Shown: one piece after another, positions 1 to 64,000 of the stretch
Layout: each line of letters begins with the position of its first letter
Position numbering within the stretch: position 1 is the first letter of the stretch
Origin: Liolophura sinensis
Lineage: Eukaryota > Mollusca > Polyplacophora > Chitonida > Chitonidae
DNA length: 64,000 nucleotides
Assembly: GCF_032854445.1 (NCBI RefSeq)
Contig: NC_088306.1
Coordinates: forward strand, 21,361,764-21,425,763
Reading direction: 5' to 3'
Translations under genes and position numbers: made by a program
Notes under the pieces: model-generated
Database searches by the model: none
Told to the model about the DNA's origin: nothing
The model's input: the letters and a program-made list of their open reading frames with translations, nothing else

Positions 1-70
1 TTGCCCGCAGTCCTGTCAACATTTTACAAAGACCCTTGTTAAGCAGTATCCATCAATTTCGTTTGCGCAG

Positions 71-3000
71 GTCCGGATGTGTCCGTAGAATCCTTACTTC
101 CCGTGGGAAATGTGGGGCATGGTTTGGCGTGGTCTTACTACAGTGGCTACCTCAAAATCCTTTTTCCAAGTAAGTGGAGCTTAGTGTACACCAAATGATA
201 ACGTGAAACCACATCAAACATGAACAATGCAGCGCATCTCGGTGCAATCGGACCACATGATGTTTTTAAGGAATTCTCATGTAATCTTTCTTTGCAGGCG
301 ACGAGCGGAAAGTTCGATGACGTTAGTATGAAATAATTATGCTTGAGACAGATATTTAGCTTACAAAAACAGTTGAGAGATAAGGTGGGCAAATCTTTTT
401 TCTCAGTGCTGACATTCTGACAGTGCTGCCTTACTGTAACGCCATGTTGAAGACAGTCACTGGATATGCTGACACCGAATTCCCCTGCTTTTGTATGGTC
501 TATCCTGCATTTCTATGGCCTGTCGCAAAGCAAAGAAGCGTCAAAATTGCCGACTTTCAGTCTTGACACGATCTCACACGGATTTCTAACTTCTCGGCCT
601 CTTTAGAACTGTCTTATGACCTTTAGGATGCAGTTAATTTTCCTGCTTTTTTTTGGCACTTGTAAACATGCTTTAACGTGCAGTCCTGTTGAGCTGTTCC
701 AAATCTTCAAACCCAAAATATATAAGACTACGACATAGAGAGTAAAACAAGAATAACCACGACATTGTGATAATGGGCAAATGGTCGCAGGTAACCGGTG
801 AAATGCGGCCTCGGGTCAGGTTACATTACTCCAACTGTTCATGCAAATACTACAATATAGTAGCAATCTACACGCCCGCTAGCACCCTGTTAACCTGTTG
901 TTGACACGCCAGTGGTAATAATCTCGACCTTAGAATTTTTATCTTTATTCTAAACAATACAGCGGTCTGAAAGAGCCAGATTGGCAACGGGTGATGCGAA
1001 AAGTTTACCCGGTTCCTTCGTGTCTGCAGCAACCCAAGTTTCAGCTAATACCAACCAGATCACACCTTACAATAAGCCTGTCCTACAAAATGACTCCCTC
1101 CCAAGGGGAGAAAAACGCCAGGCTAACCAAGAATGTTATAATTACCATGTGTGTTCTTATGAGATATATGACAGCCTCCGTGGCCGAGTATAGTTGCGCT
1201 AGCGCAGCACTATGACCCGTGAGTCTCTCACCAATACGGTCGCTGTGAGTCTAAGACCAGCTCATGATGGCTTCTTCTCCTGTCATACTTGTTAAGTTTA
1301 TCCAGCAACCCAGTGGCGGATTTGCCCTGTTTTTGTCCCACCATTATGCTTGCCGCCGTCGTTAAGGTGAAGTATTCTTCAGTACTGCGTAAAACATAAA
1401 CCACCTGAATCAATAAATAGATTAGATGTAGATTGTGTGTTGCAGTACTAGAAAAGGCAACAAAATTGCTTATTTGAGTTGAATTGACAATTGTATAGAA
1501 TGGAAAAGATTCCTGTACATTTCAGTGTTTCATTGCAGTTTTTCTTCCCTTCTTTTTAGAACTTCGTGATCGGATCCAGAAAAGTCCACAATGGCGCTCA
1601 GATCCCACGCGTATGCCACGAAGAATGTACCTCCTTTTACCGGAGAGCTGCAAATGTCCGGCAAAACTGACTGCTTGGGACGAGAAAATCGTGGCTGACA
1701 AGCCGTTAGAAGGTGTAACAAAGATGAGAGCTGGCAAGGAAAGGAATTATTGTAACTCCGTTTACAAAATACAAGATGACAAGGTGCAAATTTTATGAAT
1801 TAAGGTTAATTGTTGGCTTCTGTTCGGTAATGATGTAAAAGTGTGAAGTGTTAAGACCAAGGCTATCAAAGAAATCTGTAACTTTTAAGTGTGAAGACAT
1901 GTACATGTAGTGTTTAATGTGATAAACTGTACAATAAACTTCATAGACGTTTTGTTTAAAATAAGCATTTTATCTTTACGCCAAATAGAAGTTTATTTTC
2001 GTTTCAAGAAAATTCATTTCATTTTTATATTCAAAAACTGGTATTTTCAAATATTTATTTCTTTTTTTTTTTACATCTGCAATAGGAATGGTATTATTTT
2101 GTGAGCGAGTTTTGTTCAGTGGTCCTTCCAATGAACGACATGGAGGAAGGTGGAATCGCCCGGATGAGCTCTGATGAAAAGAAACGACAGCTGTATCGCT
2201 TCAAATGTACCTTAGAACATATACTTGGGTATTACCACTTAAACAAGTACAGACTCATTCTGTATAACGACACTGAGGGTGAGTAAATGTACCCTGGGGG
2301 ATATACCTGGGTTACTATTCACACAAGTACAGACTCATTCTGTATAACGACACTGAGGGTGAGTAAATGTACTCTGGGGGATATACTTGGGTTACTATTC
2401 ACACAAGTACAGACTCATTCTGTATAACGACACTGAGGGTGAGTAAATGTACTCTGGGGGATATACTTGGGTTACTATTCACACAAGTACAGACTCATTC
2501 TGTATAACAACACTGAGGATGAGTAAATGTACTCTGGGGGATATACTTGGGTTACTATTCACACAAGTAGACTTATTCTGTATAACGACATTGAGGGTGA
2601 GTAAATGTAGTCTGGGGGATATACTTGGGTTACTATTCACACAAATACAGACTTATTCTGTATAACGACACTGAGGGTGAGTAAATGTACTCTGGGGGAT
2701 ATACCTGGGTTACTATTCACACAAGTACAGACTCATTCTGTATAACGACACTGAGGGTGAGTAAATGTACTCTGGGGGATATACTTGGGTTACTATTCAC
2801 ACAAGTACAGACTCATTCTGTATAACGACACTGAGGGTGAGTGAATGTACTCTTGGGGGATATACTTGGGTTACCACTCAAACAAGTACAGACACATTCT
2901 GTATAATGACAGTGAGGGTGAGTAAATGTACTCTGTGGAATATACTTGTGTATTACCACTCAAACAAGTACAGACACATTCTGTATAATGACAGTGAGGG

Positions 3001-5799
3001 TGAGTAAATGCACTCTGTGGAATATACTTGGGTTACCACTTAAACAAGCACAGACACATTGTGTATATTGAGACTTTCCTCCCACCATAATGTGGCCGCC
3101 GTCGTATAAGTGAAATGTTCTTAAGTGCGGCGTAAAAAACCAATCAAATAAATAAATAAAATAATATTTAGCCCAGAGATCATGTGGCCAACCTACATAA
3201 AATCTGCCTTGTAGATCAGTTGTCAACTTGCCAACTCCAAAATTGGGATGTTTTAATTCAAGAATCGTTTGGGTGATTGCTGTGTTTTTGGAGAACACAA
3301 AAAGATATTTAGAATTTCAATAGAATTTCAGAGTTTTTTTTAAACGAAATTAGGGTGTTTTACAAAAGAGATAACAGCACGCATGTCCGTTCTTACGGCA
3401 TCTATTTATTGTAAAAATCAAAACTTTTCCTGATCATCACAACTGATGGTGCCATAGCATTACTCATTCTGGCATTCCATGCTGTGTTTGCAGACAACCT
3501 GGGTGTTGGGACAGTGTCCAAAACTCTATTAGAGCTGATCAGAGAAGATATACGTACCGATATTGAATCCGATGAAGTGGGCGGTAAGGAGGAAAATGAC
3601 GTCATTGCTGTTATTCATGTATAGCCTTCATTTTACACATCTGAGGATTTCTGGAAGGGGATTGTCGAATTGCTGGGTTTCCGGGTTTAGTTTTCTATTT
3701 ATTTGACTTATTTGTTTGATTGGATTTTGATTTGATTGGTGTTTTACGCCGCACTCAAGAGTATTTCACTTATACGACGGCGGCCACCATTATTGTGGAA
3801 GAAAACCGGACAGAGCCCGGGGGAAACCCACTACCATCCGCAGTATGCTGCAAGACCTTCCCACGTACGGCCGGAGACGAAGTCAGCATGAGCTGGACTT
3901 GAACTCACAGCGACCGCGTTGGTGAAAGGCTCCTGGGTCATTAGGCTGTGCTAGCGCGCTAACCAACTGAGCCACGGAGGCCCCCCCTTGTTTGATTGTT
4001 TGTTTGTTTGTTTGTATGTGTGTTTGTTTGTTTGTTTGATTGATTGATTGATTGAGTGATTGAGTGATTGGAGTTTTACGCCTTAAAAATATTTCACTTA
4101 TGCAATGGAAACCAGCATTATGGCGGGAGGGAACCGCAGGAAACTCACAAACATCCCAGAGTTGCTGGTTGACCTTCCCACATACGACCTGAGCAGAAGC
4201 TAGCAAACTCACAGCCATCTCAATTGTGAGAGGTTCCTGGGTCATTGTGCTGTGCTAGCAGGCTAACCATTATCCCACTAACCCATTACCCCACTAACCA
4301 TTAGCCCACTAACCGTTAGCCCACGGAGACCCTTTCAGTTTTGTAAAATAAAGCCTCATTTTAACATAGGCTTGTTTTCTTGATCAGGGGGTATCTTGCT
4401 AGAATACCTGCAGGATCAAAACAAAACAGAGAAAATCTAAAAAATATTCCCGAAATTTGATCACAATGGAGCAGAAAAATGAAATAAATGGTTATAGCCT
4501 TCCAAGAAACCCCAGCCGTTTTCTCTTACCAGTAAGGTGTATAACACATATTCTAGCAGATTTCCTCTCTGTTAACAGGCATTCACAATTCTCTTTTCAG
4601 CTTCTGTGCGTACTGACCAATCTCCAGACATAGATCCGAAAAGGTTTGAATTTAGTGACCAATATTTATTCACTTGTGCGTGATTTGTTTTACCCAATAT
4701 CCACTGTATCTCGCCTTTCCTATAGTCAAGAATATCTCACTTAAACGACTGCGGCCAACATTATGGTTGTAGAAAGCTGGGCAAAAACCGAGGGAAACCC
4801 ACGACCATCCCCAGATCTACCGCAAAGGAAACCAACATGAGCGACTCACAAAGACAGCTTTGGTGAGAGGAATTATTCTGCGCTAGCACGGTAACTACTT
4901 GGCAATGTACGGAGACCCCCGTAATCCTGTTATAGTTTTCAATGCTGTTACCCACAAAATGTGTTCCCTTGAAACTGTGCGGTGTATCCATCAGAAACTC
5001 AAAATTATTGAAACATTTTGTGGATGACATTATCTCAGTTGTCTCAGTGAGGGATTCTGGAAAATGAACTTTTTCGGAAAGGTTTTCTTTAGAGGGGAAG
5101 GAATTGGAAGAAAAGATTAACCTTGAAGGAAATAAGTGTTTACGTTGCATGCTTGTTTTCAGCTCTAGGAATGAAGGCGTCTCCATTGAAGCAGTAAAGA
5201 GTACTTCCAATGGCGATTTTGCTATAGAAACCCATGGTGTCCCGGATGTTGAGCAACCGGAAGTCACCAACGGTCTAGATCTAGGTCAGCACTGGAAATA
5301 TCACGCTTTCATCATGTACGGAGAAGGTGAAGAAGACCGGAAGTTCGCCATAGAATTAACGAACTTTCTGGAGAAAGAGAAAAACATGAAATGCGCCGCC
5401 AAAGATCGAGATCTGACGGAAAATACGACAATGTTTGACCAGATGACAGAGATAATAAGGCGATCCAAGAGAACCGTCTTGATCATGTCCGATGAAACCT
5501 CTGCGCCTGAGTTGACGATCTTCCAGATGTTGAGAGTTCCGAACAGAGACGAATTTGAGCGATCCGTCCAGCCAATACCAGTTCTACGAGGAACACCCAA
5601 AGAAAAGGATATCAAAGACTTTTGTAGAAATCTAACATACGTCGAAACTACAGAAATGGATTATAAAGAGCGTTTATTCAGGGCGTTAACAGGTAAGAGA
5701 TTATCATAAACTTTACACTATACAGATACATCAGTATAAGTTTATTTAATTATTCATTTGCCCACAGACCTGCAGGCTTTAGGCATTTCGCACAAATGA
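71..5799 (+). CDS. STING: STING-TIR fusion protein (5' end outside the window)
   Basis: Innate immune sensor: a STING cyclic-dinucleotide-binding domain followed by a TIR domain. Exons read by hand: 71-169, 1560-1783, 2086-2278, 3494-3583, 4601-4643, 5163-5692, 5768-5799 (TGA). Every junction is GT-AG and the phases agree (1,0,1,1,2,1), giving 402 codons. Exon 1 has GLAWSYYSGYLK, matching human GLAWSYYIGYLR. Exon 2 has MYLLLPESC and RNYCNSVY, matching YILLPLDC and RVYSNSIY. Exon 3 has the E260-region segment. Exon 4 ends the STING fold. The TIR starts at 5299 (YHAFIMYG), with KDRDL as the BB-loop-like segment and RTVLIMSDE. A polyA signal AATAAA lies at 5993-5998. The donors after exons 2 (GTGCAA) and 5 (GTTTGA) are weak. 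Any N-terminal or membrane exons lie upstream and cannot be seen. STING-TIR fusions are known in bivalves; the exact domain order should be compared with those. Confidence 0.93.
737..905 (+). repeat. Dispersed repeat family C
   Basis: CATAGAGAGTAAAACAAG, GGTAACCGGTGAAATG and CACGCCCGCTAGCACC. Related copies: 8115-8245 (+), 10780-10985 (-), 23888-24070 (+), 32452-32585 (-), 34394-34525 (+). A conserved core (AGAGTAAAACCAGAGCA and GTAACCGGTGAAAT) in both orientations marks a transposable element of unknown class. Confidence 0.7.
1168..1424 (+). repeat. tRNA-derived SINE (family A), full-length, diverged
   Basis: Begins with a tRNA-like head (GCCTCCGTGGCCGAG, with a box-B-like GAGTCTAAGACC), continues through the family body, and ends with GCCGCCGTCGTTAAGGTGAA and an AATAAATA tail. 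It lies in the first visible intron of STING-TIR. Confidence 0.8.
2217..3068 (+). repeat. ~80-bp minisatellite spanning exon 3 end and 5' splice site of STING-TIR
   Basis: About ten units of 78-82 bp. The first lies over the last codons of exon 3 and its donor. Each unit repeats the coding end (KYRLILYNDTE) followed by GGTGAGTAAATG. Donor GTs fall at 2279, 2359, 2439, 2597, 2677, 2757, 2837, 2918 and 3000. The unit near 2519 has GGAT in place of GGGT, so its donor is lost. The final unit (to about 3068) is degenerate and runs into a SINE tail. Reading past donor 1 meets TAA at once (GGT GAG TAA), so only the first donor supports the full protein. Confidence 0.93.
3071..3165 (+). repeat. SINE family A, 3' fragment
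   Basis: TTTCCTCCCACCATAATG, then GCCGCCGTCGTATAAGTGAA, then GCGGCGTAAAAAACC and an (AAATA)n tail. It abuts the end of the 80-bp array. Confidence 0.88.
3710..3985 (-). repeat. SINE family A, full-length, minus orientation
   Basis: Read on plus: GATTGGTGTTTTACGCCGCA at the start, and the reverse complement of the tRNA-like head (GCTAACCAACTGAGCCACGG) at the end. It lies in the intron between STING exon 4 and the linker exon. Confidence 0.92.
4005..4330 (-). repeat. SINE family A, diverged, minus orientation, with (GTTT/GATT)n tail
   Basis: A TTTG/TTGATTGA simple tail, then GGAGTTTTACGCC, AATATTTCACTTATGC and CAGCATTATGGCGGGAGG. A head-like TGGGTCATTGTGCTGTGC is followed by repeated CCACTAACC. 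It stands head-to-tail next to the preceding SINE. Confidence 0.8.
4720..4918 (-). repeat. SINE family A fragment, minus orientation
   Basis: TCAAGAATATCTCACTTAAA, CATTATGGTTGTAGAAAG and ACCCACGACCATCC, ending ACGGAGACCCCC. It lies between the 43-nt linker exon and the TIR exon. Confidence 0.8.
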
Positions 5800-6379
5800 T
5801 GCATCCACGTGCAGACAAGCGAGGATCAGCAGAACTGGGCCCGGTCGTTCAAAACTGGTTTAAGAGTTAATACCAGATTTAAAGGAGAAGAAAATTTAAA
5901 TATCAAACAAATACCATTGAAAAGGGTATACATTTCCTCGCAGGTGCATGCCACAAAAAATTCTAATATGTACCTCAAGCTGATAAATTGTAAATAAAGT
6001 CAGCGCCAAAATCCGCTGTGGGCGACTCCATTTTGCCAAAGAACTAGTCCTGAAGTCTTCTGTGTTAGGATGAAAATTGCCATCGGAAACCTCCGAAGTG
6101 CAGTTCGTACATTTCCAGTAGAACTCGTTTTTCCCAGGAGGTAGCAAACAGTGCAGTTTGTTTTCCGCTGGACGATCGGGAAACCGGAATGTTGGACGTA
6201 GGTTCCGAGTTCCCTCGAACAACCGAGCAGTTTAAACGACTCTCATTGGCTGAGAGGCAACACACCCCCAGCATAAATTCCAGGGTGTTAAAGATGAAGG
6301 ACGCGACGAACTCAGCGATTTATGCCAGCTTTGCTGTTTTCAGACTTTACGTGTATAGCGAGGTAAAATCGAGCAAAAT

Positions 6380-6605
6380 TATAAATAAATAAATAAATAA
6401 ATAAACTAAATAAGTAAATATAATTATTTAGAATTAAGAATACACTAGCGTTGAATATTAGAATACTCCGCAAGTCACGTGAAATCGGCGCTGTTCTTGA
6501 TCTTGTGATATTAATGTGTTAATAACACATGCAAATAACACATGCACTTAAAGTATACAAGCAATTAAGTGACAATATACAAGCAGTTAAGTGACAATAT
6601 GCAGC
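6380..6605 (+). repeat. Dispersed ~220-bp segment, also at 8640-8870
   Basis: AATAAATAAATAAACTAAA followed by a segment containing GAATACTCCGCAAGTCACGT and GCACTTAAAG, nearly identical to 8640-8870. This copy holds only about two of the 22-bp units that have expanded into an array in the other copy. It is either an intragenic duplication or two copies of one transposon. Confidence 0.85.
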
Positions 6606-7074
6606 AGCCACCACAAGATAGAAAAAAGTGTGCTTTTTTCAGCCTATATTGTCATTGTTTTCTTCTCCTTCAACTTTAAGCCAAGTCTTTAATTTTGTAC
6701 TTAGCCTAAAAATATTGTATAACATTGTATTTAATATGATCTAAAACTGCCGCTGTTATACTTTGACTTTAAAGGACTTCATTGGCTGCTAAGTTTGACT
6801 GAAAATTTGAATATAAGATATGACTTCATACCAGTATTAGCTAATACACTTTCGAACAACAGGTGTCACAGATTCAAGGCCGCCGTCGTGTAAGTGAAAT
6901 ATTCTACAATACAGCGTCAACGCCAACGAAATAAATGAAATAAATACATATTACAGCAGAATTTTTCACATTTCTTAAATTCTCCACTTTCGAGAACTGT
7001 GTTATGCATGTTTCACGGAGAAAAAATTACGTTGTCATTATAGTCATCCTGAATTAGCATTATTTTTTGTGTGT

Positions 7075-7300
7075 ATGTATACATGTATGTATATGACTTC
7101 TCGTCGTCATATGACTGAAAAATTGTTTCAGTGTTAAACCCCAAGCATACGTATATACATTTATTGTGTCTTCTTGTGGCAGGGCGAATCCATACCGCCA
7201 AATTGCTGCGACCACTGAAATATCATGCCGAAGACACAAGACATGACAACCCAGTAAGTCACATTATACTGACACTGGGCCAGCTAGTCCTGTTTTCTTT
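7075..7300. repeat. Repeat family B, tail and head in opposite orientation
   Basis: CGTCATATGACTGAAAAATT then GTTAAACCCCAAGCATAC (tail, plus), followed by GTGTCTTCTTGTGGCAGG (head, minus). Other copies: 39054-39215 (-), 42290-42510 (+), 55840-55975 (+). A short ORF across it is repeat sequence. Confidence 0.7.
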
Positions 7301-7387
7301 GGTATCCTGGGGTCTTCCAGCTTTCTGTGTGTGACGTGTTAGATTATGCACTATCGTTGGATTATTTTCCATTTTCTTTAGTTGCAG

Positions 7388-10300
7388 TTAAGGTGCCTCA
7401 TCTTCCGGCTGGTAACGTCGCGGAGGGATTTGCTTGGAGCTACTTTTACAGATATTTAAAGCTAGTGCTTCCAGGTAATTACGTGTATATGGGAGAATGT
7501 TATTTTGTAATAGTGTGTTGGATGGGAACGTGTTCGAATTGTTAATGTGGTGGCCACATGAAGGGTGGGTTCAGTTTCGTACGTACTTGACTCCCATCAC
7601 AGCTCCTCTGGGCCTCGGTGACTATAAGCGTTTGACGGTGCTGTCTAGTGTGCTGTTGTATAAAGTTCCCTGAAGGCCACTTGCAGCAATGTGACATGTG
7701 TCACACGTGGAAGAGTTCGCCAGTAACTCGCCAAATGCCGGTGGTTTTTCCCGGGCACGCGGGTTTCCTGTCCCCATAAAACTGGCAGCCATATTACAAG
7801 TCCAAATTTCGTGAATATGACGTTAAACAATGTTGAGATCATAATCAGAGAGCCTATAGCGATAAAATGCTAACGCGTTCTCGCATCGAGTGGTCGCCAT
7901 GAATGTGTAGGTTATCCGTTCAGGTTATTTTCGGCTGGGCCTTTACGTTATTGTTGTTTGTTTTTGTTTTTTTGTTTTGTTTTTTTTTGTTTGTTTGGTT
8001 ATTTGTTTTTGGGGGGGGGGGGGTTATTCGCGATATTTAATCATAAAGTGTTTTTTATCAGAAAATTTCTTAACATAAGTGAAGTAAGCCTACGTAAATG
8101 TTACTGATATAAAACACTTTAGCAAGGAGAGTAAAACCAGAGCAACGACAACAGTGTGATAGTTGGTAGATGGCTATAGGTAACCAATGACATGTGGCAG
8201 TTCACCTCACTTAGGGTTTTATTATATTCTTCTAACCAGGGCTTAGGTCAAAAAGATTACGGTGATATCGCATGCAGTATATTAGACGTCTTTGGTTTAT
8301 AGAATTACTCGAATGATTACGTTGATATCACAAGCAGTTTATTAGACGTCTTTGGTTTATAGTATTACTCGAAAGATTACGCTGATATCGCATGCAGTTT
8401 ATTAGACGTCATTGATTTATAGTATTACTCAAAACGATGTGATGTAATGACATTTATTAAACAGTTCTATGAAAATAGGATGCTCCGTGATTCAGCTCAT
8501 TCACTGGTAGTTACAATAAGCTTTCGAGGATATCCAAGTTGGGAGTTCAAACCTGGCCTTTGTCAGGGAATTACCCAACCCACTAAACCCATAGAGTTAT
8601 TGACCGCCATTATATAAGAGAAAATTCTTGTGTGTGGCGTTAAATAAATAAATAAATAAATAAATAAACTAAATAAGTAAATATAATTATTTAGAATTAA
8701 AGAGACACTACCGTTGAATATTAGAATACTCCGCAAGTCACGTGAAATCGGCGCTGTTCTCGACCTTGTGATATTAATGTGTTAATAACACATGCAAATA
8801 ACACATGCACTTAAAGCATACAAGCAATTAAGTGACATTATACAAGCAATTAAGTGACAATATGCAAGAAATTCAGTAATTAAATGACAATATACAAGCA
8901 ATTAAGTGACAATATAATAACAATTTAAGTGACAATATACAAGTAATTAAGTGACAATATACAAGCAATTAAGTGACAATACACAAGCAATTAAGTGACA
9001 TATAAAAGCAATTAAGTGACAATACACAAGCAATTAAGTGACGATATACTTGCAATTTAAGTGACAATATGCAAGAAATTCAGTGACAATATACAAGCAA
9101 TTAAGTGACAATACACAAGCAATTAAGTGACAATATACAAGCAGTTAAGTGACAATACACAAGCAATTAAGTGACAATATACTAGCAATTTAAGTGACAA
9201 TATACAAGCAATTAATGACAATATACAAGCAGTTAAGTCACAATGTACCTATTCACTAGGGCTGAAGAGTCGAATGAAGGACAGCGACTGGTATTCGGAA
9301 TACCGCAGAACGATCTCACACAAGATGTTTATCTTCATGCCGGACAGTGGCCGGACGCCGGAAAGATTGGAAGAAATCCCGGGTGTGAAAGTGGCCGGAA
9401 GTGTCGCCTGTGAAAGAGATGCAGCCGGAAACATCAAAAGGAGTTATGATAGCACTGTTTACAGCGTGCAAGACAAAACAGATGGACAGGTAAGAATGGC
9501 TCTCGTGTTTAGCACTAGTGCCCTACAGGCTTAATGACAATGAAATGGACAGGTAAGAATGACTCTCATGTTTAGTTCTAAGTCCCTATAGGCTGAAAGA
9601 CAAAGAAATGGACAGGTAAGAATGGCTCTAATGTTCAGCACTAGTGCCCTACAGGCTGAAAGACAAAGAATTGGACAGGTAAGAATGGCTGTCAAATCAG
9701 TGCCCGTTATGCTGTTTAATTAGTCCAGGGCTAATGTTTTATTGCTTTGAAACACAAACTGTGAATAAAATCTGATTTTCTTGGATTGATTATACATGTA
9801 TGTGTATACTTTCATAATGCTTTTGATTAAATAAGTACGACTGTTCGGATGAAAAAAAAAACATCTTTCCAACTCGAATGATAGAAGTCGAATGAAAATA
9901 GCATTCGATTTGTACCTTGCAACTGAAATACACTGAAAGTTCACTGTTTTCAATTTTGTTCTGCATGACAAAGCTGCTGTGACCAATCGCAGTGTCGAAC
10001 ACCGCTTATGGCACTCCTCGAGTTTTTAGCTGTACATTATTATACTGACATGGGCTATTGGGGAACCTCCATGGGCGAGTGGAGCAATGACCCACGGGGG
10101 CATCTCACCAGTTTAGTCGGTTTGAATCCTCTCCAGTCGTACGTGGGAAGGTCTGCCAGAAACGTGAGCATGGTCATGTGTTTCCTCCGGGCTCTGACCG
10201 GTTTCCTCCCACTATAAGGCTGACAGCAATTGTAAAAGTCAAATATTCTTGAATGCGGCGTAAAATACTAGTCAAATAAATAAATAAATAAATAAATAAA

Positions 10301-12073
10301 TAAAGATGCACATCCATGTACAATGTACTTGTACAAATTTCTGAATACTTCCTGTAAATAGATGTCCAAAGATCCTTATTTTTGTTATATTATGCACATT
10401 CTTGTTTCTCTCCGGTCATACGTTGAAAGGTCTGCCAGCATCCTCCCACCATATTGCTGGCCGCAGTCGTATAAATGAAATATTCTTGAGTACGGGATAA
10501 AACGCAAATCAAATAAATAAATACACTAATAGGGCGCCTTATCCGCCGGAAGTAATTCCTAAGTTGCATACACTATTGCTCATTCCTGTCTCTGCGACGA
10601 CGTTTTGTGGTCAAACTGAGTATTGGATTCTGCTGGTGGACTAAGTATCCCCGAGGCCTGGTCCCTTCTGGATCGTTTTAAAGTTATTTGTATTTTCAAC
10701 ACTGCATTTTAAGCAATTCTAGATCAGTGACGCCAAATAAATTGCAATGAACATCACTGCATCTTATTTACCTAATTCTGTTTAAGCCACGGTGCTGAGG
10801 GCGTAAAATTTTGCTACTACATTTGCATGAACAATTAGAATACAACCATGGCTGAGGTAAATTGACAAGAGGACGTGCTTCACCTGTTACGTGTGACCAT
10901 TTGCCAGCTACCACATTTGTCAGCTATCATACTGTGGTCGCTGCTCTGGTTTTCCTCTCTGTGCTGTATGACCTTAGTCATGTGTTATTCATTGAAAACT
11001 GGGTAGAACGTTGTTCATACAAACAGTTAAAATATTAGACAAGGAAATAAAGGTTAGTTCAGCTTGGTACCGAATGAGAAAATGTACCGTGTTAAATGAG
11101 TGACCATATATTTCACCTGTTCATACAATCAGGTGTATCACTTTGTTGGGGAGTATCTCAGCCCGCTGGCGGTGATCCATGACATGGAGTGTGGACAGGA
11201 GGCGGGACTAAGCTCTGCTGCACGTGTCAAGCAAGTCAGTCGGCTCTACGATCGCGTGAAGGATATTCTGAATCATGAACATGCGCAGGATCTCAAAGGA
11301 ACATGGCGTCTCTTCCGGTATGACGGTAAGTGATGCAGATTCCTGCCGATGTTTGTCTTATTACTAGATACATAAATTAACTGAAACAATTAAACTTTTA
11401 ATAGCTGCCTCTTGCACTTGTTTTTCTTTGACGTATTTCCCATTTGACATTTTCTGTCTTTGTCATTTTTTCTTCCATTTTAACACATATAGACTCTTTT
11501 CTTTATTTCCACTGCACGTATCCCTTAAGTACAATTGTCCTATCAACCAAATATTAAGATCTAAGATGTCGAGTAACACAAAGGCTCAGCAAAACTGTCG
11601 TCCTAATTTGATATTTCCTTCCCGTATTACAGTTTGTTAACAACCACAACTATTATCATTACGCAAGCTTCTCCCTTGTTTAAAATAGTTAGGGAGCTGA
11701 CCCGTGTCGCTTGCCTGTCAGTTGCCGGAACACACAAGGTACGGGTTCAAACCTGACCTTGGACAGGAAATTGTAGTTTCAGTTCTCATTGACGACCATT
11801 TATCTTCCACCAGTATGGTGTGCATACATATCTGTATGTCACATTTGCCAAAGGTCGGGGGTTTTTCTTTGGGCACTCCGGCCAGCTCCACCCCGTAAAT
11901 AGGACCACCGTAATATTGGTAAAAAATTCATCGTGTCATTAAACAACAGTCAAATAAATAAACATTTTAAACATTCGTGCCATTTGTTCTTTGTAGATTC
12001 CTGTGAAAAACTCTCCGATATATCAGGACAGCTTGTGGAGCTTATACAAGAAGATTTGGAAAAAGAATATTAG
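7388..12073 (+). CDS. STING: STING paralogue without TIR domain (first exon not found)
   Basis: Second STING cyclic-dinucleotide-binding domain, in tandem with the STING-TIR gene. Exons: 7388-7474, 9260-9489, 11133-11325, 11997-12073 (TAG), 194 codons in all. The intron phases (1,0,1) are those of the upstream gene, and the third exon is 193 nt in both. Exon 1 has GFAWSYFYRYLKLVLP, exon 2 MFIFMPDSG and KRSYDSTVYSVQ, exon 3 FVGEYLSPL and a C-terminal WRLFRYD, exon 4 a short amphipathic end (LVELIQEDLEKEY). Human-numbered pocket positions S162, Y163, Y167, R238, Y240 and E260 are kept, and T263 is Ser. There is no TIR and no extended C-terminal tail. No start codon with a phase-1 donor was found between 5800 and 7388, so the N-terminus is unresolved: a tiny exon, a distant exon, or sharing of the upstream gene's first exons. 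Confidence 0.9.
8249..8430 (+). repeat. ~62-bp repeat, three copies, in STING-2 intron 1
   Basis: Three tandem copies, each containing GATATCGCATGCAGTTTATT and AGACGTCTTTGGTTTATAG, with a few substitutions. Confidence 0.85.
8816..9245 (+). repeat. 22-bp minisatellite just upstream of STING-2 exon 2
   Basis: Roughly 19 units of about 22 bp, consensus ACAAGCAATTAAGTGACAAT, with one- to three-base variants. The array ends only about 15 nt before the acceptor of the exon at 9260, so the array itself occupies the branch-point and polypyrimidine region. Confidence 0.9.
9481..9690 (+). repeat. 63-bp minisatellite spanning exon 2 end and 5' splice site of STING-2
   Basis: A little over three units of 63 bp. 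Each carries GGACAGGTAAGAATGG, which is the last codons of exon 2 plus a strong donor. Donors lie at exactly 63-nt spacing: 9490, 9553, 9616, 9679. The intervening sequence includes CACTAGTGCCCTACAGGCT. Use of donors 2-4 would add codons leading to a stop (LQA then TAA near 9532), so only donor 1 gives the STING fold. Confidence 0.92.
10090..10305 (+). repeat. SINE family A, plus orientation
   Basis: CATCTCACCAGTTTAGTCGG, CGTACGTGGGAAGGTCTGCC and GGTTTCCTCCCACTATAAGG, ending in (AAATA)n. A second partial copy follows at about 10410-10525. Both lie in STING-2 intron 2. Confidence 0.85.
11690..11965 (+). repeat. tRNA-like SINE family D in STING-2 intron 3
   Basis: GTACGGGTTCAAACCTGACC resembles a tRNA box B. 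The element ends GTCATTAAACAACAG and (AAATA)n. Related copies lie near 7645-7830, 8500-8650, 37725-37880 and 38360-38640, sharing a GGCGTTAAA-type tail. Confidence 0.65.
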
Positions 12074-13139
12074 CAAAAACGTCCAAACTTTTCAGTTTTT
12101 AACTTTGTTATGTATTTTGCATTACCTTGCAAATGCAAGTGCTGGGCATTGGCCTTGTGTGTTTTAAACTTGCAATGTATTTGGCATACGTGTTCGTAAA
12201 GAGTTTGCGATATAAACCAAAGAGCCTGAACTCAACATGAATTACTTTTATTGACTGGTGAATCATATTATAAACAACGGTGTTGTGAATTATCCTCAGG
12301 ATCATTATCATAGTATTTTATGTTATAAATTTCATGCATTATAATGAGCTCATTGTTTTACTGCGCTCACTGTATTACTGCGCTCACTGTATTAATGCGC
12401 TCAATGTTTTACTGTGCTCACTGTATTACTGTGCGCTGCTGAGTGCTGCATTTTTTCTTAGCTGTCAGTTATATAAGAAGCGTTATTCGACTTCGACGTG
12501 ATATTCCGAGTACATATGGCGCGACGACAAGTCTCTTTCCTGTCGATTTATATCCCTCCATATGTAATTAAATGATGACTAACCATTCAGTCATCACCCA
12601 AGGTTCATGATGTGAAAAACCTTGTAAAACAATAATTCCACTTAAATTGATTGTAAATGAAGTTAAATATGTAAATTTAATTAATTAGCACCATGTTTGA
12701 CTCTACCGGTGGCAGAATGGTATAAATTTTCATCTGAATCAAATTCAAGGTTTTGAAATGAGTCAAATTAATAATTTAGAAAGTTCAGTGGGCGATAATT
12801 CCCTATACCAATTCATTTTACATGCATTTAGAGTTGCTTCCCTTTGACAATGTGATACCTTTGTTGATAGCTGAAAAGTGTACTTCTATTTAATGGCACA
12901 TTTTAAAGCTTTGCTCTTTGATTTTGTGTTTTGGGTTGAACATGTCCAAGAGCTTCTCCTGATATAAGAAGCCTTTGTTTCACTAACAGTGAAACAAATA
13001 GCTGAATTTGGCTGTGGGATTAAGTCGTAAAGACTGATTAGATGACACGCATGTACATTTATGTATTTTACCTTGCAAGAAGGTCGAAATTTAGTTAGAA
13101 TTTCATTTCAGTGAGAGATTCATTCAGAAATATGACCAA
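12074..13139. other. AT-rich intergenic stretch downstream of STING-2
   Basis: No gene recognised. It contains a small 18-19-bp tandem repeat at 12350-12435 (TACTGCGCTCACTGTAT-like). No canonical AATAAA was noticed close to the STING-2 stop. Confidence 0.6.
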
Positions 13140-14045
13140 AATTAAGGCAGGATTTTAGCACTTGTAAGAAGACCTAGATCTAGTCCGGATTTCAGCACGA
13201 CGAGATCTAGACTTAGGATTCCAGTATGATGAGATCTAGATTTAGTCAAAGTTTCAGCACAGGAAAATCTAGATTTAGTCAGAATTTCAGCACTGGACGA
13301 TCTAGATTTAGTCAGAATATCACCAGAGGATGATCTAGATTTAGTCAGAATGTCAAGAAAGGAAGATCTAGATTTATTCAGAATTTCAGCACAGGAAGAT
13401 CTTGATTTGGTCAGGATTTCAGCACAAGAAAATCTAGATTTAGTCAAAATTTCAGCACAGGAAAATCTAGGTTTAGTCAGAATTTCAGCACAGGACGATC
13501 TAGATTTAGTCAGAATTTCAGCACAGGTATATCTAGATTTAATTAGAATTTCACCAGAGGATGATCTAGATTTAGTCAGAATGTCAAGAAAGGAAGATCT
13601 AGATTTATTCAGAATTTCAGCACAGGAAGATCTTGATTTGGTCAGGATTTCAGCACAGGAAAATCTAGATTTCGACACAGGAAAATCTAGATTTAATCAG
13701 AATTTCAGCACAGGACGATCTAGATTTAGTCAGAATTTCAGCACAGGAATATCTAGATTTAGTAGAATTTCACCAGAGGAAGATCTAGATTTAGTCAGAA
13801 TATCACCAGAGGATGGTCTAGATTTAGTCAGAATATCACCAGAGGATGATCTAGATTTAGTCAGAATGTCAAGAAAGGAAGATCTAGATTTATTCAGAAT
13901 TTCAGCACAGGAAGATCCTGATTTGGTCAGGATTTCAGCACAGGAAGATCTAGATTTAGTCAGGATTTCGACACAGGAGCATCTTGATTTAGTCAGGATT
14001 TCACCACGGGAAGATCTAGATTTAGTAAGCATTTCATTCCAATGA
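13140..14045 (+). repeat. 33-bp minisatellite, ~27 units
   Basis: Unit GATCTAGATTTAGTCAGAAT plus a 13-nt variable end (TTCAGCACAGGAA, ATCACCAGAGGAT or GTCAAGAAAGGAA). Because 33 is divisible by three and stops are absent, long ORFs run on both strands (for example LDLVRISAQED repeated). There is no start context, splice signal or domain, so I read it as non-coding. Higher-order structure is visible: the GTCAAGAAAGG variant recurs at 13351, 13582 (231 nt = 7 units) and 13867. Confidence 0.93.
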
Positions 14046-14049
14046 GGTA

Positions 14050-17000
14050 CTGTCAGTCAGAATTCTGATAAAATCAGGATTTCGATCGGCACAAGAAGAG
14101 GGAGATATAGCCAGGATTACAGCAAATGTTTTGCTTTGTTTGCACTGTAGATTTTACAGTTGAATTCACTGGCCTGAAAATTATCTGATCTTTCAGTTTA
14201 TCTGCAGATTGACGACAGTTTTTGTACAGTGTATAGCTTACACATGCTAATTTTTTGGCACCGAATTAAACTTATACACCTGTTACATAATGGGAGGACG
14301 TGATCCTTAAGTTTAACAGTGTTAATTACCACTACGCAATTACAAATGCAATAGTTTTGTGTTTATTCTGTTACTACAACTGTGGCATTTAAGCGATACC
14401 GAAGGCCCGGACATGGCGATTGTGTGATATACCCTTGCTATACCCAAAGAATGCCAGCTGGTGCAGTCCGTCATTATTGTAAAGCATATGGTGCATTTCA
14501 AGCGATCCTTACTTATGTCTAGCCCGAAATTTTTGTCCCATTAATTACAACATTGTTGTCTCGTGCCAGATGTTGATATCATCAATAATATACACGCACA
14601 TGCGATTTATTAAAAGTATACATTATTTAAAAAAAAAACTATTCCAGACTGCCGTGTTCTCTTCTTTATAATCCTATAGCTTGAGGTATATATAAGAGGG
14701 ATAACATACCTACTGTTCTGTATGATCTGCTTTGTTTGGTTTTTGTTTTTACTGGGTTTTTTGGAGGGGGGTTGTTTGTTGTTTGAGGGGGGGAGGGGGA
14801 TCGGTGGTTGCTTCCTGTCAAGTTTTCTACGGATGTAATTTTTGGCCACACCGTCACACTCCTCACCGTGGAGGTTTCTACGGCTTAAATTTCGAACTGA
14901 TTCACATTATTGATATTAGGCCTACTCCTCACGGTGGAGATTCACCGAACAGATTCTCATCACTGACAATTCTGACATAACTCCTCACAGTGGAGGTTTC
15001 AAGGGCTGGAATTTTCAAACAAATTCACATTCCTGATATTACGCCTCAGAGTCGAAGTTTCAACGACCGAAATTTTCGAAGAGATTCCGATTGCTAAGTG
15101 TACTCCATAGAGTGGCGAACGAAAGTGGAAGAAATTTTGTGAAATAAACTCGCCAATCATATCAATCAAAATTAGATAAGAAAGGAGCAGTTAGCAGCGA
15201 ACCTGAAAAGGAACTGAAGCCGCACTCTTCACGATCCGCATGACAACAACAACAACAACTAGTAGTTAAATAAGAAAGTTCAGTCCAGGTAATTCAGGTC
15301 ATTGGAACATATTCCAAGAGCAAAAATATGTAAAGAGCAAAAATATGTAACCATACCATGTCGTTACAATATGAATATTTATTCTTTGTTTATAAATGGG
15401 TTCTTCAAATTTCACATTGATGTAAGTGATAAAAATTTCTATGAACTCCATGAGCAATGAGACGTCTCATGAACGGTTACCCTTGTATAGAGGAACCGAA
15501 GAAGGCGTTGTTGTCGTTAACGTTAATATAGGGAAAACCTATTTTAGTAAATATTGAAACTTTCAATGATCACTGCCATTTTTTTGTTTCAATTAAGTTT
15601 TATGATGAATTCAATTAAGTACAAGAGGTAACTGAGCTTATGAGGTATGTGAATTTGAGCGTCATAGTTTTTCAGTGAGATGTTTTGATTTCTGAAAATC
15701 CACATACAGTTGACGCTGCAAATTTTTATAATGGCTTGGTAAGGGGATTTATACCTTTTTGAAATCTCAAAAAATATGTAGTCTATCGGTGCGTTGCGGT
15801 GGGTACAGCTACACTTTGTTTTTGTTTTGTTTTTTTAGAAATAATTGATTTTCTTCAACTTACACTTCCATCAAAGTGGATGTGGCAACGGAATATGTTG
15901 CTGTCGCAACAGTTGTTGTTGCAGTGTTCAGCTTCTCTACAAGAAGGTTATAGTATAACTCTTTCAGAGATACATGTAATATGTTCCGGTGGTTTGTCAT
16001 CTGGAACATTTATGTATATTTTTTCAAGGTCAGCAAGTACCTATTGCATGTCTGGCCCTTTCCAGACTATTCAGCGTTACGCCTAATTTGTGATTCAATT
16101 TCGTATTTTCGAAATTAAGTTTTATTAAGTTCATTTGCCAAGACCAGAGCAAACATTGCGGTTATATCATTTATGTTATTGCAATATAGTTTGAAATTCT
16201 TATAACATTTGTCATACCGGGAAAGTGACGGTAAATTCATACCCCTGTATTATTTCCAGGATAACGACCAGCCTGAAACTCTGAATTCAGGTTGTACATT
16301 TCTTTTCTTGTTTTAAATACATTTAGATTCACATTTATTGCTTTTTTCTGATTAATTCACAATACCCCCTTATGTAGTGACACTGGCGGGAGAAAAAAAC
16401 GGGGATTTGGATTTCCGGGATACATATCGGATTCAGGATCTGATTATCTTTCTGCTTTTAGTTCCCGTTGGCATTTCCAGGATACCGATTTGCAAAGTCT
16501 GCTTGTATCTGTTTTAAGCGTGTTGAACAATTCTTGTTATAATTTATCCCGGATTATCAACTTAGTCAATTCTCAGAAATGTTTCATTATGTTACAAGTT
16601 TTGAATCCTGGAACTAAAATGCAGTGATAATCTAGACGCGCTATTATGCGATAATTCTAACCCAGCAGAAAATGTGGCATATTTTTCCAGCCTTCTTGGT
16701 GACTCACGACTTTGAACCCATATAGTCAATAAGTGTGAAATTGTTTCGGCAAAAGTTTCTGTTGTTTGCTGTTGTTGTTTGAAAACTCCATGGTCAAGAA
16801 TTTCTCATTTCTTCCGTGGCCGACTGTGGTTAGCGCGACGCAATGACACAGGAGCCTCTCACCAATGCGGCAACTGTGAGTTCAAGTCCAGCCCATGCTT
16901 GCTTCCTGAGAAGGTCCTACAGCAACCTGCAGTTGATCGTGTTTCCCCCGGACTCTGCCCGGTTCCTCCCACAATTATGCTGACTGCCATTGTATAGGTG

Positions 17001-18225
17001 AAATATTCTTGAGTACGACGTAAAACACAATTGTGACAAACATTAACTACTTATGGGTTATCACCTGAGCTTGAGATGTTTGAACGCGGCTATACACCTG
17101 GTAAGCGGTTACATAATACATTGAGGGCTTAAGCCCAAGGTCTATTATGTTATGTTACTTGGTGTATAAAACGAGATCAAACATCTCCTTCTTAGATAGC
17201 CTTTTTACATAATGACGCTATTGTTCGACCGGGAGTGCTATATTTTGCGTATTTTCCAGTTTCGAGATACAGTTCTTAGGGCCGGCATTGGCATCAGAAA
17301 TAAATCTCGATTTCTTTGTCGTTTGTATTTGTCAGATATGTACAGTAATGATGCATATAAGGCGACACCAAATTCAAAACCGTTATGCAATCCAAACAAA
17401 TTGTCACTGATCGTGTCGACTAGAAATTTAGGAGTAAAACATTGACTTCGAAGCTATCAGTTTAGATCGGACCCGATGACGAGTGAAATTATGATTACGA
17501 TATCTGGATTTCACTCTGTCTTTGTGTCTATTTCACACAGGACAACAACCAACCCATTGATATAGACATGGAAGCACATGTGATATACACAGTATACAAA
17601 ATCAAGACGACAAAATTATCAAATCCTTCGAAATTCTATCTTATTTTCTTGTAAAACAATGGCATTGGGTAGAAAACACAGAACTTTTTTAAACTGTCCA
17701 CCAAATTGACCAAGACTAAGACGGAGTACAAGCCTTTTGTATCCCTAGAGGAACATTTTGGACTTTTCTGGGAAAATTAGTGCCCAATTAACTACTTTTC
17801 TATTCTTAGCAAAAAATTAGGTACATGTTAATTGTGCATATTTGCTTTTTATAACGATTATTGTGATCTTTTTTACAGATATGATACGCTTAAATACGTT
17901 AATTTTATGTCTTATAGGCTGACGAGTAATATGCAATTTTCCAGAGCCTATGAGGCAGAAACGGGTCATGCTTGTTCTGTATAGTAGGAGAAGAGATGGT
18001 ATTTTTTGTCGTGTGATAGATGCCAGTAATTTAAGCTCTCCCTCTACTATCATTTCCTTTGGCAATGCATATCAAAAAACACGGAATTTCAAACTGAAAT
18101 GTATGATGTGAACTATTGGAAGCTAGTAGTGATAAGAGGTGTTATTTACCACTTATCACGTCTCCTGTCAGAAACTGGGTAATACGCAAAATAAAACACT
18201 CGTGGGCATCAATAGCACCAGAATA
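14050..18225. other. Intergenic stretch, no gene recognised
   Basis: AT-rich. It holds a degenerate ~75-bp repeat at 14830-15115 (CTCCTCACNGTGGAG motifs, about four copies), one SINE of family A at 16813-17035 (+), and only short ORFs without domain or splice support. Confidence 0.6.
16813..17035 (+). repeat. SINE family A, full-length
   Basis: TTCCGTGGCCGACTGTGG head, box-B-like GTGAGTTCAAGTCC, GGTTCCTCCCACAATTATGC, then GAGTACGACGTAAAACAC. Confidence 0.88.
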
Positions 18226-18254
18226 TAATGTTATTTATTATTCGATTCCATTTA

Positions 18255-18545
18255 ATACTCGATTTTTCACACGTGTTCACTCAATTTAACCCTGGGATCA
18301 ACTCGGTTTACCCGTTGAATCCACCTTTTTCTCCCCGCGATCCATTTTATTTCCTCCTGGAATCGATTCGCTTTCCCACGGGGCTCCACTTCGTTTCCTG
18401 CTGGGCTCCACTTGATTTCCCAGTGGACCCCATTCAGTTTTCCTCTGGGTTCAAATCCATTTCTGCCTGATGTTGGTTTCCCTCTGGCATTCATTCGGGT
18501 TTCCCCTGTGCTCCACTCGGTTTCCCATCTGTGCTCCACTCGGCA
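18255..18545 (+). repeat. Degenerate ~28-bp minisatellite
   Basis: About ten diverged units around TGGGCTCCACTCGGTTTCC. Short ORFs run on both strands without other coding support. Confidence 0.75.
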
Positions 18546-19097
18546 ACCTGCACCAATACCTCAGTTCGCCGTCAGGCAAGTCAGGTATCCTTGAGTACAG
18601 AAACAAACCACCAATCGTATAAGTTACACACAGATCTGTAAAAATGGCCTTTATTGCCAGATTAGTTATCCGTGTACGAATACTACAAGAGAAAAACAAC
18701 GAAGACCTCGGAAGAAATATTGCTGGCTGCTGTTGTGGAAATTCTTTGGTGCAAAAGAGCAGTACCATGGAGAACAATAAATGGAAAAAGTGGAAATCTC
18801 TGTATATGTATCATGTATGTATATGAAATCGTCCTTCATAAATGAAACAAGAATGAACGAACTAACGATCGAGTGAACGCATCAATGGCTTATTTGTTTG
18901 ATTGATGGGTGAATAACAGCGTGTTTTCACTTATATGACGGGGGTCAGTTTTTTGGGGAGATGGAAACCAGAGCGCCACTCACCTCTTCATTCAAAACCG
19001 CACCAGAGATAGCCAGAGCCGGATTAGAACCTGCAACCTCATCGAGCCTGGTACCTGCAGCGATCCAGAGCTTTGATATCTGGGTAAGGTGGGGTTA

Positions 19098-19290
19098 GTG
19101 GATGAATGAATGAATGAAAATGAATGAATGAATGAATGAATGAATGAATGAATGAATGAATGAATGAATGAATGAATGAATGAACGCAAATGAATGAATC
19201 AATCAATAAACGAATATGGATGAATCAGTGAATTACCGAATGAATGAATGATTGAATAAATGAATGAAAAACCAAACGGAAGAATGAATA
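19098..19290 (+). repeat. (GAAT)n microsatellite
   Basis: Near-perfect GAAT/TGAA tetranucleotide run to about 19186, then interrupted copies to about 19290. Confidence 0.95.
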
Positions 19291-20879
19291 GATGAATTAA
19301 CCCGTGTGTTATGCTTTACACATATAAAAGCCACAAACCACCCAGACAAACCTCGTGGGGAGCCAAGGAGAGTGGATGGGGGTAAGCTATGTATCTGACC
19401 GAAAAGCATGTCACTGAGTGCAGTTAAAAATGGCGGAATGGCTTGGGATTACATACCATTATATACTTGAACATTAAAAGTTAAACCCTTTATAAAAAGC
19501 CGCATTATAATATAGAAAGAAGAAAGTGTCTCGCGAAAAATTCGATTCAAATGTTTTAACCATGGGTAAGCGGATAAGATAAATTTTAACTAAAGGTGTT
19601 GAAAATAACAAATGGTCATTTAATACATGTTTACGAGGATCTTCAAACTCCCAACTCCTACCCGCTGTTTGTGGGATATCGCGAGAGACACAGAAGAAAA
19701 CAAGTCTGCTTAAGTTACCACTATCAGCTTTCCTCTCGTCCCGAAATCCCCGGCAGATGCCGGACGGACAGATATCACTGACCATCCAGAGAAATATTAT
19801 CCACTGAAATACGAGAACGTCAATGACTGCGGAATGTAGAGCGGTCGTATCAGTTATACACGGAGTTTCCGGTCAGGCCAGATGTCACGATGGTAGAGTC
19901 ATGTTGCATTCATTCATAAAATCTCATTCATAAAAATCCGTAACTGACTATCACCAATGAAAGAATGACACATTGAACTGAACATGTAGCTGAAATCGGT
20001 CACGTGACGCGTTATGCATGATTATGCAAATATTATTCTGCTCAGGCGATTACCTGTCCAACTTTGATTGGTCGGTGATAGCATAAAGATGGCCAAATTA
20101 GGAAGGGACGTTTGTGAATTACATTCATGGATATTTCCATGCGTATTTCTTAAAGTTACGTTAAGTACATTGTCCAGCTCAATAAAATTACCACGCCCTT
20201 TTATAACCCACGTGCGTGAAGAGCTTAATGTACTACGCGCACTACTCTGATATGACATTGCGTGGGAGTGTGTACTGGGTACAGTCTTCCTGGGTTAGGC
20301 TTCTGTCAACGCAGGGCTTCCTAAAAATACTACCGTACTTAATCGCAGATACGTCGGTAGAGAGGAAAAGTTTGAATTCGAAATGATTGTTCATTCCACG
20401 CTATAATGCGCCAAATAATACACACTGCACTATTAAAAATAACTGAACATTTTCAAAATTAACTTTGATCTCGACAACTACCTCAACATACCTTCAAGCC
20501 TTTATTAACATATACCTGATGCCAGTGATAATACTTTTTAATTACGATACCGATACCAAAATATTCACTAACTAGTGTCAACGTACGATTTTCCATTGCC
20601 TATTCTTTACTGAACTGTTTCTTTTAATTGTAATAAGGCCAGTGTGCAACAAAATTATTTTATTATTTATTTCTTTTATCGGTGTTTATGCTTTATGGAT
20701 GCACGAATCACACAAAAGATTCATCAAAATCATCGTTTCACCTTTTCGTTATTTTCAAGAGCATTCACAAGCAGGGTTTAATTTGAATAAATGCTTTGAT
20801 TGGGGGCTCTGTAGCTGTACTGAAAAAAATTTTACTTACCCGACGGTGGGCATTTTTACAGATGGAGGAAACTGGAGTG

Positions 20880-20945
20880 CCCGGTGTAAACCATTGACTT
20901 TTTGTAAGTTATTGACGAACTTTCCGCATGTGGGAATTTAAAGTT
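20880..20945 (+). repeat. Dispersed repeat fragment (also near 32800-32850)
   Basis: GTTATTGACGAACTTTCCGC is shared with GTTACCGACGAACTTTCCCA near 32818. It lies at the end of a 99-codon ORF (20642-20941) with a hydrophobic start. I do not call that ORF a gene because its end is repeat sequence. Confidence 0.5.
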
Positions 20946-21551
20946 GCCTTTCAAAATTCTGATCTCTTAGATCTATACATATTATGCCTTTCTTCGTACT
21001 TTTCCTCTCCAGATCATATTATCTCCCTAAAATGTGAAATGTCTGAAAATCTGTACCAGTCTAAATTTTTAAATACAGTTCAAAGTTACAGGAAACAAAG
21101 CATTCACTTCGCGGATTTAGTCAGTAATGATCATACACTGAGCGATTCATGCTGGCTTGCAAGGAGCAATCATTTAGTGGAAATTCAAACTGAATAGCAT
21201 GTGCTCAGACCGTGAAATCAGCTGATTTTCTAGGCCGGAAATAACGGGTTTGCGGTAAGTTAAAGGTTTTTCCCCTTTTTAAGATTTTACCATTAATGTT
21301 ACATTGGGTGTATGTGCGCACATATATTTAGGTGCATACGCGGACGTCTTCCAGGACGTCAATGATCTCAGCGGAAGGCCTTGACCGCGATAAAGGCTGG
21401 ATCGGGACAAGGCTTGAAGAGTCCGTCGTTTGCCAGGTCATCTCAGACCTTTATTCATACTATCACCAGACGGGGGCGGAAACCACACTTACCAATCATA
21501 ACCGCTAAACCGCAAAGGCGTGCCGGGACAGCCAATCACGGCTCCCTTATG

Positions 21552-21716
21552 TTAACGTCAAAGCCGGCACGGTAGTATAAAAACTTTAACCGGCGTTTGG
21601 TCTGAACTGAAATTGTCCGTGCTTGCATAGGCATATCAAACATTGCTTTCAGCTGCCACTTCTTCAGATTATCTCTCATCGTCGATTACATTTTTGTCTG
21701 GAACTCTGCGATTCTG
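21552..21716 (+). promoter_or_regulatory. TATA promoter and 5' UTR exon of peptide gene 1
   Basis: TATAAAAA lies at 21576-21583, with a CRE-like TAACGTCA just upstream at about 21552. A non-coding exon would start about 30 nt after the TATA box and end at 21716 with a good donor (CTG|GTGAGT). The coding exon follows at 21970. A TATA box with a CRE half-site fits a regulated neuroendocrine or inducible gene; that reading is inference. Confidence 0.6.
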
Positions 21717-21984
21717 GTGAGTGAAAAAGACTTGTTCTTCCAATAATCCTAAAGGTTTTATCAAGAAACCCGCCTTTCATTGTTTCTCAATGCTTTCCAT
21801 GTTGGAACTTTGTCTGGCATCAGTGCTTTCTACATTACTTAGGTTACGGGTAATACGCCTTTACATAACCCTCTCTTCATCTGATAACAGATTCATGCCT
21901 TCGTTCGTCTCATAGGAAATCTTCCCCATGCAAATTCATTAATTTTTCTTATGTTCTCGTTTCTTACAGAACCTTCGTTGCACC

Positions 21985-23359
21985 ATGAACTTCTGGAGTG
22001 TCCTTTGCTGCACAGGTCTCTCACTTGTCCTGATGGCCCAGGTCATCATGGCCTCTCCGACTGGAACAAGGCCGATGTACGAAGCTTCCAGGCTTGATTT
22101 TGGTAAGCAGTTTATACCATTTACTTGAAACGCTCAAGTCTTCAGGCTTTGCAGAACCTACACATGTACCTAACAAATCTACTTGAAACGCTCGCGCCAT
22201 AAGGCTTTGTAGAACATTTTAACAAATCTACTTGAAATGCTCGTGTCTTTAGGCTTTGCAAAAACCTACACATGTACCTAACAAATCTACTTGAAACGCT
22301 CGCGCCATAAGGCTTTGTAGAACATTTTAAAAAATCTACTTGAAATGCTCATGTCTTTAGGCTTTGTAGAACCTACACATGTACCCAACAAATCTATTGA
22401 AACGCTCGCGCCATAAGGCTTTGTAGAACATACTAACAAATCTGCTTGAAATGCTCATGTCATTAGGCTTTGCAGAACCTACACATGTACCCAACAAATC
22501 TATTGAAACGCTCGCGCCATAAGGCTTTGTAGAACATATTAACAAATCTACTGAAATGCTCATGTCTTTAGGCTTTGCAGAACCTACACATGTACCTAAC
22601 AAATCTATTGAAATTCTCGTGCTCTCAGGCTTTGTAGGACATACTTGTATACTTAACACATCTGCTTGAAACGTTCATGGCTTAAAGCTTCGCTATAGTT
22701 TTACATGTAGACCAGGCATTTTATCAGTTTTAGCAGTAACCCATGACCCCAGTGGCTTCCTTTGGGTTCTCATGAGTTTCCTCTTTCCAGACACCAGTTC
22801 AGGACGTGAAATATTTTAGCACGGCGTCAAAACTTTTAGCAGCAAACAATTTAAATAATTTTAAAAGCATTCTAGACTCTTAATGATATATTTATCATAA
22901 TGCCTTTTACAGACTATCAACGTTTTTGTGTATTTGTACGGTTTGCCAAAGATAAATCAGTAAAAATGACACAGAGTTCGTTTGCAGTTGGACATTTCCA
23001 TTAAGTCACCAGACATCAAGACATTTGATGTACCATGCTTTCACTTAATGTAAAATAAATCATTACAACATTATGATAAAATATTTTCCTTGCAGATATG
23101 TTTAATGTGCTACAGTACTGTTTTATTCTTGTAAGTCAGAGTGCTCAGGGTCTATTTAATTTTTTTCCTTACAGAAAATCCATCGAGTTCGTTTTGGGCA
23201 AAGTTGATCGGATCCCATCATGCAGTACGAGCCAAACGTCAGATGGCGCATGCGCAGATGATCATGTGTTCGCGCACCCCCCAGCTGTGTCGGTCTTCTT
23301 ATCGTAGTTCGTCCAGAAGGCGTCGCCCCTACCGGAGACCAGAATCTTCCAAGTATTAA
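21985..23359 (+). CDS. Putative secreted cationic peptide precursor 1 (unrecognised)
   Basis: Exon 21970-22102 (ATG at 21985) and exon 23175-23359, joined in phase 1, encode 100 residues. The N-terminus MNFWSVLCCTGLSLVLMAQ... is a signal peptide, probably cut near MAS-PTG. The second exon has SSFWAKLIGSHHAVRAKR, a dibasic KR cleavage site, then a Gln-starting peptide with C-S-R-T-P-Q-L-C (six residues between cysteines) and an Arg-rich tail (SSRRRRPYRRPESSKY). A polyA signal AATAAA lies near 23803. The layout suits a neuropeptide or peptide-hormone precursor, or a cationic antimicrobial peptide. I recognise no family. A competing acceptor at 23097 opens a different frame lacking the KR site and the Arg tail. 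Confidence 0.62.
22118..22660 (+). repeat. ~107-bp minisatellite in the intron of peptide gene 1
   Basis: About five units, each two related halves: ACGCTCGCGCCATAAGGC with TTTGTAGAACAT, and ATGCTCATGTCTTTAGGC with TTTGCAGAACCTACACATG. It starts about 15 nt after the donor but does not include it. Confidence 0.88.
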
Positions 23360-24109
23360 TCCGGCGAACAACGAACTGGCCAGTTTTATTGACTCGGGAA
23401 TTTACGTAACTGTCCGTTGATCGAAGATTACCGGGCACTGTAACGAAGGCTTTGGTGACGGCCATCTTGACCAAGTCGGCGTCAAACTTACCAGAGCTGA
23501 ACCTGTGATACACGAAAACGTCTCGTGACCAATCTGTGATAGCTACTTGTGTGTGTTTATTCAACATGCAATATGAATGGAGTGCAGAACTCTGATTTTG
23601 TATGGCGTTTCTACTACAGAAAAACTACAACCCTAGAGAACATAATTCACTTCATCCATCGACTCACGTCAAGCTGATCGCGCGCATGTAGGAAATGACA
23701 CTGGAAATTCATTCATTATTTCATTTTAATTTATTTCCTTTTCACTATGTGACGTCTTTTTTGTGTGTCTTGAGCTCTATCTACATGTCTTATTTTGTCA
23801 TGAATAAATTTATTATTGTCTTCTAAAATTTTTATTTTGTGTTAATTTCCTCTTTAGTTTCGTGCTGCCATGGTCATCGGTTACATCGCATAGAGAGTAA
23901 GACCAGAGCAGAGACAGTGTGACAGCTGGCAAATGGTCATACGTAACGGGTGAAATACAGCATCTTGTCAATTTACATCTGTCAGAGTTTTATTCTAACT
24001 GTTCATGTAAAGACTGTTCATAAATAGTAGCAAATTTACACGCCTCCCAGCACGATGGTTTAAGCAAAATTAGATGTAGTGATGTTAATTGCAACTTATT
24101 AGACGCCAT

Positions 24110-26530
24110 TGCTCTAGAAATACATGAGGAAACATGTCATATTTCCTCATAAATTGAGAGACCGCCTGACAGGTTGGCAGACTAACTGCTTAGTGGCTTG
24201 GTGAGCTTGATGTCTGTGCAGTTTATTGAATTGTTCAGGAATGAGTGAACTTAGCTTTCTGTATCAGCGAATCTCAAACGAAACGTCAAAACAGGCGAAA
24301 TACCAAAGCGTGTCACAATACTCGGACACCATAGCTGACTCTCCGCGGTGTCATACTGTGCTATTCTACAAAGCAGGGAGCATTCCAGTTCGTATGTATG
24401 TTCTAGAAAATAGAACACAGAAAACAGAGTTAATAAATGTCAACGATTGAAGGATACGGGTAAATGGCTCATTATATGCAAGTGCCAAAACACGCACAAC
24501 AACGTACAGGCGCATTACTTGACATACATGTGCATGTGATTCGTTTGGAAAGTTGCATTCAAACTTGTCCGTCAGTTTAACATATTTGACCATTTTAATC
24601 ACTTTTAAAATCGTTTCCTATATCAAGTTACATTAGGAAGATGTTAACTGAATTAAAGTTTCAAATTGAATCAAATTTCAAATTAAAATCTTTCTAACAT
24701 TATAAAAAAACTGTTGTCAGTTTTTCTTTACACGAATACGTCTTAATTTAATTCCTTATAATTCATCGGTAGTTTGAGAAGTTCAATGTTCTCCATCTTC
24801 GACCAAAAGTTTCATCCACCTGTAACCCCGCATGCCGTCACGTAAGTGAGAATGTCTCTAGTTTAGCATAGAGCACAAACCAAATATTCGGCATGGCATT
24901 TCAGTGATGAAGCACTCCCAGTATATTGCCACGGGTGGGGTTTACAACAATGGGGCAACAATGTTGTTAAGAACGATGTTAAACTAAAACCAACAAATCA
25001 TGTTGATAAATATCAATAAAACGCATGAGCGTGGATAAGTGGACTGAATTCACAGCCCTTTAGTATATTAGCGGTACATTCTCTGCTTCATGACTGTGTC
25101 TAATTGTATTTAACCCGACGCCAGATATTCATCGCGTTGAATCAGATCGTCACGCTAGATGTATAAACAGTTGCAATCAAAGAGCAGCTGACATACATAT
25201 TTTGTTATCGACAACTTATATTCTAGCATGGTACACGATTTGAATACTGATTTCACTCAATCGACTAAAACATAGCTTGCGTCTTTCCAACATCACTGAA
25301 AACTGTTGACTGCTTCCCTTTGCGTAATTCCGTCCTGTTTTCGTACTTAATATATTTTCTTAGTTCTTTGGTGGTTTGTGTTATACGTCGTTTTGAGAAT
25401 TGGCCTTGCGATTATTGACCTGGAACGTCCTTATTGGTTGTTGACTGGTATCAGAGTTTCTGTTTTAACGCATAGTTTCAACAAAAAAAAATATCCACAG
25501 AAGTCAGAAGTCCTTTTCTGACTTCAAAAATTAATTTATGATTACTCCAGGTACCCATAAAAGTATTCTAATCAGACGATCCACGTTCGTAAAAGGTAAG
25601 ACACTATGGGCGCTCAAAAATACACATTCCACATTATAACCTAGCCTGATGTGGATGAGGATGAGTCCCTTTTATGGTTAAGCCGCAAGAAATGCCTGGG
25701 CTGGGTAGAAAAAAAACCCTCACCAAATCAGTACCTGACAAATATCCGGTCACGGGACCTCAGCTGGGCTTGTTATAACCAGATCTTTGTCTCGTGCGAT
25801 TATAAATGCGTGTTCCTTGAATACAGGATTTTCTGAGTAAACTTTTGCAGCTGTGTTGTACATAACATCACGTCTGGCAACCGTATACCACTCGTAAACC
25901 ATAAAGAGGTGTCCTGAGTCCATTACCGCAGACAACCTAAAATACTAGTCCCCGAAATGAAGATGTAAGAAATAATATATGGATAGTAAATAAAGGCGGA
26001 AACAAGTAAGAAAGAAGCTGTCAACCTTTCGTTTTCATTGGCGCAGGAAAGACAGTCGATATTGTTGGCATGGCATCCAATTCAGATTTCAAAATCGTAA
26101 ACCGTTAATAATTCCACAGGACAAAACATTATCCTGTTGATATAATGTACATGAACGCGTATATGGCCCCGGGCCCTTTCGTTCTGTGTCAGCTACACGT
26201 GCCTGTTCCTCGACTGATATAAACGAAGCAGTGCCAGGGTCACAGTGTCAAAGTCACCGAGATATCCTTCTGAACGAAACCTCTGCCCTGTTTAAACATA
26301 ACGCTGGTACACCCTGGAACTGATAATGTCAACCAAATTGGGGCTGACATCATGCAGTAAACCAAACATTAATTGTTCCAAAAAATCATTCACAAACCAA
26401 GTATTTCTGTATTTTAATTAAAAAAAAATACAAAATGCTATGTAAGACTGAATGAATGATGCATTCAAATATTCCTTGATATGTTTAAAGTTCAGTTGGG
26501 TCTGGCTTGTGCGATTGTCTGGCCCTTGAC
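24110..26530. other. Intergenic stretch, no gene recognised
   Basis: AT-rich unique-looking sequence. The short ORFs (for example 24226-24450 and 25651-25836) have no domain, signal peptide or splice partner that I can see. Confidence 0.55.
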
Positions 26531-26539
26531 CTTTGAAGT

Positions 26540-27985
26540 CGACGGATAAGTGTACAGGCCTAGATGATGATACTTATACAGACCTAGATGATGATGCTTA
26601 TACAGGCCTAGATGATGATCCTTATACAGGCCTCGATGATGATGCTTCTACAGGCGTAGATGATGGTGCTTATCCAGAGCTAGATGCTGTTGCTCATACA
26701 GACCTAGATGATGATGCTTATACAGACCGAGATGATGATGCTTATACAGGCCTAGATGATGATGCTCATACAGGCCTAGATGATGATGCTTATACAGGCC
26801 TAGATGATGATGCTCATACAGAGCTAGATAATGATGCTCATACAGGCGTAGATGATGATGCTCATACAGACCTAGATGATGATGCCCATACAGACTTAGA
26901 TGATGATGCTCATACAGACCTAGATGACGGTGCTCATACAGACCTAGATGATGGTGCTCATACAGACCTAGATAATGATGTTCATACAGACCTAGATGAT
27001 GGTGCTCATACAGACCAAGATGATGATGCTCCTATAAGCCTAGATGATGTTGCTCGCACAGGCCTAGATGCTGATGCTCATACAGACCTAGATGATGATG
27101 CCCATACAGAGCTAGATGATGGTGCTCATACAGACGTAGATGATTGTGCTCATACAGACCTATATGATGGTGCTTATACAGGCCTAGATGATGATGATGC
27201 TCATACAGACCTAGATGATGGTGCTTATACAGGCCTAGATGATGATGCTCCTACAAGCCTAGATGATGATGCTCGCACAGCCCTAGATGATGATGCCCAT
27301 ACAGGCCTAGATGATGATGCTCCTATAAGCCTAGATGATGTTGCTCGCACAGGCCTAGATGGTGATGCTCATACAGAGCTAGATGATGGTGCTCATACAG
27401 ACCTAGATGATTGTGCTCATACAGACCTAGATGATGGTGCTTATACAGACCTATATGATGACGCCTGTACATGCCTAGATGATGATATTCATACACACAT
27501 AGAAGCTGATGTTCATACAGACCTAGATGATGGTGTATATAGATCTAGATGGTGACACTTATACAAGCCCAGCTGATGATCCCCACAAAGATATAGATGA
27601 CGCTGAAACAAGCCTAGATGGTGACACTTATACAAGCCCAGCTGGTGATACGCACATATACCTAGATGACACTGGTACAAGCCTAGATGATGATGCCTGT
27701 ACAACTCTAAATGATGATACGTATACAAACTTAGATTTTGACACTTATACAGACCTAGAGGTTGGTGCCTGTACAAGCCATTGATGATGGTGCTTATACA
27801 GACCTAGATCATGATGCTAATACAAGCCTACATGATGATGCACATGCATGGCTAGATGATGATGCACATACAGGCCTAGATGATGATGCTTATACTGACC
27901 TTGATTATGCCGGAACAAGCCTAGCTAATGATGCCTATAAAGACCTAGATGATGACAGATATTGATGCTTATACAGATGTAGATG
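26540..27985 (+). repeat. 24-bp minisatellite (array 1), ~58 units
   Basis: Unit close to GACCTAGATGATGATGCTCA followed by TACA, encoding LDDDAHTD-like octads in one frame. A 340-codon ORF (26533-27555) exists only because 24 is a multiple of three, and it opens with TTG rather than ATG. The minus strand is also open. Variation at the fourth to sixth base and GCT/CAT/TAT swaps are typical of a drifting array. I do not call it coding. Confidence 0.92.
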
Positions 27986-28084
27986 ATGATAGATAATGAG
28001 GCTTATTCCACTCTATAGGAAGATGTTTATTTATACTGGCGACAATGTTAAATAAACCTAGACGACAGCTTTGGCTATACAAAA

Positions 28085-29310
28085 CGGTCTGCTTACACAC
28101 CGTACACGAGGATCCTTATCACCACACACGTGGATGCTTATACACCGCAAACGGTGATGCTTATATACCACACACGACGATGCTTATACACCATACACGC
28201 TTATGCTTATACACCATACATGAGGATTCTTACACACCCCACATGAGGATGCTTACGCACGACACACGTGGATGCTTATACACCACACACGTGGATGCTT
28301 ATGAGCCACACAAGAGTATGCTTATGCACCAAACACAAGGATGCTTATGCACCATACACGTGGATGCTTATACACCAAACACGAGGAGGATTATGCACCA
28401 TACACGTGGATGTTTATACACCACACACGAGGATGCTTATGCACCACACACGAGGATGCTTATGCACCATACACGAGGATGCTTATGCACCTCACACCAG
28501 GATGCTTATACCCACACACGAGAATGCTTATGCACCAAACACAGTGATGCTTATACACCACACACGAGGATGCTTATTCACCACACACGAGGATGCTTAT
28601 ACACCAAACACGAGGATGCTTATGCACCACACACGAGGATGCTTATGCACCAAACACGAGGATGCTTATGCACCACACACGAGGATGCTTATGCACCATA
28701 CACGAGGATGCTTATGCACCTCACACCAGGATGCTTATACCCACACACGAGTATGCTTATGCACCAAACACAGTGATGCTTATACACCACACACGAGGAT
28801 GTTTATACACCAAACACGAGGATGCTTACACACCCTACATGAGGATGCTTATGCACCATACATGAGGATTCTTACACACCACACACGTGGATGCTTATAC
28901 ACCACACACGAGGATGCTTATGAACCACACACGAGGATGCTTATGAACCACACACGAGGATGCTTATGCACCACACACGAGGATGCGTATGCACCAAACA
29001 CAGTGATGCTTATACACCGTACACGCTGATGTTTATACACCACACATGAGGATTCTTACACACCACACACGTGGATGCTTATACACCACACACGAGGATG
29101 CTTATGAACCACACACGAGGATGCTTATGAACCACACACGAGGATGCTTATACGCCACACACGTTGATACTTATACACCGCACACGAGGATGCTTATACA
29201 CCAAACACGAAGATGCTAATGCACCATACACGTGGATGCTTATACACCATACACGAGAGTGATTATATACACCACACACGAGGATGCTTATACACCACAC
29301 ACGAGACAGC
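28085..29310 (+). repeat. 23-bp minisatellite (array 2), ~52 units
   Basis: Unit GAGGATGCTTATGCACCACA plus CAC. With a 23-bp unit the frame turns every repeat, so all three plus frames stay open for up to 253 codons (for example MLMHHTRGCLCTTHEDAYAP). Those ORFs are products of the array. The unit shares GATGCTTATACA with array 1 next to it. Confidence 0.93.
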
Positions 29311-29319
29311 TTATACATT

Positions 29320-32300
29320 GCATATTATTGGCTACATCCATATTCATGTCATACAGTACAGCTTTGTGGAGTGAATGTCATACAGTGCATTATCATGAAG
29401 TACATGTGTCGTGCCCTGGGAGGGGGAAGTGTGGGTATATGAGTGCGTGAGTGAGTGATGTGTCAATGAATCAGTGAAAGATGAGCGAGTGAGTGAATGG
29501 GTGTGTGAATGGGTGAGTGAACGAAAGAGAGAACGAGACAGTGATTTATTTATTTATTTGATTGGTGTTTTACGCCGTACTCAAGAATATTTCACTTATA
29601 CGGCGGCGGCCAGCCCAGTGGTGGGAGAAAACTGGGCAGAGCCCGGGTAAACCCACGACCGGGAGCGGGTGAATGTGCGAGTCAGTAAGAGACATTAAGA
29701 GAAAGAGTGCTTGAGATTCGAACGAGTGAGTGAGTGAGTGGGCAAGTGAATGAGTGGGTGATTCAAGAATTAACGAGTCCTTTAATTATCTGGAGATTAC
29801 TGCCGTGTATAAGGCGATATTGTCCATTAAGGGCTCTTGGATTGATAAATCATATCATGCTTATGTACACGTCACACTATTCGGAATTTTGGAAATCTTG
29901 GTTACCGTGCGACCTGATTTCAAACTAGGACAAAAACAACTCTTCGGGCGAAAACAACTTCAGCACAACAAGGACGAAAGCTGGAGAAAACATCATACGT
30001 GACCTTGAAGGGTGCGAATCCCTGAATATTGTAAACAGCCGACATACACTGTATATACATGCGCCCATCTGTCAGGAAACACCCTCCAGATGTTCCAGAA
30101 GCTGTTCTGCGTTGTCTGATAAAAATGAGATGAAGAAGAAGAAGAAAACACACGTACGTGCTATGCGAATCTCAGATACTGTTTTACCTTGTGCTCTTAA
30201 TTTAAGCATACTAAGCTGTTGGCCAGGCCAAGCGCGATCCCCTGACACACCCCTAGCTACTCCTCCACGATGATCCAATCAGAATCCAGCTCGGTAACTA
30301 GGCCATCATGCCGGTTCCAAATATGGCATTGCCGGCGTTGTGGCGTGATATTTTGCTGGCGGCTACAAAACCATTTCTTCTCCCTTCATACATTTGCCGC
30401 CAATTTTCACGTTCCTCGCAGTTCTTGGTGAGCAATTAAAGTGAGATATTAATGTGGGTGTTCGTGGTTTAATTTACATGTGAATAGGGCCACGTACTCT
30501 TTTAATACCAGTCTAACTCGAAGAAGACGGATTGCGGTTTGAATGAGTTTACTAGAGCGAAAAACAGCTGATCGGCTTCATTGGCATTCAAGGCAGATTG
30601 AGCTGAAGGAAGACAGAGCTATATCACCGGAGCCCACTAGCTAGGGGCATAATACACGAGGTTAGTTTATATATATATATATATGTATACATACTTCACT
30701 CTGGTGTATATTCCACAAAAACAATTTGAACTAACGTCAAAATGTGTAATTTGTTTAAAACGCTTATTTTTAAAACACAGAAGTTAAAATTAGGAATAAC
30801 TGTTGTGGGGATTATGTTTAGATAAACGTATCATAATTTGAACTTCTTAGCCCATTACCCTGGCAACATGTTGAAGTTTAAAATTTTGGCTCAAGTACAA
30901 AACCACTGTATGGAATCTGTCCCTGATACATAATTTCTAATACATTTTATTAAGGTTTCAGCTACCTTTATTTTACTGGTTAATACTGTGGAATGTGAAA
31001 TTAAATTCTTTTTTTTTGAAATGCGTTATATTTAAAATGTTAACTTTTTTATTTCCCGCATACTGCGTCTTTGTCAAAATTTTAAGCAAATATGTATATT
31101 TTTCCCATGATTTTTTATATAATGGGGTATTCTCAGCTTCTCCAACACCTTAATTGTTTTAATATGTACGCAACACTTTCTTCGTAATCTTGTCCACAAC
31201 TATGCCGTATGCTGTCTTTTGGTTTTAAAATGTTCTTGCTCGGTATGGCTGTAATGCTGCTGAAGTAGATGAATCATTCATTTATTTATTCATTCACTCA
31301 CTCATTCATTCATTCATTCATTGAAAACTGTGCTTAACTGCAAGTTTATCGCCGTGTCATTTCTGTCGTTGGTTCATCTGCTGTCTTAGGCCAGGAGTTT
31401 CATCAGGGGTGTCGGACAAGGTGCTGTGGTTTCCTTTACACTCTTCCTCCACGTATAAACCCTACCGCCGTCGTATAGCCATAGTATATGCAATATTCCT
31501 CTGTATGGCTTAAAAATGTTATCTTTATTTAATCTAGCATTGCGAAACTTTGCGGCCAAAGATTGCCAAACTGCATAGTAAGGCTTGGCCCCAACACTAC
31601 TTACTGACGAGCAGTCCAAATCAATCTATTTAGGCGTCGTATCATCAGAGATTCTTGTACCAAATCGTCAAGAACAGTTTCTACAACAACGCTCAACAAG
31701 GACCCACCCCCACCCCCCTCACAAAGAACTATAAAAAAAAAGAGACATTCGGACTGAGGAGTAGAGTAGCTCTCATTTCGAGCAACGCAATTCTCGCAAG
31801 TGCGTCGCTCAAAATAGGAGTTATCCCACTCTGCAACTGTTTATGTCGGTGGCATGTAAAGAGATGCAGTTAACAGTTTTCCAATGATACTGAAATTTAA
31901 GACGTAAGGGATGCCCTAGGGGCGAAATTTCCTCGTTGTCCATGACGTGTACTATATTTCGTTAATGCATTGAATATGTAACGGATTTTGATGGCAACTG
32001 TTCATATCTATGCGTCAAAACAGACATTCGTATACCAGCCGTCAACCAAAATGAACGCTCAAGGTCAATGATCGCAAAGTTAATTCCCAAACGACTTTTA
32101 AGAGAAATTACCAAACAGCTGAGAAAGTATAGAAGAAGGAAATCAAGACGGAATCATACCCATAGAAGCAGTCAACAGTTTCAGTGAATTTGGAAAGACG
32201 CAGGGAATGTTCTGGGCAAATGGGTGAAAACCGTATTCAAATCGTGTATCAATCTGATATATAAGTTGTCGATAGCTAATATCTTTTTTGATTCAAGACG

Positions 32301-35300
32301 ATGCATATATTGCCCCTAACCACAATGTAAAGGACACTCACTTGATCAAGTACATATGCAGAGTTCGACCAGGAGTTTTCATCGTATATAAGTAATTCCA
32401 GACCAGTCATGTCTTATAAATTGCAATTAACATTTTTTAACCTAATTCTTCTTAAGCCGTGGTGCTAGGGGGGCTTCTAAGTTGCTACGATTTAGCAATT
32501 TACGTGGACAGTCAGAATAAAATCCTGAATGAGGTAAACTGACACACTGTTGTCGCTGCTCTGGTTTTACTCTCTATGCTGTACGCTTTTTAATTATATG
32601 CACATAGTTCCACATAGCGATTTCCCACATTCCCCTGTTACACTGTGCTTGGAGCAATTGATTTGGTTTCCAGAATTGTGTAGCTTACTGATGTTATATC
32701 GGCAGAAGGAAGTATTTCATGATCCAGCTTTCACAAACGTGGCTTTATCAATTTGTTTATCTAATGGTTATTTGAATGGGTGGAAGAAACGGGATAAACC
32801 ACCAATACCTTAAACAAGTTACCGACGAACTTTCCCACGCGTGACGTACAATTATGCACAGCATACTTGCTAGATGCAGCCACACAAGCGTCTCTGGTCA
32901 CTTGTCACCAATTCGTGAATAATTCAGCACATGTGTTTAAAAAAAACGAATTGCGGACTATGACAAAATGAGTGTAATGGCGTCTGGTAGCCTCGGTGCA
33001 ACATGGCAATACTGACTTTGTTAGTATAACAATGTGAACCGCGTTTCATAATATAAACTATTTTAAAAAAACATAAAAAAAAACTTTAAAAAATGTTTCA
33101 ACCGTAGAGCGACGAGTCCAAGCACCTGGCGCCTACAATATGTCAACACCGGATACACCCATGCAGACTTTCTCAACTCATAGTAACACGGTCAGCGTTT
33201 TTGCACCATAATAACACACTTTCGATTATGTTTTTGGTTCAAATTTTCGGCATACTGCCTTTATGAATATGCATATATGCGAAGCGCCACCGTTGTTTTC
33301 TGTTCCATTCCGGAAATGTATGAATTACTCCCCCGATTATGTAATATGGCTACTCCGTATAATGTATACGAGACAGTATATTTGCAGTATGCAGTTTGGG
33401 ATAGATGCACAGTTCTCAGTACTGGTGGTTTGCTTTGACAGATGCCACTTTCATCTCACTATTTGTGTGTAATACATATAACTTCTTCAGATTTAATAAA
33501 CATGTAATATACACGTATATATGTATAGAATATATTCTTTATATCTTTCTTGCATCGTTGTAAACTGACTTCTTCTTCCATTTAACCCACTCTTGCTCAA
33601 ATGGAATACGTGTGTTTTAAGGGTGTGTAATGCTGTAAGTCTAATTCTATTGAAAGAGAATGGTCTTACGAATTTGACTTTCGACACAGATGCTTATGGT
33701 TGACAGCCCGAATATGTACATGTACTACTTTGGAAACTTTGTCTAGCCAAGAATGACCACGTATACGAAAAACTGCCAGATCTTTATCTTCCCCTAGAGG
33801 GCTCTATATTGGGCTGACCCGGATCAGCTGATCGCCGCTGTCATATCGCTCAAGATCTGGAGACAATCATCTTCATTGTATACGTGGTATACTTGCTAAG
33901 TGGGGCGAATCCACCCTAGAAATATTTGTGAGCCTTGCATAGGTCGAGCATTGTTCCATGGTGCTGTTTAAAACAGCTGATTCCCCCAAGGTGTGTCATA
34001 TAAGAAGCACTCAACCGTAACCATTTTACTTTGTGGCTCACTGCTTTTAAAATTCCACATAGATGAGCTAAACCGCCTCAGTCATGCAAGAACCGATTTT
34101 GCACGTGCAACCATTCACGTATGCATCCGTCAGCGGCGTAAAAAATCTCGCGAAAGTTGGCGATATGATCTATTTCCCGTCGTAATGCTTCGATGCTTGG
34201 ATCGCTGTTGCCAAGGGCTACGATTAACGAGAGCGAGGACAATCTGTCGCGACTGATCGGCAAGTTGCATACGTAGCCAATACCAATACAGATTAATTCA
34301 ACTGCAGTTGTTACACAATCCCAATTCATTAACCCCAATACAAAAATGTCACCGATAATTTGTGATATACCTAATATAGCAAGTCTACATCATAGACTGT
34401 AAATCCAGAGCAGCGTCAACAGAGAAGCGGTAGACGAATGGTCACATGTAACCGGTGAAATAAGGGCTCTCGTCAATTAACCTCAGTTAGGGATTCATTC
34501 TAAGTCACAGTTAAGACAATGCCATCTCTCACTTTAACTGAGAAATCAAATACACATGCACAACAGTGAAGTACAGCAAATAATAGCCAGTTAAATATGT
34601 TGGTGTTAACATGAGACTTGTCCACGTATTTAAGGGTTCTTTTGGCGAGAATGGTTCCGAGAGGTTCCCATAAGTTTGAATTTTCAAATGTTTCACAGAG
34701 TTAGGACGTGTTTTTTTCGCTCTTCCTTTCGCAGTAAAGTCAGACCTAGTTGCTGCCAATCTTATTGACTTGTTGTTTACTATTTGCGAAGAAATATCTC
34801 TTCCTGCGCGTTCGCCGTTCGATCGAATTCTTGCTTCCTTGAACCTTTTGGAAGTGAAGTTCACGCAAAACAAGAATTTTGATTGGTTTGTTTCCTTGCG
34901 ACAAGATCAACTAAATAGTCATTCAACACATTGCGAACTCTCCCAGAGTTCGGGCTTCGTCACAACACACTCGCAAACACCTGTATACAACATAATTTCA
35001 TTAAACATATGCCGTGAAAGAGATTTTTACCATTTGATTTCAGAAGGAAAACCCCACTACGTCGTTGATGCCTTTCAGGGATTGTGGATGTATTGATTAC
35101 AGGAAGACCTCTACAAATCGAAGTACACATCACTAAATAGATCACCTAAAACTATGCAGAAATATATTTTCATTTATTTATGTTTTGCTTTTTGTTTTGT
35201 TTTGTTTTGTGTTGTTTTTTTTTTTTCAAACATTTGAATTCTAAGGTCGGCTTTATGGACAATATTACCAGAGTTTAGGAACTCTGACGTCACAGAAAGT

Positions 35301-35614
35301 TTTTCCAACTTTAATCACGACATTGAATGTTGGAATAACTCTTTTTACCCAGGAGTAAAAGATTACTGAAATAATGTTTACCAAGGTTCTGGTAAACATC
35401 AGGAAAAAAAGATGATGTGACGCAGAGAACCTAGATACCGTCAGTATGGCTCATAAAGCCCACCATAGTATTCAAATATTTAAATGCCTTTTAACACTTA
35501 AAACAATTGAAAGTATTTTACGCATATTTTTCAGTGGTATGTATGATGAACCTTACTTCATATTTTGTCTTTCTTTTACTTTAAATACAATAAGCTCAAT
35601 ATTTATCTTTGCAG
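29320..35614. other. Intergenic stretch, repeats only
   Basis: Contains (GAGT)-rich simple sequence at 29440-29560, SINE A fragments at 29544-29660 (-) and 31390-31520 (+), (TA)n at 30670-30685, family C copies at 32452 (-) and 34394 (+), and a possible orphan 5' UTR exon at 30.3-30.4 kb. No protein family was recognised. Confidence 0.55.
30265..30427 (+). promoter_or_regulatory. Possible promoter and non-coding first exon
   Basis: A CCAAT box (GATCCAATCAG) near 30275 is followed by GC-richer sequence ending in TTCTTG|GTGAGC at about 30428. It could be the untranslated first exon of peptide gene 2 at 35.6 kb, 5 kb downstream. Transcript data would be needed to connect them. Confidence 0.25.
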
Positions 35615-35633
35615 ACTTCAATAACCTGACAGA

Positions 35634-36578
35634 ATGCAGTTTTCTCTAATTGTCCTCATTTTGATACAACTGGCCTTACACGTCACGGCATATCCAATTC
35701 CGAGTGAAACAGAAGAGGTCAAGGTCGATAAGCGGTCCATGGATCAATCGCCATCACTCGCATCAAACAATGGTTAGTATTTCTAAAGTGCCTAAAATCC
35801 GCTTTTAGTACCATATCCAAAAATTTGTGAACTTGGATGCCCAATGTTAATTTTAAGATTTTAAGATCTTTTGGTTTAGACTGTAGGCCGTTCTACTAAG
35901 GATTAAAACCATCCCACTACAATGGAAATCTGTCATATGATACCGAAGAAATGATAACGATTTTAATAGTAATTATCATATGTGGCACATTAAGTATTTT
36001 TGTGATTTGTTTGATTGGTTTTAACAATCCAAGATTTTTTTCACCTATACTATGGCCGTCATTTTCAAGGGTGGAGAACCGGAACCGAAGTTTAGAAGGG
36101 TGGAGAACCGGAGAACCTTGACGTTGCAATTGTAAACCATTCGTGGTTGGGCGACCCAGGCCGCTAAGACTGGACAAACTAAAGTGGCATATATACATAT
36201 CGACATTATTCTGATGTGATAAATTGAAGACAGTCTGTGTTCCAAGCTATTTGTAAGCTATAGGTCCTGACTGAAAGTTGCCTTTCACTGGTGAGTGCAA
36301 GTATGAGTAACATTTGCGCCTGTTCATTCCTTGTAGATGAATTCTCCACCATGTTGTCCAAATTCCTATCACGTGATGCTGGTAACGTGAGAAGAACGAG
36401 GCGGACGGCTCCGCACCTGCAGGCTGCATGGACTCTGCATATCGTGTGTAAAGTGAACCCGAATCATTCTCGCTGTTCCCAACACGTTGTGCCTGACACC
36501 GATCAGGATTTAGACATCATCGCTCGTTACAACCGCCGGAAGTATCGCCATCGGAGACGCCATTCTCATCGCCATTGA
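35634..36578 (+). CDS. Putative secreted cationic peptide precursor 2 (unrecognised)
   Basis: Exon 35615-35772 (ATG at 35634; acceptor TTTGCAG) and exon 36337-36578 (acceptor CCTTGTAG, stop TGA) join in phase 1 to give 126 residues. MQFSLIVLILIQLALHVTAY is a clear signal peptide. VDKR is a dibasic site; FLSRDAGNVRRTRR precedes a segment with two cysteines (LHIVCKVNPNHSRC); the tail is Arg/His-rich (YNRRKYRHRRRHSHRH). Signal exon, phase-1 intron, a hydrophobic-basic spacer, a cysteine pair and a basic tail are the same order as in the gene at 22-23 kb, suggesting distant paralogy. The family is not recognised. Prohormone and antimicrobial peptide are both open. The donor GTTAGT is non-ideal. 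Confidence 0.62.
36003..36170 (-). repeat. Diverged SINE A fragment in the intron of peptide gene 2
   Basis: GTTTGATTGGTTTTAACA, TTTTTTTCACCTATACTATG and GGTGGAGAACCGG, where the last is locally duplicated. Confidence 0.5.
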
Positions 36579-37327
36579 GTCGTGACGTCAACTAATCATA
36601 TATACGTTTGTACAAAGAATATGATTAATTCATGCAGTTAATTTTGTTCTGGCGATATTGTTAGCGGTAACAAAAAGGCGAAGTTTAGATTATTGAGTCA
36701 ATTAGTTTCTCTCAAACACCGTATGTATGTTGCATATATACAATCTGGTTTGACAATTTTGACAACTGCCGCAAACGTAAACGCAAACATGTCGTTGATT
36801 TTGTCTATTTCATTAGTTTTTTTCATTCATTTCGCCATTAACAACAAGTTCATTAACATAAATTTCATTAAAGCTTTACACTTCCATTTACATAGCGTCA
36901 TGTCGATTTGTATATTTATATATGAAACCGAGACAGTTCACGCTGTATCTACAAACAAAAATACAAAGTATGAAGTACATGCATCAGTAGGAAGGGACAA
37001 AAGGGTGGAAGGCATAAATGCGTACGTACACATTTAAATCTTTTTTTTTTCCTTTTTTTTTTTTTTTTTGTCATCTGATCATGTATGATGATATTTATTG
37101 ATCGCTTTATTGTATGTCCTTGGACGTAAAGACAGTAACAAATATACGTCTCCCATACGACCGAAGTGGTTGATGTCATAGTTATTCATTCAGTCATTCT
37201 AATATTCATGAAAGGACGCAGAATACTCTGCTTATTTGTACGTAACTTAACTTTATATTCTTAAAAAGGCAATTTCATTAATGACCTTCCCTTACTTTTT
37301 ATCATGCCATGTTCAAAATTGTATTAC

Positions 37328-38747
37328 AATTTTACATTCATACCCAGTTATTAAATTGCTTTGTCAAGGCGCACAATTTACCATACATGTTGACTATATG
37401 CAGCTCCATGTATATTTGACTAACTGAGATACTGATATTTTTCCTGCCTTGCCAGGCTTTATTACATATTCTTACTGCATGTATTGAGATCGATGGAGTC
37501 GTTTTGTATGAATTATATGTATTACATCTATAATATTGAAATAAAAAAATCTTAATTACAACCTGTTTAAATGTTTTAAAATGAATGATTATAAGGCCCA
37601 TTTATGAATAAAGATATCAGGATATTTATTGCTGTACCCAAAACTCATTATCATGTCAGCTTAGTCATGATTTCCATGTATATAGTCTTACATGAAGTTC
37701 AGGGGAGATTACTTCTCACTCTGGTACGACACAGGTGAACATGTGTTCTTTGCACGTTGGAAAGTGCGTCAGTAGCTTGCCAAAATCCCGTGGTTTACAA
37801 TTGATTTTACTCCAGTCATAAAGCTGAGCACACAGTCTATAAATACGCTTCCTTGCGGCGTTAAATGTCCATCAGTCGTAGGATACATCGATAAATCAAT
37901 CAGTTCATCGATCACACATTCTTCGGTGCGCCGTTAAATGTCTATCAGACTTGAATTCACAGCGACTGCATTATGGGAGGCTCCTGGGTCATTGCACCGT
38001 GCTGGCGTGCTAACCGCCCGGCCACTTCGGCAATACCCGACAATATTTATTTATTTATTTGAGTGGTGTCCAGCGGCGGCCAACATTACGGTGGCAGAGC
38101 CCGGGGGAAACCTTCCCACGTTCGGCTGGAGAGGAAGCCAGCATGAGCAGGACTTGAATTCACTGCGACTGCATTCATGGGAGGCTCCTGGGTCATTGCG
38201 CCATGCTGGCATGCTAACCGCCAGTCCACTTCCGCAATACCGGCCAATAGGATGTTACCTGATATCTGGGTCTATCTTTTCATCTGATACCGAGATTCTT
38301 ATATATTTTTTGACTTATCTGATTTGTTTTAAGCGACATACTCAAGAATCTTTCTCCTAAATCACAGCTCCTGTGTCAAGACACTGACATATTTCCAAAC
38401 ACGTGTGCCGCTGACTTTCGAGCCATTCATGGCACGCCATTCGAGTGGAAGACAAGTGGTCTTCATCCAATGCTAGACTGTGCAAATGACCCCACGTTTC
38501 GTAAAAGACCACTGGTCTTCCAGTAATAGGAAAGTTCATCAGTAACTTGTCAGTAAGATAGGAAGTTTATCGAGCACTCCGGTTTCCTCCACCGTAAAAC
38601 TGACTGTCATAGTATAATTGACTGCTACACAACAATCTATCAGTATCTCAGTTAGTCAAATATACATGGAGTTGCATATAGTCAACATGTATGGTAAATT
38701 GTGTGCCTTGACAAAGCAATTTAATACCTGGGTGTGAATGTAAAATT
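37328..38747. mobile_element. Element-like segment flanked by 110-bp inverted repeats
   Basis: 37328-37437 and 38638-38747 are near-perfect reverse complements (for example TTTGTCAAGGCGCACAATTT against AAATTGTGTGCCTTGACAAA). The 1.2 kb between holds a family-D-like SINE and SINE A copies (37949-38240) and no transposase. It could be a foldback or non-autonomous DNA transposon, or two opposed copies of one repeat. No clear target-site duplication was seen. Confidence 0.55.
37949..38240 (-). repeat. SINE family A, head fragment plus full copy, minus
   Basis: GACTTGAATTCACAGCGACT and GGCTCCTGGGTCATTG occur twice, about 200 nt apart, with GCGGCGGCCAACATTACGG between. Confidence 0.85.
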
Positions 38748-38986
38748 CTACTCCCTCGAAAATGGATACTCTAATTCGTCAACCTTTTCAACCGCCTCTG
38801 TAACCAATAATCTGAAACATTCTGAGAAAACTATGGGGTGTAGAGAAATAATTTTCACAGTTTATGAAGCTTGCATTTTTTTAATGACAAAAGAAATCAT
38901 TTTTAGCATCATCTTCATGATAATTGTAGACAGAAATACCACTGAAAAAGGTGCTTTAGTGTTTGAAAAGGTGGAAGATTTACAAT

Positions 38987-38987
<1 letters not shown>

Positions 38988-39057
<70 letters not shown>
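38988..39057. repeat. (AT)n microsatellite, ~70 bp
   Basis: Uninterrupted TA dinucleotides, directly joined to a minus-strand family B repeat at 39058-39215. Confidence 0.97.
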
Positions 39058-39059
<2 letters not shown>

Positions 39060-39269
39060 AGTTTTGCGTCGTGCTTAACAATTTTTCAGTCATATGACGA
39101 CGAGGACTGTGTCTTCTTGTGGCAGGACGAAGGCAGGACGAATCCATGCCGTCAAAGTCCTGCCAGAACACCAGAAATGACACCTATCCAGTCACATGAT
39201 ATATACTGACATCTGTACAACAATGCAGTCTTATCTCCCAGCTCTATCCTCCCAGTGCTTAGCACGTAG

Positions 39270-39515
39270 TGAGGGATTTATTTAATTATTTGATTGGTGT
39301 TTTACGCCGCACTCAAGAATATTTCACTTATGCGACGGGGGCCAGCATTATGGCAGAGCCCGGACCATCCGCAGGTTGCTGAGAGAGCTTCCCGCGTACG
39401 GCCGGAGAGGAAGCCAGCATGAGCTGGACTTGAACTCATGGCGACCGCATTGGTGAGAGGCTCCTGGGTCATTACGCTGCGCTAGCGCGCTAATCAACTG
39501 AGCCACGGAGCCCCC
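39270..39515 (-). repeat. SINE family A, full-length, minus
   Basis: GATTGGTGTTTTACGCCGCA to GCTAATCAACTGAGCCACGG, then a C homopolymer. One of the best-preserved copies in the window. Confidence 0.95.
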
Positions 39516-40252
39516 CCCCCCCCTAATGAGGGAACAAGAAGTGGCCTTTTAAAAGTATTTGGTATGACCCTACCCCGACTTCGAAGCGGAACAAAACAAA
39601 AAAAAAATCTACAGGAATGCGATTATCATGTATGCGTGCTATAAATCAATAAATGATACCAGATGATGTCGAGTAATTGTCTTATCTTGGGATGGTTAAC
39701 GGAGGAGGGCTTCGGGCGGGGGGGGGGGGGGTGACAGGGGATGGGTCGGGTTTCATCATTCATCTTTACTGCTCCTCCATTCACAAAACATCCAGGTCAA
39801 AAATTGTCGTCAACATCGGTCATCTAGGGTTACTGTGAAACCCGGTCATATATATAGCTCAACACGCCTGGGACTCACCCTATCTGTATCACGCCGTGGT
39901 AAAGTGCCTTCGTGAATGACATCAAGCTTCGGGCGTAGACGTCATAGTGTGGGCCCATTCCACAGCTGTCGGACCGACCTTCATCCAGGGACCTGCATAT
40001 TTAGCCACCTAAATTCAAATGAATGAACCAGTTAATACACTGTAATTAAATAATGATAAGGCTTAACGACATAATAGACCTACATTGATGAAAACAAGCG
40101 CAATTCCATTATGAACTTATTATAAGTACTACACTTAAACTTGCAGGCGTATCATTATGTAATTATCCATGTTTGGGGGCATGAGACTATCAGGCCGTTT
40201 ATCAACGATGTTGTGCCTTCAAATCCAGCTCCACCATATGGATGCAATTTTG

Positions 40253-40660
40253 GGGATGTGACGTTAAGCCATAATCAGTCATTCGAATCCAGTCCTTGCC
40301 ACGATATGGATCTAGTGTTGACGATGTGACGTTAAGCCATAATCATTCATTCGAATCCAGTCCTTGCCACGATTTGGATCCAGTGTTGACGATGTGACCT
40401 TTAGCCATAATCATTCATTCGAATCCAGTCCTTGCCACGATATGGATTTAGTGTTGATGATGTGACGTTCAGCCATAATCATTCATTTGAATCCAGTCCT
40501 TGCCACAATATGGATTTAGTGTTGACGATGTGACGTTAAGCCATAATCATTCATTCGGATCCAGTCCTTGCCACGATATGGATTTAGTGTTGATGATGTG
40601 ACGTTCAGCCATAATCATTCATTCGAATCCAGTCCTTGCCAGGCATTTTTCTGGCTGCTC
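40253..40660 (+). repeat. 68-bp minisatellite, six units
   Basis: Each unit has GATGTGACGTTAAGCCATAA, CATTCGAATCCAGTCCTTGC and ATATGGATTTAGTGTTG, repeating about every 68 nt. Confidence 0.9.
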
Positions 40661-41339
40661 TGTTTAGTCACGGCATTGCTTCGCTTGCCTGCCTCGTTTT
40701 ATATTATAAAGGGCGAGGTATCTGTTCAAATCTGCTGTCTGAGTGGTACTACAGAATGTGTTCTGCTATTGCAGTAGATTATTCTGTTAAATATAATACG
40801 CACATTCTATTAGTCAAACATAAAGATTCTATTAGGTTAACAGATTATTCTGTTGAATATAACACAGCATTATGTTACAATAACAGAATACATCCTAGCA
40901 TCACCCCTACAAAAGACTATCTGTTAAAATGAACAGATTCATTTTTTGAGTGTAGGACGTTCTGGTCAATAATTACAATGTCAATTCACAAGATAACGTT
41001 CAACACAAACCACCAAACTGAAAGACCTAACAAAGCAGATAAAGTATGAAATAAAGACCAAGAGGAGCAATCAACAGTTCTCAACGATTTTGGAAAGACG
41101 CAAGGAATGACATGCGATAACTTGTAAAATACAACATCTTATTCCCCCAAAGGGGAAGTTATGGTGGTGGAATCTCGTGAAAAAAATAAACGCTTTTCTC
41201 TGGTTCCAGACAAAATTATCCAAACTTGGCACATTAATTGCGTGTCAAGACAATCTATGCTGTCAAAATGAAATATCCGTCAAAAGAAATCTATCCGGCA
41301 AAAGAACAGACAGGAAGGCTCTCCGAAACAGCAAGCGTT

Positions 41340-41577
41340 TTTATTTATTTATTTACTTCATTAGTGTTTTACGCCGTGCTCAAGAATATTTCATTTATAC
41401 AGCGCGGGGCAGCATCGTGGTTGGAGGAAACCTGGCAGAGCCTGGAGCAAACCCACGACCATCGGCAAGTACGGACGCAGAGGAAGCCAGCATGAGCTGG
41501 ACTTGAAATCGCAGCAACCATGTTTAAGCTAATGGGTCATTGCCCCGTGCTGGCACGCTAAACATCTCGCCCACGTA
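41340..41577 (-). repeat. SINE family A, full-length, minus
   Basis: TAGTGTTTTACGCCGTGCTC to GCTAAACATCTCGCCCACGT, including AGCCAGCATGAGCTGGAC. Confidence 0.9.
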
Positions 41578-41606
41578 GGCGTTACACAACTGTGCACCAT
41601 ATATAT

Positions 41607-41668
41607 GAGGCTATATACATCATATACATGAGACTTCTTTTTCTCTTGTATATGATGCATATAGCCTC
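41607..41668. repeat. 21-bp inverted repeat, 20-nt loop
   Basis: GAGGCTATATACATCATATA and its near-exact reverse complement TATATGATGCATATAGCCTC flank a pyrimidine-rich loop. It would fold into a stable hairpin. Confidence 0.85.
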
Positions 41669-42954
41669 TATACTTAAGTATATGACACATAGACGTTCGT
41701 TACAAGCTACGGTTCAAGTCCCCGTACTGTGGTATACACAGCCCAGGTACAAATTCCCGCACAATGAATTGATCAAAGGGATAATACTCTGACACAGCCT
41801 AAGGCAAAAGAAAAATTTGCATTTCTGTCCTACCTGCATGGTAAGAGTGGAGACTCGTTCAAAAACTTAATGGGTTTATAGGATGAGCCAGATTCGGATC
41901 AGCACCAAATTGCAACGGATTAGTACTTATGTCAACATCGAGCGTTGCATAAACTTTCATCAAAATCCGATTATACATTTCCCCGTAAAGTTGCTGACAG
42001 ATAGACTGATATCTGGCAATGAAGAATCATTGGAAATTTTCGGATCTCCTCATCGGGAAAGTGAATCACGAAAATTGCAAAAGAAAAGCTATTTATCTGC
42101 ATAGTTTCATGACAATCCGTGCATTACTTTCTCGTCATGTTGCTCATGGACCGTTGGCCCCGAAGTCGGAACACCTGAGATCGAAACCGGGTAAAGTCAT
42201 GCATACCAAAGACTTTCAAATGGTATTTCTTAATTGCTGCCTCGCTTGGATATCAGCGCACAGAGGTTAGAGCAATTAAACACGACCGGTTCGGGCGGTG
42301 TCAGCATAATAGGGGACTGAGTGCATTGGCTGTCATGGCTGGTGTCATCGGTGTGATGCTTCAGTGCATGGCGGCAGCGCTTTGATGGTATGGACTCGCT
42401 CCGCAGCAAGAAGACATGTACGGTATATGTATACACACCTATGCACCTAATGACTCCCAGTCGTCATATGACTGAAAAATTGAAAAGTGCGACGTACAAC
42501 TCCAAGCATACATACACACATATAGCATCCACACAAGTTTCATCAGTCTCCGTGCGTATATCCTCTTTCTGAAATCCTTCCATCATCAGATGTTCTTGGT
42601 AGCAGCCCTGGACCTTCATCCGCCTCATTTGACTAATTTGTAGCGAGAGCGGGATTCGAACATGCGACCTCACTGGTCAAGTCGCAGCGATGGCTGACGT
42701 CACACTAGATAGTCGGGCAGCTCACTTGCAGTTTTCTTGCGTTGAAGATGATGAGATTGTAACACAAATCAATAGATCACATACTATCGATGGATGAATA
42801 TCAAAGATCTACATCACACACATTCAAAGGCAGAAGTAGAACATGTATTCAAAGAAATGTGCAGGCCTACGAGGGTACACAAACACGCGATCAACCACAT
42901 TTCATGCACAAACTGACAATCCAGCCACACGTTTGCTTTTTATATAGTCCTACA

Positions 42955-43108
42955 AGATTTTCCAGCTACCTGTTGGATGGTCGTGGTTTTCCCCCGTGCT
43001 CTGCTCTGTTGCCTCCCATCATAACGTTAGCCACCGTTGAAAACGGGATGTATTCTTGAGTAGGCCTACCTGCACGGCATAAAACACCAATCAAGTAAAT
43101 AAATATAT
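42955..43108 (+). repeat. SINE family A, 3' part
   Basis: GGTCGTGGTTTTCCCCCGTG, GCCTCCCATCATAACG, GGCATAAAACACCAATCAAG and an AAATA tail. Confidence 0.85.
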
Positions 43109-43370
43109 TTGTACCCATGTGTGCCGTTTTAAAACATTCAAGAATATTGACGTTATGACATTAATCAGTGATCCACTAATCACGACAATAAGCTCTTATG
43201 TTAATTTTATTTAAAAATTAGTTCTCATAAACTTGACCGCTTTCACACATAAATTAACGATAAGCAAAAAGAGCAGAATGATGAAGGCACTATACATGTA
43301 GCCCACTCGACCAGCGCCTCATACCAAAGGGTCGGAGGTTACTGATCATGTGACTTTTGTACGACCAAAG

Positions 43371-43546
43371 TATGCCACGTGACCTTATTAACCAATCAGC
43401 TGTTATGTTTGTGACCCGCGATTCTAACCGAGGAGCGTCGTTACTTCAGAAGGCGTCGTGCTACAACAGCTTTTCTTGAAGATTTAGCCGTCTTATCCAA
43501 GATTTGACGATACTGGCAGTAACTTTTTTAGCAGCTTCATAAACTG
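43371..43546 (+). promoter_or_regulatory. SAP130: SAP130 promoter and 5' UTR exon
   Basis: A CACGTG E-box (43376-43381) and a CCAAT box (about 43392) are followed by GC-richer sequence with no TATA box and an exon end at 43546 with a strong donor (CTG|GTAAGT). The next acceptor, at about 45375 (CTGTTGCAG), leads to the exon with the start codon. The E-box/CCAAT TATA-less layout suits a housekeeping chromatin gene. Linking this exon to SAP130 is inferred from position and strand. Confidence 0.6.
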
Positions 43547-45431
43547 GTAAGTCTTTTGACTTTGAACGGTTAAAGGTATTGTCATATTCCGGTGAGATTT
43601 CTTGACAAACAGCGATCGCGGGAATCAACTATCTATCAGCCAGACGCGATGCATCTATTCGTGTTTCTGGATATGTGCAGACATGCGCGTGCTTTAATTT
43701 ACTTGTCAGTTTTGTTTAAACCCGTTATCTTTAAATTTTTCACAATGCTGTAATGTGTTTAATATTTAGAAGTCCGTTTAGATTTTTTTTAAAGAGGGTT
43801 GGAGCGATTTTCTTAATGTAGAAAATTCTGAATGTGATGCACCGCGGAAAGGAACGTTGTGGCAGTCCCTTAAGTGTTGAAATTTACCATGATAATTTGG
43901 TCTTCTCGATGCGCACTTAAAGCTAAACATTGAAGTGTTTGGTCTGTTACAGTCTATGGAAACTCAGACACATCGAATTCTTGTTTTGTTGATTGAATGT
44001 GTTCTAAATCGTCTGCTACATTTCCGCATTGAATGGGATGTGCTGTCTATTGATTGCTCATTTTGCGCATGCCCAGAACAGCGGCATGATCAACTTCCTC
44101 TTTCGTTACTGCAGCTCATAACATGTCATTCTCTAGGAGTTATTTTAATTTGCGTAATTCAGATCTGTACCACTACGACACATTTTACGATTTTATATTT
44201 TGTGACCCTTGTTTCTCCCATAGCCTTGATGAAAAATCAAAAGTTTCCAGCCCGTTTCTGAAATTCACAATACCACACGCAACTAACGATTCCACATCAC
44301 TAGACATGTAGAATCCTTGTGTTTCTTACAAAGGAATGCAAAATGAATGAAATTATTTACTGCAGTAAAGGAAAGTCGTATGTATCTGTAAAACGATACA
44401 GAGCAAGTGGATGTTCAGTCACAAACACTCTTGGTACGATACAGCTGTGCTTATGGTAACTTTGAAATGGTTAAAAAGTATGTGAAAAACAACAACTGTA
44501 AGAAAAATGGCCCTAGTTGTCAAGTATTCTGTAAGACGGGTCGGAAGTTGGGGGTCATATAACCACGCTTTCGTGTCCAAATCTGGCGGCCCAATGTTAA
44601 AGCACTGGGGATAAGGTCACTTTTTGCCACTTCGCTAGCGACCAGTGAGGCCAAGTTGTACAAAATAACATCATGAAAGCTCTGCAGAAATACTCAGACT
44701 ATCTGAAAAGCTGAAAATTGTACAAATCCAACGGATACAAGATTGTTGACAGATTGAAAAATAGACATGTTCCTATAATGTTGCAATAACGTTGAGAGGA
44801 CCATTTTCTTCACCTACGCCGTTTGTTACTAAGGAGATTAGGTGGTCTCTTAGGTGGCTTCTGATTCGTCTTACAAAATTATTAATAGTATAAACTTGTT
44901 TTTCATGTTGCCTGCAGAGAAGATTTTAAATAATATATTTTTGTCTATTAACATTTATTTTAAGGTACCTAGTTCTGCCCCAGCTGCATATTCTAGGTAG
45001 ACTTAAAGAACGCACTCTCATGTACTGTTCTCCATTTGCGATGTATTCAACAGAGGCATCAGGCCTCTGTTCCCTTTTATGGTATTTGTGGGTGTTTGTA
45101 TCACATCATGTTATACAGATCACATGATGTCATGTATTATGCAGAATGTTCTCAGCATCTGAACAATCATTCATGTTAAACATTACACCTTGCATGTTGC
45201 TCAATTAAATTAATAGATATCATTTTTTGAATGAATTAATGACGGGCTTAAAGCCAGCAGCATTGACAGTATTTCAGCCACTTAGTGGCAATCCAAAAAT
45301 TTGTCCTAGATAAGTCAGCAAATGGTAATGTTCTGTGTTATTTTCATGATTTGGACAACACATCATCTGTTGCAGTATGAGGCATGTGACAAACAGCTGG
45401 CTAGAAAGGGAGGGCTTTGAGGAGAATAAGA

Positions 45432-48400
45432 ATGGCGAGTCAGACAACTCCAATTTACCCATCCTCAACCGAGAAACGAAAGGACGATAACTCTGACCGA
45501 ACTGCCTCGAATTCGCACGCTCATATTTTACCAGCGCCATCTGCAGGTCATGGAGACCAGCATGTAAAATTTCAGGTAAGAATGACAATAATAGTAATAT
45601 TGAAAAATCAAGGTGACAAGCTAATTAAACCATTTTGGTAGGATTTGATATACCAGCTTATGTTTGAAAGCTGAAAGGCCATTGTAAAGCGTATTGTAAT
45701 TCCCCGGGTGCTAAGAAATTCGAAATATGTCAAGGTATGTGCCAAAGGTGGTGTCTCAAAAAATTACTGCATGTGTTGATCTTAAGGTTTTGCCTTGCAA
45801 TATGACGCCTTGATATAGAGTGCAATCAGATATAACACGACCCAAATCTTGTCCCTTAAAAAATCTGTGATGTACTTTCATGTGAGAAAAGCTAAAACTG
45901 TGAACAAATAAAGATTTTTCACCAAGAAATGTACGTACATAATGCCTTTTTATTTGCGCAAGGTTGCATATAACATGCCCTGGAACTTGTCCCCTCGCTA
46001 TAGCGAGGCTGCACTGTAGTGCCAGGGGAAGTTTGTAGCACTTTTAATATGGGAGAGATAGGAGAAAATGAAATCTGAACACCCTGCTGTCATGGCTATA
46101 ACAAAGTGGCCTCAAAAAGGGATGTGTTTGGACACCCTCTTTCACATTTCTGGCTGCCTGCATGATAGCCTGATAGCTACCAAGTCTTTTGTTGTTGTTA
46201 ATTTCTAAATTATTAAAATTTTCAAAATTACCTGAAGCATTCGGAACCTATGTTTGTTTGAATTTTACTCTTTGGATATGGCTACCTATGAAAAATTGTT
46301 TTCTCGCAGCCTCTACAGAAGACCACAATTGTTGCTCGTCCAATTGCTCCAGCGCCAATACAAGCCCAGATGACGTCGCATACATTAGCTCGTGTTGGAC
46401 CGGTCCAGACTGTGGGCAGTGCACTTCCAAGCAGTAAGTTTGTTAAGATACCGAATTCATTGTTAATGAAATACATTGGTTTTTTTTCTTTTAATGTTTC
46501 ACAAGAAGATCAGTGCTTCTCAGATCTACTTCCAATTCATATTATAAGTATGCTTTTGAAAAGCATAAATTTTGGGTTGATTATACCATAGCTGTCCTTC
46601 AAGAAATAGGGTACATGTGAGTCAGACGTGAATTTTTGTTTCTTGTGAGGTGTTTTTGTTTTTGTTTTTTTGTTTTTTTTTTTGTATTATTATGACTAAT
46701 CAGAAAAACTGAAAGTTTATATAATTTGACAAAAAAACAAAGAAAATTTAAATTCTAGGATCTGTTTTAGAGGGTTAGTTGGGCTAGAATGCCCTGATTC
46801 TTCAAATCTTAGAAAATAAGATATGTACTGAAGAGCCTGTACTAGGGAATTTGTCCTAATCTGCTGGGTTACATACATCCATACATCACTTTTACCACTC
46901 CAGATACATTAGTATCCACAGGGGCACCCTCAGCATTACTGGCATCTGCGGGTGGCAGTCTGAGTCACTCGCTGACCGGGGGAACAAGCACAGCAGCCAC
47001 GGTCAGTCAGCCAGGCATGATCCAGATCGCCTCCTCAGTCTCTGGGGCGCCCATGAACTCCATGATGCGTGGGGCGCCCATGCAGCCAGGGTCTGGCCAT
47101 ATGCAGTTCCCCTCACATCTGCCTAAAGGTAGTTAACTATTATTACCTTATTTCTTCAGTGTTATGTGCAAAGTTTTTTGCATGTTTTTATATTTAACCC
47201 CAGATGCCCTAATGTGGAGAAAGAAACATTTGTTTCAAGATGATCTAATCTGGGCCCAGCGCTATGACATCTTAATACGTGTTCAATAAACCTTTGCATT
47301 TGTACGTCACGCAACAATAAGACACAACATCATACATACGTAGCTTTGACTCCTATGGCCTAAGCATGCCGTTGATTGGCCTAAAATGCATGACCACTGT
47401 GGAGGGAGTAAAACAGAGTAGCAGCATGAAATTTGCAGTTTTTGCCACATTTTCTTCATTTTTGGGGGTAGAATAGACCTTAACACCTGCATCTTGGTGT
47501 TTGTTTTGTCACCCAATACTCCTGAACCTTGTTTCGTACCGAGTCAAATCCGGAGAATGGCACAAGGTTCAGCGATAGCAGGTTACACAACACACACCAC
47601 TATGGCTTAGTTACACTTTAAGAGAATGAATACACACCTAGAAGTAATAAGTGATTATGTGGTTCTGGTAGAGTACCTATATTTTCATCAGTATTTTGAC
47701 ATTGTAGCTGACAGTAAACTTGTCATTGGGATAGGCCAGAATTTGTGGGCAAGGGGTTGACCAGAGCACAGGTAAACATTTGAGGCATGTTTGTCTCCTT
47801 CCTAGTCCCGGTCGGCGATTTGACATTTTACCTGACAGCAGTCTTTTAGGTGTCGCCAGAACTGCTAGGGCCAAAATTAATTGACCTTGGCTCGTTTTAC
47901 AGTGTTCATCTGTTTGTCCAGTGTTGGTTGACTACTTGGGGTAAGGCGGAGCCACTTTTTCTTTACCACTTCAGGCTTTACTTTTGAAGGTCTAGGTACA
48001 GTCATTCAACTACAAACAATCAACCAACACCTAAGACCATTTTTTGACTTTCAGGTGCAGCTGCTGCAGTGTCTGCACTTACAGGTCCTAAATCAGGTCA
48101 GACGGTTGCCACAGCAATCCTCCGCCCGGGCACCCAAGGAGCGACCATTCAAATTCCCGTGTCATCGACGCCATCTGCCCCGCAGACTTTTCATCAGCAC
48201 ATACAGCCTCGTGGTGGCACCCTCCAGGGAGCACTAGTTACCCCCGTACGCCCTGGCACGCCACCCATTACAAGGGCAAGCTCTCCTGTTATTACGGCCC
48301 AGCTTCAACAACATGTGGACCCTGCCCAGGCTCATAGCAGGTACATTTATTTATTTATTATTTATTAAGGTGGTGTTTTACTCAAAGAATAATTCGCTTA

Positions 48401-51400
48401 TACGATGGCTGCCAGCATTATGGTGGGAAGAAACACTGGCTGACGTACTGTTTCCATACTGTTAAGCTGTTAGCAGTTAAAACATTACTGCAAACACTTA
48501 CCTTATTTTATGCAGTTTTCTAACTATACAGAATAAATTTGGACAGACTGGTAACTGTTGAGGTTTTTTTTTCCCATACGACTGTTCAGGTAAAATAACT
48601 ATAAGCAGGATTAAGCAGGACACCTGTACAGGGTCATGAGAAACTAAAAAAGAATGAACAATAGCCTGATGCTCTGTGTTTTGGAGATGTTCAAGTTGCT
48701 CTGTAGTCAAACATTTATCACACTACACTGTCAAGTTATTATCAGATCTTGTATGTATTTATTCTTGGCTGAACCCTCCCTAAACCTCAGAACCACCAAA
48801 TAATGAATAAATAGATAATGTTTGTGATTTTCCACATTTTTTTTCAGGTCCCAGCCAAATAGCATGCAGTTGACATTACCCCAGCAAAGGACCAATGTTG
48901 AGATGTCAGCTAAACTGCAGGCCTCGCGTGCTGGTGCGGGGGAGGTAACTGGGAAAGCTCCAGCCAGGATGTTAGTGGACACATCTGTTAAACTGCAGCC
49001 TGGCAAGACAGACTCCTTGACCAAGCTTCAGCCTCCCAGAACGATGGAAGCAACTGCCAAAACGGGACAATTTCAGAGGTCAGTTGTGGATCCAGGGGGC
49101 AAAACTCCAGCCCACAGAACAACTGCTGGAGAAAACAGTGGTAAAATGCAACAGAGGTCGTCAATGGACGCGTCATCAGCCAAGATTTCTGTGCATAGGC
49201 CAGTCATGGATCCAACAGGAAAAGTGCTGTCGGCGAAAGTCATTGGTGACTTACCTGGTAAAGTGCAAACGCATGTGCAAACTGTGCCATGGACAATGCT
49301 GGATACCACTGGGCCAAAAGTTCAGGCTCAGAAATTAACAGGTGTCGAAGCTTCAAACAAAATACCATTGGATAGCAGTGGTGCTGGTAAACTGCAGCTG
49401 CAACGGACTGCTCTTGACGGCGCTCAAAACAAAGTGCAAGTTGTGCGGGCCACTGCAGACACTGGAGAGAAAGTGCAAATTCAGCGCGTGAGTCGGGACA
49501 CCCCAGGAAAAATGCCACAACACAGGGGTGGTCTCGAACTCTCAGGGAAACCCCTGCAGTCCCACCTCTCTCATCCCCAGACAAAGACAGTGCATTTGCC
49601 CCAGCCCTATGCCAGCACTCCCCTATCATCCAAAGTGGTACTGTCCCAAGTACCTGTGACAAGCGTTAACCCGCAGTCTCACCAGGGACTTCATCAACCT
49701 ATCACCTCCAAACCTATCAAACCAGGTAAGACAGGTGGTAGATCTTATTTGTGCATATTACCTACGCTGTTTTTTTTTTTTCCACTTTTTTTTTTTTGCA
49801 TTAAAGTCTTTGTATGATCATTGATTAAAAATTGAAAGTTTAGAATTCTATTTTGATATGTCATGCTCACTGTATGCCATTTAAATATGCAAAATGAAGG
49901 TACAGTAAATCATGTGACCTTTAATTTCATGGAATTTTGTAATACAAATGGGTGATTGGTTGGTGTAAAGTTACATGAAGTTTTATGTGAATTACTGCTG
50001 TAAATTACCAAAATATGTAACATTCAAGAAGTGCAGAACAGTAATCAATCTAAAATCTCGCCCACAACGATAGGTAAGTTGCTCATTATTCATGATTCCA
50101 AGAATTTCATTGACCATATAATGGTGTTAAGAGGTGTGTTTGCATTTTGGGGTGATATCCCACTGAAGAAAAAAAAAATCAGCATAAGAAGTAGTCATTG
50201 AAGATATTTTTTTGCCTCTTAAAATGCACTTTTGTTGTTGAAAAAGTATAATGGTCTGTTTAGATGAGTTAGTCACTGGTATAATTCCCTCAATTGACTT
50301 TTTGGGGAAAATATCTGCCCAGGAGATTTATCCCTCGTGATTCCCTTTAAAAGATTGGATGTTGGACACGAAACTACATGTAAAAACTGGAAAATGATGA
50401 GAAAAATAAATTTAAGTTATTTTTAGAACTGTGTTTTTGTGAACACAGCATCCTGATTAACGTGAAATGAACTGGAAAAGTGTGATTTCCTGAACTTAAA
50501 AATTAGAGCTGCACTTTGTCAAAGTTATCAAGAGTTACGTCCCCTTAATAGAATCCAGTTGAGTCCATTCATGGTTTATGAAGAGACTTTTTTTGTTTTG
50601 AGACTGGCTTAACGATAAAGTGAACACATTTAAAAACATGACAAAATAAAAACACATGTACTGAAACCTTGAATGAGGAATAATTTTAATGGATGTCTTT
50701 GTTAAGGTCGTAACTGATTTATGTATGGTGAGTGCGGGGCCCACAATGTGTACACGTATGCAAAATGCACTAAGTTGAAACTTGCACATAGAAAGGGTAT
50801 GCCTTAAACTAATGAGTAAGGAAAATAATGAGCCTGGGTAACGACAGGCTCCAGGATTAACATTCCTGAAGAATTTCTTGAGGGGTACAGGTCGCCTCCC
50901 GGTGACCCGCCTACTTTAGCGGGATGCCGTGGAAGATGTGATCTGCCCGACCCCAGCATTTCAATTATAAAGTTGAGACCCATGACCCACATCGCTGGAA
51001 CTACTTTTGAACATGTCATGTGTGACATTAATTGAGTTACTTCGTGCAGGGCTGTGAAATCATACCATATGTAGTTCGCCAAAAAAGAGGTAGAAATTCT
51101 TCATGTGCTTAATTTACATAAATACCTATAATGCAGTAAGCACATTTGTAGAATGTATAATTGCTTATAGACAGCGTTTAAAACTATAAAGGTTTTGTGA
51201 GTGGGGACATGAACGAAAGTGCAGCGCGTGTGAATAGAATCAGAAATAGGACGAAGATGGCACATGGCTAATTTTTTTCACAGGTGCAACAGATAAACAT
51301 ATTTATATTCATGTAGAGAAAATGTCAGGATATAAATAATAAATAGAATATAAATAATAAATAGAATATTGCCCAGTGAAGGTAATACCATAAATATTGT

Positions 51401-54400
51401 TCGCGTCTCATGGGTTATCATTTCCACGTCTTACTCGAACAATAGTTATGGTATTCAATCTTCACTGGGCAATATCCTCTATGTAGTATTCTACTTTCAA
51501 CGCTACGAACATCTGTCCCAAAAATTAGAAGAATTAGGGTACATACATTTTTATTTAATCACAGGTAAGCAAACCTCTGCTCTGGCTATTTTTGCAAAAC
51601 TTCATAAATCAATGTTTACTGACTTTTTTCATAATTGACATATGTTTTAAATCGCCACACAGCGATGTGATCTACGAGAAAAGTTACCAAAAATTGATTT
51701 TCAAAGTTCTGTCAAAGAGGGCCCTCAACCGTTTACTCAGAAATTTGCAAAGGTTGCTGAAAGTTTTCTATTGAATTGTCATTCTCAGGTGCCAGCAGCA
51801 CTGTTATAAGTGAATATGATTGAGTGACTATCAGGGTATTGACCAATGAGATTTAGAGTTCAAATCCAGCTTTTCCTGCAGCAATTTTAAGTCAGGTGGT
51901 TTGTCAGGTATCTCACAGACGGCATTGGTTTACTCTAGGCATAGACCTGACCACTGTCATGTGAGTGAGAAATTTTAGAGTAGTGAGGTAGATCTGTGAA
52001 TTGTATTTGTCAGGAATTACATGTAACTTGTATGTGTTGTTTCAGGTGTGATGCCTCTGTCTGTCAGCAGTATCAGTAGTCAACTCAACACCAATCTGTC
52101 TGTCCCCTCCCTGACCACAATAACTACCTGTACAGGCATAACCTCCACAATGACCACAACCTCAATACCCATAGGTAAGTGTGTGTACAACGCTATCAGT
52201 GGTCTGTCTGTCCCCTCGCTGACCACAATAGCTACCTGTACAGGCATAACCTCCACAATGACCACAACCTCAATACCCATAGGTAAGTGTGTGTACAACG
52301 CTATCAGTGGTCTGTCTGTCCCCTCGCTGACCACAATAGCTACCTGTACAGGTATAACCTCCACAACGACCACAACCTCATTACCAATAGGTCAGTGTAT
52401 GTACAACACTATCAGTAGTCTGTCTGTCCCCTCGCTGACCACAATAGCTACCTGTACAGGTATAACCTCCACAATGACCACAATCTCAATACCCGTAAGG
52501 AAGTCTGTGTACAACACTATCAGTGGTCTGTCTGTCCCCTCGCTGACCACAATAGCTACCTGTACAGGTATAACCTCCACAACGACCACAACCTCATTAC
52601 CAATAGGTAAGTGTGTGTACAACACTATCAGTGGTCTGTCTGTCCCCTCCCTGACCACAATAGCTACCTGTACAGGCATAACCTCCACAATGACCACAAC
52701 CTCAATACCCATAGGTAAGTGTGTGTACAACGCTATCAGTGGTCTGTCTGTCCCCTCGCTGACCACAATAGCTACCTGTACAGGTATAACCTCCACAACG
52801 ACCACAACCTCATTACCAATAGGTAAGTGTATGTACAACACTATCAGTGGTCTGTCTGTCCCCTCACAGACCACAATAGCTACCTGTACAGGTATAACCT
52901 CCACAATGACCACAACCTCATTACCAATAGGTAAGTGTGTGTACAACACTATCAGTGGTCTGTCTGTCCCCTCGCTGATCACAATAACTACCTGTACAGG
53001 TATAACCTCCACAACGACCACAACCTCATTACCCATAGGTAAGTGTGTGTACAACACTATCAGTGGTCTATCTGTCCTCTCGCTGATCACAATAGCTACC
53101 TGTACAGGTATAACCTTCATAACGACCACAACCTCATTACCCACAGGTAAGTCTGTGTACAACACTATCATTGGTCTGTCTGTCCCCTCGCTGACCACCA
53201 TACCTACCAATAGGTAAGTGTGTGTACAACACTATCAGTGGTCTGTCTGTCCCCTCGCTGACCACAATAGCTACCTGTACAGGTATAACCTCCACAACAA
53301 CCACAACCTCATTACCCAGAGGTAAGTGTGTGTACAACACTATCAGTGGTCTGTCTGTCCCCTCCCTGACCACAATAGCTACCTGTACAGGTATAACCTC
53401 CACAATGACCACAACCTCATTACCAATAGGTAAGTGTGTGTACAACACTATCAGTGGTCTGTCTGTCCCCTCGCTGATCACAATAGCTACCTGTACAGGT
53501 ATAACCTCCACAACGACCACAACCTCATTACCAATAGGTAAGTGTGTGTACAACACTATCAGTGGTCTGTCTGTCCCCTCGCTGACCACAATAGCTACCT
53601 GTACAGGTATAATCTCCACAATGACCACAACCTCATTACCCATAGGTAAGTGTGTGTACAACACTATCAGTGGTCTGTCTGTCCCCTCGCTGATCACAAT
53701 AGCTACCTGTACAGGTATAACCTCCACAACAACCACAACCTCATTACCCAGAGGTAAGTGTGTGTACAACACTATCAGTGGTCTGTCTGTCCCCTCCCTG
53801 ACCACAATAGCTACCTGTACAGGTATAACCTCCACAATGACCACAACCTCATTACCCATAGGTAAGTCTGAACAAAACTAGGATGTATCATCGGTCTGTC
53901 TCTTGCCTAATCACAACTGCTACTCACAGCTCTGAATACAAGTGATCAGCAAAACCACAACATGAGGTGGGGAAAACAAATTATTGTATGAGATTAGACC
54001 CATAGTGTGACCCTACTCCATCCTTCCATCCATGCAAGATGAAAGTGAAAAAGTGCAGGTTGCAGTCGATGTTTTCAGATCTTTTCACAATGGAGATATG
54101 GCAGGGGGGAAGGTGAAATCTGGACACCCTGCTCAATGAAAAGGTTCTGTTTGAAGAACACCTTACCTTTCTGTCTAACCCCCAGGCTTACTGTCTGACT
54201 TTCTGACCTCCAGAAAATAGCCAATATTAGAACGTACAGTTTTTTGGTTGATTGATATCTAGACTACAGTTTATAATAAATGCTGAAGTTCCCCATTTAG
54301 TAAACTCCAGGAGAGTATGATGATTTTATATCTTACTTTGATAACACCTGATGGTACAGGTGAAAATATGAATAATTGTTTTTCTGTTTCTGACATCTCT

Positions 54401-57400
54401 CAGAATTAGGTGGCTGTAAAATGTGAGCAGATAATAGTAAACAGTGGTGCTTTATTTTCTGAGTGAATCAGTAAGTAGCAAAACCAATCTTCTCAGACTC
54501 CTTCATACATACACGCATTCCAGTTCTTTACGTGCGTATACAGTATATTTAAAATATGGATGAACCTGATACAAGATTTCACACTTAATTAACTTTTGAC
54601 ATGTAACTATTGCTTTACAATTTCGTAAGTTCTTCACCTTTATATCTTACAGCTAAAGTTACCCCTCAGCGCCATCATCAACCACAGTTGGCTCCCTTGA
54701 CAGGCACAACAAGTACAACGACGACCCCTGGGGTCATATCGATGACGACGGGTACTGGCACCGTGACAGTTCAGGACATGCACATCGGGGCCCAGCCTCA
54801 GGTGGGTGGTGTCTACATGTCGTCCGTGAACCGAGGGTCCGCGGGAGCCACACCCATTACAACCTCCATGGCCATGTCAGGCCAGCCCACACATGGAGAC
54901 ACTCGCACAGAGAGGTAAGCGTATCACATTGCGCAGTAGAGGTCTGCTTATGGTTATACAGTTCAGATGCTTGTCTTTCAATCCTTAACATTGGCAAGGC
55001 GTTGGTTCTGTCCCTGCATCTTACAGGGAATGCTGTATTTTGCCATGTAGAATGGATCCTTGGTTGGTGAAAAAGCGTGTGAAGCTGTACCCTAAATGAC
55101 CTAAAATTTCGTCCACGACTAAGTTGCTCATTTTTCCAGATTCTGGGAATTTTGTTGATTTTAGAAAAGTGTTTTGAGAGGTGTTGGGGAAAGTAGGATG
55201 ATAATAAGTAATATCTCATGACATTTATTTGCCTCCAAAAATGTTCTTTTGTGGCCGGATTTTTAGGTCATTTAGGGTATATGTGATTTACTCTTATAAG
55301 TCAAATATTTCTAAATATTTCTTGTTATTTTTCACAAAATGATTACAGCAGGGTGATTATCATGAATGACAGAAAATTTTTGTCCTTGACTATGTTATTC
55401 CTTGTGCAGTTCAATTCAAATTGATATGATTGACATGTGGACATGTGTCTATACAATAACCTGCAAACTTACTCTAAAATGTGATTTCTCCTTACACTAC
55501 TTCCTCTAAAATGTGATTTCTCCTTACAGTACTTACTCTAAAATGTGTTTTCTCCTTACACTACTTCCTCTAAAATGTGATTTCTCCTTACACTACTTCC
55601 TCTAAAATGTGATTTCTACTTCCTCTAAAATGTGATTTCTCCTTACACTACTTCCTCTAAAATGTGATTTCTCCTTACACTACTTCCTCTAAAATGTGTC
55701 ACCTTACAGTACTTACTCTAAAATGTGTTTTCTCCTTACACTACTTCCGCTTAAATGTGATTTCTCCTTACAGTACTTACTCTAAAATGTGTTTTCTCCT
55801 TACACTACCTACTCTACCTTCGGTAAGTCGTCTCGATGAAGCAGCACTAGATAAAAGAAAAGTGGAAATCTGTCCTGCTACAAGGAGGCACATTACATGC
55901 ACTCTAAGGATTCCTTCGTCATCGTATGACTGAAAAATTGTTAAGTACAACGTAACCCCAAGCACTCACTCACAACATTCTTATGAAGGTCTTGAGGGTA
56001 ATCACACTTAAACACTGTATTAAATTTTAGTAACAATTTAAATTTATTCATAAAACCTTAAAATAGGCATTTGCAGATGGATGTCTAACTGTTTTGTCCC
56101 ATGTCTGTTTTCAGAGCCAGTGGTGTGACTCACATGGGTCAGTTTATCTGCTCGGACTACTACACAGGCAGTTATGGGATGCCCCCAGGGGCCTACCAAA
56201 CCATGGTCTACCCAAACATCACCACCTCACAGGCCCTACCCCAGGGTCCACTAAGGCCAAGACTCAGTAAGTTATTACCTGTTACCATGTCTAATGTAGG
56301 AAGTCAATACATAAACCTGGTTGAAGTTGGAAACAGGGTCTCCATGTGTTTTTATTGAAAGCAATCAAGATTTGTAGAAAAATCACACTGCATTTACCAA
56401 ATCAGCCTTCGTTTATTGAATAACTCTGCAGGATGTCGAGGGTGGTGTCAGAAAACTGTCAAATCTGCTGATTTTCATGTACAAACATTTATATTACCCT
56501 GTCCTCATTAGGTGATGCTCTGCTTTCAGTCACCAGTCCCACACCAAACCTGGCCGCCTCATTGCAGGCTTCTATACAGGGGGGAGGCTCAGTTACAAGG
56601 TTACCCCATACCATGCTGCAAGTAGACTCTTCCAGGTCACTCCAGACACATTTTCCTGCAAACACAGAAGGTTGGTTATTTGCCCCTGCCTTTGAATTGG
56701 AATATATGGTTTGAATTCACCCTGTAATTGTCTAACTGACTAAGCAGGTATGGTTAAAAGTCCTGTTGAAAGGAAAAGTAACTCGCTTATATCAAATGGT
56801 ATATCCTTGCAGGAAAAACCGACAAATTTGATACATTTAGACATGCAGTTGAATGTTGTTGAGATTAGATATTACGATGAAATAATCTAAAGTTTGTAAT
56901 CAAACTAATTTCAAAGATGGAAAAATTTGAGGAATTCAGGCATTTTTTTTTTTTTTTTGGACTGCATAAAAGTTTACTAAATTTTACCATTTCTGTAATT
57001 TTAAAGAGTATATCCACTTTTATTTATACAAATTGAAGTGATGCAAATTATGTCAGGTTCAGATTGAATACTTTTCCATCGAGTCTCAAATTTCACTTTA
57101 TGATGTGTTCTTCACAGGGAGCAGTCTGACCTCAGAGGCAGTTACGATTACGGTGACCTCTGGCCTTCCCACGTACACGCTGTCTCCCGCGGGTCCGACC
57201 ATAACCTCCACACAGCCTTCCCAGAATACTCCTGGCCACTCCTCTCAAAGTGCTTCTCCACGGCCAAGTATTCTGAGGAAGCGCACGAGTGATGGGTGAG
57301 CATTTTCTTGTAAAAATCCTGACACAGGTGACCTGTTAGTGTTTGTATAGGCCATGTGGCTTGAACAGCACTGAGGACTTTGTCCACTGCGGTTAGCATG

Positions 57401-60400
57401 GAATATGGAGTTCAATCCCATGTTGGGTCGTGCTTAACGCCACACCATTTTTAAATTTTCCTTCACAGGCAGAATAAATCTTCTTTTTGAATGTTAGAGG
57501 AGGATATGAAAATAAAAACTTGAAAGTCATCTAATTTGTGGAAAATGTAGATCGTCCTGGCCATTTTTCCTATTGAAGACATAATTTATAGAATCAGTAA
57601 GTCTACAGTAATAGGAAATTCATAAAAACATGGTGATAGAACAAAATGTAAAGGTGCATTTTCAGGTTTAGTTTTGTTACATTTTGGGGTTTTTTTTTAG
57701 AATGTCCGTAAAACATGAAATTAAATTGGTGTAGCCTAATACTGAAAATACAAGTTCAGAAAGTGTCATTAAGCTCTGATTGGGTGGTCACTATTCCCAA
57801 GTTCCTTTAGATGACAAAATGCTGCAGAAAATTGTAAGAATTACAATTGAGTCTACAGTCTTGGAGTGGGATGCCTTTGAAAAAATTTTGTGGAGAGTTT
57901 AAATAGTTGTTTATTTATTTGATTGGTGTTTTACGCCGTACTCAAGAATATTTCACTTATACGGCGGCGGCAGCCAGCTTTATGGTGGGAGGAAACCAGG
58001 CAGATCCTGGGGGAAACCCACAACCATCCGCAGGTTGGCGGCAGACCAGCATGGGATGGACTTGAACTCACAGAGGCCGCATTGGTGAGTTTAAATAGTT
58101 TGAAAGATTTATAGATGTATGTGCATATGTATTTTGAGGATTTACCTTTTCTGGCAGTGTTTGTGTTCTGTATGGTTGTCAGGACTCCAGTGAAGAAGCC
58201 TTACTGCGCGCTGAATGACAACCAGAGCCCACGGCCAGAGTCTGCTCCTCAGTCAAACAACAGCTCCCCTAAAACTCCAGTGTAAGTCCTCACAAACTGT
58301 TAATGCTGTACCGATGTGTGCTTGATGCCTCGTTAAATTTTATATCTAAATCACATCGTCAGACTTCAAAGAGCGTGCCGAACATGAGCTCCTCAAAAAC
58401 TGGAGTCCTTTCAAGCTGCTGATTGCTTCTCTCGTTGAATTTTGAGTTTCATTAACATTCTGAAACTTGAACTATAAAAATCAAAAATATTGCTCAATAA
58501 CACGTTCAGAAAAAGTTCAGGTGGAATTTGTGTAACGCATTATCATTATAACAATTTGAGTTTAGTTGAACCAGTCCTGAAGTCTTCATCACATTCATAT
58601 GTGCTTTTTCTTAAATCTGTCAGTTCATGCCTATGGGACTTTCGCACTTCACATGGCGGACATGTTTTTTAACAGAAATGTCACGAGATCTCAGGCCATG
58701 AAATTTGGCACGAAAAAAAAGGAATTTTTTCGCGTGTCAGTTACGTGGAGTGTAATTGTGCAGACTGATAAATTGGTTACGATGATCTGTCCCCCTGAAT
58801 ATGTCCAAAAATGCAGTGCTTGAACTGCGTAGACCTCAACAGGTATATTAGAGTTACCCACAACAGATTGCCGGCTACCCTCGGGGTATGATATCACGAC
58901 AGCTAACACAAAATAGGAGCCATGCAGCTGTTACAGCTACCTTTTCCCAGGTTGTTTTAACACTCGTCCATTGGCAAACAAAAAACAAGCGCCAATACAA
59001 CTGTGAATGAAAGCAGTCATTTGGTGCCGTTATGCTGCAAAGTATTCTATTGAACTTGATCTCAATGCCATTGTGCACTAAATGCGGTCACCAGCTTTCT
59101 GCTCTGACCAAATTGTGTTGAGGTTCACCCTCTGTTTATTAATCTGGCCAGTGCATTTGCACTGTCTCCTGTTATTTGTGCCATGAAGTCCAGTCTACAA
59201 ACCACCTATTAACTTAGCGGCCGTGTATAGGTAACCCCTGAGAAGGCTTCGGTGTTCAAACAAGATATTAAAACTTTTGGCTAAGGAAGTACTGTTCGAC
59301 TTTCAGCCACATTTTCCTGTCGTGAACATGCGCACTAAATGTCTCCTCTGTTATGTACACAACACGTGTTAGTTGGTGGCATTTGTTAGTCATGTATTGT
59401 GCTCTTGTTGAGCTAGCGGTAGGCGGAAAAAGTAGCAGTAAGCAGGGAAAGCAGCAGTAAGTAGAGAAAGCAGTAGTAAGCAGAGAAAGCAGTAAACGGA
59501 GAAAGGTGATATTCAGTTTGAACTGAATTTATACTTTCAGTAGTCAAGTAGTGGTTATATCATTTTGCTCTGTGGAAGAAACCATTTTATCAGACAGGGA
59601 TGGTGAGGGCTACGCCAGTTGGATAGGACACACACTACAAGTAGCTAACTGTAGAAGTAATTATTAATCTTCAAAAGAAAATAAAATACTCAGGGATATA
59701 ACACATGTTGGTCTGGCCTGGAAAGCCATGTGATTCCTAGCGGGTGTGACAAATATGTTTTATAGAGGCTTCCTGATTCACCCTGATGTATGCTAATCAT
59801 CGTTCATGCTTTTCGCCATTGTGCTATTCAAGGGTTCTGCTGGACATGTTTGATGGCAGACTGTACTGCAATACAACCAACTCCATATGCAAATTAATAG
59901 GCTTTGCTGAAGTTAGAGTAAATAAAATTAAAAAAATCTGCTAGGAAGTACTGTAGATGGCTTTATTAGCAACATGTTCACATAACCAATTTGCTGCGAA
60001 CGATTGATGTGTTTTTCGCATCGTGGCGAAACCGAGCAATCAGTTATTGAAGGCTTAAATCCTGTAACCAATTTTTTGGCTAAGTCAACCACCCAAATGT
60101 CATGGCCAGAGATCTCACATTACACGGGAGCTGGAAATATCTGTTTCATGAATTGAAATTCTTCCTTGGAAATCTGCAGAATCAAATAAATAAATAAATC
60201 AAAGGCGACTGTCCGCTACTGGATGCTAATTGGACCATGGCTGCTTTGTTGTGGCAAGTGTAGTGGTGCGCATCTGGAAATGTAAATGTCGCTTACTGTG
60301 CTAATGTTTTTAATCTCTCTCTCTTTCTCTCTCTTCAGGACGGAATCACGAGAGAACAGCCAATCATCGACTGACACAGCCTTATCAAATGAGGCCGCTC

Positions 60401-63400
60401 CATTGACCTCTGAGTTCAAGGTCAAACAAGAGCTGACAGATCCTGCAGACAACTGTAAGTCCCAAAAAATCAACACTACCTTTTTGTTGACAGCAGTTGT
60501 AGCCTCCTTTGGTCTTGAGGCTTTCATAATCTATGTTCTTCTAAAGTTTTGTGCCTCTGTCTGTCTGTCTAGTCACACTTGGAGGGAGTTTATGGATCTG
60601 GAGCCACTTTCACAAACTTTCTAAATGATATTTCTTGTAATATTTTCTGTAAAAGATGTTTTCTGGGTGATAGTGCCATAAGTCATTCACAAGAAAAACC
60701 ATGCAAAATTGAGTTACGAAATTTTGTGAAAGTGGCCCCAGCTAACCAAAAGGTGCTTGGCAAATTCATAGGCCTCTCAATTTACAACATGTGCCGAGTA
60801 TTAGTGCAGACTGCTTGAGGGTAGTTCTGGCAAGTGTGTATTTATGATTTGTGCTCATTATTTAACAATTGCATGTTTATATGTCAACAGCAGTGCCAGT
60901 TCTGAACAATGTGGAAGCATCACCCAGGAAAAAGCCTCGGAAACAACTTCTGTAAGTCTCCATGTTCATTACATCAGTAAATGTAGTTGGTCTTGAACCA
61001 CAACTTTAGGTTACATTTTCAGATAGCGAAATAGGCCTTGGAACGCTTTGACTGGGCAAGGGGTGTCATGTCTGGTGTTTTCAGCATGGTGTTCCAGTGA
61101 GGCAGCGCTTCAGAATGTAAACCTGTCAGCAGTGGGTTCCTTTCGCAAGGCTGCAATAAACTCGTGTCGAAAAGTAATGTGTAACCTAAAATCGTGCTAG
61201 CTGACAGTCCAGAATGGACTGGAAAGGTGGATGTTGTAAAGTAAATAGTAGATCTATGAGGAATGATCAGGATAGTGATAGACCAGTGAGTTGACATGAT
61301 TAATTTGTGAGGAAAAGTGAACCAGGCCTTTGAATTAAAGACATAAAGAAATAAAGTCTGAGTGTGCTAGTAAAACAATAGAGAATCAGGCACATCTGAC
61401 CAAAGCATAAGTCTAGAGGGGATTAATTTAGGTGTGCTAATCACACTCCTGGTCATTTGCAAAGGGTGTGTTAATCAGCCACGAAAACCTGAGTGAACAT
61501 TTGTTAACTGTTACAATACAGAATAACATTTTTATATTAGCTCAAGGAGCTGAGGAGCAGACCAAAAAGCTTTAAAAATCAATGTCCCTAATTCCTCAAC
61601 CTTTTTGCATATGAAGGAGCAACTTTCAGTGCAATATATGTCTCTTTTTTTAATTGGTTTGATTGGCCAGTTTCTGGGCTTCACAGACATACCAGACCTT
61701 TAGTGAAACATTGTAATGTGTATGTAAAACTAAAGGAGTTTTATAGACTTGCAGCAATGTCATAGATTTAAGGTTTAACAATGTACTTTTTCTAAGAAGC
61801 ACTGTGGAGGAGATTAGAGATGCAACATCATCCGACGAAGAGGTGGAGCGGCACATGGAAGTGAAGGAGGAGAGGCGTGACTCCATCAAACAGGAAGTCA
61901 AAGAGGGTAAGTTTATGCCTTATATATTTATGTATTTATTTATTCGATTGGTGTTTTACGCCGTACTCAAGAATATTTCACTTATACGACGACGGTCAGC
62001 ATTATGGTGGGAGGAAACTGGACAGAGCCCGAGGGAAACCCATGACTATCCGCAGGTTACTGGCAGACCTGTCCACGAACGGCTGGAACGCTAACCGGCT
62101 GAGCCACGGGGGCCTTCATGGGTTTCATAGGAAGAATGCTTACTGTAAACCACCCAAAGGGTTAAGTCAAGAAGGAGAATTTATTGTTGCAAATAGATGA
62201 CATAAAATATTACTACTGGTTTCCAAACAACCCTTCAAACATCTTTTTAAGATCAGTACAACTGTCAGAATTTTGTGGCGATATTTTTTTTTGCAGGAGA
62301 AAAAGGTATTTGAAAAAAAATATTTAAATTTTTTTGTATGGTAGGCATTTTGGGCCACCATTTGGTACTTTCATTGTTGCATAATAATGTTCTAAAAAGG
62401 ATGTGGTAGCGTGTCTAACAGATGTATTTGAATGTGAATTTTTTATTTTTATCCAAACCAGGGCATTTAACATGAATAATGATAATATTTATGAATATAT
62501 TAAAAATATGAATATGATCAAAATCCAGATTTAGCAAATTAGTTAACACCAAATTCTAGTGCAAATATATTTATTAAACACGTGGTACATCTTCATTTAT
62601 AACATTATTACGCAAAGACTGAATATACCAAAAGGTTGTCCCAAATACTAATAAGTATTTCTATGTGTGTTTTTCTCTGTAAAGAAAAATTGGTCACAGT
62701 AACAACTTTTCACCATCTTTCATCTGAACTTTAAGTAATTTTATGTTTTCTCCACCTTTAATTTAGGCAAAACATCTGTTTTATAGTGTTTAAATTGTAC
62801 CGGGTGCATCTGTGTCTGATGGGCTTAGCACGCCAGTGTAGCGCAGTGACCCAGGAGCCTCTCACCAGTGCGGTCATGCTGGCTGCCTCTCCGGCCGTAT
62901 GTGGGAAGGTCTGACAGAAACCTGCGTATTGTCATGGGTTTCCCCCACACTCTGCCTGGTTTCCTCCCACCATTATGTTGGCTGCTGCTGTATAAGTGAA
63001 ATATTCTTGAGTATGGTGTAAAACACCTATCAAATAAATAAATAAATAAATTTAAATTGAACACATTTTGAGCCCATTTTAGATAATCTGTTCGGAGGTG
63101 GTATTTTTTATGGTGTGATTTTATTTGATTTGTGTAGATTCTTTTAGTGCACTGTCTTCATGTCACAACAAGCTTTGTGTGAATACTTTGGGAATTTACA
63201 CCACAATCTTTCATGTTACACTGCAGATGTTGTAACAAAGCTGTGGAAGTGTTCATAACTACCACATTGAATTGCCATGGTAGTTATGTTGCCATAGTAG
63301 TTATGTTGCATTGTCATGGTAGTTATGTTGCCATAGTAGTTATGTTGCATTGTCATGGTAATTATCTTGCATTGTCATGAGAGTTATGTGGCCATGGCAC

Positions 63401-63703
63401 TTACATGCATGTACTTGGAATTCCCTGCTGGCTTTGCCCAGTTTCCTCCCACCATAATGCTGGCTGCTGTCATATAAGTGAAATATCTGTGATTACTGCA
63501 TAAAGTTTTGCATTTTTCTTTTTCGCCTTCTCTTTGGTAATTGATTTTTTCATCATTGTTTGTCTTAGATTTTTACGATGAGGAAGGCGTTCGATGGACC
63601 GTAGAGAGGACGAAGCCAAACATCTCCATTATGAATTTCTATAATTGTTCCTGGAAAGCTCGGAATAACCATTTTAACAAGTATCAGGATGTCAAACCAA
63701 AAG
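45432..63703 (+). CDS. SAP130: SAP130, SIN3A-associated 130-kDa protein (C-terminus outside the window)
   Basis: Subunit of the nuclear SIN3-HDAC corepressor complex. Coding exons: 45432-45575, 46310-46433, 46904-47128, 48055-48340, 48848-49725, 52046-52174, 54653-54914, 56115-56266, 56512-56670, 57118-57295, 58183-58281, 60339-60454, 60891-60951, 61797-61906, 63569-63703. All junctions are GT-AG and phases match, giving about 1019 codons. Human-like blocks in order: RPIAPAP (exon 2), HLPKGAAAAV (exons 3/4), SPVIT (exon 4), IPIAKVTPQ (exons 6/7; human IPVAKVVPQ), SPRPSILRKR (exon 10), EFKVKQE with a SUMO-type VKQE (exon 12), SPRKKPRKQ (exon 13), DEEGVRW and WKARNNHFNKYQDVK (exon 15). The remaining C-terminus, which in the human protein binds SIN3, lies downstream. 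Exon 5 is a large Gly-Lys/Gln-rich insertion. ATG 45432 was chosen as the in-frame start, in AAGAATGG context. Confidence 0.96.
48345..48445 (-). repeat. SINE A fragment directly after SAP130 exon 4 donor
   Basis: The ATTT tail begins about 5 nt after the donor at 48341, followed by GTGGTGTTTTACTCAAAG and GCCAGCATTATGGTGGGAAG. Confidence 0.85.
50040..50240 (+). repeat. Dispersed repeat in SAP130 intron 5, partner at 55085-55260
   Basis: AAATCTCGCCCACAACGA and GTTGCTCATTATTC resemble AAATTTCGTCCACGACTA and GTTGCTCATTTTTC at 55105. The AGAGGTGTGTTTG/AGAGGTGTTGGGG stretch is also shared. Confidence 0.6.
51366..51475. repeat. Inverted repeat, ~38-bp arms, 32-nt loop
   Basis: ATATTGCCCAGTGAAGGTAA and its partner TTCACTGGGCAATAT, extending through ATACCATAAATATTGTTCG / CGAACAATAGTTATGGTAT. 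Arms 51366-51403 and 51436-51475, in SAP130 intron 5. Confidence 0.9.
52095..53869 (+). repeat. 108-bp minisatellite spanning SAP130 exon 6 end and its donor, 17 units
   Basis: Each unit repeats about 80 nt of exon 6 (SVPSLTTIATCTGIT...) plus the donor ATAGGTAAGTGTGTG and 20 nt of intron. Donor positions: 52175, then every 108 nt to 53147, then 53214 (a 67-bp unit lacking 41 nt), then every 108 nt to 53862. Unit 3 has GTCAGT. Unit 4 has lost the GT at that site. Because 108 is 3 x 36, both strands stay open. The plus frame from exon 6 runs 389 codons to a stop at 53215. The splice IPI|AKVTPQ into the next exon matches human SAP130, which identifies the array as a duplicated exon-intron boundary. 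Confidence 0.96.
55485..55815 (+). repeat. ~32-bp minisatellite in SAP130 intron 7
   Basis: About ten units of TCTAAAATGTGATTTCTCCT plus TACACTACTTCC, some truncated. The plus-strand ORF across it is repeat sequence. Confidence 0.9.
57910..58095 (-). repeat. SINE family A in SAP130 intron 10
   Basis: TTGATTGGTGTTTTACGCCG, ATACGGCGGCGGCAGCCAG and ACTTGAACTCACAGAGGC. Minus orientation. It ends about 90 nt before the next acceptor. Confidence 0.92.
59410..59510 (+). repeat. ~22-bp minisatellite in SAP130 intron 11
   Basis: Four units of GCAGTAAGCAGAGAAA type, with variation. Confidence 0.8.
61926..62115 (-). repeat. SINE family A in SAP130 intron 14
   Basis: TTTATTTATTCGATTGGTG, TACGCCGTACTCAAGAATAT and CTAACCGGCTGAGCCACGG. 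It starts about 20 nt after the donor at 61907. Confidence 0.93.
62822..63053 (+). repeat. SINE family A in SAP130 intron 14, plus orientation
   Basis: AGTGACCCAGGAGCCTCTCA, CCGTATGTGGGAAGGTCTG, GGTTTCCTCCCACCATTATG and an (AAATA)n tail. A further 3' fragment lies at 63430-63510. Confidence 0.92.
63245..63400 (+). repeat. ~36-bp minisatellite in SAP130 intron 14
   Basis: About four units of TAGTTATGTTGCATTGTCAT and TTGCCATAGTAG. Confidence 0.85.
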
Positions 63704-63825
63704 GTGATTTATTTCAACGTGCATGTGTATGTTAAATGTGGGCCTTAGCAAAAACACCAATAGGTGAAAGTTTCAGGTAAAGGTGCAAACTCTTATCTGT
63801 AAAGGTTAAAAAAAAAGGGTCCGTC

Positions 63826-63985
63826 CATACATGGCGTGCGTGGGAAGGTCTGCAGCAACCTGCGGATGGTCGTGGGTCTCGCCTGGCTATGCCCAGTTTT
63901 CTCCCACCATAATGCTGGCCGCCGTCGTATAAGTGAAATATTCTTGAGTACGGCGTAAAACACCAGTCAAATAAATAAATAATAC
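63826..63985 (+). repeat. SINE family A, 3' part, in SAP130 intron 15
   Basis: GCGTGGGAAGGTCTGCAGCA, GCTGGCCGCCGTCGTATAAG and ACGGCGTAAAACACCAGTCA. It closes the window; the next SAP130 exon lies beyond it. Confidence 0.93.
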
Positions 63986-64000
63986 CTTCCATACCTGTAG

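Follow-up and report, generated by a model that had tools for sequence, protein, structure and literature searches.

Exon organization of the locus

At the 5' end of the window (the whole stretch of 64,000 nucleotides that was analyzed, C12:21361764-21425763, in a genome of 609 Mb and 632 contigs that was also searched) lie exons encoding TIR and STING domains. There are two copies of the locus, here called A and B, which are inverted relative to each other and have diverged; their start codons lie 30.6 kb apart. The window cuts copy B, whose start exon and TIR1 exon lie upstream of window base 1.

C12:21358433-21358443, +, start exon, 11 coding nt (3331-3321 bases upstream of window base 1)
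C12:21359885-21360324, +, TIR1 exon, phase 2 to 1 (1879-1440 bases upstream of window base 1)
71-169, +, STING1 exon 1, phase 1 to 1
1560-1783, +, STING1 exon 2, phase 1 to 0
2086-2278, +, STING1 exon 3, phase 0 to 1
3494-3583, +, STING1 exon 4, phase 1 to 1, without stop
4601-4643, +, linker exon, 43 nt, phase 1 to 2
5163-5692, +, TIR2 exon, 530 nt, phase 2 to 1 (43-residue linker, then the TIR domain)
7388-7474, +, STING2 exon 1, phase 1 to 1
9260-9489, +, STING2 exon 2, phase 1 to 0
11133-11325, +, STING2 exon 3, phase 0 to 1
11997-12073, +, STING2 exon 4, stop TAG at 12071-12073
5768-5799, +, last exon of an earlier note on this DNA, rejected
With the window, start exon from C12:21358433, +, copy B
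C12:21310622-21327833, -, copy A, inverted and diverged

In copy B, the 12 exons read through as one open frame of 738 residues in the order TIR-STING-TIR-STING, with GT-AG borders at all 11 introns. The start exon runs from its ATG through 11 coding bases to a phase-2 donor fitting the TIR1 exon, the end of which (phase 1) fits the exon starting at window base 71, and the phase-1 donor of the TIR2 exon matches the acceptor phase of STING2 exon 1. TIR1-STING1 and TIR2-STING2 share their exon layout and phases (2-1 for the TIR exon, followed by 1-1, 1-0, and 0-1). STING2 exon 4 ends in a stop, whereas STING1 exon 4 has none at that place and ends at a phase-1 donor, which copy A retains. The earlier note had joined the exons from 71-169 to 5163-5692 by hand, and these indeed form one open frame with GT/AG borders, in which the STING and TIR exons are connected through the 43-nt linker exon. 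The gene limits that it drew were wrong at both ends, with the TIR1 exon and the start exon lying upstream and STING2 (7388-12073) downstream.

Copy A retains the start and linker exons and likewise has no stop after STING1; exon lengths modulo 3 are equal between the copies in 11 of 12 exons. The exception is TIR2, which in copy A measures 546 nt compared with 530 nt in copy B, is out of frame, and contains internal stops. By frame, copy A ends after 387 residues, that is, as a single TIR-STING; its STING2 is still open, with a terminal stop only, despite the broken TIR2. Synonymous divergence between the copies ranges from 0.47 to 1.28 across the four large segments; dN/dS values are 0.17 for TIR1, 0.23 for STING1, 0.32 for STING2, and 0.17 for the distal 97 codons of TIR2. 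The value for the linker is 1.1, which at 14 codons is too short to read.

The two short exons were compared between the copies. A 35-base start stretch upstream of TIR1 is shared at 28/35 positions (blastn E 0.016), a value reached by none of 500 shuffles; no counterpart of it was found between STING1 and TIR2, where the best matches were 17/35 in copy B and 18/35 in copy A. The linker exon has the same length (43 nt), phase (1-2), and place in the order in both copies, and its 78-nt neighborhood (exon and borders) has one match in copy A, at 45/78, with the next best at 35 and 0/500 shuffles, a similarity beyond chance. Only this similarity counts, because about one open 43-nt candidate exon (0.95) is expected per shuffled intron, and the presence of such an exon was rejected as evidence. 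Between the copies, the linker conserves 1/14 residues and 22/43 bases, and its donor, GTTTGA, is weak.

The locus also contains repeats. Tandem arrays at 2219-3067 (80 nt x 10.6), 9470-9694 (63 nt x 3.6), and, in copy A, C12:21321100-21321859 (41 nt x 18.5) each start inside the end of an exon, take in its 5' splice site, and run on into the intron. Three of 22 donors and none of 20 acceptors lie within arrays (STING2 exon 4 left out), which is no excess of donors because arrays cover 15.5% of the 126 kb; the in-array donors could act as decoys. A dispersed SINE-like element occurs at 3075-3160, 3743-3965, 4065-4270, 4723-4814, 6878-6946, and elsewhere, including around the linker exon. Further downstream, coding-looking minisatellites with long open frames lie at 13232-14036, 26553-27955, and 28090-29317, and a 108-nt tandem repeat occupies 52095-53867; its consensus unit contains the donor-like site GTAAGT, and both strands of the repeat carry long open frames. 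Seven downstream frames compared with Pfam gave weak matches for two and no family above the cut-off.

Domain identity and conserved residues

The STING domain claimed for the joined exons was confirmed by profile search of the joined protein (Pfam STING_LBD, E 1.6e-36, 125.8 bits, cut-off 27). The TIR domain claimed with it is matched by TIR_2 at E 4.5e-6, but its 27.6 bits fall just under the cut-off of 28. Taken by halves, TIR1-STING1 matches STING_LBD (E 3.2e-36, over the cut-off) and TIR_2 (E 2.1e-20). TIR2-STING2 matches STING_LBD (E 1.8e-30, over the cut-off) and, at 27.9 bits, again just under the cut-off of 28, TIR_2; yet it is colinear with PDB entry 6wt6 across the TIR-STING junction.

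Entry 6wt6, which together with 6wt7 we take to be the C. gigas structure, is also the best PDB match of the first half (E 5.5e-24), and that match too runs on across the junction. The title of 6wt6/6wt7 reads 'Metazoan TIR-STING fusion'. Residues 10-297 of the TIR2 and STING2 query align with residues 30-321 of the chain in one stretch (i-Evalue 2e-33). Because of this single-stretch alignment and of the phase-1 donor matching STING2 exon 1, we assign TIR2 as the N-terminal domain of a second TIR-STING unit, belonging by ancestry to STING2; the same splice phase and colinearity speak against the earlier view of TIR2 as a C-terminal output module. STING1 and STING2 are identical at 61/188 positions (70/185 in pairwise alignment), and their identities to oyster STING are 66/195 and 58/188, respectively. 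The duplication is probably old, since the distance between the two domains is about that of each to oyster.

Y163, R238, Y240, and E260, for which we assume human STING numbering and pocket roles, are kept in all four STING domains of copies A and B, Y167 in three, P264 in two, and T263 in one. R232 is retained by STING1 in both copies, whereas STING2 carries Ala or Glu at this position in the two. The alpha-C glutamate is present in TIR1 of both copies, as it is in the oyster TIR and in TLR1; the TIR2 position is occupied by Gln in copy B and, by eye, by His in the broken copy A. NAD cleavage by TIR2, one of the outputs proposed earlier, is unlikely because this glutamate is missing. The glutamate of TIR1 was rejected as proof of enzyme activity, as TLR1 carries it too.

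All five STING matches of a genome-wide search lie on C12 at 21.31-21.37 Mb, and a further search placed 12 of 13 matches in this cluster, the remaining one having an E of 6.7. No STING match at E 0.001 was found outside the cluster by this exon-by-exon search, which could miss others; the cluster is probably the STING receptor set of the genome. The TIR repertoire is large, with at least 120 candidates (all 120 scored matched, at E up to 10), for example on C13, C11, C4, C10, and at C12:18.63-18.79 Mb; many are clustered and have open frames of at least 800 residues.

One gene or two

We lean towards a single 12-exon animal immune gene, which would encode a soluble protein of 738 residues, TIR1-STING1-linker-TIR2-STING2, as a head-to-tail duplicate of the oyster-type unit. 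We favor this four-domain protein over two adjacent TIR-STING genes because the frame of copy B is open through 12 exons with a shared exon plan and GT-AG introns throughout, and because STING1 has no stop while its donor and the linker exon are kept in both copies. The same reading is suggested by the position of the sole conserved start exon found, which precedes TIR1, by the absence of an in-frame ATG in the TIR2 exon ahead of the TIR domain, and by the 519-nt interval between the linker and TIR2 in copy B, which contains neither AATAAA nor ATTAAA.

The alternative of two neighboring TIR-STING genes of the ordinary kind, both with the TIR at the N terminus, appears possible but doubtful; in that case, the linker would be the tail of the first gene, followed by a short unseen terminal exon. 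Each half alone makes a complete oyster-type TIR-STING, and copy A, with its TIR2 out of frame, ends at a length near the 396 residues of CgSTING. The conservation of an open STING2 in copy A (dN/dS 0.32) although TIR2 is broken also fits separate genes, as do an in-frame ATG immediately upstream of the TIR2 acceptor (5149-5151; ORF 5068-5709), which could start TIR2 in copy B, the unconserved linker residues, and the weak linker donor. AATAAA sites point the same way: two in the exon 4-linker interval of copy B (one in that of copy A) and two in the linker-TIR2 interval of copy A. After the STING2 stop, one ATTAAA occurs in about 1.1 kb of copy B, and neither motif occurs in about 1.0 kb of copy A. 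A cGLR preprint reports 3-10 STING genes per genome for animals that include S. pistillata, a coral, and C. virginica, an oyster (PMC9980059). Against two genes, a conserved start exon was not found upstream of TIR2, and comparison of copies A and B revealed no conserved terminal exon between the linker and TIR2; it matched the SINE-like stretches, the linker, and the start of TIR2, and the remaining short matches had E >= 0.29. Moreover, a terminal exon, 3' end, promoter, and first exon would have to be squeezed into 519 nt, part of which is taken up by a SINE remnant.

A mixed output of one locus, comprising the four-domain isoform and shorter ones (a TIR-STING ending after the linker, or TIR1-STING1-STING2 produced by skipping), is improbable, the argument for it being one of frame compatibility only. 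The frame holds when the linker and TIR2 are skipped, because both junctions are in phase 1, and copy A without these two exons forms one frame of 552 codons including a single terminal stop; skipping could explain why STING2 is kept while TIR2 decays in copy A. Least credible is a protein ending at 5799 with a C-terminal TIR, as first proposed, whether or not TIR1 stands in front. Exon 5768-5799 can be read in frame up to a stop, but copy A has no equivalent of it (best 30/67, equaled by 203/500 shuffles), and STING2 exon 1 fits in phase and aligns onward to 6wt6.

A putative single-chain receptor and known systems

STING is known to form a symmetric dimer. If the single four-domain gene is real, STING1 and STING2 may pair within the same chain and form a built-in, asymmetric receptor of cyclic dinucleotides. 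A nucleotide from a Mab-21/cGAS-like enzyme of the genome, in which the Mab-21 family has 17 matches, not all necessarily cGAS-like, would close the receptor and bring the TIRs together. TIR1, with its alpha-C glutamate, would then carry the output, by adaptor recruitment or, less surely, by NAD cleavage, and TIR2 would serve as a scaffold. We tentatively propose a natural single-chain STING dimer whose pocket, asymmetric in that only STING1 keeps R232, could recognize a cyclic dinucleotide that is itself asymmetric and would need no second chain, one TIR providing the output and the other the scaffold. If the tandem gene is true, two different half-sites are fixed in one chain, it becomes testable whether pocket asymmetry tunes ligand choice, and an internal duplication has added to the diversity of the rare animal TIR-STING. 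Read as two adjacent genes, the locus still shows a deep TIR-STING duplication in which one TIR has lost the alpha-C glutamate.

With vertebrate STING, the copy B protein has in common the ligand-binding domain and the core pocket residues. No transmembrane stretch was detected in it (highest 19-residue mean hydropathy 1.17), nor was a C-terminal tail motif of the kind that recruits TBK1 in vertebrate STING. It therefore differs from the vertebrate type, with its N-terminal transmembrane helices and TBK1-recruiting tail, and instead carries TIR domains. Fungal PNP-STING and other STING fusions likewise have an unusual partner, but a different one, and no tandem unit was seen among them in the available part of PMC12424679.

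Bacterial TIR-STING (SfSTING) is likewise a fusion of TIR to STING, but as a single unit; its TIR activity is described as requiring packing of STING filaments, with the alpha-C glutamate being catalytic (PMC9402430, in part). No bacterial STING was found among the PDB matches listed, 60 of 87 in two of the comparisons and 52/52 in the third. Published trees have led to animal TIR-STING being interpreted as a fusion that arose independently from animal domains (PMC10732462), while a review sees in the oyster STING-TIR an argument for prokaryotic descent (PMC8204762), as far as the available parts of these sources go. Animal TIR-STING is described as rare and the role of the oyster TIR as unclear in the part of PMC10732462 available.

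That the TIR-STING class was already known, as the earlier note stated, is borne out, both halves being of the oyster type. Searches of the open-licence literature revealed no tandem TIR-STING-TIR-STING form, and what would be new here is the tandem form, not the family to which its halves belong. In oyster TIR-STING, the best PDB match for both halves, the TIR precedes the STING, as it does in each half here; oyster CgSTING, however, is one unit of 396 residues (PMC8218723, in its available part), whereas copy B holds two such units in one frame.
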